From: Cellulomonas sp. B6 | GTDB lineage: Bacteria; Actinomycetota; Actinomycetes; Actinomycetales; Cellulomonadaceae | DNA: 37,966 nt | NCBI RefSeq assembly: GCF_001462455.1 | Contig: NZ_LNTD01000117.1 | Location: 1-37,966, forward strand | Direction of reading: 5' to 3' | In this document: one piece after another, positions 1 through 37,966 of the stretch | Layout of the letters: each line of letters opens with the position of its first letter | How positions within the stretch are numbered: position 1 is the stretch's first letter | Notes under the pieces: generated by a model | The model's input: only the letters and a program-made list of their open reading frames with translations | Told to the model about the DNA's origin: nothing | The model's database searches: none | Position numbers and translations under genes: made by a program

Positions 1-150
1 CACGGCGGGCGTCGGCGTCGCGGGGGAGGCCGGTCCAGCCGTCGCACCGCCGCCCGTGCACGCGGCGAGCACCGCGACCAACCCGACCGGCCCGACCATC
101 CCGGCGATCCCCGTACGGCGGCGCTCGGCAGCCCCCAGTCGTCCACGCAT
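1..150 (-). CDS. Putative lipoprotein, N-terminal part only
   Basis: Reading leftward from an ATG at 150-148, the frame stays open to the window edge (50 codons), so only the N-terminus is visible. It has a basic n-region (MRGRLGAAERRR), a hydrophobic stretch and a lipobox VLAAC with the lipidated Cys at residue 31. A flexible G/A/T/P-rich linker typical of the surface-exposed start of a mature lipoprotein follows. The protein should be exported by Sec and tethered to the outer face of the membrane by a diacylglyceryl-Cys. The main domain lies outside the window, so no function can be given. A TAGGTT promoter element ends 7 nt upstream of the ATG and there is no Shine-Dalgarno, which supports this start as leaderless. 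It is divergent from the DUF1361 gene. Confidence 0.7.
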   Translation of the reverse strand, partial: MRGRLGAAERRRTGIAGMVGPVGLVAVLAACTGGGATAGPASPATPTPAV

Positions 151-157
151 GGCGCCG

Positions 158-163
158 AACCTA
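158..163 (-). promoter_or_regulatory. Leaderless -10 element for the lipoprotein gene
   Basis: On the minus strand TAGGTT (TAnnnT class) is followed by 7 nt and then the ATG. That spacing puts transcription start at or next to the start codon. The same geometry recurs before other genes in this window, which is the main support. Confidence 0.5.
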
Positions 164-203
164 CCGATTCCGGACACCTCGCGGGGTCGCCCTGTGGACG
201 GAG

Positions 204-275
204 CTCGACGGACACGTCGACGGCTCGACGGACACGCGCGTGGCCGAGTCCGTCGCGCCGTCAGGGTGTCCGTCG
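204..275. repeat. Cluster of CGACGGACAC words (two direct, one inverted)
   Basis: The 13-mer CTCGACGGACACG occurs twice, at 204-216 and 224-236, exactly 20 bp apart. The reverse complement GTGTCCGTCG is at 266-275. The cluster lies in the 231-bp space between two divergent genes. The same 10-bp core recurs at 9616-9684 and at 37948-37957, always outside genes. The second direct copy and the inverted copy could form a 10-bp stem. Operator, processing signal or genome-wide repeat are all possible. Confidence 0.6.
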
Positions 276-381
276 CGCGCGGGCTGCGCGGGTGCCGCAC
301 GCACACGGACGAGCGCGCCCGTCCTGCGACTGGTTGCATGGGCGCACGCGTGCGCGGGCACGCCGTGCGGAGGGAGAGCGG

Positions 382-1095
382 GTGCTGACCAGCCTGGTCG
401 TCGGGGTGCTGCTGATGAACGTGTTCGCGGCGGGCCTCGTGATCGCCCGGGCCCCGGTCTACCGGACGCGGCTGTACCGACCCATGCTGCTCAACCTCGC
501 GCTGTCGGTCGCGCCGCTCGTGGTGCTGGCGGTCGCCGTCGTCGTGCTGCTGCCGCTGGCCGCCCGGGGCGCACCGTCCGCGGTCGTGTGGGGCGTGGCC
601 GTCGTGCTCGGCGTCGTGTGGCTCCTGCTGCTGCCCAACGCCGGGTACCTCATCACCGAGCTCAACCTCAACCACCGGCGCGAGGGCGAGCGCGTGCCCG
701 AGTGGTACGACGTGCTGCTCGTGCTGGTGCTCGCGATGTCGGGCGTGCTGACGACCGTGCTCAACGTCTTCCTCGTGATCCTGGGGTGGGTGATCCTGCG
801 GTTCGGTGACGAGGCCGCGCCGTTGGCGGGCGCGGAGGCGCGCGCGGTCGAGACGGTCGTGCTGCTGCTCGTCGCGTTCGGCATCTACCTGGGGCGCCAC
901 GTGCGTCTGAACTCGTGGGACGTGAAGCACCCGACGCACCTGGTCCGCAAGGTCGCGCGGCACCTGCGCACCCCCGGTCGGCTGGGCGACGCGATCGGGT
1001 TCACGCTGCTGGGGGCGCTGTTCTTCGGGCTCATGTACCTCGTGATCACGGGGCCGGTGGTGCAGGCGCTCGTCGAGCTCGACCGCGTGCGCTGA
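382..1095 (+). CDS. DUF1361 family membrane protein
   Basis: A 237-residue polytopic inner-membrane protein with about six hydrophobic segments (roughly residues 3-22, 36-60, 66-86, 109-138, 157-172 and 205-225). The DUF1361 hallmarks are present: LLPNAGYLITEL at 83-94 and GIYLGRHVRLNSWD at 167-180. The family's function is unknown and I see nothing here that suggests a substrate. I chose GTG at 382 because AGGGAG at 371-376 sits 5 nt upstream and the protein then begins directly with its first membrane segment. The frame is open further upstream to an ATG at 292, but those 30 residues are Arg/Ala-rich and look non-coding. The gene is monocistronic: the next gene has its own promoter-like sequence (GACAAT, 1127-1132). 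Confidence 0.8.
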   Translation: MLTSLVVGVLLMNVFAAGLVIARAPVYRTRLYRPMLLNLALSVAPLVVLAVAVVVLLPLAARGAPSAVVWGVAVVLGVVWLLLLPNAGYLITELNLNHRREGERVPEWYDVLLVLVLAMSGVLTTVLNVFLVILGWVILRFGDEAAPLAGAEARAVETVVLLLVAFGIYLGRHVRLNSWDVKHPTHLVRKVARHLRTPGRLGDAIGFTLLGALFFGLMYLVITGPVVQALVELDRVR

Positions 1096-1181
1096 CCGCC
1101 CGGGGGTCACGTCGTCGCCGGTCAGGGACAATTCCGCGTCCCGGACGTGCGGCGATGCACGACCCGGCGTTCCATGACGGC

Positions 1182-1730
1182 ATGACGTCCGCCCGTCGTC
1201 GTCGCACCGTCCGACGCACCCCCCGACGCACCGCCCGCGCCGCGGGCGCCCCGGCCGGCCTCGTGCTCGCCGCCGCGCTGGTCGCCCTCACCGGCTGCGG
1301 CGACGGCACCCCCACGTTCCCGACCGACCCCGACGGCACGCTCGAGCGCGTGCGCGGCGGCGAGCTGCGCGCCGGGCTCTCGCCGCACGAGCCGTGGACG
1401 GCGCTCGGCCCGGACGGCACCCTGGGCGGTGTCGAGGTCGCGCTCGTCGAGGACTTCGCGGACGCGCTCGGCGCGGACGTCACGTGGACCACGGGCGGTG
1501 AGGAGGCGCTCGTCGCCGACCTCGAGGAGGGCCGGCTCGACGTGGTCGTCGGCGGGTTCACGGCGTCCACGCCGTGGACGTCGAAGGCCGCCGTGACGGT
1601 GGCCTACACGACCGTCACGGACGAGCACGGCAAGCCCGAGGGGCACGTCGTGCTCGCGCCGATGGGCGAGAACGCGTTCCTCGTCGCGCTCGAGCGGCAC
1701 CTGCTCGACCAGGAGGTGACGGCGCCGTGA
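1182..1730 (+). CDS. Miniature family-3 solute-binding lipoprotein
   Basis: An exported lipoprotein of 182 residues with a long Arg-rich n-region, a hydrophobic core and the lipobox ALTGC (Cys39). The mature part resembles type-3 (amino-acid type) solute-binding proteins: LERVRGGELRAGLSP, then LGGVEVALVEDFADALG and GRLDVVVGGFTAST, and near the end HVVLAPMGENAFLVALE. These correspond to the start and the closing segment of lobe I. The region that normally forms lobe II (about 90 residues) is missing, so the protein is much shorter than the usual 250-300. The stop overlaps the start of the CDF transporter (GTGA), so the two are coupled. No permease or ATPase of an ABC system is nearby, so uptake through ABC transport is unlikely; a sensing or metal-chaperone role for the transporter is a guess. 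An alternative start is ATG at 1155. Confidence 0.7.
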   Translation: MTSARRRRTVRRTPRRTARAAGAPAGLVLAAALVALTGCGDGTPTFPTDPDGTLERVRGGELRAGLSPHEPWTALGPDGTLGGVEVALVEDFADALGADVTWTTGGEEALVADLEEGRLDVVVGGFTASTPWTSKAAVTVAYTTVTDEHGKPEGHVVLAPMGENAFLVALERHLLDQEVTAP

Positions 1731-2743
1731 CGCAGGGAGCCGTGCAGCAGTCGTTCCGGTTCGGCAACACCGAGCTGCCGCCCGACGCGCAGCGCGCACG
1801 CCGCCGCGCGGTGCGGCTCGCGTGGCTGACCATCGGGTTCCTCGTCACCGCCGTGACGCTCGTCTACCTGGTGATGGGCAGCTCGCAGGCCATGAAGGCC
1901 GCGTGGGCCGAGGACCTGCTGTCGTTCATCCCGCCCGTCGCGTTCCTCGTCGCGCTGCACGTCACCGGCAAGGTGCCCAGCGAGCGGCACCCCTACGGCT
2001 ACCACCGGTCCGTCGGCATCGGGCACCTGGTGGCCGCGACCGCGCTGCTGACGATGGGCGCGTTCCTGGTGTTCGACTCGCTGTCCGGGCTGCTGGCCGG
2101 CGAGCACCCGCCCGTCGGGCTGATCGTCGTGCTGGGGCACGAGGTGTGGGCGGGCTGGCTCATGGTCGCGGTCCTCGCGTACACGATCGTGCCGCCCGTG
2201 CTGCTGGGGCGCGCCAAGATGCCGCTCGCCGAGCAGCTGCACGACCGCGTGCTCTACGCCGACGCCGACATGAACAAGGCCGACTGGATGACCGCCGTCG
2301 GCGGGATCGTCGGCGTGCTCGGCATCGGTGCGGGCCTGTGGTGGGCCGACGCGGTCGCCGCACTGTTCATCTCCGGCAGCATCCTGCACGACGGCGTCCG
2401 CAACCTGCGCTCGGCCGTCGCGGCGCTCATGGACGCACGCGCCACGACGGTCGACGGCACGCAGCCGCACCCGCTGCACGACCGCATCGACGCGACCCTG
2501 CGGGCGCTGCCGTGGGTCGCGCAGGCGCAGTCCCGCGTGCGCGACGAGGGGCACGTGTTCCACGTCGAGGCGTTCGTCGTGCCGCACGACGGCATGCCCA
2601 CGCAGGCGCAGCTGCAGCACGCGTGGCACGCCGTCGCCGGGCTCGACTGGAAGGTGCAGGACCTCGTCGTCGTGCCGGTCGACGAGCTGCCGGAGGAGCT
2701 GCTGCCCGGACTGCGGGACGCCACCGGGACGAGACCGGGCTGA
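1727..2743 (+). CDS. Cation diffusion facilitator family transporter
   Basis: A 338-residue protein with a CDF-like layout: about five to six membrane segments in residues 31-220, then a soluble C-terminal domain (about 245-320) like the ferredoxin-like regulatory domain of CDF exporters. The GTG start lies inside the previous stop (GTGA), with AGGAGG at 1711-1716. CDF proteins export divalent metals by proton antiport, using a site from TM2 and TM5. Here that site is unusual: TM2 has AEDLLSFIPP (E62, D63) instead of the common HxxxD-type pattern. TM5 has ADADMNKADW, with Asp181 and Asp186, and Met182 where His is typical. The fold assignment is fairly secure but the metal cannot be called (Fe, Mn, Zn and Co are all possible). 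It is co-translated with the small solute-binding lipoprotein. Confidence 0.82.
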   Translation: MTQGAVQQSFRFGNTELPPDAQRARRRAVRLAWLTIGFLVTAVTLVYLVMGSSQAMKAAWAEDLLSFIPPVAFLVALHVTGKVPSERHPYGYHRSVGIGHLVAATALLTMGAFLVFDSLSGLLAGEHPPVGLIVVLGHEVWAGWLMVAVLAYTIVPPVLLGRAKMPLAEQLHDRVLYADADMNKADWMTAVGGIVGVLGIGAGLWWADAVAALFISGSILHDGVRNLRSAVAALMDARATTVDGTQPHPLHDRIDATLRALPWVAQAQSRVRDEGHVFHVEAFVVPHDGMPTQAQLQHAWHAVAGLDWKVQDLVVVPVDELPEELLPGLRDATGTRPG

Positions 2744-2785
2744 GGAACGTTCTGCGGCCGCTCGGATGCCGTGAGCCCGGTCTCG
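2730..2785 (+). terminator. Hairpin at the end of the CDF gene
   Basis: CGAGACCGGGCT (2730-2741) and AGCCCGGTCTCG (2774-2785) form a perfect 12-bp inverted repeat. The left arm overlaps the last codons and stop of the transporter gene, and the loop (32 nt) contains a further small GC palindrome. There is no U-tract, as is common for actinobacterial terminators. Confidence 0.55.
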
Positions 2786-2847
2786 CCGAGCCCGCGTCCC
2801 GGTATTCGGCGTGAGCCCCGCCGGGACGCCTGGGAGGATGGTGGGTC

Positions 2848-5800
2848 GTGAGCACGTCCGACCCCACCCCCGCCGACGTCCCCGCCGACGCCGACGCCGG
2901 CAGCCCGGCGGCCGACGGTGCGGAGACGCGGCGTCGTGCGCCGCGGCGGCGCGGGGGTCGCGGACGGCGGGGCGAGGGTTCCGCGCGCGAGAGCACGGAC
3001 GGCGTGGCCACGGCCGGTGAGGGCACGGCCGGCGGCGGCGCTCCGCGTCGCGCACGCGACGGGGCACGACGCAATGAGGTACGACGCAATGAGGCACGAC
3101 GCGACGGAGCACGCGGCGACGACTCCGCCCGCGCCGCGGCCCGCGACGCGCACCTGGCCCGCACGGCGCAGGCCCGCGCGGACGTCGCGCTCCCCGCGAT
3201 CGTCTACCCCGAGCAGCTGCCGGTCTCGGCGCGGCGCGACGAGATCGCCGCGGCCCTGCGCGACCACCAGGTCGTGGTCGTCGCGGGCGAGACCGGGTCG
3301 GGCAAGACGACGCAGATCCCGAAGATCGCGCTCGAGCTGGGCCGGGGCCGCGCGGGGCAGATCGGCCACACGCAGCCGCGGCGGATCGCGGCGCGCACGG
3401 TCGCCGAGCGCATCGCCGACGAGCTCGGGGTCCCGCTGGGCGGCGTCGTGGGCTACCAGGTGCGGTTCACGGACGAGTCGAGCGACTCGACGCTCGTCAA
3501 GGTGATGACCGACGGCATCCTGCTCGCGCAGATCCAGCGCGACCCGATGCTGCGGATGTACGACACGCTGATCATCGACGAGGCGCACGAGCGCAGCCTC
3601 AACATCGACTTCATCCTCGGGTACCTCACGCGTCTGCTGCCGCAGCGGCCCGACCTCAAGCTCGTCATCACGTCGGCGACGATCGACTCCGACCGGTTCG
3701 CGCGGCACTTCGGCGCCCCGCCGAGCGACGAGCACCCCGACGGCGTGCCCGCGCCGGTCGTCGAGGTCAGCGGCCGCACCTACCCGGTCGAGATCCGGTA
3801 CCAGCCGCTGTCCCCCGACGACGGCCCGGACCGGGACGTGGTCACGGGCATCACCGAGGCGGTCGACGAGCTCATGGCCGAGGGCCCGGGCGACGTCCTG
3901 GTGTTCCTGTCGGGCGAGCGTGAGATCCGCGACGCCGAGGACGCGCTGCGCGGGTCGCTCGGGCCGCGGGTCAGCGACCCGCGGCACGCGCTGGGCGTGG
4001 ACGTCGTACCGCTGTACGCGCGGCTGTCCGCCGCCGAGCAGCGGCGCGTCTTCGAGCCGCACACGCGCCGCCGCGTGATCCTCGCGACCAACGTCGCCGA
4101 GACGTCGCTGACGGTGCCGGGCGTGCGGTACGTCGTCGACCCCGGCACGGCGCGCATCTCGCGGTTCTCCAAGGCGACGAAGGTGCAGCGGCTGCCGATC
4201 GAGCCGGTGTCGCAGGCGTCCGCCAACCAGCGGTCCGGGCGCTCGGGCCGTGTCGCGCCGGGCGTCGCGATCCGGCTGTACTCGCAGGAGGACTTCGAGT
4301 CCCGCCCCGAGTACACCGAGCCGGAGATCCTGCGCACGTCGCTCGCGTCGGTGATCCTGCAGATGATCGCGGTGGGCGTCGTGACGTCACCCGACGAGGT
4401 CGTCGACTTCCCGTTCGTCGACCCGCCCGACGTGCGCTCGGTGCGTGACGGCGTCGTGCTGCTCACCGAGCTCGGTGCGCTCGAGGAACGCCGGGGCCGC
4501 ACGCAGCTCACCGAGACGGGGCGCGCGCTGGCGCGCCTGCCGATCGACCCGCGCCTCGCGCGCATGGTCGTCGAGGCCGGGCGCCGCGGCGTCGCGCGCG
4601 AGGTGCTCGTGGTGACGGCCGCGCTGTCGATCCAGGACCCGCGCGAGCGGCCCGCCGAGCAGCGCGAGACCGCCGACGCGATGCACCGCCGGTTCGCCGA
4701 CCCGACGTCGGACCTGCTGACCTACCTCAACCTGTGGACGTACCTGCGCGACCGGCAGCGCGAGCTGTCGGGGTCCGCGTTCCGGCGGCTGTGCAAGGCC
4801 GAGCACCTGCACTACCTGCGCGTGCGCGAGTGGCAGGACGTCGTCGCGCAGCTGCGGCAGATGGCCAAGGACCTGGGCTTCGACGCCAAGGGCGCGCCGG
4901 TGCCCGCGTCGTCCGACGTGCCCGCCGCCGCGGGCCACGGCCGCGACGGGCGTCGCGACGGCGGCCGGCACACCCCGACCGGTGCACCCACGCAGGAGTC
5001 CTCCGCCGAGCACACCGGCCCCGACGGCGTGCAGACCCGCTGGTCGTGGGACGGCGACGCGATCCACCGCGCGATGCTGCCGGGCCTGCTGTCGCAGGTC
5101 GGCATGCAGCTCGTCACCGACGTCGCCGCCGGCGCACCCGCCAAGGGCCGCGACGGCAAGCCCCGCCGCCCCGACGCGCGCGCCCGCAACGAGTACCTCG
5201 GCGCGCGCGGCGCACGGTTCGCGATCTTCCCCGGCTCGGGGCTGGCGCGCCGCCCCCCGTCGTGGGTCATGGCGGCCGAGCTCGTCGAGACGTCGCGCCT
5301 GTGGGCGCGGGACGCCGCGCGCGTCGACCCCGCGTGGGTCGAGGAGGCCGCCGCGCACCTCGTGAAGCGCACCTACTCCGAGCCCGCGTGGTCGACGCGC
5401 CAGGGTGCGGCGATGGTCGACGAGAAGGTGCTGCTGTACGGCGTGCCCGTGGTCGCGCAGCGGCGCGTGCTGCTCGCGAGGATCGACCCCGAGCACGCGC
5501 GCGAGCTGTTCCTGCGGCACGCGCTCGTGCAGGGCGAGTGGACGACGCACCACCGGTTCTTCCACGAGAACCGGCGGCTGCTCGCCGAGGCCGAGGCGCT
5601 CGAGGCGCGCGCCCGCCGCCGCGACCTCGTGGTCGACGACGACGCGCTGTTCGACTTCTACGACGCGCGCGTCCCGGCCGACGTGGTCTCGGCGCGGCAC
5701 TTCGACCGGTGGTGGAAGGACGCACGCCGCGACGACCCCGACCTGCTGACGTACACGCGTGACCTGCTGGTCGGCGAGGACGCCGCCGACATCGACGAGC

Positions 5801-7398
5801 AGGCGTTCCCGTCGCGCTGGCCGCAGGGCGACCTGTCGTTCCCGCTGACGTACCAGTTCGAGCCCGGCACCGAGGCCGACGGCGTCACCGTGCACGTCCC
5901 GTTGTCGCAGCTGCCGCGCGTGCGGCCCGAGGGCTTCGACTGGATGGTGCCCGGCATGCGCGCGGAGCTGCTCACCGCGACGATCCGTGCGCTGCCCAAG
6001 CCCGTGCGCGTGCAGCTCGTGCCCGCGCCGGACGTCGCGCGCACGGTCGACGCGTGGCTCGACGAGAACGCCGCGACCTGGGAGGACACGGTGCGCGGGG
6101 CCGACGCGGCGCCGTCGTTCCGGGAGATGTTCGCGCGCGCCGTGCGGGCGCTGCGCGACGTCGAGGTGCCGCCCGACGCGGTCGACGAGGACCGGCTGCC
6201 CGCGCACCTGCGCATGACGTTCCGCGTGGTCGGCGACCGTGGCGGCGTGATCGACGAGGGCACGGACCTGCTCGCGCTGCAGCGCCGCAACGCCGCCCGC
6301 GCGCAGGACGCCGTCGCGTCGGCCGTGCGCACGGCCGTGCGCGCCGCGATGGAGGAGGCGGCCGCGCAGGCCGGCGCGCCGGTTCCCGCGTCCGACGCGA
6401 CCCCCGCACCGGCCACCCCTGGACGGTCCGGCCCGTCGCCCGCCGCGGTCGCGCGAGGGAAGCACGGCCCCGGTCCGACGCTCGAGCGCACCGGACTGAC
6501 GACGTGGCCGGCCGACCTGCCGGGCACCCTGCCCGACGTCGTCGAGGCGCCGTCCGCCGCGGGCGGCGTGGTGCGCGCGTACCCGACGCTCGTCGAGGAG
6601 GGCACGGGTCCGCGCGCGGGCGTCGCGCTGCGCGTGCTCGCCGACGCCGCCGCGGCCGAGTCCGCCGCGCGCCGCGGCCTGCGCCGCCTGCTGCTGCTCG
6701 ACGTGGGCCTCGCGACGCCCCGCGTGACGTCGCGCTGGTCGGGCACGCAGGCCCTCGCGCTCGCGGCGTCCCCGTACGCGTCGACCGACGCGCTGGTCAC
6801 CGACGTGCAGCTCGCGGCCGTCGACCGGATCGTGGCCCGCCACCTGGGCGGCCGGCCCGTGCGCGAGGTCCGCGACGCCGACGCGTACGCGGCGCTGCGC
6901 CAGGCCGTGCGCGACACGCTGGAGGACGACGTGCACCGCGTGGTCGCCGACCTCGTCGCCGTGCTCACGGCGTGGCGCGAGCTCGACGCCGACGTGCGCG
7001 GCTCGGCGAGCCTCGCGCTGCTCGCGACCACGCAGGACCTGCGCGCGCAGTCCGCGGCGCTCGTGCACGACGGGTTCGTGTCCGAGGTCGGCGCCGACCG
7101 GCTGCCCCAGCTGGTCCGGTACCTGCGCGCGGCGCGGCACCGCCTGGCCAAGGCCGCGGAGAACCCGCAGCGCGACGCGGACCTCGCCTGGCAGGTGCAG
7201 GACGTCGAGGACCTGTACGTCGCCGCGCGCGAGCGCGCGCGCACCGCGTCCCCCGACCCGGCGCGCGACGCCGCGCTCGACGACGTGCGGTGGCTGGTCG
7301 AGGAGCTGCGCGTGAGCCTGTTCGCGCAGCAGCTCGGCACGCCCGTGCCCGTGTCGCCGACGCGCATCAGGAAGGCCCTGGCGGCGCTCGGCGCGTGA
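2848..7398 (+). CDS. hrpA: ATP-dependent RNA helicase HrpA (DEAH box)
   Basis: A 1516-residue DEAH-box helicase. RecA-like core: Walker A GETGSGKT (147-154), DEAH (244-247), motif III SAT in LVITSATID, then LVFLSGEREI, NVAETSLTVPGV and motif VI QRSGRSGR. Helicase-associated and OB-type regions follow to about residue 680, then a low-complexity insert (about 685-730), then the very long DUF3418 C-terminal region that distinguishes HrpA from shorter DEAH helicases. HrpA acts on RNA and ribosomes; in E. coli it has been linked to rescue of collided or stalled ribosomes. The first ~115 residues are disordered and Arg/Ala/Gly-rich, probably an RNA-binding tail, and contain a 15-bp tandem repeat. 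GTG at 2848 fits the family, but the gene has no strong Shine-Dalgarno; GAGGAT 8 nt upstream may be a -10 element. Confidence 0.95.
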   Translation: MSTSDPTPADVPADADAGSPAADGAETRRRAPRRRGGRGRRGEGSARESTDGVATAGEGTAGGGAPRRARDGARRNEVRRNEARRDGARGDDSARAAARDAHLARTAQARADVALPAIVYPEQLPVSARRDEIAAALRDHQVVVVAGETGSGKTTQIPKIALELGRGRAGQIGHTQPRRIAARTVAERIADELGVPLGGVVGYQVRFTDESSDSTLVKVMTDGILLAQIQRDPMLRMYDTLIIDEAHERSLNIDFILGYLTRLLPQRPDLKLVITSATIDSDRFARHFGAPPSDEHPDGVPAPVVEVSGRTYPVEIRYQPLSPDDGPDRDVVTGITEAVDELMAEGPGDVLVFLSGEREIRDAEDALRGSLGPRVSDPRHALGVDVVPLYARLSAAEQRRVFEPHTRRRVILATNVAETSLTVPGVRYVVDPGTARISRFSKATKVQRLPIEPVSQASANQRSGRSGRVAPGVAIRLYSQEDFESRPEYTEPEILRTSLASVILQMIAVGVVTSPDEVVDFPFVDPPDVRSVRDGVVLLTELGALEERRGRTQLTETGRALARLPIDPRLARMVVEAGRRGVAREVLVVTAALSIQDPRERPAEQRETADAMHRRFADPTSDLLTYLNLWTYLRDRQRELSGSAFRRLCKAEHLHYLRVREWQDVVAQLRQMAKDLGFDAKGAPVPASSDVPAAAGHGRDGRRDGGRHTPTGAPTQESSAEHTGPDGVQTRWSWDGDAIHRAMLPGLLSQVGMQLVTDVAAGAPAKGRDGKPRRPDARARNEYLGARGARFAIFPGSGLARRPPSWVMAAELVETSRLWARDAARVDPAWVEEAAAHLVKRTYSEPAWSTRQGAAMVDEKVLLYGVPVVAQRRVLLARIDPEHARELFLRHALVQGEWTTHHRFFHENRRLLAEAEALEARARRRDLVVDDDALFDFYDARVPADVVSARHFDRWWKDARRDDPDLLTYTRDLLVGEDAADIDEQAFPSRWPQGDLSFPLTYQFEPGTEADGVTVHVPLSQLPRVRPEGFDWMVPGMRAELLTATIRALPKPVRVQLVPAPDVARTVDAWLDENAATWEDTVRGADAAPSFREMFARAVRALRDVEVPPDAVDEDRLPAHLRMTFRVVGDRGGVIDEGTDLLALQRRNAARAQDAVASAVRTAVRAAMEEAAAQAGAPVPASDATPAPATPGRSGPSPAAVARGKHGPGPTLERTGLTTWPADLPGTLPDVVEAPSAAGGVVRAYPTLVEEGTGPRAGVALRVLADAAAAESAARRGLRRLLLLDVGLATPRVTSRWSGTQALALAASPYASTDALVTDVQLAAVDRIVARHLGGRPVREVRDADAYAALRQAVRDTLEDDVHRVVADLVAVLTAWRELDADVRGSASLALLATTQDLRAQSAALVHDGFVSEVGADRLPQLVRYLRAARHRLAKAAENPQRDADLAWQVQDVEDLYVAARERARTASPDPARDAALDDVRWLVEELRVSLFAQQLGTPVPVSPTRIRKALAALGA
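3064..3108 (+). repeat. 15-bp tandem repeat within hrpA
   Basis: Three tandem 15-bp units start at 3064, 3079 and 3094. The first two differ by one base (GCACGACGCAATGAG versus GTACGACGCAATGAG) and the third is degenerate. The repeat encodes RRNE-type blocks in the disordered N-terminal tail and keeps the frame, so copy-number change would only change tail length. Confidence 0.75.
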
Positions 7399-7473
7399 CG
7401 CGGTGACGTCGCGATGGCGTCGTGGCGCCGTCGGTCGCGCGAGCGGTGCGGGCGCGCGGACGGCCTCGCTGCC

Positions 7474-7479
7474 TAGGCT
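7474..7479 (+). promoter_or_regulatory. Leaderless -10 element for the histidine phosphatase gene
   Basis: TAGGCT ends 6 nt before the ATG at 7486. No ribosome-binding site lies between, so the mRNA probably starts at the ATG. Confidence 0.55.
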
Positions 7480-7485
7480 GACCGG

Positions 7486-8190
7486 ATGGCCACCGTCCTG
7501 CTCGTCCGCCACGGCCGCACCGACGCCAACGTCCGGGGGGTCCTCGCCGGCCGGACCCCGGGCGTGCTGCTCGACGACGTCGGGCACGGCCAGGCCGGGC
7601 GCACCGCCGAGCGGCTCGCCGTCGTGCCGCTCGCCGCGGTCGTGACGAGCCCGCTCGAGCGGTGCCGGCAGACGGCGGACGCGCTGCTCGCCCGGCAGGC
7701 GGGCACGCCGACGCTCACGGTCGACGACGCGCTCACCGAGTGCGGGTACGGCGACTGGCAGGGCCGGTCGCTCGCGGACCTGGCGCGCGAGCCGCTGTGG
7801 GCGACGGTGCAGTCGTACCCGTCGGCGGTGACGTTCCCCGGCGGCGAGTCGCTGGCCGGCATGCAGGCGCGCGCGGTCACGGCGGTGCGCGCGCACGACG
7901 CCGCGGTCGAGCGCGAGCACGGCGCCGGCGCGGTGTGGGCGGCCGTCAGCCACGGCGACGTCGTCAAGGCCGTCCTGGCCGACGCGCTCGGCATGCACCT
8001 CGACCTGTTCCAGCGCCTCGACGTCGGCCCCGCGTCGGTGTCGATCGTCCAGTACGGGCCCGGGCGCCCCCGCGTCGTCACGACGAACAGCTCGTCCGAC
8101 GACCTCGGCTGGCTCGCGGCCGCGCGCCCCGTCGACGACGCACCGGTCGGCGGCGGCGCGGGTCACGTCCCGACCGACGCGACGCGCTGA
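7486..8190 (+). CDS. MSMEG_4193-type histidine phosphatase
   Basis: A 234-residue histidine phosphatase (phosphoglycerate mutase-like). The catalytic motif LVRHGRTDAN puts the phospho-accepting His at residue 9. The other catalytic residues are visible: Arg59 in SPLERC, Glu85 in LTECGYGDW and His156 in SHGD. Length and motifs fit the actinobacterial MSMEG_4193 subfamily, whose substrate is unknown. It is followed by DUF3090 and SCO1664 genes; the three are a conserved actinobacterial neighbourhood often found next to mshC of mycothiol synthesis, so a link to thiol or inositol-phosphate chemistry is suspected but unproven. The start is supported by the leaderless TAGGCT promoter. Confidence 0.9.
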   Translation: MATVLLVRHGRTDANVRGVLAGRTPGVLLDDVGHGQAGRTAERLAVVPLAAVVTSPLERCRQTADALLARQAGTPTLTVDDALTECGYGDWQGRSLADLAREPLWATVQSYPSAVTFPGGESLAGMQARAVTAVRAHDAAVEREHGAGAVWAAVSHGDVVKAVLADALGMHLDLFQRLDVGPASVSIVQYGPGRPRVVTTNSSSDDLGWLAAARPVDDAPVGGGAGHVPTDATR

Positions 8191-8197
8191 CCGTTCG

Positions 8198-8203
8198 TAC
8201 ACT
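8198..8203 (+). promoter_or_regulatory. Leaderless -10 element for the DUF3090 gene
   Basis: TACACT ends 6 nt before the ATG at 8210, in the 19-bp space after the phosphatase stop. DUF3090 and SCO1664 can therefore probably be transcribed separately from the phosphatase. Confidence 0.5.
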
Positions 8204-8209
8204 CGAAAG

Positions 8210-8773
8210 ATGACCACCCGCGTCCACGAGTTCGACTGGCCGGACCGCGTCGTCGTCGGCACCGTGGGCCGCCCCGGCGAGCGCACGTTCTACCTGCAGG
8301 CACGCATGGGCTCCCGGTCGTCGAGCGTCGTGCTGGAGAAGCAGCAGTCCGCCGCGCTCGCCGACCTCATCGAGGAGCTGCTCGACGACCTCGCGAACGA
8401 CGCGGACAACCCCGTCTCCGTCCCGCGCGAGACCCCGCCCGAGCTCGTCGACGACGACCCGCTGGACCCGCCCGACGACGCGCTGTTCCGCACCGGGACG
8501 ATGCGCCTGGGCTGGGACCCGCGGACGATGCAGGTGGTCGTCGAGGCGTTCCCGCTGCAGGAGGCGCCGGACGACGACGACCCGCTCGCCCTCGCGGACG
8601 ACGACGAGGACGAGCCCGACGAGGCGCTGCTGGTGCGCATGCCCGTCGGCACGGCGCGCGCGTTCGTGCAGCGCACGCGACGGATCGTCGAGGCGGGCAG
8701 GCCCACGTGCGCGCGCTGCGGTGAGCCGATCGACCCCGACGGGCACGTCTGCGGCTCGCCCGACGGCGCGTGA
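8210..8773 (+). CDS. DUF3090 family protein
   Basis: An acidic cytoplasmic protein of 187 residues matching DUF3090 (the TIGR03847-type conserved hypothetical of actinobacteria). Typical blocks are visible: GRPGERTFYLQAR near the start, SSVVLEKQQSAALADLIEELL, then MRLGWDPRTMQVVVEAF. A very acidic loop (DDDDP ... DDDEDEPDE, about residues 125-143) follows, then VGTARAFVQRTRRIVEAGRP. The C-terminus carries a CARCGEPIDPDGHVC knuckle that may bind zinc. Function is unknown. It sits between the histidine phosphatase and SCO1664 and its stop overlaps the next start, so it is probably made in step with SCO1664. Confidence 0.9.
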   Translation: MTTRVHEFDWPDRVVVGTVGRPGERTFYLQARMGSRSSSVVLEKQQSAALADLIEELLDDLANDADNPVSVPRETPPELVDDDPLDPPDDALFRTGTMRLGWDPRTMQVVVEAFPLQEAPDDDDPLALADDDEDEPDEALLVRMPVGTARAFVQRTRRIVEAGRPTCARCGEPIDPDGHVCGSPDGA

Positions 8774-9552
8774 CCGACCCGGACGACGCGCGCGACGTCG
8801 ACGCCCTCGACGGCGAGCTGGTGGTCGTCGGCCGTGTGACCACGGCGTCGAACGCGACGTTCGTCGGCACGGTCGGCGACGTGCAGGTCGTCTACAAGCC
8901 CGTCGCGGGCGAGCAGCCGCTGTGGGACTTCCCCGACGGCACGCTGGCCCGGCGCGAGGTCGCGACGTACCGCGTGTCGCAGACGCTGGGCTGGGGCGTC
9001 GTGCCGCGCACGTGGCTGCGCGACGGGCCGCTGGGCCCCGGCATGGTGCAGCTCTGGCAGGACGCCGACCCGGAGCAGGACCCCGTCGACGTCGTCCCGA
9101 CGACGGCCGTGCCGCCCGGGTGGCGCACGGTCCTGGAGGGCGCCGACGAGCGCGGCCGCCCCGTGGCCGTCGTCCACGAGGACTCCCCCGCGCTGCGCCG
9201 CATGGCCGTGCTCGACGTGCTCGTCAACAACGCCGACCGCAAGGGCGGGCACGTGCTGCCCGTCGCGGGCGGCCACCGGTACGGCGTCGACCACGGCGTC
9301 ACGTTCCACACCGAGCCCAAGCTGCGGACCGTGCTGTGGGGCTGGGTGGGCGAGGACCTCGACGCGCAGGAGCGCGCGGGCGTCGAGCGTGTGCTCGACG
9401 GGGTGAGGGGCGCGCTCGGTGAGGAGCTGGCCGCGCTGCTGGACGGGGCCGAGGTCGACGCGCTGGTCGCGCGCTGCGAGCGGCTGCTCGCGAGCGGGCG
9501 CTTCCCCGGGCCGGAGGCGGCGTCGTCGCCGGTGCCGTGGCCGCTGTTCTGA
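8770..9552 (+). CDS. SCO1664 family protein
   Basis: A 260-residue member of the SCO1664 family (TIGR03843-type), which resembles the PI3/4-kinase fold. Visible features: a nucleotide-site-like lysine in VVYKPVAGEQPLWDFPDGT, the family block LARREVATYRVSQTLGWG, a catalytic-loop-like LVNNADRKGGHVL, and GVDHGVTFH where the metal-binding Asp would be. This pattern (Lys, NNxDRK, DHG) suggests a kinase or AMPylase-like activity, but none is established for the family. GTG at 8770 overlaps the DUF3090 stop (GTGA). It is the last gene of the cluster, and the mshC gene that often follows is absent: a convergent gene begins beyond a strong hairpin. Confidence 0.88.
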   Translation: MTDPDDARDVDALDGELVVVGRVTTASNATFVGTVGDVQVVYKPVAGEQPLWDFPDGTLARREVATYRVSQTLGWGVVPRTWLRDGPLGPGMVQLWQDADPEQDPVDVVPTTAVPPGWRTVLEGADERGRPVAVVHEDSPALRRMAVLDVLVNNADRKGGHVLPVAGGHRYGVDHGVTFHTEPKLRTVLWGWVGEDLDAQERAGVERVLDGVRGALGEELAALLDGAEVDALVARCERLLASGRFPGPEAASSPVPWPLF

Positions 9553-9615
9553 GCCGGCCCGCCGCGCACGCGCGGTCCCGCGTCGCCGCCCGGCGGTCAC
9601 ACCCGGCGGTCACAC

Positions 9616-9684
9616 CGACGGACACTCCCCGGGTCGACGGACACCTGCGCCCACGTGTCCGTCGACCCGTACCGCTGTCCGTCG
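9616..9684. repeat. CGACGGACAC word, four copies
   Basis: CGACGGACAC is at 9616-9625 and 9635-9644 and its reverse complement is at 9655-9664. A one-mismatch copy, CTGTCCGTCG, is at 9675-9684. All lie in the 165-bp gap between two convergent genes. Copies 2 and 3 form the arms of the hairpin annotated separately. Confidence 0.65.
9630..9669. terminator. Strong bidirectional hairpin between convergent genes
   Basis: A perfect 15-bp inverted repeat: the left arm 9630-9644 (CGGGTCGACGGACAC) pairs with 9655-9669, with a 10-nt loop. It sits between SCO1664 (ending 9552) and the minus-strand gene ending at 9718. It has no T-tracts and should terminate transcription from both sides. Confidence 0.75.
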
Positions 9685-9717
9685 ACGCGTGGGGGTCCGT
9701 GGACGGGCGACCGTGCG

Positions 9718-10569
9718 TCAGGAGGCTGGTTCGACCGGGCCGTCGCGGCCGGCGAGCAGGTCGCCGCACGAGACCTCCTGAGCGGTCGTGACCACCGGAT
9801 CGTCCGCGGCGGCGCCCGTCGCGACCTGCTCCGACGCGCCGTTGCGCGCGGTGCGCCCGCCGTCGCCGAGGTCGACCCACGTGCGCGTGACCGTGAACTC
9901 GCCGCCGTCGGCGCTCACCGCGTCGAGGCCCGCGAGGCGCAGCGCGCCGCCGTCCTGCGTGCACCCGACGCCCGTGCCCTGCCCCGCGAACCCGCGGTCG
10001 AACGTGTAGGCCTGGCCCTGCGCGTTGGTGAGCGCCACGAGCCCGCAGTCGGCGACCGACCACAGCCGGGCCTCGCGCCCGAGGTCGACGAGAACGACCG
10101 GGATCCCGTCGGCCTGGACGCGCTGCACGACGGCCGACGCGGGCACCGGGCTCGCGGAGTCGATCGCGGCGGAGAACGTGGCGCCCGACGCGGTGGTCAC
10201 GCCGATGCGGCGGTCGGCGCCGCCCGTGAGCCACGCCTGGTCGGGGCGGCCGTCGCCGTCGACGTCGACGACCTCGCGGACGTCCGCGCCGGCGGGCGGG
10301 CCGTCACCCGTCGGTGCGCAGCCGGCGGTCGCGGTCGGTGACGTGGGCGGTGCCGTGCTCGGGCTCGTCGTGGGGCTCGCCGTCGCGGTGGGCGTCGCGG
10401 GCGGCGTCGCCGACGGGGACGGGGCCGCCGTGCCGTCGTCACCGCCGCGCGTCAGCAGCAGCGCGACGACGACGCCGACGAGCACGACGACCGCGACGGC
10501 CCACGGCCACCACGGCGCACGCCGCGCGGGACCGGGACCGGGTGCGGCGGGGGCTGCGGGGCTGCTCAT
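9718..10569 (-). CDS. Membrane-anchored FG-GAP/VCBS-like protein
   Basis: A 283-residue protein. It has a short Pro/Ala-rich cytoplasmic start (MSSPAAPAAPGPGPARR), one membrane segment (about residues 20-40, WPWAVAVVVLVGVVVALLL), a long Thr/Pro/Ser linker (to about residue 85), and an extracytoplasmic domain of about 200 residues. That domain opens with REVVDVDGDGRPDQAWLTGG, which matches the DxDxDGxxD calcium-loop signature of FG-GAP/VCBS repeats. The remainder has several beta-rich blocks and paired cysteines. The ligand or partner is unknown. I took the ATG at 10569 because the membrane segment follows at the right distance and a TAGGCA promoter element ends 7 nt upstream. The long frame continues upstream only as a shadow of tag on the other strand. 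Confidence 0.75.
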   Translation of the reverse strand: MSSPAAPAAPGPGPARRAPWWPWAVAVVVLVGVVVALLLTRGGDDGTAAPSPSATPPATPTATASPTTSPSTAPPTSPTATAGCAPTGDGPPAGADVREVVDVDGDGRPDQAWLTGGADRRIGVTTASGATFSAAIDSASPVPASAVVQRVQADGIPVVLVDLGREARLWSVADCGLVALTNAQGQAYTFDRGFAGQGTGVGCTQDGGALRLAGLDAVSADGGEFTVTRTWVDLGDGGRTARNGASEQVATGAAADDPVVTTAQEVSCGDLLAGRDGPVEPAS

Positions 10570-10576
10570 GCACCCC

Positions 10577-10582
10577 TGCCTA
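10577..10582 (-). promoter_or_regulatory. Probable leaderless -10 element for the FG-GAP-like gene
   Basis: On the minus strand TAGGCA is followed by 7 nt and the ATG at 10569. It is one base off the TAnnnT pattern but has the same spacing as the other leaderless starts here. Confidence 0.4.
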
Positions 10583-10707
10583 CTCCGGTTGCCCGGGGCA
10601 CGCACCTCGGACGAGCCCCGCGCGGCGCCCGGCCGACCCCGGTCCCGCGCGGCCTCGCGCTCTCCCCAGCCCGAGCGACGATCCACCCGGGTGTGGGCGG
10701 GACGGGC

Positions 10708-10713
10708 CAGACT
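10708..10713 (+). promoter_or_regulatory. Possible leaderless -10 element for tag
   Basis: CAGACT ends 6 nt before the ATG at 10720, and no Shine-Dalgarno is present. It is weaker than the others because the first base is C. Confidence 0.35.
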
Positions 10714-10719
10714 CGGGCC

Positions 10720-11328
10720 ATGACGACGACCGCGCCCTCCCCCGACGCGACACCCGCACCACCACCGGCCCCGGACGAGCCGTTCCGGTGCTTCGGCGGC
10801 GGCGACGCGCTGTACTCCGCGTACCACGACGACGAGTGGGGCGTCCCGGTCCACGACGAGCACGCGCTGTACGAGCGGATCTCGCTCGAGGCGTTCCAGT
10901 CGGGGCTGTCGTGGCTGACGATCCTGCGCAAGCGCCCCGGGTTCCGGGCGGCGTTCGCGGGCTTCGACCCCGAGGTCGTCGCGGCCTTCGGCGAGGACGA
11001 CGTCGCACGCCTGATGGCGGACGCGGGGATCGTGCGCAACCGCGCCAAGGTCGACGCGACGATCGCGAACGCCCGCGCGCTGCTCGCGCTGCACGAGGCG
11101 GGCCGCACGCTCGACGAGGTGCTGTGGTCGCACGCCCCCACGGCGCCCCGCGAGCGCCCGCGCACCTACGCCGACGTGCCCGCACGGACGCCCGAGTCGG
11201 CCGCGCTGGCCAAGGAGCTCAAGTCGCTCGGCTTCCGGTTCGTCGGTCCGACCACGGCCTACGCGGCGATGCAGGCGTGCGGCGTGGTCGACGACCACCT
11301 CGCCGGGTGCGTCGTCGTGACCGGGTGA
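10720..11328 (+). CDS. tag: DNA-3-methyladenine glycosylase I
   Basis: A 202-residue base-excision repair enzyme that removes 3-methyladenine from alkylated DNA. It matches Tag along its length: RCFGGGDALYSAYHDDEWG (Cys24 and His36, the first pair of the zinc snap), FQSGLSWLTILRKRPGFRAAF, AGIVRNRAKVDATIANA and FVGPTTAYAAMQACGVVDDH. The C-terminal DDHLAGC supplies the second His and Cys zinc ligands. The first 20 residues are a Pro/Ala/Thr tail not found in E. coli Tag. ATG 10720 is preferred over an ATG nine codons upstream because it keeps the tail short and has a promoter-like CAGACT at the leaderless distance. It is divergent from the FG-GAP-like gene and appears monocistronic. Confidence 0.95.
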   Translation: MTTTAPSPDATPAPPPAPDEPFRCFGGGDALYSAYHDDEWGVPVHDEHALYERISLEAFQSGLSWLTILRKRPGFRAAFAGFDPEVVAAFGEDDVARLMADAGIVRNRAKVDATIANARALLALHEAGRTLDEVLWSHAPTAPRERPRTYADVPARTPESAALAKELKSLGFRFVGPTTAYAAMQACGVVDDHLAGCVVVTG

Positions 11329-11424
11329 CGGTGCGTCCCCCGGGCGGCGCGCCCACTGCTCCTGTGGAGTGACGCGCGGGGTGAACAAGCGTCCGGCGAG
11401 GGGTGGGACCCTTCCCACCGCCGC

Positions 11425-11430
11425 TAGGGT
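11425..11430 (+). promoter_or_regulatory. Leaderless -10 element for the small ORF
   Basis: TAGGGT ends 7 nt before the ATG at 11438. Just upstream, GGTGGGA and TCCCACC (11402-11419) form a short inverted repeat that could be an operator. Confidence 0.5.
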
Positions 11431-11437
11431 CGCCCCC

Positions 11438-11656
11438 ATGACCCACCACGCGCACCCGGACGGGCAGCACGACCCCGTGCAGGCCGCGCACGAGGCGTGG
11501 TGGACGGCGGGCGAGGCCGACCCGCAGGTGCTCGCGGCCGTGCACGAGGGCCTGCACGACGTCCCGGTGATGACCCCGGCGTCGTCGTGGTTCGGCCTGC
11601 CGCACCAGCGCACGGCACGCGAGGCGCTGCCCTCGCTCCACCGCCGGCGCCGCTGA
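11438..11656 (+). CDS. Small hypothetical protein (72 aa)
   Basis: A 72-residue His-rich protein (MTHHAHPDGQHDP at the start, HRRRR at the end). It has a predicted helical centre, AHEAWWTAGEADPQVLAAVH, and no signal peptide or membrane segment. I do not recognise the family. The reading is supported by a TAGGGT promoter element at the leaderless spacing, by the lack of a competing ORF on either strand, and by codon third positions that are mostly G/C. The central VPVMTPASSWFGLPHQRTA looks structured rather than random. It stands alone between tag and the secreted repeat-protein gene. The upstream in-frame ATG-like extension (to 11369) is unlikely to be coding. Confidence 0.55.
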   Translation: MTHHAHPDGQHDPVQAAHEAWWTAGEADPQVLAAVHEGLHDVPVMTPASSWFGLPHQRTAREALPSLHRRRR

Positions 11657-11710
11657 CGCACCCCCGGGGCGTCCCGGGACCTCGGCGCGCGACGAGTTTC
11701 TCCGACCGGC

Positions 11711-11738
11711 TCCACACATCGGGCGTGGGCCGCGTCTT
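11711..11738 (+). promoter_or_regulatory. Possible ECF-type promoter for the repeat/amidoligase/sigma unit
   Basis: CGTCTT at 11733-11738 resembles the CGTC -10 core of ECF sigma promoters. Seventeen nt upstream lies TCCAC (11711-11715), a poor match to the AAC-type -35. It is listed because the operon encodes a SigE-family sigma factor that could act on itself and because the better ECF-like promoter at 34940-34967 has the same spacing. Weak on its own. Confidence 0.25.
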
Positions 11739-11776
11739 GAGAGGGCACGCATCCGCACCCCCTCCCGGAGGACCCG

Positions 11777-12343
11777 ATGAGCCCGAGCACCCGCACCACC
11801 CGTCGCACCCGTGGTCGTCGCACCGCCGCCGTCGCCGTGATCGCCGCGACGCTCACGGTCGGCGGCGCCGGCGCCGCCCTCGCCGCGAACCCGTACTCCT
11901 CGGCCACGCGGGCCGTCGAGGACGCGCTCGGCGCGGTCGGCCTGGAGTGGTCGGCCATGCCCGAGGGCTACACCCGCGAGCAGTACGAGGCGTTCTGGGG
12001 CGCGGGCTACACCTCCGCCGACGCCGAGGCCCTCGCCGTGCTGTGGGGCTCCGACGTCACAACGGCGAAGGCCCGCGCGGGCCAGGCCCTGATCGACGGT
12101 GAGGAGGTTCCCGTGCCGCCCAGCACGGCGCCCGGCTCCGAGGACCCGGCCGCGGGCGACGCGGCCGCCGTCGAGGCCCGGCTCGACGCGTTCTGGGACG
12201 CGGGCTACACCTACGGTGACGCCGAGGCCCTCGCGGCGCTGTGGGGCACGGACCTCTCGCAGACCAAGGCGCGCGCCGGCCAGGCCCTGATCGACGGGCA
12301 GACCCTCCCCGTCGCGCCCGGCACGACGACCTCCGCCTCCTGA
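11777..12343 (+). CDS. Secreted protein with two copies of a ~45-residue repeat
   Basis: A 188-residue exported protein. The signal peptide covers residues 1-37 (basic TRTTRRTRGRR, hydrophobic core, AALA-AN cleavage), so the mature part should be released outside the membrane. A conserved block NPYSSATRAVEDALGAVG (38-55) and EWSAMPEGYTREQ (57-69) precede two repeats at about 70-114 and 136-180. Each repeat reads xAFWxAGYTxxDAEALA, then LWGxD, then KARAGQALIDG and PV. The spacer between them is Pro/Ala/Glu-rich. I do not recognise the repeat as a named domain; it is probably two helices plus a turn. A protein with the same blocks is encoded four genes on (14119-14865). GGAGGA at 11767-11772 supports the start. 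The amidoligase gene follows after 37 nt. Confidence 0.75.
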   Translation: MSPSTRTTRRTRGRRTAAVAVIAATLTVGGAGAALAANPYSSATRAVEDALGAVGLEWSAMPEGYTREQYEAFWGAGYTSADAEALAVLWGSDVTTAKARAGQALIDGEEVPVPPSTAPGSEDPAAGDAAAVEARLDAFWDAGYTYGDAEALAALWGTDLSQTKARAGQALIDGQTLPVAPGTTTSAS

Positions 12344-12380
12344 CCCGCCCGCCCGGCACCACCGACGAGACGAGGACCGT

Positions 12381-13520
12381 GTGGACGAGCTGACGCTGCG
12401 GACCGGGTTCGAGATCGAGCTGCTCGCACCCGTGGGGTCCGACCGGCGCACGCTGGCGGACGTCCTGGCCGCGCGCCGCGGCGGGTCCGTGCACCGCACG
12501 TTCCACACGGACAGCGAGCCGTCGGCGGTGCCGGGCGTCGGGGTGTTCCGGCACCTGTCGCCCGCGTTCGACGTGGTCGGTCCGGCGGGCGAGCCCGTCG
12601 CCCGGCTGGTCGACGACATCACGATCGTCGCCGACCTGCCCCGGCCGGGAGCAGGCACGACGACCGGCGCTCCGATCGACCTTGCGACCGGCACGACGGC
12701 CGGCACGACGGTCGGCACGCCCAGCGGCTGGTACCGCCTGCTGTCGGACGACGCGCGCCTGCTGCGGCTCGTCGAGCGGCTGGCCGACCCGCACGCGCCG
12801 ATGGCGACGGTGCTCGACCCGGTCGCCGACCTGTTCGGCGTCCGGGCCGACGTGCTGCCCGCGGCGACGCGGGTCAACGACCCGACGGGGGCGACCGTGG
12901 CGGTCGCGATGCCGCTGCCCGTCGGTCGCGAGCGCCCGTGCGAGATCGTCACCCCGCCGCTCGTGCAGGGCCACCTGCGTGCGCTCGAGGCGCTGCTGGG
13001 GCCCGCGCGGGAGCTCGGGTTCACGGTGCCGCAGGAGGCGGCCGTGCACGTGCACGTCGACGGGGCACCGTTCCGCGACCCGGCCGCGTTCGCCAACCTC
13101 GTGCGGCTGTTCGCGCACTGGCGCGAGCCGTTGTGGGCGGCGCTCGGCACCAACCCCGCGTGCCGGCGGCTCGCCCCGCTGCCGGACGCGCTCGTCGAGC
13201 TCGTCGAGCAGCCGTGGGAGGACGCCGACGGACGGACGGGGTGGCAGCGGCTCCAGGAGGCGGCGCGCGCCGCGGGCGTCACCAAGTACGCCGACGTCAA
13301 CCTCGCGCAGCTCGTCGCGGCGCGGCCGCTGCGGGACACGGTCGAGGTGCGGATCCTGCCCGGCGACGCCGACGCGCACGCGATCGTGCGCCGCGCCGCG
13401 ATCGTCGAGCAGCTGCTGCTGCGCTGCCTCGACCCCGCGCCGGTGCCACGTCCCGGCTCCGACGCCGTGCACGACCCTGCCGCGGCCCTCGCCGACCTGG
13501 CGGCGGTGGTCGCCCGATGA
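12381..13520 (+). CDS. Putative amidoligase (PF12224-like)
   Basis: A 379-residue cytoplasmic protein resembling the putative amidoligase family, related to the glutamine synthetase/gamma-glutamyl-cysteine synthetase fold. Visible hallmarks: an N-terminal TGFEIELLAP (Glu11, Glu13), HTDSEPS, the block RPCEIVTPPL (Glu188), then AAVHVHVDGAPF (His223, His225). Later come TKYADVNLAQL and DTVEVRILPGDADA. Enzymes of this fold use ATP to join an amine to a carboxylate; characterised relatives modify peptides or small molecules, but no substrate is known here. Residues 90-115 are a Gly/Thr-rich insert. The GTG start has GAGGA upstream. The stop overlaps the sigma-factor start (ATGA), which ties the enzyme tightly to a regulator. 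Gamma-glutamyl ligase activity is the main alternative. Confidence 0.72.
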   Translation: MDELTLRTGFEIELLAPVGSDRRTLADVLAARRGGSVHRTFHTDSEPSAVPGVGVFRHLSPAFDVVGPAGEPVARLVDDITIVADLPRPGAGTTTGAPIDLATGTTAGTTVGTPSGWYRLLSDDARLLRLVERLADPHAPMATVLDPVADLFGVRADVLPAATRVNDPTGATVAVAMPLPVGRERPCEIVTPPLVQGHLRALEALLGPARELGFTVPQEAAVHVHVDGAPFRDPAAFANLVRLFAHWREPLWAALGTNPACRRLAPLPDALVELVEQPWEDADGRTGWQRLQEAARAAGVTKYADVNLAQLVAARPLRDTVEVRILPGDADAHAIVRRAAIVEQLLLRCLDPAPVPRPGSDAVHDPAAALADLAAVVAR

Positions 13521-14122
13521 GCACCTGGACCGGCACGGTCGGGCCCGACACCGCGTCCGTCCCGCACGTGGGCTCGCCGACCGAAGGGCCGACCGGCGGC
13601 CCGGCCGCGACCGCCGACGGCCGGGCGCTCGACGACGTCGTCCGCACGCACCTGCCGGGCCTGCTGCGGTACGCGACCGTGCTCACGGGTGACGGGCACA
13701 CCGCGGCCGACCTCGTGCAGGAGGTGCTGCTGCGGGCGCACGTGCGCTGGAAGCGGATCGCGCTGCTCGACCGGCCGGACCTCTACCTGCGACGCATGGT
13801 GACCAACGAGCACCTGTCGTGGCGGCGGCGATGGCACGTGCGCACGGTGCACCCCGCCGACGACGACGTCCTCGCCCACCACGCCGCGCCGCAGCCCGAC
13901 CACGCCGACACGGTCGTGCAGGACGACGCGATGTGGCGGCACCTCGCGGCGCTGCCGCCCCGCCAGCGCACGGTCCTCGTGCTGCGGTACTACGAGGGCC
14001 TGTCCGACGCCGAGATCGCGACGGTCCTCGACACCTCGGGCGCGACCGTGCGCTCGCACGCCTCCCGTGCGCTGCAGGCGCTGCGCCGGACCGACCTGAC
14101 GACCCCTCCGGAGACCCGATGA
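13517..14122 (+). CDS. SigE-family RNA polymerase sigma factor
   Basis: A 201-residue group-4 sigma factor. The first ~40 residues are a variable tail. Region 2 spans about 45-110 (LPGLLRYATVLTGDGHTAADL, then VQEVLLRAHVRWKRI). A short linker leads to region 4 (about 143-192), with LPPRQRTVLVLRYYEGLSDAE and a helix-turn-helix IATVLDTSGATVRSHASRAL. The YATVLTGD and LVQEVLLRAH pattern is typical of the actinobacterial SigE-like subfamily. It is translationally coupled on both sides: its ATG overlaps the amidoligase stop and its stop overlaps the next ATG. By analogy with other group-4 sigmas, the following membrane protein may hold it inactive. The targets are unknown. Confidence 0.9.
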   Translation: MSTWTGTVGPDTASVPHVGSPTEGPTGGPAATADGRALDDVVRTHLPGLLRYATVLTGDGHTAADLVQEVLLRAHVRWKRIALLDRPDLYLRRMVTNEHLSWRRRWHVRTVHPADDDVLAHHAAPQPDHADTVVQDDAMWRHLAALPPRQRTVLVLRYYEGLSDAEIATVLDTSGATVRSHASRALQALRRTDLTTPPETR

Positions 14123-14865
14123 ACGCGCACCGTGCCGCGGGAGACCCCCGGCCGCACCCGACCCCCACCGACGACGAGCTCGCGGAGCGCATCACGCGTG
14201 CGCTGCACGCCCGTGCCGCGGCGCAGGCCACCGACGTGGACGCGCTGACCGCGCGTCTGCACGCCGAGGCCGCCCGACGCGCCGGGCAGCCGGCGCCCGT
14301 CGTCGCGCTGCGCCGCGGCGGGCGCGTCGTCGCCGCGGGGCTGGTGACCGGCACGCTGGCGGTGGCCGGCGCGGGAGCGGCTGCCGCCGCCGACCCGTAC
14401 TCGCCGGTCGCGCGCGCGGTCGAGACGGCGGCGCAGGCGGTCGGGATCCAGTGGTCGGCGATGCCCGAGGGGTACACACGCGAGCAGCACGACGCGGTGT
14501 GGGCCGCCTACGAGGTCGAGGACGTCGAGCGGCTGAGCGCGCTGTGGCAGACGGACCCGATCGAGACCAAGGCGCGCGCGGGTCAGATGCTGCTCGACGG
14601 CGAGGTGCCGCCGGTGGCGCCGCGGACGGGCGCCACGGCGCCGACGCCGGACCCGTCCGCCGAGGAGGCGGCGCTCGAGGCGTACTGGGCGTCGGGCTAC
14701 ACGACGCAGGACGCCGAGGCGCTGAGCGACCTGTGGCACGTCGAGCTGACCGAGGCGAAGGCCCGCGCGGGGCAGCTGCTGGTGGAGGGTCAGCCGGTGC
14801 CGGTGGCGCCGAGCGGCGCGTCGGAGGGCGCCGGCGCCACGGACCGGGCGACACCGTCTCACTGA
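14119..14865 (+). CDS. Membrane protein sharing the repeat; possible anti-sigma partner
   Basis: A 248-residue bitopic protein. A cytoplasmic part (1-68) contains helical DDELAERITRALHARAAAQA and is about the size of an anti-sigma domain. One membrane segment follows (about 69-91), then an outside part. The outside part begins DPYSPVARAVETAAQAVG and QWSAMPEGYTREQ, then two repeat copies at about 124-168 and 186-231, ending KARAGQMLLDG ... and KARAGQLLVEG ... PVAP. These match the secreted protein at 11777, so the two genes are paralogous outside the membrane. Position directly after a sigma gene with an ATGA overlap suggests control of that sigma. No zinc-binding HxxxCxxC anti-sigma motif is present, so the anti-sigma role is inference only. 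Confidence 0.75.
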   Translation: MNAHRAAGDPRPHPTPTDDELAERITRALHARAAAQATDVDALTARLHAEAARRAGQPAPVVALRRGGRVVAAGLVTGTLAVAGAGAAAAADPYSPVARAVETAAQAVGIQWSAMPEGYTREQHDAVWAAYEVEDVERLSALWQTDPIETKARAGQMLLDGEVPPVAPRTGATAPTPDPSAEEAALEAYWASGYTTQDAEALSDLWHVELTEAKARAGQLLVEGQPVPVAPSGASEGAGATDRATPSH

Positions 14866-14875
14866 ACGAGAAGCG

Positions 14876-14906
14876 CTGTCCGCCATCCGGGCATGGCCGC
14901 TAGCAT
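14876..14906 (+). promoter_or_regulatory. Probable promoter of the met riboswitch transcript
   Basis: TAGCAT (14901-14906) is a good -10 element. A CTGTCC (14876-14881), a weak -35, lies 19 nt upstream. Transcription would begin near 14912, just before the SAM aptamer. Confidence 0.5.
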
Positions 14907-14911
14907 CGTCG

Positions 14912-15008
14912 GCGACCATCCAGAGCGGCTGAGAGACCTGGCTCCGCGACGCCGCAGCAACCCCCCTCCACGCGAGGGTGTGGGTGCTTCCGCCAGGAAC
15001 GATGGAGT
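14912..15008 (+). promoter_or_regulatory. SAM riboswitch (SAM-I/S-box type)
   Basis: The conserved S-box segments are present in order: ATCCAGAG with GGCTGAGAGACCTGGC (14918-14942), GCAGCAACCC (14954-14963), GGTGCTTCCGCCAGGAAC (from 14983) and a closing GATGG. P1 is formed by CCATC (14916-14920) and GATGG (15001-15005). The right arm of P1 runs into GGAG (15004-15007), the Shine-Dalgarno of the leader peptide that starts at 15013. No terminator hairpin follows. The likely mechanism is translational: SAM closes P1 and hides the ribosome site. The genes downstream (metF, metE) make methionine, the precursor of SAM, which fits negative feedback. Confidence 0.9.
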
Positions 15009-15012
15009 GACG

Positions 15013-15105
15013 ATGACCGTCTGCGCCCTGGCGACCGACCCCACGTGCAGCCCGTGCTGCCCCGCGAGCGCACGCACCGCGTGCCTCCCGGGCCGCACCC
15101 GATGA
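15013..15105 (+). CDS. Cys-rich leader peptide (30 aa) upstream of metF
   Basis: A short ORF with a good ribosome site (GGAG, 5 nt before the ATG). It starts [16 protein letters not shown] and continues with one more Cys (residue 23), giving five Cys in 30 residues, including adjacent Cys14-Cys15. Its stop codon overlaps the metF start (ATGA at 15102-15105), and metF has no Shine-Dalgarno of its own. The peptide therefore probably couples the riboswitch to metF translation. Cys-rich leader ORFs that sense cysteine by ribosome stalling are known in actinobacteria; the cluster of Cys codons suggests the same here, so metF would respond to both SAM and cysteine supply. It could instead be a purely structural coupling ORF. 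Confidence 0.6.
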
Positions 15106-16181
15106 CCCTCGTGGCCGAGGTCGACGCCCCGCCGCCCGTGCGCGCCGCGACCCGCCGCGCCGAGCAGGCGGGCGCCCTCGACCGGCCCACCGTCTCCTTC
15201 GAGCTGTTCCCGCCCCGCAACCCCGACGCCGCACCGCGGCTCTGGCGCACGGTGCGCGAGCTCGAGTCCGTCGAGCCCGACTTCGTGTCGGTCACGTACG
15301 GCGCGTCCGGCCGCACGCGCGAGACAACGCGGGCGCTCGTGCGGCGGCTGCTGCGCGAGACGTCGCTGACCCCCATCGCGCACCTGACCTGCGTCGGGAC
15401 CTCCCGCGAGGAGGTCACGACGATCGTCGAGGAGTTCCTCGACGAGGGCGTGCGCTCGTTCCTCGCGCTGCGTGGCGACCCGCCCGCGGGCGAGCCCGAC
15501 TGGCGTCCGCACCCCGACGGCGTGGACACGGCCGCCGAGCTGGTCGAGCTGCTGCGCGAGATCGAGGGCCGCCGGTGCGGCCGCAGCGCGTCGCAGGCCG
15601 TGCGCGCCCGCGTCCGTCCGCTGTCGGTCGCGGTCGCGGCGTTCCCGCGCGGCAACCACGCGACGGGCGGCACGCGCGCGCAGGACGTGCAGGCCCTGCT
15701 CGCCAAGCAGGAGGCCGGCGCGGACTTCGCGATCTCGCAGGTGTTCTTCGACGCCGAGGCGTACCTGGGCCTCGTCGACGAGGCGCGCGCGGCGGGCGTG
15801 ACCATCCCGATCGTGCCCGGGATCATCCCCACCACCGACCCGGCCCGCCTGCTGCGCGTGCAGGAGCTCACGGGCGTGCCCGTGCCGCAGCACCTGCTGG
15901 ACCTGCTGGGCGGCACCGACGACCCGGCCGAGCGCCACCGCCGCGGCACGCGCGCCGGCGTCGACCTGGTCAACGGTGTGCTCGACGGCGGCGCACCGGG
16001 CGTCCACGTCTACACGTTCAACACGCACGAGGCCGCGCTCGACCTGCTCGACGGCGCCGACCTCGTCGGCGGTCGGCGCACGACCGTCACCGACCCGGCC
16101 GCACCCCCGACCACCGCACCCACGACCACGGCCGCGCCCACCGGCGCCGCCACGACGACACCGCGAGGGAACCTGTCATGA
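15102..16181 (+). CDS. metF: 5,10-methylenetetrahydrofolate reductase
   Basis: A 359-residue flavoprotein that reduces 5,10-methylene-THF to 5-methyl-THF, the methyl donor for methionine synthesis. The catalytic segment [10 protein letters not shown] (Glu34) is near the start. [10 protein letters not shown], a FAD-contacting [10 protein letters not shown], then FLALRGDPP, the FPRGNHA loop, and [16 protein letters not shown] follow in the family order. The TIM-barrel ends by about residue 325. The rest is a Thr/Ala/Pro-rich tail (about 35 residues) not typical of MetF and probably disordered. The gene lies behind the SAM riboswitch and is coupled to the leader peptide upstream and to metE downstream (ATGA at 16178). 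The start at 15102 follows from that coupling and from alignment of the first catalytic block. Confidence 0.94.
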
Positions 16182-18529
16182 CCAGCACCACGCCCGCCGC
16201 GCCGGCGACCCCGGCCTTCCCCGCCGGCTCCGTCCTCGGCTACCCCCGCATCGGCCCGCGCCGCGAGCTCAAGAAGGCCCTCGAGGCGTTCTGGGCCGGT
16301 CGCACGACGGCCGACGAGGTCGAGGCCGTGGCCGCCGACCTGCGCCGCTCGACCCGCACGCGCCTGGCCGGGCTCGGCCTGGCGACCGACGTGCCCGCGA
16401 TCCCGAGCGCGTTCTCGTTCTACGACCACGTGCTCGACGCCGCCGCGCTGGTCGGCGCCGTCCCCGAGCGGTTCGCGGACCTGCAGGACGCCGACGGCCG
16501 CCTCGACCTGGCCGGCTACTCGACGGTCGCGCGCGGCCGCGGCGACGACCTGCCGCTCGAGATGACCAAGTGGTTCGACACCAACTACCACTACCTGGTC
16601 CCCGAGATCGGCCCGGGCACGACGTTCCGCTACGCGTCGGACCGCCCGGTCGCCGAGTTCACCGAGGCCCTCGCCGACGGCGTCCTGACGCGGCCCGTCG
16701 TCGTCGGGCCCGTGACGTTCCTCGCGCTGGCCAAGCCCACCGAGGACGCGCCCGCGGGCTTCCACCCGCTCGACCGCCTCGACGACCTGCTGCCGGTCTA
16801 CGCGCGCCTGCTCACCGAGCTCGCGGCGGCGGGCGCGACGTGGGTGCAGCTCGACGAGCCCGCGCTGGTGTCCGACTCGATCGGCGTGGACGCGGCGGCG
16901 CTGGCCGAGGCCACGACCCGCGCGTACCGTGCGCTCGCGACCGAGCTCGCACGTCCCGAGCGGCCGGCGGTCCTCGTCGCGGCGCCCTACGGCGACCTCG
17001 GCGCGGCGCTGCCGGTGCTCGCGGCCACCGACGTCGAGGGTCTCGCGATCGACCTCGTGCGCGGCGACGCGCCCACGGTCGCGGTCCCCGGCCTGGCCGG
17101 CAAGACGCTGGTCGGCGGCGTGGTCGACGGCCACAACATCTGGCGCGCGGACCTCGACGCCAAGCTCACGGTGCTCGAGCGGCTCGCGGACCTCGGCGCG
17201 GCCGCCGTCGCGGTCGGCACGTCGACGTCCCTGTTCCACGTCCCGCACACGCTCGACGACGAGCCCGCGCTCGACCGCACGCTCGTGCAGTGGCTCGCGT
17301 TCGCCGACGAGAAGGTCCGCGAGGTCGCGACGCTCGCGACGGGCCTGACCGAGGGCCGCGCGGCTGTCGCCGAGCAGCTGCGCGCGGCGTCGGACGCGGT
17401 GCGCAGCCGGGCGGAGGCACCCGGTGTGGTCCGTCCCGAGGTGCGCGATCGTGCCGCCGCCCTCACCGACGACCAGTTCCGCCGCGGCCCGTTCGCGGCG
17501 CGCAAGGCCGCGCAGGCCGAGCGCCTGCGGCTGCCGGCGCTGCCGACCACGACGATCGGCTCGTTCCCGCAGACGCCCGAGATCCGCAAGGCCCGCGCGG
17601 CGTTCGGCAAGGGCGAGCTCACGGCCGCGGCGTACGAGGACGAGATGAAGGCGGAGATCCGCCGCGTCGTCGAGCTGCAGGAGCGCATCGGCCTGGACGT
17701 GCTGGTGCACGGCGAGCCCGAGCGCAACGACATGGTGCAGTACTTCGCCGAGAACCTCGACGGGTTCGCGGTCACGCAGAACGGCTGGGTGCAGTCGTAC
17801 GGCTCGCGCTGCACGCGGCCGTCGATCCTGTGGGGCGACGTGTCGCGGCCCGCACCCATCACGGTCGCGTGGACCACGTACACGCAGTCGCTCACCGACA
17901 AGCCCGTCAAGGGCATGCTCACGGGCCCGGTGACGATCCTCGCGTGGTCGTTCGTGCGCGACGACCAGCCGCTCGGCGACACCGCGAACCAGGTGGCGCT
18001 CGCGCTGCGCGACGAGATCGCGGACCTCGAGGCCGCGGGCATCGGCATCGTGCAGGTCGACGAGCCGGCGCTGCGCGAGCTGCTGCCGCTGCGCGAGAAG
18101 GACCACGCCGCGTACCTCGACTGGTCGGTGCGCTCGTTCCGTCTCTCGACGGCCGGCGTGCGCCCGGACACGCAGATCCACACGCACCTGTGCTACTCGG
18201 AGTTCGGCGAGATCATGGACGCCATCGACGGCCTCGACGCGGACGTGACGAGCATCGAGGCGGCCCGTTCGAAGATGGAGATCCTCGGCGACATCGCGGC
18301 GGCGGGCTACCCGCGCGCGGTCGGCCCGGGCGTCTACGACATCCACTCGCCGCGCGTGCCGTCGCAGGCCGAGGTGACCGAGCTGCTCACCGAGGCAGTG
18401 CGGACCATCGACGTCGACCAGCTCTGGGTCAACCCGGACTGCGGCCTCAAGACCCGCCGCTACGAGGAGGTCACGCCCTCGCTCGAGCACCTCGTCGAGG
18501 CGACCCGCACGGTCCGCGCGACGCTCTGA
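16178..18529 (+). CDS. metE: Cobalamin-independent methionine synthase
   Basis: A 783-residue enzyme that transfers the methyl group of 5-methyl-THF-polyglutamate directly to homocysteine. Both duplicated barrels are complete: [21 protein letters not shown] at the N-terminus and [17 protein letters not shown] at the start of the catalytic half. Zinc ligands correspond to His670 and Cys672 in [10 protein letters not shown], Glu694 (by a constant offset of 29 from E. coli) and Cys755 in [14 protein letters not shown] at 16166-16170 and the ATGA overlap with metF support the start. As part of the metF operon it falls under the SAM riboswitch. A GC-rich hairpin follows. Confidence 0.97.
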
Positions 18530-18555
18530 CGCAGGCGCCGCGCCGCACGATCCGG

Positions 18556-18590
18556 GGCCCCGGCCCGCCGCACCCGCGGCGGCCGGGGCC
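18556..18590 (+). terminator. GC-rich hairpin after metE
   Basis: GGCCCCGGCCCGCCGC (18556-18571) pairs with GCGGCGGCCGGGGCC (18576-18590), with one bulged C and a 4-nt loop. It begins 26 nt after the metE stop, ends the met operon, and has no U-tract. Confidence 0.75.
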
Positions 18591-18677
18591 TCGCGCGGTC
18601 CCGGGGTCACGGGGCCCGCCGGCAGGGGTCGCGTGTCGTGACGTCACCGGTCCGCGTCGTGACGGGGTCTGCTCGGC

Positions 18678-18683
18678 TAGCGT
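18678..18683 (+). promoter_or_regulatory. Leaderless -10 element for the C-S lyase gene
   Basis: TAGCGT ends 7 nt before the ATG at 18691, with no Shine-Dalgarno. The gene is therefore expressed independently of the riboswitch operon. Confidence 0.5.
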
Positions 18684-18690
18684 GCCGGTC

Positions 18691-19845
18691 ATGACCTCGC
18701 CCTTCGACGTCACGCCCGACGAGCTGCGTCGGCGCACCTCCCTCAAGTGGCACACGTACGACCCGGACGTGCTGCCCGCGTTCGTCGCCGAGATGGACGT
18801 CCGCCCGCTCGAGGCGGTGGTCGAGGCGGTGCAGCGGGCCATGACGCTCGGCGACACGGGCTACGAGGCCGAGCCGACCAGCCCGCAGGGCACGGCGTAC
18901 GCGGAGGCGTTCGCGGACTTCGCGGCGCGCCGCCAGGGCTGGGACGTCCCGGTGGAGCGCACGCGCCTGGTGCCGGACGTCATGCTGGGCGCCGTCGAGG
19001 TGCTGCGCCTCGTGACGAGGCCCGGCGACGGCGTCGTCATCAGCCCGCCCGTCTACCCGCCGTTCCGCGAGTTCGTCGAGCACGCGGACCGGCGCGTGGT
19101 CACCGCACCGCTCACGCCCGCCGGGCGCCTCGACCTCGACGCGCTGGACCGCGCGTTCGCGGGCGCCCGCGCGTACCTGCTGTGCCACCCGCACAACCCG
19201 ACCGGCACGCTGCACACGGCCGACGAGCTGCGCGCGCTGGGCGAGCTCGCCGCGCACCACGGCGTGCGGGTCGTCGCGGACGAGATCCACGCGCCGCTCG
19301 TGGTGGGCGACGAGCCGTTCGTGCCGACCACCACCGTGATCCCCGACGCGATCGCGCTGCACTCGGCGTCCAAGGCGTTCCACCTCGCCGGGCTCAAGGC
19401 CGCGATCGCGGTACCGGGCCCGGCGGCGCGCGACCTGGACCGGATGCCCGAGATCGTGCGGCACGGCGTCAGCCACGTCGCGTCGATCGCGCACCAGGCC
19501 GCCTACCGCGCGGGCGACGCGTGGCTCGACGACGTGCGTGCCGGGATCCGCGCGAACGGCGACCGCACGGCCGCCGTCCTGGCGGAGCGGCTGCCGGAGG
19601 CCCGCTGGGACCGCCCGGCGGCCACGTACTTCGCGTGGCTCGACCTGCGCGCGACGCCCGCGGTGGCCGCGAGCGGTGCCGACCCGGCGCGGCTGCTGCT
19701 CGCGCGCGGGCGGCTCGCGGTCAACCCCGGCCCGACGTTCGGCGAGGCCGGCGACGGGCACGTGCGCCTCAACCTCGCGACGGCGCCGTCGATCCTCGAC
19801 GACGCGCTCGGCCGCCTCGTGGCGACGCTCACGACGACGCGCTGA
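18691..19845 (+). CDS. MalY/PatB-type aminotransferase-fold C-S lyase (probable cystathionine beta-lyase)
   Basis: A 384-residue PLP enzyme of fold type I, MalY/PatB subfamily. It has the subfamily start ([20 protein letters not shown]), [37 protein letters not shown], and the PLP lysine in [13 protein letters not shown] (Lys228). These enzymes cleave cystathionine or cysteine S-conjugates; next to metF/metE the likely reaction is cystathionine to homocysteine, pyruvate and ammonia, feeding MetE. A role as another C-S lyase or aminotransferase is possible. It has its own leaderless promoter. Its last 17 bp overlap the 3' end of the convergent histidine kinase gene. Confidence 0.88.
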
Positions 19846-22819
19846 CGGCAGCACGCACCGCGGCGGTCACCGCGGTCGCCTCGGCACGCACGGCACCGAG
19901 CACGTCCGCGCCCGGGAGCGCGCCGCGCCGCGCGGCGTCCTCGACCCGTCGCAGCAGGTCCGCCAGGCCCGTCGCGCCGACGGTCGCGCAGGCACCCAGC
20001 CACGCGTGCGCGACCGCGGCGACCTCGCCGGGGTCGCCCGCGACGGCCGCCGCGTCGAGACGGTCGGCACCGGTCGCGCAGTCGGCGACGAACGCGCCGA
20101 GCAGCGCACCGCCCGACGCGGCGTCGACCTCGCACGCGAGCGCGAACGTGTCGGCGTCGAGGACGGGCGCCCCCTCCGCGGGGTCGGCGGGGGCGGCCGA
20201 GTCGCCGGGGACGACCGGGTCTGCGGGGACCACCGGGTCGGCCGAGGCGGTCGGGTCGGCGGCGCCGGGCGTCGCGGGTGCCGTCGGCGCCGTCGGCGCG
20301 CCGGGCACGGGTGCCGCCCCCGCGTCCGCGCGCCGCGGGGCGACGCGTGCGAGGACGTGGTCGAGGTCCTGGGACCGGAACGGCTTGGTGAGGAAGTCGT
20401 CCATGCCGGCCGCGGCGCTGGCCTGCCGGTCCTCGGCCGTGGCGCTGGCCGTGAGCGCGACGATCACCGGCTGGTGCGCGCCGCCCCGTGCGCGGATCTC
20501 CCGCGTCGCCTCGAGCCCGTCGAGCACGGGCATGTGGATGTCCATGAGCACGGCGTCGAAGTCCTGCTCGGCCGTGCGCGCCACGGCCGCACCGCCGTCG
20601 CCGACGGTCTCCACGTCGTGCCCCATCGCCGCCAGCACCCGCTCCGCCATGGTGCGGTTGACCGCGTTGTCCTCGGCGACGAGCACCCGCAGCCGCGCGC
20701 CCGTGCGGGCGGGCGCGGCGCGGCTGGGCTCACGCCGCCGGCCCGTGACGACGTCGGTGACGACGCGCCGCAGCTCGGCGGCGCGCACGGGCTTGGTCAG
20801 CAGCGCGGCGAACGGCGCGCGCTCCCGGACGGTGAGCACGTCGTTGAGGCTGCTCAGCAGCACGAGCGGCACGTCGTGCCAGCCCGGACGTTCGCGCACG
20901 CGGTGCGCCGCCTCGACCCCGCTGAGACCGGGCAGCCGCATGTCGAGCGTCACGAGGTCGGGGCGCTCGACGTCGGCGGCGTCGAGCAGGTCCTCGGCCG
21001 ACGCGAAGGCCCGGCACGTCAGCCCCCACCGCTCGAGCTGCGAGACCAGGATGCGGCGGTTGGTGGCGTCGTCCTCGACGACCACCGCGGTGCGGCCGTG
21101 CAGCACGGCGGGTGCCGTCGACTCGGGCGTCGGGGCCGGCACGGGCGGCAGCACGACCGTGAACGCGAACGTCGAGCCGACGCCCACCTCGGACGTCACG
21201 CCGAGCGCACCGCCCATGAGCGCGACGATCGCGCTGCTGATGGCCAGCCCCAGCCCGGTGCCGCCGTAGCGGCGGGTCGTCGACGCGTCGACCTGGCTGA
21301 ACTCGCGGAACAGCCGGTCCATGCGGTCGGCGGGGATGCCGATGCCCTGGTCCGTGACGGCGAACCGCAGGGCACCGGGCGTCCCCTCGGCGGGCGCGAC
21401 CCGCACCACCACGTCCCCGCTGTGCGTGAACTTCACGGCGTTGCCGACGAGGTTGACGAGCACCTGCCGCAGCCGCGTCACGTCGCCGCGCACCCACGCG
21501 GGGCACGCCGGGTCGACGTCCGCGAGCAGCGCGACGTCGCGCGCGCTCGCCGCGTGCGCGAGCAACCCGAGGGAGTCGTCGACCGCGGCCGTGAGGTCGA
21601 ACGGGTGGTCCTCGAGGTCGAGCCCGCCGGCCTCGATCTTCGACAGGTCGAGCACGTTGTTGATGAGGTCGAGCAGCAGGTTCCCCGACAGCCGCACGGT
21701 CTGCGCGTACTCGCGCTGCTCGGCGTCGAGGTCGGTGTCCAGCAGCAGGCCCGTCATGCCGATGACCGCGTTCATCGGCGTGCGGATCTCGTGGCTCATG
21801 TTGGCGACGAAGGCCGTGCGGGCCGCGGCCGCGGCGAGCGCGTCCTCGTGCGCCTGCCGCAGGGTGCGGTTGAGGGCCTGCTCGGTGCGCCCGACGCGCT
21901 GCGCGGACCGCACGGCGAGGAACAGCCGACCGACCCCCGCGGTGAGCGCGACGAACGCCGCCGCCTCGGCGAGCACGGGCACCTCGGCGACGGTGTCGAC
22001 GAGCTCGACGACGAGCGCCGCGACGAGGAACACGAGCGGCACCCCGAGGTTCGACAGGGGTGCGACGGCCCCGGTCGTCCGCGGGCGGGACCACCACGCC
22101 CCGGCCGCGACGACCAGCGTGCCCACGCCCGTCAGGAGGTCCGCGGCCAGGCCCGGCCCACCCTCGGCCCACGCGGACCCGGCCGTGGTGAGCGCCGCGG
22201 ACAGCGTCATCAGCGAGAAGCCGACCGTGATCGCCCACCACGCGGGCGTGGGCCGCTGCGCGAGCGCCACGAGCCCGCCCACGAGCGCCGCGAGCACGAC
22301 GAGCGGGCCCGCGACGTGCACGAGGACGAGCCACCCGGCCCCGCTCAGCGGACCCACGAGCATCGCGCCGACCGCGAGCAGGCCCGACGCGGCGATGGTC
22401 GTCTCGAGCCACATCACCGGGGTCTGCGTCACGAGGCGCGCGGACACGACAGCGACGACGCTGACGACCGCGAGCGCCGAGGACGCCGCCGACAGCACGA
22501 CCCACAGCCCGATCCCGCCCACCGACGACGCCGTCAGCAGCTCCTCGACGGCGTGCAGCAGCAGCGCCGCCGCCATCGCGCCCCACGCGCCGCGCTCGGC
22601 GGGCAGGATCACGACGCGCGCGGTCACGACGGCCGCCGCGAGCAGCTCGACGGCGAGGCACACGACGGTCGCGGCCCGCTCGCCCCCGGCGAGGCCGACC
22701 GCGGCACCCGCGAGCACCCCCAGCAGACCGACCGCGAGCGCGGCACGGACGCCGGCGGGCAGGCGTCGGAGCAGGTCGGCACCCGCCGCCCCCGTACCGG
22801 TCTGCCCCGTGCCGGTCAT
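19829..22819 (-). CDS. Hybrid sensor histidine kinase with two receivers and Hpt
   Basis: A 996-residue membrane kinase. Residues 1-300 hold about eight to ten hydrophobic segments forming an unrecognised membrane sensor. A short linker helix (about 300-335) leads to HisKA with [15 protein letters not shown] (phospho-His343), then an HATPase domain ([26 protein letters not shown]). Receiver 1 has the Asp in [10 protein letters not shown] (Asp626), and receiver 2 the Asp in [12 protein letters not shown] (Asp760) with LTKPF. An Ala/Pro/Asp-rich linker precedes a C-terminal Hpt whose phospho-His is in VAHAWLGAC (His938); the usual K-G of HxLKG is changed. The chain His343-Asp-His938 supports a multistep phosphorelay. 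It is divergent from the partner-switching operon, which ends in a lone receiver that could be the final acceptor. The start at 22819 has only a weak AGGGG upstream. Confidence 0.92.
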
Positions 22820-22854
22820 GCGCGCCCCTGCTGTCGGCGCCGGAGCGCCGGGAG

Positions 22855-22860
22855 TAGTGT
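22855..22860 (+). promoter_or_regulatory. Candidate promoter for the glycosyltransferase/partner-switch operon
   Basis: TAGTGT on the plus strand (TAnnnT) lies in the 130-bp divergent region between the kinase gene and the glycosyltransferase gene. It would give a leader of about 85 nt. Confidence 0.35.
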
Positions 22861-22949
22861 CTCGACCATCCACAGGGTCGGACGTGGGGCACCGGGCGTC
22901 AACACCTGCCCGCGGCGCCCGCGGGCCGGCCCCTCCGGGGGGGTGGCCG

Positions 22950-24155
22950 ATGGCACCACTGAGCGCGGTCCGCCGAGGTCTGCACGTCGGCGTGGTGTCG
23001 GCGTACCCGCCGAGCCGCGCGCGGCCCTCCGAGTACGGGCGGCACCTCGTGCACCACCTCGCCCGCCACGAGCAGGTCACCGAGGTGGTGCTGCTCCACG
23101 ACGTGACGCCCGACGGTGCGCCCGCCCCGCCGTCGGGGGTCACCCCGGTCGCCACGTGGCGGCCCGAGGACCTGCGCACGCCGTGGCGGATCCGCCGGGC
23201 GGCACGGGAGCACCGCCTCGACGCGGTGCTGTTCAACGTGCGGCTCACGTCCTTCGGGGCCCATCGGCTGCCGGGCGCGCTGGGCCTGCTGTCGCCGTGG
23301 CTGGTGCGGCGCACCGGGGTTCCGGTGGTCGTGCTGCTGCACGACCTCGCGGACGCGGTCGACGTGCAGCCGGCGGATCGCGGGCGTCCGTCGCTGCGGG
23401 TCCGGGTGGCGCGCGCGGCCGGGCGGCTGCGCCTGCGGGCGCTGCTGCGCGCCGACCTGCTGGCCCTGACCATCCCGCGGCACGTCGAGCTCGTGCGCGA
23501 CGGCTACGGCGCGGACAACGTGGCGCTGGCACCCCACGGCAGCTTCGAGCTCGTGCCGCTGCCCGATCTCGCACGTCCGCCCGGCCCGCGGCGCGTCCTC
23601 GCGTTCGGCAGGTGGGGCGCCGCCGTCACCGCCGACGTGCTCGTCGACGCGCACCGCGAGCTGCGGCGACGTGGCCGCGACGACGTGGAGCTCGTGCTCG
23701 CGGGGTCGGACGGCCCGGACGAGCCGGGGTACCTGGCGGAGGTCGCCGCGCGGCACGGGGACCTGCCGGGCCTCGAGCTGACCGGGTTCGTGGCGGACGA
23801 GGACGTACCGGCGTTGTTCCGCTCGGCGGCGGTCGTCGCGTTCCCGTCCGCGCCGGGCCCGGTCGCCCCGGGTGTGCTGCACCTGGCCGGCGAGCACGGG
23901 CGGGCGGTGGTGCTGCCGCGCGGCAGCGAGCTGGACGACGTCGTCGAGGACGAGGGGTTCGCGGTCGAGCGCTTCGACCCCGGCGACGCGACGGGGCTCG
24001 CGGACGCCCTGGAGCGCGTGCTCGACGACGACGAGCTGCGCACCCGGCTGGGGCGGCAGAACTTCACCGCGGCGGCGGGCGCAGCCCTCGCCGACGTCGT
24101 GCACTGGCACGTGCTGCAGCTGCGGCGGCTGGCCGCGGAAGGCGGGCCCTCGTGA
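22950..24155 (+). CDS. Glycosyltransferase, GT4-like
   Basis: A 401-residue protein with the two-domain GT-B layout. The N-terminal domain has [20 protein letters not shown], typical of family-4-like glycosyltransferases, and [14 protein letters not shown]. The C-terminal nucleotide-sugar domain has [37 protein letters not shown], and a donor-site region [18 protein letters not shown]. It has no membrane segments and probably acts at the cytoplasmic face. The donor and acceptor are unknown. It is the first gene of a six-gene run with regulatory proteins, which suggests that the modification (possibly of surface polysaccharide) is under that regulation. ATG 22950 precedes the family's conserved start; the ribosome site is a run of G (22937-22943). 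Confidence 0.85.
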
Positions 24156-24210
24156 CAGCGCGGGGCACGGGGAACGGCGGGGCGACGGCCGGCCGGGAAG
24201 GACGGGACCG

Positions 24211-24519
24211 ATGAGCGTGCGCACGGAGCGGGCGGGCGGCACCCGCCGGGCGGAGGTCGTGGGACGGTTCGACGCGCACGAGGTGACGCAGGCCCAGGGG
24301 CTGCTGCGCGAGCTCGTCGAGGGTGACGCCCCCGTGCTGGAGGTCGACCTGTCCGGGGTGACGTTCGTCGACTCGAGCGCGCTCGCCGAGCTGGTCGCGC
24401 TGCGGCGCACCGCGCTCGCGCGCGGCGGCTCGTTCACGCTCACCGGGGCGTCGGAGCCGGTGCGGACCATCCTCGAGGTCACGGACCTCGCGGCCGTCCT
24501 GCTGCCGGACGCCGGGTGA
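24211..24519 (+). CDS. STAS-domain anti-sigma factor antagonist (first copy)
   Basis: A single-domain STAS protein of 102 residues like SpoIIAA/RsbV. The core reads LEVDLSGVTFVDSSALAELV, with the phosphorylatable Ser at 55 or 56 next to Asp54. Such proteins bind an anti-sigma kinase when unphosphorylated and let the sigma factor go. Partners are encoded next: a PP2C phosphatase (24530) and an RsbW-like ATPase (25738). The start is preceded by a GGGAAGGACGGGA segment. The gap to the glycosyltransferase is 55 nt, so it probably belongs to the same transcript. Confidence 0.9.
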   Translation: MSVRTERAGGTRRAEVVGRFDAHEVTQAQGLLRELVEGDAPVLEVDLSGVTFVDSSALAELVALRRTALARGGSFTLTGASEPVRTILEVTDLAAVLLPDAG

Positions 24520-24529
24520 GGGGCAGGCC

Positions 24530-25741
24530 GTGACCACGGGGACGCCGGACGCACCGGAGATCATGGACGCGCTCGTCACGGCGCTCGACCGCCTGCACGC
24601 GCTGCGGCTGCTGGCGTCGGTGCTCGACCGGGCGCTCGACCCGCCGGAGGCGCGCGCGACGCTGCTCGCGATCGCGTCCGACCTCACGGACGCCGACGTC
24701 GTGGCCGTGCTCGGGCCCGAAGACGTGCGTGCGACCGCCGGCGCCGACGCGGCGGGGGTGGTCGAGCGCGCCGCGGCGGCGGCCGCGACGACCGCACCCG
24801 GCCGGGTCGCGGTGCTCGACGGCGGCACGACGGTCGTGCAGGTGCCCGCCGAACCCGACGACGACCTGCGCGCGGTCGTCGTGGCCCGCCCGGCCGGACC
24901 CCCGTTCGGCACGGGCGACCTCGACCTCGTCGACGTCGTCGTGGCGACCGCCGTGATGGCCCGCACCATCTGGCGCCTGCACACGACGGCCGTCGAGCGG
25001 GCGGCCGTGGCGCGCGAGCACGAGGCTGCGTCGACCGTCGCGCAGGCCGTGCTCGCGCCCGCGCCGCCCGTGGTGCCCGGGCTCGACGTCGCGGCGCGCT
25101 CGGTGCCCGCGCACGTCGCGGGCGGGGACCTGTACGCGTTCGCCGGGCGCGACGGCGGGCTGTGGTTCGCCGTGGGCGACGTGGCGGGCAAGGGCCTGCC
25201 CGCGGCGGTCGTCATGAGTCGCATGATCGCCGAGTGCCTCGCGGCGTTCAGCAGCGTGGAGCCGGGCGACGTCGAGGCGGCGACGCAGCGGATCGACCGG
25301 GCCGTCCACGACTGGCTCGTCGACATCCGGCGGTTCGTGACGCTCGCGGTCGGGCACGTCGACCCGGTGAGCGGCGTGGCGCGCGTGTGCAACGCGGGTC
25401 ACTCGCCCGTGCTGCTGGGATCGGGCGCGCACCTGGACGTGCTGCGGGCGACCTCGCCGCCGCTCGGCGTGCTGCCCGACCTGGCGCACGCGGTGCGGGA
25501 GGTCGTGCTGGCCCCCGGCGACACGCTGTGGGTCGGTTCCGACGGGCTCGTGGAGCAGGAGGACGCGGCGGGGGCCATGCTCGGGTACGACCGCTTCGCG
25601 GCGCTGTGCGCACGCTGCGCGCGGGGCACCGCGGCGGGCAGCCTCGCGGCCGTGCTCGACGCGGTCGCGGCGCACGGCCGGGGCGTGGCGCAGTCCGACG
25701 ACCGCACGCTCGTCGTCGTCCGACGGGAGGCGTGGGCATGA
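24530..25741 (+). CDS. SpoIIE/RsbU-type PP2C phosphatase with N-terminal sensory region
   Basis: A 403-residue protein. Residues 1-165 form a GAF-like region (LLASVLDRALDPPEARATLL, later LDLVDVVVATAVMART). A coiled helix (about 155-180) leads to a SpoIIE-type phosphatase domain. Metal-binding motifs are present: GGDLYAFAGRD, FAVGDVAGKGLPAAVVM, CNAGHSPVLL, GSDGLVE and QSDDRTLVVV. It should remove phosphate from a STAS antagonist, here encoded on both sides. The N-terminal region probably senses a signal. GTG 24530 follows the STAS gene after 10 nt, and the stop overlaps the next start (ATGA). Confidence 0.93.
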   Translation: MTTGTPDAPEIMDALVTALDRLHALRLLASVLDRALDPPEARATLLAIASDLTDADVVAVLGPEDVRATAGADAAGVVERAAAAAATTAPGRVAVLDGGTTVVQVPAEPDDDLRAVVVARPAGPPFGTGDLDLVDVVVATAVMARTIWRLHTTAVERAAVAREHEAASTVAQAVLAPAPPVVPGLDVAARSVPAHVAGGDLYAFAGRDGGLWFAVGDVAGKGLPAAVVMSRMIAECLAAFSSVEPGDVEAATQRIDRAVHDWLVDIRRFVTLAVGHVDPVSGVARVCNAGHSPVLLGSGAHLDVLRATSPPLGVLPDLAHAVREVVLAPGDTLWVGSDGLVEQEDAAGAMLGYDRFAALCARCARGTAAGSLAAVLDAVAAHGRGVAQSDDRTLVVVRREAWA

Positions 25742-26160
25742 TCCGGGAGATCGACCTGCCGGTGGACCACTCGGCGCTGAGCGTGCTCGAGGACTGGTTC
25801 ACGGCGCTGTTCGCGGACGCCGGCTGGTCCAGCCCGGGCCGCGTGCGTACCCGCATCGAGCTCGCGACGCACGAGATCTGCGTCAACGTGGTGGACCACT
25901 CCGGCCTGACGCGCTGCGACCGGCTGCACGTGCGCGGCGCGGTCGACGACCACGGGGTGACGGTGCACGTGAGCGACGGGGGCGCCGTGCCCGACCGCAC
26001 GCGGATGGCGGTCGAGCCGGTGCCGGGCGTGCCCCAGGAGGGCGGGTACGGGCTGATGATCGTCCGCAAGCTCGTCGACGACTTCGAGCACACCCGGGAG
26101 GGCACCGTGAACACGTGGCGGCTGCACGTCCACCGACCACCCGCGGGGGGTGGACGGTGA
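25738..26160 (+). CDS. RsbW-like anti-sigma ATPase/kinase
   Basis: A 140-residue GHKL ATPase of the RsbW/SpoIIAB type. The N box is ELATHEICVNVVDHS (41-55), with Asn50 as Mg ligand. The G1 box is VSDGG (78-82), followed by GGYGLMIVRKLVDDF as lid and G2. Such proteins phosphorylate STAS partners and sequester a sigma factor or other target. No sigma gene lies in this operon, so the target is elsewhere or is not a sigma. Translationally coupled to the phosphatase (ATGA) and to the next STAS gene (GTGA at 26157). Confidence 0.92.
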   Translation: MIREIDLPVDHSALSVLEDWFTALFADAGWSSPGRVRTRIELATHEICVNVVDHSGLTRCDRLHVRGAVDDHGVTVHVSDGGAVPDRTRMAVEPVPGVPQEGGYGLMIVRKLVDDFEHTREGTVNTWRLHVHRPPAGGGR

Positions 26161-26501
26161 CCCCGACGTCGTTGAGCGTGACGCGACCCGCACCCGGCCT
26201 CGCGGTGGTCGAGGTCGCGGGCCGGTTCGACGCGCCCGCCGCGCTCGAGCTGCGGCGCGCGATCGACACGTTCGCGGTCGGGGGCGTCGACACGGCGGTG
26301 GTCGACCTCACGGAGGCGACGTTCGTCGACTCCGCCGGGCTCGCGGCGGTCGTGCACGCGCACCGCGTGTGCGAGTCGGTCGGGGGCACGGCGGTGGTGT
26401 GCGAGCCGCGCTCGGCCGACGCGCGGCGCGTCTTCGAGCTGACGATGCTGGACCGCGTGCTGCGCATGGTCACCGTGCGGGGGGCGGGGGACGCCGCATG
26501 A
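26157..26501 (+). CDS. STAS-domain antagonist (second copy)
   Basis: A 114-residue STAS protein with VVDLTEATFVDSAGLAAVV; the phospho-acceptor Ser59 follows Asp58. It differs clearly from the first STAS copy in sequence, so the two probably have different partners or roles (for example one a substrate of the kinase, one a sensor or antagonist). The GTG start is inside the preceding stop (GTGA). Its own stop overlaps the receiver start. A longer frame exists to 26115 but would overlap the preceding gene without support. Confidence 0.9.
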   Translation: MTPTSLSVTRPAPGLAVVEVAGRFDAPAALELRRAIDTFAVGGVDTAVVDLTEATFVDSAGLAAVVHAHRVCESVGGTAVVCEPRSADARRVFELTMLDRVLRMVTVRGAGDAA

Positions 26502-26851
26502 GGGCGCTGGTCGTCGACGACGACACCGTGTCCCGGCTGGTCCTCGCGCACATCCTGCGCAAGGCCGGCTGGGACGTCGCGCAGGCGGACGACGTGGCGG
26601 CGGCGGTCGCCGCGGCGGGCGGTGCGGACGTGGTGTTCTGCGACTACCGCCTGCCGTCCGGCACGGGGCTCGACGTGCTGGCCGGTGTGCGGGTCACGTG
26701 CACCGACGTGCCGTTCGTGCTGGTCACAGGCGTCGTGGAGCACGCGGACGTGGGCGACCGCCCGCCGGACGGGGTGGTGGCGCTGCTGAGCAAGCCCGTG
26801 AGCACGGCGACGGTCGCGCGGGTGCTCGCGGGGCTCGGGCCGGCCGCCTGA
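26498..26851 (+). CDS. Single-domain response regulator (receiver only)
   Basis: A 117-residue CheY-like receiver: VVDDDTVSRLVL (acid pocket Asp7-9), phospho-acceptor Asp49 in VVFCDYRLPSGTG, Thr77 in FVLVTGVVE and Lys99 in LLSKPVS. There is no output domain. It is the last gene of the partner-switch operon, coupled by ATGA. It is a natural end point for the phosphorelay of the divergent hybrid kinase with Hpt, and might regulate the phosphatase or STAS proteins by binding. That link is inferred from gene order only. Confidence 0.92.
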   Translation: MRALVVDDDTVSRLVLAHILRKAGWDVAQADDVAAAVAAAGGADVVFCDYRLPSGTGLDVLAGVRVTCTDVPFVLVTGVVEHADVGDRPPDGVVALLSKPVSTATVARVLAGLGPAA

Positions 26852-26869
26852 CGTCGCACCCGTGACACG

Positions 26870-26911
26870 CCGCAGGCCGTGCCACGCGCCCGGGCGCGGC
26901 ACGGCCTGCGG
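26870..26911. terminator. Bidirectional terminator hairpin
   Basis: CCGCAGGCCGTGCC (26870-26883) pairs perfectly with GGCACGGCCTGCGG (26898-26911). The loop itself holds the palindrome GCGCCCGGGCGC. It lies between the convergent receiver and Hsp20 genes. Confidence 0.85.
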
Positions 26912-26931
26912 GGTGCGGGGTCGCGTGGCGG

Positions 26932-27375
26932 TCAGCCGGCCGACGCGCCCGCCTCGATCGACGTCGGCGCGGCGCCGTGCTGCACCTCGATGCGGCGCGG
27001 CTTGGCCTCCTCGGCCACCGGCACGGTCAGGGTGAGCACGCCGTCGGCGTACGTCGCGGAGATGCGGTCGAGCGCGAGCCCGCGGCCGACGGTGAGCTGC
27101 CGCGCGTAGGTGCCCACGGGGCGCTCCTTGGCGAGCCACTGCACGTCGTGCTCGGTGCGCGGGGTCCGCTCGGCGCGGATGGTCAGCGTGCGGTCCTCGA
27201 CGTTGACGTCGATCGTGCCCGGGTCGGCGCCCGGCAGGTCGACGTGCAGCACGTAGTGGTCGCCGTCGCGGTAGAGGTCCATCGGCATCGTCGCCGCGGC
27301 GCGGTCGGACGCCAGGACCTGCGTGAGCAGACGGTCCATCTCCCGGAACGGGTCGACACGAGTAGCCACACCCAT
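26932..27375 (-). CDS. Hsp20/alpha-crystallin small heat-shock protein
   Basis: A 147-residue chaperone that holds unfolding proteins. It has a short N-terminal arm (MGVATRVDPFREMDRLL), then the alpha-crystallin domain with DLYRDGDHYVLHVDLPGAD, RTLTIRAERT and ISATYADGVLTLTVPV. The I-x-V-like tail RRIEVQ allows oligomer contacts. The start is set by a strong AGGAGGTG just upstream of the ATG at 27375 (27377-27384). A CIRCE operator about 90 bp upstream indicates repression by HrcA and induction by heat or protein damage. The hairpin at 26870-26911 terminates it. Confidence 0.95.
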   Translation of the reverse strand: MGVATRVDPFREMDRLLTQVLASDRAAATMPMDLYRDGDHYVLHVDLPGADPGTIDVNVEDRTLTIRAERTPRTEHDVQWLAKERPVGTYARQLTVGRGLALDRISATYADGVLTLTVPVAEEAKPRRIEVQHGAAPTSIEAGASAG

Positions 27376-27462
27376 CACCTCCTCGACGAGGGGCCCGGAC
27401 CTCCCGCGCCCCGGTGCTCCCGCGGGCGGGACGTCCGCCGCGGGTCGGCTACACGTCAAGGA

Positions 27463-27489
27463 TTAGCACTCTCGTGGCGAGAGTGCCAA
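27463..27489 (-). promoter_or_regulatory. CIRCE operator overlapping the Hsp20 promoter
   Basis: TTAGCACTC (27463-27471), nine bases, then GAGTGCCAA (27481-27489). The consensus is TTAGCACTC-N9-GAGTGCTAA, so there is one mismatch. On the minus strand TTGGCA (-35) and TAATCC (-10) are 18 nt apart and lie within or at the edge of the element, so HrcA binding would block the polymerase. Confidence 0.9.
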
Positions 27490-27547
27490 GTGGTGGCGGC
27501 GCCTCGTTCGCGCAGGGAGAACACGCCCCGCGCTCGAGGCGGCGAGG

Positions 27548-28003
27548 TCAGGCCGAGCGGTCGACCGGAGGGTGCGCGTCGCGCCCGAACGAGGCCACGA
27601 ACTCGACCAGTCGGTCGACGATCGGCACGTCGGCGTCGAGCCACGGCACGTCGTGCCACTGCCCCGCGGGCAGCCACCGCAGCTCGTCGTGCTCGACGAT
27701 CGGCTCGGGCTCGCCCTCCACCACCTCGGCGAACCACAGCCGCATCACGTAGCGGTCGGACAGCCGCCACGTGCCGCCGTCGGGGCCCAGCAGCTCGACG
27801 CCGAGCCCGACGCGCACGCCGAGCTCCTCGCGCAGCTCGCGGTGCAGCGCCTCCTCGGGCGTCTCCCCCGGCTCGACCTTGCCGCCGGGGAACTCCCAGC
27901 GCCCCGCGAGGCTCGCGGGCGTCGCGCGGCGCGCGGCGAGCAGCAGGCGGGGGTCGTCGAGGTCGTCGACCACGGCGGCGGCGACGACGAGCACGGGATC
28001 CAT
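27548..28003 (-). CDS. Nudix hydrolase, MutT-like
   Basis: A 151-residue Nudix protein. The Nudix box is complete, GGKVEPGETPEEALHRELRE followed by ELGV, with the Glu residues that bind Mg. It is preceded by the MutT-like AGRWEFPGG. The ELRWLPAGQW near the C-terminus is also typical of the MutT/8-oxo-dGTP group. Removal of oxidised nucleotides from the pool is the likely role, but substrate cannot be read from the motif. The start ATG at 28003 has a CACACT promoter-like element 6 nt upstream and no ribosome site. Confidence 0.9.
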   Translation of the reverse strand: MDPVLVVAAAVVDDLDDPRLLLAARRATPASLAGRWEFPGGKVEPGETPEEALHRELREELGVRVGLGVELLGPDGGTWRLSDRYVMRLWFAEVVEGEPEPIVEHDELRWLPAGQWHDVPWLDADVPIVDRLVEFVASFGRDAHPPVDRSA

Positions 28004-28009
28004 GCGCCG

Positions 28010-28015
28010 AGTGTG
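28010..28015 (-). promoter_or_regulatory. Probable leaderless -10 element for the Nudix gene
   Basis: CACACT on the minus strand ends 6 nt before the ATG at 28003, the same geometry as TACACT before the DUF3090 gene. Confidence 0.4.
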
Positions 28016-28090
28016 CCAGCCACGTGTCACGTCGCGGTCACGGCCGTGTGGCCGACCCGTTCCGACGCCACCGGCCGGCGGCACGTCGGG

Positions 28091-28327
28091 TCAGCGGATG
28101 CCGTGCGCCTCGGCCCACGCGACGGCCTCGGCACGCGTCGAGACGCCGATCTTGCGGTACACGGAACGCACCTGCGACTTGACCGTGTTGCGCGTGACGA
28201 ACAGCCGCGTCGCGATCTCCTCGAGCGTGACGTCCTCGGCCAGCTCCGCCAGCACGACCCGCTCCCGGCGCGTGAGCGCGTGGGCTCCCGTGGTGTGCGG
28301 GTTCACGGTGGTGTCCAGCATGCTCAT
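28091..28327 (-). CDS. Single-domain LuxR-type regulator
   Basis: A 78-residue protein that is almost only a LuxR/GerE helix-turn-helix: LTRRERVVLAELAEDVTLEE, IATRLFVTRNTVKSQVRSVY and RKIGVSTRAEAV. It has no receiver or sensor domain, so it cannot be controlled by phosphorylation on itself. The last strand of helices may mediate dimerisation. The strong site GGAGGAC (28329-28335) precedes the ATG at 28327. Upstream is a 327-bp gene-free region with a tandem CGACTTCT repeat that might be its operator. Targets are not known. Confidence 0.85.
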   Translation of the reverse strand: MSMLDTTVNPHTTGAHALTRRERVVLAELAEDVTLEEIATRLFVTRNTVKSQVRSVYRKIGVSTRAEAVAWAEAHGIR

Positions 28328-28416
28328 GATGTCCTCCGGAGTGCGGCGGACCCGGACTCTCCGGGACCGCGGTGGCTGCGTACCGGATGAGAGGGGCAGG
28401 TGGGACCGCTATGACG

Positions 28417-28434
28417 CGACTTCTGCCGACTTCT
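28417..28434. repeat. Tandem CGACTTCT, 10-bp period (possible operator)
   Basis: CGACTTCT occurs at 28417-28424 and 28427-28434, one helical turn apart, about 90-107 bp upstream of the luxR-type gene. Phase-matched direct repeats are typical of regulator sites; autoregulation is a guess. Confidence 0.4.
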
Positions 28435-28553
28435 CCGAATCACCGTGAGATCCCCCCCCGCGGTGCCGATCGCTGCACCAGACATGACCTGCTTCGACCG
28501 GTCCTGATACACCCGGGCGAACTTCCGTCCTCAGCAGGGTGCGGCAGGTCACT

Positions 28554-28608
28554 CGTTCGGGGCAAGCACCCGGACGAATGGACGAGCGTCCGGTTTCGCG
28601 ACCGAACG
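28554..28608 (-). terminator. Nested inverted repeats downstream of gcvH
   Basis: Outer arms CGTTCGG (28554-28560) and CCGAACG (28602-28608); inner arms CCGGACG (28570-28576) and CGTCCGG (28587-28593). They lie 47-101 nt beyond the gcvH stop and could end the gcvPTH transcript. Confidence 0.4.
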
Positions 28609-28654
28609 GGGGGACGACTGGGCACTACCACCCACGGATGAGGGTGACGGAGCC

Positions 28655-29026
28655 TCACGGGTTGAGCGCGCGGTACTCCTCGGCCGTCATCACGGGCCCG
28701 GTGGAGGTGACGTCGACCCGCAGCAGCCAGCCGGCGCCGAACGGGTCGGCGTTGACCACGGACGGGTCGTCGACCGCCGCCTGGTTGACCTCGGACACCG
28801 TACCGGACACCGGCGAGAACAGCTCCGACACCGACTTGGTGGACTCGATCTCGCCGATGACGGCGCCCTGCTCGACCGTCGAGCCGACGGCGGGCAGCTC
28901 GAGGAACACGATGTCGCCGAGCGCGTCGGCGGCGACCGACGTGATGCCGATCGTCGCGGGCGACGCGTCGTCGACCCACTCGTGCTCGGCGGTGTACTGC
29001 AGCGTGGTGGGCAGCTCGGCGGTCAT
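28655..29026 (-). CDS. gcvH: Glycine cleavage system H protein
   Basis: A 123-residue lipoyl carrier of the glycine cleavage complex. It shuttles the aminomethyl group between the P, T and L proteins on a lipoyl-lysine. The lipoyl site is [10 protein letters not shown] (Lys64); [10 protein letters not shown] at the N-terminus and [17 protein letters not shown] are family hallmarks. The ATG at 29026 is preceded by TGGAG. It lies 79 nt after gcvT in a gcvP-gcvT-gcvH order. gcvL (lipoamide dehydrogenase) is not in the window, as expected because it is usually shared with other complexes. Confidence 0.97.
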
Positions 29027-29105
29027 CGTGGCTCCAGGGGTGCGTCGGGGGCGGTGCGGGTGCGGGGGTGCTGCGTGCGGCGCTGTGCGGGCGGCGGCTG
29101 CGCCG

Positions 29106-30275
<1,170 letters not shown>

Positions 30276-30319
30276 GTCGTCTCCCGGGGTGGTGGGGGTG
30301 GCGGGCGTGGCGGGGCCGG

Positions 30320-33271
<2,952 letters not shown>

Positions 33272-33323
33272 GGGTGCTCCACGGGGTCGTCCGGACGGGT
33301 CCGGGACGGGTAGGGGCTCCCCG

Positions 33324-33583
33324 CTCTGTCATCCACCCGCGCAGGGGTGACCTGAGAGTTTTGCCGGTCCGCCATGAGCGCGTCCCACGGGACGGGCTCC
33401 GGGGCGCGCCGACTTGCACCGTCGGTGGGCGCCGGACCTGGCCGGCGCCGCTTTCCAGAGTTGCCTGGCCGCGGCGGTACGGGGGCCTGAGAGATTCCCG
33501 GGGAGGGTTGCTCCTTCGGCGTCCCGCGCTGCCGTCCGCACCGGTGTGCGGGCGGACGATCGGCGGGAGCTCTCCCGCCGCGG
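33324..33583 (-). promoter_or_regulatory. Tandem glycine riboswitch upstream of gcvP
   Basis: Two aptamers on the minus strand. Aptamer 1 (33583-33469) has P1 arms CCGCGGCGG and CCGCCGCGG, then GGGAGAGC, GCCGAAGGAGCAA and ATCTCTCAGGC. Aptamer 2 (33460-33324) has P1 arms CTCTG and CAGAG, with GGAAAGCGG, ACGGTGCAAGTC and AACTCTCAGGTCACC. The gap between the aptamers is 8 nt, as is usual. The expression platform is the last 52 nt before the gcvP GTG, with GGGGAGCCCC as a small hairpin. Glycine should activate expression of its own breakdown pathway. Confidence 0.95.
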
Positions 33584-33603
33584 TTCGAGCAGCGTGTTCA
33601 GTT

Positions 33604-33642
33604 GTGGGGTGGGTCACCGTCAGCCTACGGCACCCACCCCAC
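33604..33642 (-). terminator. 11-bp inverted repeat enclosing the gcv -10 element
   Basis: GTGGGGTGGGT (33604-33614) and ACCCACCCCAC (33632-33642) are perfect complements with a 17-nt loop. It lies 16 nt beyond the stop of the upstream minus-strand gene (33658) and probably terminates that operon. The loop contains TAGGCT, the likely -10 of the gcv promoter. Confidence 0.6.
33622..33627 (-). promoter_or_regulatory. Probable -10 of the gcvPTH promoter
   Basis: TAGGCT on the minus strand, giving a start near 33615, about 32 nt before the first glycine aptamer. No clear -35 is seen. Confidence 0.5.
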
Positions 33643-33657
33643 CGCGGGGCCGGCGTC

Positions 33658-34305
33658 TCAGCCGACGCCGACGACCGCCTCGGGCGTGACCCCCACCGTG
33701 ACGGCGAACTCGGCCGCCTGCTGGTCGGACCAGCGCACCTCGGCGGGGACCTGGACGTACAGGTACGACCCGTCGGGCTGAGCGACGGACACGCCCTGCG
33801 ACGGGGAGGTCCCGGTCGTGGCGAACACCAGGACGTCCCTGCCCTCCGCCGTGACGTGCACGGCGTCGTCCGGCGCGCCCGGCAGGTACTGCTCCTCGGT
33901 CAGCATGATCGCGATGCGGCCCTCGAAGCTGCCGGGCCGGGCGCCGTCGTCGTCGTGCGCGGCCAGGACCAGGTCGCCCGCGTGGGACGTGAGCACGCGC
34001 CAGCCCTCCGGCACGACCTCCAGCTCGAAACCCGTGACGTCCTCGCCGGTGAAGGCCACGAGCGGCACCGCGGCGGCCGGTGCGGTCGTGCCCCGCGGCA
34101 GCGCGAGCGACAGCCCGACACCGAGCACGGCCACCACGCCCACCCCGGCGAGCCGGCCCAGGGTGCGGCGTCGGCGTGCGGCGCGCCCGCGCCGCACGTC
34201 GTCGTCGAGCAGCTCGTCACCGGGGACGGCGGCGACCGCGGTCGCCGCACGCGTCAGCAGGTCGGTCAGGGCGGTTGCGTCGTGCGGGACGTCGTCGCGG
34301 GTCAT
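33658..34305 (-). CDS. Membrane protein paired with a SigE-family sigma factor
   Basis: A 215-residue bitopic protein. The cytoplasmic part (1-48) has a helical TALTDLLTRAATAVAAVPG and an Arg-rich RGRAARRRR before one membrane segment (about 49-70, LAGVGVVAVLGVGLSLALP). An extracytoplasmic domain of about 145 residues follows, with FELEVVPEGWRVLTSHAGD and GRIAIMLTEEQYLPG. I do not recognise the outer domain. It overlaps the sigma gene by ATGA, the same layout as the pair at 13517/14119, but the outer domains are unrelated. The position suggests a regulator of the sigma factor. No zinc anti-sigma motif is visible. Confidence 0.75.
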   Translation of the reverse strand: MTRDDVPHDATALTDLLTRAATAVAAVPGDELLDDDVRRGRAARRRRTLGRLAGVGVVAVLGVGLSLALPRGTTAPAAAVPLVAFTGEDVTGFELEVVPEGWRVLTSHAGDLVLAAHDDDGARPGSFEGRIAIMLTEEQYLPGAPDDAVHVTAEGRDVLVFATTGTSPSQGVSVAQPDGSYLYVQVPAEVRWSDQQAAEFAVTVGVTPEAVVGVG

Positions 34306-34913
34306 GCCACGCTCCTCGGTGCGGGGACGGCGGCGAGAGCCGTGCCGTCGGTCGGGTGGTCGGTCGTGCGGTCGGCCGGCCGGGCGGGCGGCGCGTCGGC
34401 GGGGAGGGATCGAACGACGGGCGGCCCGAGCGCCGGGCCGAGACGGTCCCGGAGCTTGTCCAGCGCGCGGGCGGTCTGGCTCTTGACGGTGCCCTGCGTG
34501 CACCGCAGGGTCCGCGCGGTGTCCTGCACGCTCAGGTCGTGGAAGTACCGCAGCACGACGGTCGCGCGCATCCGGTCGGGCAGCTCGCGCAGGGCGTCGT
34601 AGAGCAGCAGCGTGTCCGGGTCGACGGCACCGAGGGGCACGGCGCCGTCGGGAGGCTCGCTGCGCAGGTCCTCGCGGCGACGCGCCCGCGCCCGCATCTC
34701 GTCGGTGAAGGCGTTGACCAGGGCGCGGCGCACGTACGCGCTGCGGTCGTCGGCGAGCCTGACCTGTGGCCACGCCACGTAGAGCCTGGTCAGCGTGGCC
34801 TGCACGACGTCCTCGGCGGTGTGCCCGTCGCCCGCCGTCAGGAGCGTCGCCGTGCGGACCAGCCCTTGACGGTGCTGCTGCGTCCAGGCGCGGAACTCGT
34901 CGTCTCGTGTCAT
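34302..34913 (-). CDS. SigE-family RNA polymerase sigma factor
   Basis: A 203-residue group-4 sigma. Region 2: DEFRAWTQQHRQGLVRTATL, then LTAGDGHTAEDVVQATLTRL and YVAWPQVRLADDRSAYVRRA. Region 4: LRELPDRMRATVVLRYFHDL and the helix-turn-helix VQDTARTLRCTQGTVKSQTA. The C-terminal ~45 residues are a Pro/Asp/Thr-rich tail. It starts with the same MTRDD as its membrane partner, to which it is coupled by an ATGA overlap. An ECF-like promoter (CAACC-N17-CGTCTA) precedes it, which fits autoregulation. Confidence 0.92.
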   Translation of the reverse strand: MTRDDEFRAWTQQHRQGLVRTATLLTAGDGHTAEDVVQATLTRLYVAWPQVRLADDRSAYVRRALVNAFTDEMRARARRREDLRSEPPDGAVPLGAVDPDTLLLYDALRELPDRMRATVVLRYFHDLSVQDTARTLRCTQGTVKSQTARALDKLRDRLGPALGPPVVRSLPADAPPARPADRTTDHPTDGTALAAVPAPRSVA

Positions 34914-34939
34914 CGCCTGCCCTCTCGCCCCATGCCCCC

Positions 34940-34967
34940 TAGACGCTCGCGGCACCCGGAAAGGTTG
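34940..34967 (-). promoter_or_regulatory. ECF-type promoter of the sigma gene
   Basis: On the minus strand CAACC (34967-34963), then 17 nt, then CGTCTA (34945-34940). This matches the AAC/CGTC pattern recognised by ECF sigma factors in actinobacteria and lies 27 nt before the sigma start codon. Confidence 0.65.
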
Positions 34968-35038
34968 CACGGGCGCCGGTCCCGGTCTCGCCGGGTCGTT
35001 CGCCGCGTCGCTCTGCACACCGCCGTGCACTCGGAAGG

Positions 35039-35068
35039 TTGACGTTAAACCTCTCGACCCGACAGCAT
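35039..35068 (+). promoter_or_regulatory. Possible promoter for the esterase gene
   Basis: TTGACG (35039-35044), 18-nt spacer, CAGCAT (35063-35068). It would give a leader of about 155 nt. Confidence 0.4.
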
Positions 35069-35229
35069 TCGGGCACCCGCCCCTGCACCGTCGCAGGACG
35101 GCGGGAAGGCCGCGGACGCAGGCGTCCGTGGCTCCGTCAGGGGGTGGCGCAGGACGTACTCCCCCACGCTCGGAGACGAGCGCGGGGCCGCGACGTCCCC
35201 TGCCGGTCGGGACCGTGAAAGGGGTACCG

Positions 35230-37941
35230 ATGGGGATGAGGGGAAGAACGCCACGGCAGGCCCGTGGCGCAGCACGCAGGACCACGGCCGTGGTCACGGG
35301 CGCCGCGCTGGCGCTCGGCACGGCGGCGGCGATGGCGCCGTCCGCGGCGGCCGAGCCGGTGGCGCCAGACCCGTGGGTGTCGGTGACGCCCGAGGGGTAC
35401 CACCGGTTCGTGGTGCCGCAGGCCGAGGCCGAGCGGATCCTGGGCAGCAAGCCCGCGCAGGTCGAGCTCCAGGGCAACTTCGGGCCCGCGGGCACGTGGT
35501 CGGACCTGGCCATGGACCCGAGCGGGACCGACTACCCGACGCAGGTGGGGATCCTCCAGCCCGGCCTGTACTACTACCAGTACACGGGCACCTGGCCGGA
35601 CCGCACCAAGAAGTCGTTCAAGGAGCCGTCCAGCCCGGCCGCCGTCACGTCGCACCCGACGTGGAACACGCTGTTCGTACCCGGACCGTCGGTGCAGTGG
35701 ATGGCGGACGTCGCGCACGGCGGCACGGTCGCCGACCTCGCGTACGACAGCCCCGTCGACGGCACCGACCGCGACGCGCTGGTGTGGACGCCGCCGGGCT
35801 ACGACCCCGGCCGCGCCGACGCCTACCCCGTGCTCTACCTGCTCGCCGACGGCTCGCAGTCGGCGCGCGAGTGGGCCGAGCTGGGCCGCGCGCCGCAGGT
35901 CCTCGACAACCTGGCGGCCGAGGGCGGCCTGGCCGACATGGTCGTCGTCATGGCCGACGCGCGGGGCACCGACCCGCGCACCGAGCTGCTCGACGGCGTG
36001 GTCGCCGCGACCCGCGACGCGTACCACGTGACCGACGACGCGGCCGGCCAGGCGCTGGCGGGCATCGGCGACGGCGCGCACCACGCGCTCACCGTGCTGC
36101 GGACCGACCCGGGGGTGTTCTCCGAGGTCGCGTCGTTCTCCGGGCGGCTCACCGGGTCGATCAGCGCGAGCACCGCGCGCGAGATCAACGCGGGCACCGA
36201 CCGGCTGCGCGTCTACGTCGGCAACGTGCTCGACCCCGCGTACAACAGCACGCACGACCTGCTGCGCACGCTCGAGCGCGCGGGCGTCGAGCACGAGTTC
36301 GACGGCGTCGACCCCGACACGGGCGGCACGTGGGACACGTGGCGCGAGGGCCTGCGGGACTTCGCGTCGCGCGTCTTCCAGGACGACGCGGGGCACGGCC
36401 CGCGCGAGGGGCACCGCCCGCTCGACGCGCGCTACACGCCGCCCGCGGCGGGGTCGATCACGACGCCGCACGTCGACGAGAACGGGATCGTCACGTTCGA
36501 GACCGGCACGCAGTGGGCCGACGCGAAGGGCGTCACGGTGTGGGCGAACTGGGCGCCGAACGGTGCGTGGTTCCGGGTGCCGATGACGAAGGTCGGCGAC
36601 CGGTGGCGGCTGTCGATGGGGCCGCTCGACGGCTTCTACTACTACCGGTACGTCGTGGACGGCGTCGACGAGAAGGACCCCGCCGACACGGTGAACACGC
36701 TCACGGGCGTCAGCCCGCTGTTCGTGCCGGGCGAGAACGACCGCATGCTCGCCGACGCCCCGGAGGGCCAGCGGGGCGAGCTGTCCGTGCTGACGTACGA
36801 CAGCAAGGTCGCGAACGAGGAGCGCAAGGCGTACGTCTGGACGCCGCCGGGCTACGACCCGGACCGCGCCGAGCCGTACCCCGTGCTGTACCTCAACCAC
36901 GGCGGCGGGCAGAACTACGGCGACTGGGTCGAGGTGGGCCGTGCGCCGCAGATCCTCGACAACTACTCGGCGCAGGGCGGCATCGTCCCGATGGTCGTCG
37001 TCATGGGCAACGGCAACGTGCCCGACTTCCCGACCGAGCTGCTCGACAACCTCGCACCGGCGGCGCGCGCGGCGTACCACATCCGGTCCGACGCGGCCGG
37101 GCAGGGCATCGCGGGCCTGTCGATGGGTGCGATGAACACGCTCAACACGTGGCTGACCCGTCCGGGTCAGTTCGGGTGGGTCGGCGCGTTCTCGGGCGGG
37201 CTGTTCTTCGGCACGCCGCAGTTCGACGCGGCGGCCGTCAACGCCGAGACGCGGCTGGCGCGCATGTACACCGGTGACAAGACCGACTTCACCTACCAGC
37301 AGACGATGAACCTGCTGGACCTGCTGGAGAAGAACGGGGTCGAGCACGAGTTCGCCGGCGTCACGCAGGGCCCGCACGGGTTCGAGGTGTGGTCGACGAA
37401 CCTCATCGACCTGCTGCCGCGCCTGTTCCGCGAGGACGGCGGGACGCAGGGCGTCGAGCTGCGGGCGGTCGTGCCGGAGGGGCAGGACGGCGTGCTCGCG
37501 CTGTCCGTGGCCGACGACGGCTCGGGCGTCGCGCTCGACGGGCCGCAGCAGACCGGCACCGCGCTGCGGTTCCGGGGGCAGCTGCCCGCCGTGACCGTCA
37601 CCGACTCGCGGACCGTCGCGCAGGCGGGGGTCACCGGGTGGGCCGTCACCGGCCAGGCGTACACGTTCGACTCCGGGGCGCGCCTGCTCGAGGGCAAGCA
37701 CCTGGGGTGGACGCCGCGGGTCGAGACGCCGCGGGCCGGGCTGGTGGCGGGCGACGCGCGCGCGACGGCGCTCGGCGGCGGCGAGGGGCTGGCCGTGCCC
37801 GGCCGGCTCGCGTCGGCGACCGCCGAGGGCCGGGTCGGCACGGCGACGCTGGGCGCGGACCTCGTGCTCGACGTGCCGGTCGACACCGCGCCCGGGGAGT
37901 ACGCGGGCACGTTGAGCCTGACGCTGTTCCCCGTCGACTGA
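35230..37941 (+). CDS. Secreted protein with two esterase modules, the first degenerate
   Basis: A 903-residue exported protein. The signal peptide covers 1-41 (ARRTTAVVTGAALALG ... SAAA-EP). Module 1: an Ig/CBM48-like beta domain (about 48-160), then an alpha/beta-hydrolase of the enterochelin/feruloyl-esterase (CE1-like) type (165-400). Module 2 repeats this order (about 420-520 and 525-750). In module 2 the nucleophile motif is GLSMG (Ser631) and the His is in GPHGFEVW (His716). In module 1 the same places read GIGDG (Asp281) and DTGGTW, so module 1 is probably inactive. A C-terminal beta domain (about 755-903) has no recognised anchor. The likely role is removal of ester groups from plant polysaccharide. 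AAAGGGG precedes the ATG at 35230. Confidence 0.88.
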   Translation: MGMRGRTPRQARGAARRTTAVVTGAALALGTAAAMAPSAAAEPVAPDPWVSVTPEGYHRFVVPQAEAERILGSKPAQVELQGNFGPAGTWSDLAMDPSGTDYPTQVGILQPGLYYYQYTGTWPDRTKKSFKEPSSPAAVTSHPTWNTLFVPGPSVQWMADVAHGGTVADLAYDSPVDGTDRDALVWTPPGYDPGRADAYPVLYLLADGSQSAREWAELGRAPQVLDNLAAEGGLADMVVVMADARGTDPRTELLDGVVAATRDAYHVTDDAAGQALAGIGDGAHHALTVLRTDPGVFSEVASFSGRLTGSISASTAREINAGTDRLRVYVGNVLDPAYNSTHDLLRTLERAGVEHEFDGVDPDTGGTWDTWREGLRDFASRVFQDDAGHGPREGHRPLDARYTPPAAGSITTPHVDENGIVTFETGTQWADAKGVTVWANWAPNGAWFRVPMTKVGDRWRLSMGPLDGFYYYRYVVDGVDEKDPADTVNTLTGVSPLFVPGENDRMLADAPEGQRGELSVLTYDSKVANEERKAYVWTPPGYDPDRAEPYPVLYLNHGGGQNYGDWVEVGRAPQILDNYSAQGGIVPMVVVMGNGNVPDFPTELLDNLAPAARAAYHIRSDAAGQGIAGLSMGAMNTLNTWLTRPGQFGWVGAFSGGLFFGTPQFDAAAVNAETRLARMYTGDKTDFTYQQTMNLLDLLEKNGVEHEFAGVTQGPHGFEVWSTNLIDLLPRLFREDGGTQGVELRAVVPEGQDGVLALSVADDGSGVALDGPQQTGTALRFRGQLPAVTVTDSRTVAQAGVTGWAVTGQAYTFDSGARLLEGKHLGWTPRVETPRAGLVAGDARATALGGGEGLAVPGRLASATAEGRVGTATLGADLVLDVPVDTAPGEYAGTLSLTLFPVD

Positions 37942-37947
37942 CCCGAC

Positions 37948-37957
37948 CGACGGACAC
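37948..37957 (+). repeat. CGACGGACAC word after the esterase gene
   Basis: One copy, 6 nt after the stop, at the window edge. It may be the left arm of a hairpin like that at 9630-9669, but the right arm would lie outside the window. Confidence 0.5.
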
Positions 37958-37966
37958 CGGCGTGGG

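Follow-up and report, generated by a model that had tools for sequence, protein, structure and literature searches.

A conserved gene module pairs an Amidoligase_2 enzyme with an exported repeat protein and, at most loci, a sigma factor

Four adjacent genes in Cellulomonas sp. B6 almost certainly form a conserved functional module. They encode a secreted protein with two copies of a repeat (SEC), an enzyme of the Amidoligase_2 family (AMI), a sigma factor (SIG) and a membrane protein that carries the same repeat (MEM). The core of the module is AMI together with an exported repeat protein; the sigma factor and MEM are an add-on that comes with either of two sigma lineages. A single lysine of the repeat, Lys29, is lost chiefly where the enzyme is missing, unlinked or broken.

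The unit occupies positions 11777-14865 on the forward strand of the window, by which we mean the whole stretch of 37,966 nucleotides analysed. Its sequence and open reading frames agree with the initial annotation: SEC and AMI are spaced by 37 nt, and the genes overlap by ATGA at both AMI/SIG and SIG/MEM. SEC (11777-12343, 188 aa) carries its repeats at 11987..12124 (profile A1, 81.4 bits) and 12185..12322 (86.5 bits), and its only lysines, K98 and K164, stand at position 29 of each. AMI (12381-13520) has 379 aa and a GTG start. It is followed by SIG (13517-14122, 201 aa) and by MEM (14119-14865, 248 aa), a probable membrane anti-sigma factor with a cytoplasmic helix, one transmembrane segment and two extracytoplasmic repeats (14491..14622, 72.7 bits; 14677..14814, 79.1 bits). 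In the whole of MEM the only lysines are K151 and K214. Upstream of the unit, an ECF-type promoter motif on the same strand, CTCCACA-N16-CGTCTT (11710..11738), is the probable target of SIG in autoregulation.

How widely is this arrangement kept? AMI occurs in 25 of 150 genomes of the family, 20 of 297 of the order and 2 of 396 of the phylum, and every one of these genomes also has the repeat (25/25, 20/20 and 2/2). The family genomes with AMI all fall among the 30 that match MEM, two of which (G061 and G086) were discarded as chance matches; those of the order all lie within 21 repeat-bearing genomes (hypergeometric 3e-30, ignoring kinship). The repeat without AMI is seen in 3 of 28 repeat-bearing family genomes and 1 of 21 in the order, and absence of the enzyme may reflect missing sequence in G322 (76% complete), G133 (83% complete) and the fragmented G143. 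A half-length match with Arg at position 29, found in the phylum search (G623), is excluded from the counts. Among 50 hand-chosen genomes, PF12224 picked out exactly the 21 with AMI, one gene each, and none of the other 29. At the level of loci, a repeat gene is present at 51 of 51 AMI loci examined, a figure partly due to selection because many loci were retrieved through a repeat match; the genome counts for family, order and phylum are the unselected comparison. (Locus counts exclude L044 and L147, which share records with L073 and L041.) The tie between amidoligase and repeat proteins that had been proposed from the window is thus borne out.

Three gene orders were seen: SEC-AMI-SIG-MEM, SIG-MEM-(SEC)-AMI, which has the same content rearranged, and SEC-AMI alone. 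The maps were drawn with a custom gene finder, trained on AMI and SIG genes, that misplaces some starts (L043, L057, L063 and L068 among them). The same order recurs in many genomes, which argues that the unit is more than chance, and the initial annotation was right to treat it as a single operon-like unit and its four products as one set. A sigma factor adjoins AMI at 40 of the 51 loci, is absent from 9 and gave no call at 2. It is because the sigma factor is missing at nine loci, and the amidoligase rarely, that we place the core in AMI and the repeat protein. The observation that the initial annotation named as one that would count against it, repeat proteins commonly standing without the sigma and amidoligase genes, is half borne out: the sigma factor is lacking at those nine loci, the amidoligase rarely. 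In five genomes (G163, G195, G236, G301 and G694) the repeats were found beside AMI only.

The wider neighbourhood is varied. Within seven genes of AMI, each remaining family is found at no more than 12 of 50 loci; the most frequent are generic, identified by eye as a short-chain dehydrogenase (12), an ABC ATPase (11) and an alcohol dehydrogenase (9). This favours the neighbouring protein as the substrate over a multi-enzyme pathway, while the ABC-transporter ATPases keep an exporter in consideration. A mobile origin was rejected: AMI and two repeat proteins matched no plasmid, no contig was viral, and four phage records reached 26% coverage at 28-29% identity.

The repeat is a 46-residue unit, predicted to form three helices, and the domain is newly defined here. 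As the first description of it as unrecognised had suggested, no Pfam or NCBIfam family matches it above cut-off, wall-binding families included; the strongest of the listed matches is to Phage_Mu_F, at E 0.0096 and for a single member of the 17 in A4. Against PDB sequences the best hit was a TFIIA segment at E 0.053, and Foldseek found nothing in the PDB at E<=0.001 for the repeat model. With the aligner VIA a designed protein came out highest, at Z 3.5, and the UBA domain of c-Cbl reached Z 2.3; the UBA-like look of the repeat, with its AGY loop, has no support beyond the latter score. SEC and MEM, with two repeats each, share 55% identity over 170 aa (E 6e-52). Each has a single hydrophobic segment near its N-terminus, at about residues 17-37 in SEC and 70-91 in MEM, and SEC is probably exported through a signal peptide, called by eye from hydropathy and an AxA motif. 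The N-termini of MEM are of two types with no significant likeness (hhalign probability 6.8%), and common ancestry of these N-termini was dropped on that account.

AMI scores 61.8 bits against PF12224, Amidoligase_2 (cut-off 22), the only Pfam family it matches at E up to 1. Across the 51 loci, E13, E46, E188, H223, D227, K302, E322 and R324 are kept wherever covered, and for the seven other than D227 coverage is 49 to 51 of 51 loci; H225 is replaced by Asn in six type B loci (L157-L162). Judged from the conservation of these acidic, His, Lys and Arg residues, which we take to be catalytic, AMI looks functionally intact as an enzyme. In a looser check with fixed patterns each motif appeared in just 40 to 48 of 50 gene calls. 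An open-frame check assigned most of the misses to wrong starts, contig ends and allowed substitutions, the exceptions being H225N in L157-L162 and changes in L163. Judged by its predicted model, AMI has the glutamine-synthetase/GCS fold and resembles PafA and Dop, an assignment that relies on VIA as a second-look aligner, which places YbdK and plant GCL at Z 10.8, Dop at 10.4 and PafA at 8.6. Foldseek gave nothing at E<=0.001 for the model (best, glutamine synthetase at E 0.07), and the AMI sequence had no significant match in the PDB. Neither a signal peptide nor a transmembrane segment is apparent in the enzyme (highest hydropathy over 19 residues, 1.08).

Of 175 repeat units beside an intact AMI, 1 has Lys29 changed, versus 7 of the 22 units whose AMI is absent, broken or not linked (Fisher 6e-7, for units from related genomes that are non-independent and a grouping set post hoc, after the exceptions were known). 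Counted by locus, the change is found at 1 of 51 versus 5 of 10 (p 2e-4). D13, L17, W21, G33, G39 and P43 show no difference between the groups (all p at least 0.1). Arg stands at position 29 in none of 187 units scored, even though the lysine share of K+R in neighbouring genes is only about 12-14%. The one departure is L048, where a unit lacks Lys29 although the AMI beside it is intact. Ten loci have no intact AMI linked to them; the lysine is lost in L080, L163, L165, L167 and L168 and kept in L072, L077, L078, L079 and L164. Counted as linked are L054 and L070, where AMI is on another contig and contig ends intervene, as well as the displaced SEC at L039. The comparison omits L067, L169 and any unit shorter than 30 letters. 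Two sets of fresh genomes (12 and 13) yielded no new repeat-bearing genome. These results point to the repeat itself, not just a diffusible ligand, as a likely target of AMI; dependence of Lys29 on AMI fits binding of the AMI product equally with modification. We think it somewhat more likely than not that AMI acts through Lys29, as acceptor or as product-binding site. The narrower claim, that AMI modifies Lys29 directly, we advance tentatively.

SIG scores 143.4 bits against the SigE family TIGR02983 (cut-off 141.55) and has sigma regions 2 and 4 in Pfam (PF04542, PF08281). The two sigma lineages that adjoin the module each have their own ECF-type promoter motif: the type A motif, CTCCACA-N16/17-CGT, lies upstream of AMI in 25 of 30 loci (against an expectation of 0.009 per region, estimated on the remainder of the loci), and that of the second lineage, GCAACC-N16-CGTC, is present in 10 of 10, counts that measure conservation of sequence and not transcription. 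At L039, where SEC is displaced by 4.3 kb, a copy of the motif is retained. A conserved motif specific to each lineage makes autoregulation likely. MEM matches no anti-sigma family in Pfam; its topology fits an anti-sigma partner, and its position and topology suggest that it probably acts as one. The earlier proposal that MEM could signal to SIG stands as regards its placement for SIG regulation, the signalling step aside. We consider it likely that the sigma factor is autoregulated with MEM as its anti-sigma. A regulon beyond the operon shows no sign in the B6 genome: over 50 genomes, non-unit matches to CTCCACAN{16,17}CGTYTY came at about the reversed-control rate, with a pattern so strict that it misses several unit promoters and may let weaker sites elsewhere escape. 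It matches the unit in 13 of 25 unit-bearing genomes, judged by position, and its one extra match in Cellulomonas sp. B6 (C12:16517) looks like chance.

The best overall explanation, for and against which we are evenly poised, is a self-contained, autoregulated module in which AMI modifies the repeats and MEM serves as a reporter anti-sigma. In the cytoplasm, AMI would use ATP to form an amide bond at the near-invariant Lys29 of each repeat, by analogy with PafA, which couples a carboxylate to a lysine of a protein. SEC, with its apparent signal peptide, would then be exported and perform the extracytoplasmic work of the module. The architecture suggests that MEM would hold SIG at the membrane, that its outer repeats would report the state of the repeats (modified, occupied or damaged), and that an altered state would release SIG. 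Consistent with the conserved motifs, SIG may then transcribe the operon from CTCCACA-N16-CGTCTT in a positive loop. More speculative than direct modification of Lys29 is the full proposal of a new modification and surveillance system, in which a GS-fold ligase forms an amide bond on one lysine per repeat of an exported protein, and a repeat-bearing anti-sigma reads whether the modification is there and drives its own operon.

Alternatively, AMI could make a small amide-linked molecule or peptide that the repeats of SEC and MEM bind outside the cell, bound MEM freeing SIG, a possibility we regard as rather unlikely. Lys29 would contact the ligand and so drift once AMI was gone, which accounts for its loss without AMI, as the idea also does for the repeats common to SEC and MEM. 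The fold of AMI is close to small-molecule ligases such as GCL, and a product might leave the cell through the ABC transporters whose ATPases lie near AMI at 11 of 50 loci. However, no second enzyme or transporter family was found above 12 of 50 loci, and the SEC-AMI form without an adjoining sigma factor, together with the five genomes whose repeats lie beside AMI only, argues that sensing is not the whole purpose.

It is improbable that the module is an ordinary ECF envelope-stress operon, in which the repeat would bind or adhere to the envelope and sense stress at the wall or surface while AMI modifies the envelope polymer. The autoregulated ECF layout and the use of one domain in both secreted and membrane copies agree with such a role, but no Pfam family, whether wall-binding or not, matches the repeat above cut-off, AMI shows no signal peptide or transmembrane segment, and the specific link between Lys29 and AMI is left unexplained. 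That MEM has no control over SIG, the genes being merely co-transcribed, is very unlikely: it accords with the lack of an anti-sigma family match for MEM, but SIG-MEM pairs stand apart from AMI at L164 and L167 with the 4-nt overlap kept, and in the second sigma lineage, too, a repeat membrane gene lies directly downstream of the sigma gene.

An Amidoligase_2 enzyme is now linked with one particular protein as its partner and with one residue as its candidate target, and SIG, with its readable promoter motif, offers a ready reporter. Should Lys29 be the target, exported proteins would carry a new kind of lysine modification. The initial annotation knew of no described system of this form, and literature searches likewise yielded no published description of the module. 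Amidoligase_2 (PF12224) is reportedly among the amidoligases predicted by Iyer et al. in 2009. AMI resembles that family in profile score and fold and is set apart by its link to an extracytoplasmic repeat and, in many cases, a sigma factor; in the literature listings we found neither such an association for an amidoligase nor a described substrate for the family.

The likeness to PafA and Dop lies in the GS/GCS fold, with the VIA scores given above, and PafA is described in PMC3511204 as linking a carboxylate to protein lysines. AMI nonetheless falls in Amidoligase_2 and in no Pup ligase family of Pfam, and its partner is an exported repeat protein, no Pup-like partner being known here. With ECF sigma/anti-sigma systems of the SigE type, whose operon hallmarks we take from PMC8103513, the unit shares regions 2 and 4, a membrane partner and a conserved motif with a CGT -10 element. 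It differs in that MEM shares its repeat with the co-encoded, secreted SEC, an amidoligase belongs to the same unit, and the type A -35 element reads CTCCACA in place of AAC. Multi-core graspetide RiPPs, for example microviridin AMdnA/AMdnC (PMC5934393), also set a ligase beside a protein with several similar units. Here, in contrast, the ligase has the GS fold and not ATP-grasp, and the units of SEC and MEM, which follow a signal peptide or a transmembrane segment, are predicted to be folded domains of 46 aa.

The four genes at 11777-14865, all on the forward strand, lie as the initial annotation described them: its gap after the first gene and its overlaps among the others are borne out by the sequence and the open reading frames. 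SEC (11777-12343, 188 residues) has an apparent signal peptide and two copies of a 46-residue repeat; AMI (12381-13520, 379 residues) is an Amidoligase_2 enzyme; SIG (13517-14122, 201 residues) is a SigE-family ECF sigma factor; and MEM (14119-14865, 248 residues) consists of a cytoplasmic part, one transmembrane segment and two repeats. SEC and MEM are 55% identical over 170 residues, a homology that spans the signal-peptide or transmembrane segment as well as the repeats. SEC is probably exported, and MEM would serve as an anti-sigma factor. An AxA motif before DPYS is kept in MEM (residues ~70-95, 14326-14400), at the same place as the likely signal-peptidase site of SEC; judging from this motif, cleavage of MEM might be a route to SIG release. 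Over 23 complete units, mean identity is ~71% for AMI and SIG and ~50% for SEC and MEM.

Directly after MEM, a SAM riboswitch (RF00162, 14913-15019, forward strand, 51.6 bits) parts the module from the next operon; it precedes genes at 15045-18529 that by eye look like methylenetetrahydrofolate reductase and metE. Elsewhere in the window, a glycine riboswitch (RF00504, 33465-33587, reverse strand, 51.5 bits) precedes genes at 28655-33271 that by eye look like glycine cleavage components. A second SigE-family sigma gene (TIGR02983, 150.7 bits) and an overlapping gene occupy 33658-34913 on the reverse strand; the latter looks like a membrane protein and lacks the repeat. By eye, 24211-26851 (forward strand) holds a partner-switching-like set: STAS proteins, a phosphatase-like protein, a kinase-like protein and a response regulator.

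The consensus of 135 repeat units is near YEAFWDAGYTxEDaxaLaxLWgxDxxETKARAGQmLLDGexlPVaPg, with D13, L17, W21, K29, G33, G39 and P43 near-invariant. AlphaFold2 predicts three helices per MEM repeat (pLDDT blocks 91-97); the pTM of 0.43 for the whole model leaves the mutual placement of its parts unsure. Sequence-family and structure searches gave no confident match to a known family or fold. The only lysines of SEC (residues 98 and 164) and of MEM (151 and 214) in the window are each K29 of a repeat, which proves little alone because the wider set shows no clear depletion of other lysines.

AMI and the repeat are strictly linked, and the module is conserved. Repeat units occur in the fetched stretch of all 51 AMI loci (counted after removal of two duplicate records), at 1 to 5 per protein. 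Since a repeat match was what brought in many of these loci, it is the genome counts that provide the unselected test. Among 150 family genomes, MEM as query matches 30 and the AMI profile 25, all within the 30. Two of the remaining five were chance matches; the other three (G053, G133, G143) have repeats and no detected AMI, and their contexts are fragmented, less complete or decayed. Among 297 genomes of the order, 20 have AMI and 21 the repeat; every AMI genome is one of the 21, and the genome with the repeat only (G322) is 76% complete. Of 396 phylum genomes, two have AMI, each with repeats, and a third repeat match is half-length. The Amidoligase_2 family itself has one member in each of 21 AMI genomes and none in 29 others, in a set of 50 picked by us.

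The sigma gene is a looser companion. Gene maps and gene calls, with tblastn for L047 and L067, place one at 40 of the 51 AMI loci, one of them decayed (L067). It is missing from the fetched stretch at nine (L046, L048, L074, L148, L151-L154, L166), of which L152-L154 are close kin, and the remaining two (L081, L155) are cut by contig ends. Three gene orders occur: SEC-AMI-SIG-MEM in type A, SIG-MEM-(SEC)-AMI in type B and SEC-AMI in type C. In G218 (L167) and G235 (L164) a SIG-MEM pair also stands apart from AMI, and each of these genomes has a repeat-AMI locus as well. The decayed unit, in a same-genus genome (L067, 6600-15450), has ~6-7 kb between SEC and AMI, with genes that by eye look like a hydrolase, a trypsin-like protease and NTPases; its SIG end and MEM start appear deleted.

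A tree was built from 42 sigma genes of module loci plus 18 paralogs from the window's own genome. It groups the type A sigmas in one clade (30 rows, support 96/94), joined at 100/100 by L167 and L149. A separate clade (100/98) holds ten sigmas of types B and D and lies nearer two of the paralogs with modest support (95/79). Because branches are long, the deeper order is unsure; the simplest reading, short of proof, is that the sigma factor was recruited twice.

Promoter-like motifs are conserved in both lineages. CTCCACA-N16/17-CGT[CT] lies upstream in 25 of 30 type A loci (against an expectation of 0.009 per region derived from the remainder of the loci; two of the five misses have little or no upstream sequence), and at 11710-11738 in the window. 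All ten type B-lineage sigma genes share GCAACC-N16-CGTC (0.02 expected), two of the copies lying just inside a called start that is probably wrong; the motif is absent from L149 and L167, sigmas of the type A-side lineage. In Cellulomonas phragmiteti (L039, 5799-5960 and 12563-13088), SEC has moved to a site 4.3 kb off and carries a motif copy there; a motif and an apparent 3' remnant of SEC persist before AMI. ECF sigma factors typically read CGT at -10 and are autoregulated (PMC8103513). The operon is probably autoregulated in the cell. A strict genome-wide pattern search gave no clear further targets.

On what does the enzyme act? The AMI model (pLDDT 81.5, pTM 0.81) had no Foldseek match at E<=0.001, the best being a glutamine synthetase at 0.07. 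A second aligner returned only carboxylate-amine ligases and their kin in its top rows, with Z scores of 10.8 for YbdK and plant GCL, 10.4 for Dop, ~8-9 for glutamine synthetases and 8.6 for PafA; the fold is a predicted one. Every covered locus conserves E13, E46, D78, D79, R183, E188, H223, D227, K302, D305, E322 and R324, and 44 of 50 conserve H225. This second His of HxH is Asn in six type B amidoligases (L157-L162), where metal or substrate handling has possibly changed. PafA couples Pup to lysine via a phosphorylated carboxylate (PMC3511204), a precedent for lysine amidation by this fold.

Lys29 of the repeat is associated with the state of AMI. It is missing from 1 of 175 units beside an intact AMI, from 2 of 7 in genomes without detected AMI, from 3 of 10 in repeat genes away from AMI and from 2 of 5 beside the frameshifted AMI of L163 (G283, 5950-7072), which has lost H42 and D44, the His and Asp of its HTDSEP motif; there, 2 of 3 MEM repeats lack the lysine. 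Pooled, 7 of 22 units without a linked intact AMI lack Lys29, against 1 of 175 (Fisher 6e-7), in a post hoc grouping of 197 usable, mutually related units, made after we had noticed that the few units without this lysine belonged to unusual loci. Counted per locus, the lysine is lost at 1 of 51 loci with a linked intact AMI and at 5 of the 10 others (p 2e-4), the five without loss being L072, L077, L078, L079 and L164. Other invariant positions show no difference with AMI status (p at least 0.1 for each), so the lysine is lost in units whose fold seems preserved. None of the exceptional units has Arg at position 29, despite lysine being only ~12-14% of K+R in neighbouring genes, which suggests that the amine itself matters. 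A half-length match left out of the counts (G623) has Arg there.

Lys29 would then be an acceptor or a product-binding site. In the second case AMI would make a diffusible product that is bound at Lys29, a serious rival; ABC-transporter ATPases lie near 11 of 50 AMI loci, so an exporter is possible. Apart from the module's own, gene families recur near AMI at 12 of 50 loci at most, and because no other enzyme family recurs there we prefer direct modification of the repeat by AMI, a putative ligase.

Our searches of open-access papers returned no published description of this module. Its parts are of known kinds, ECF regulation and a GS-fold ligase; the gene combination and the repeat appear to be new.
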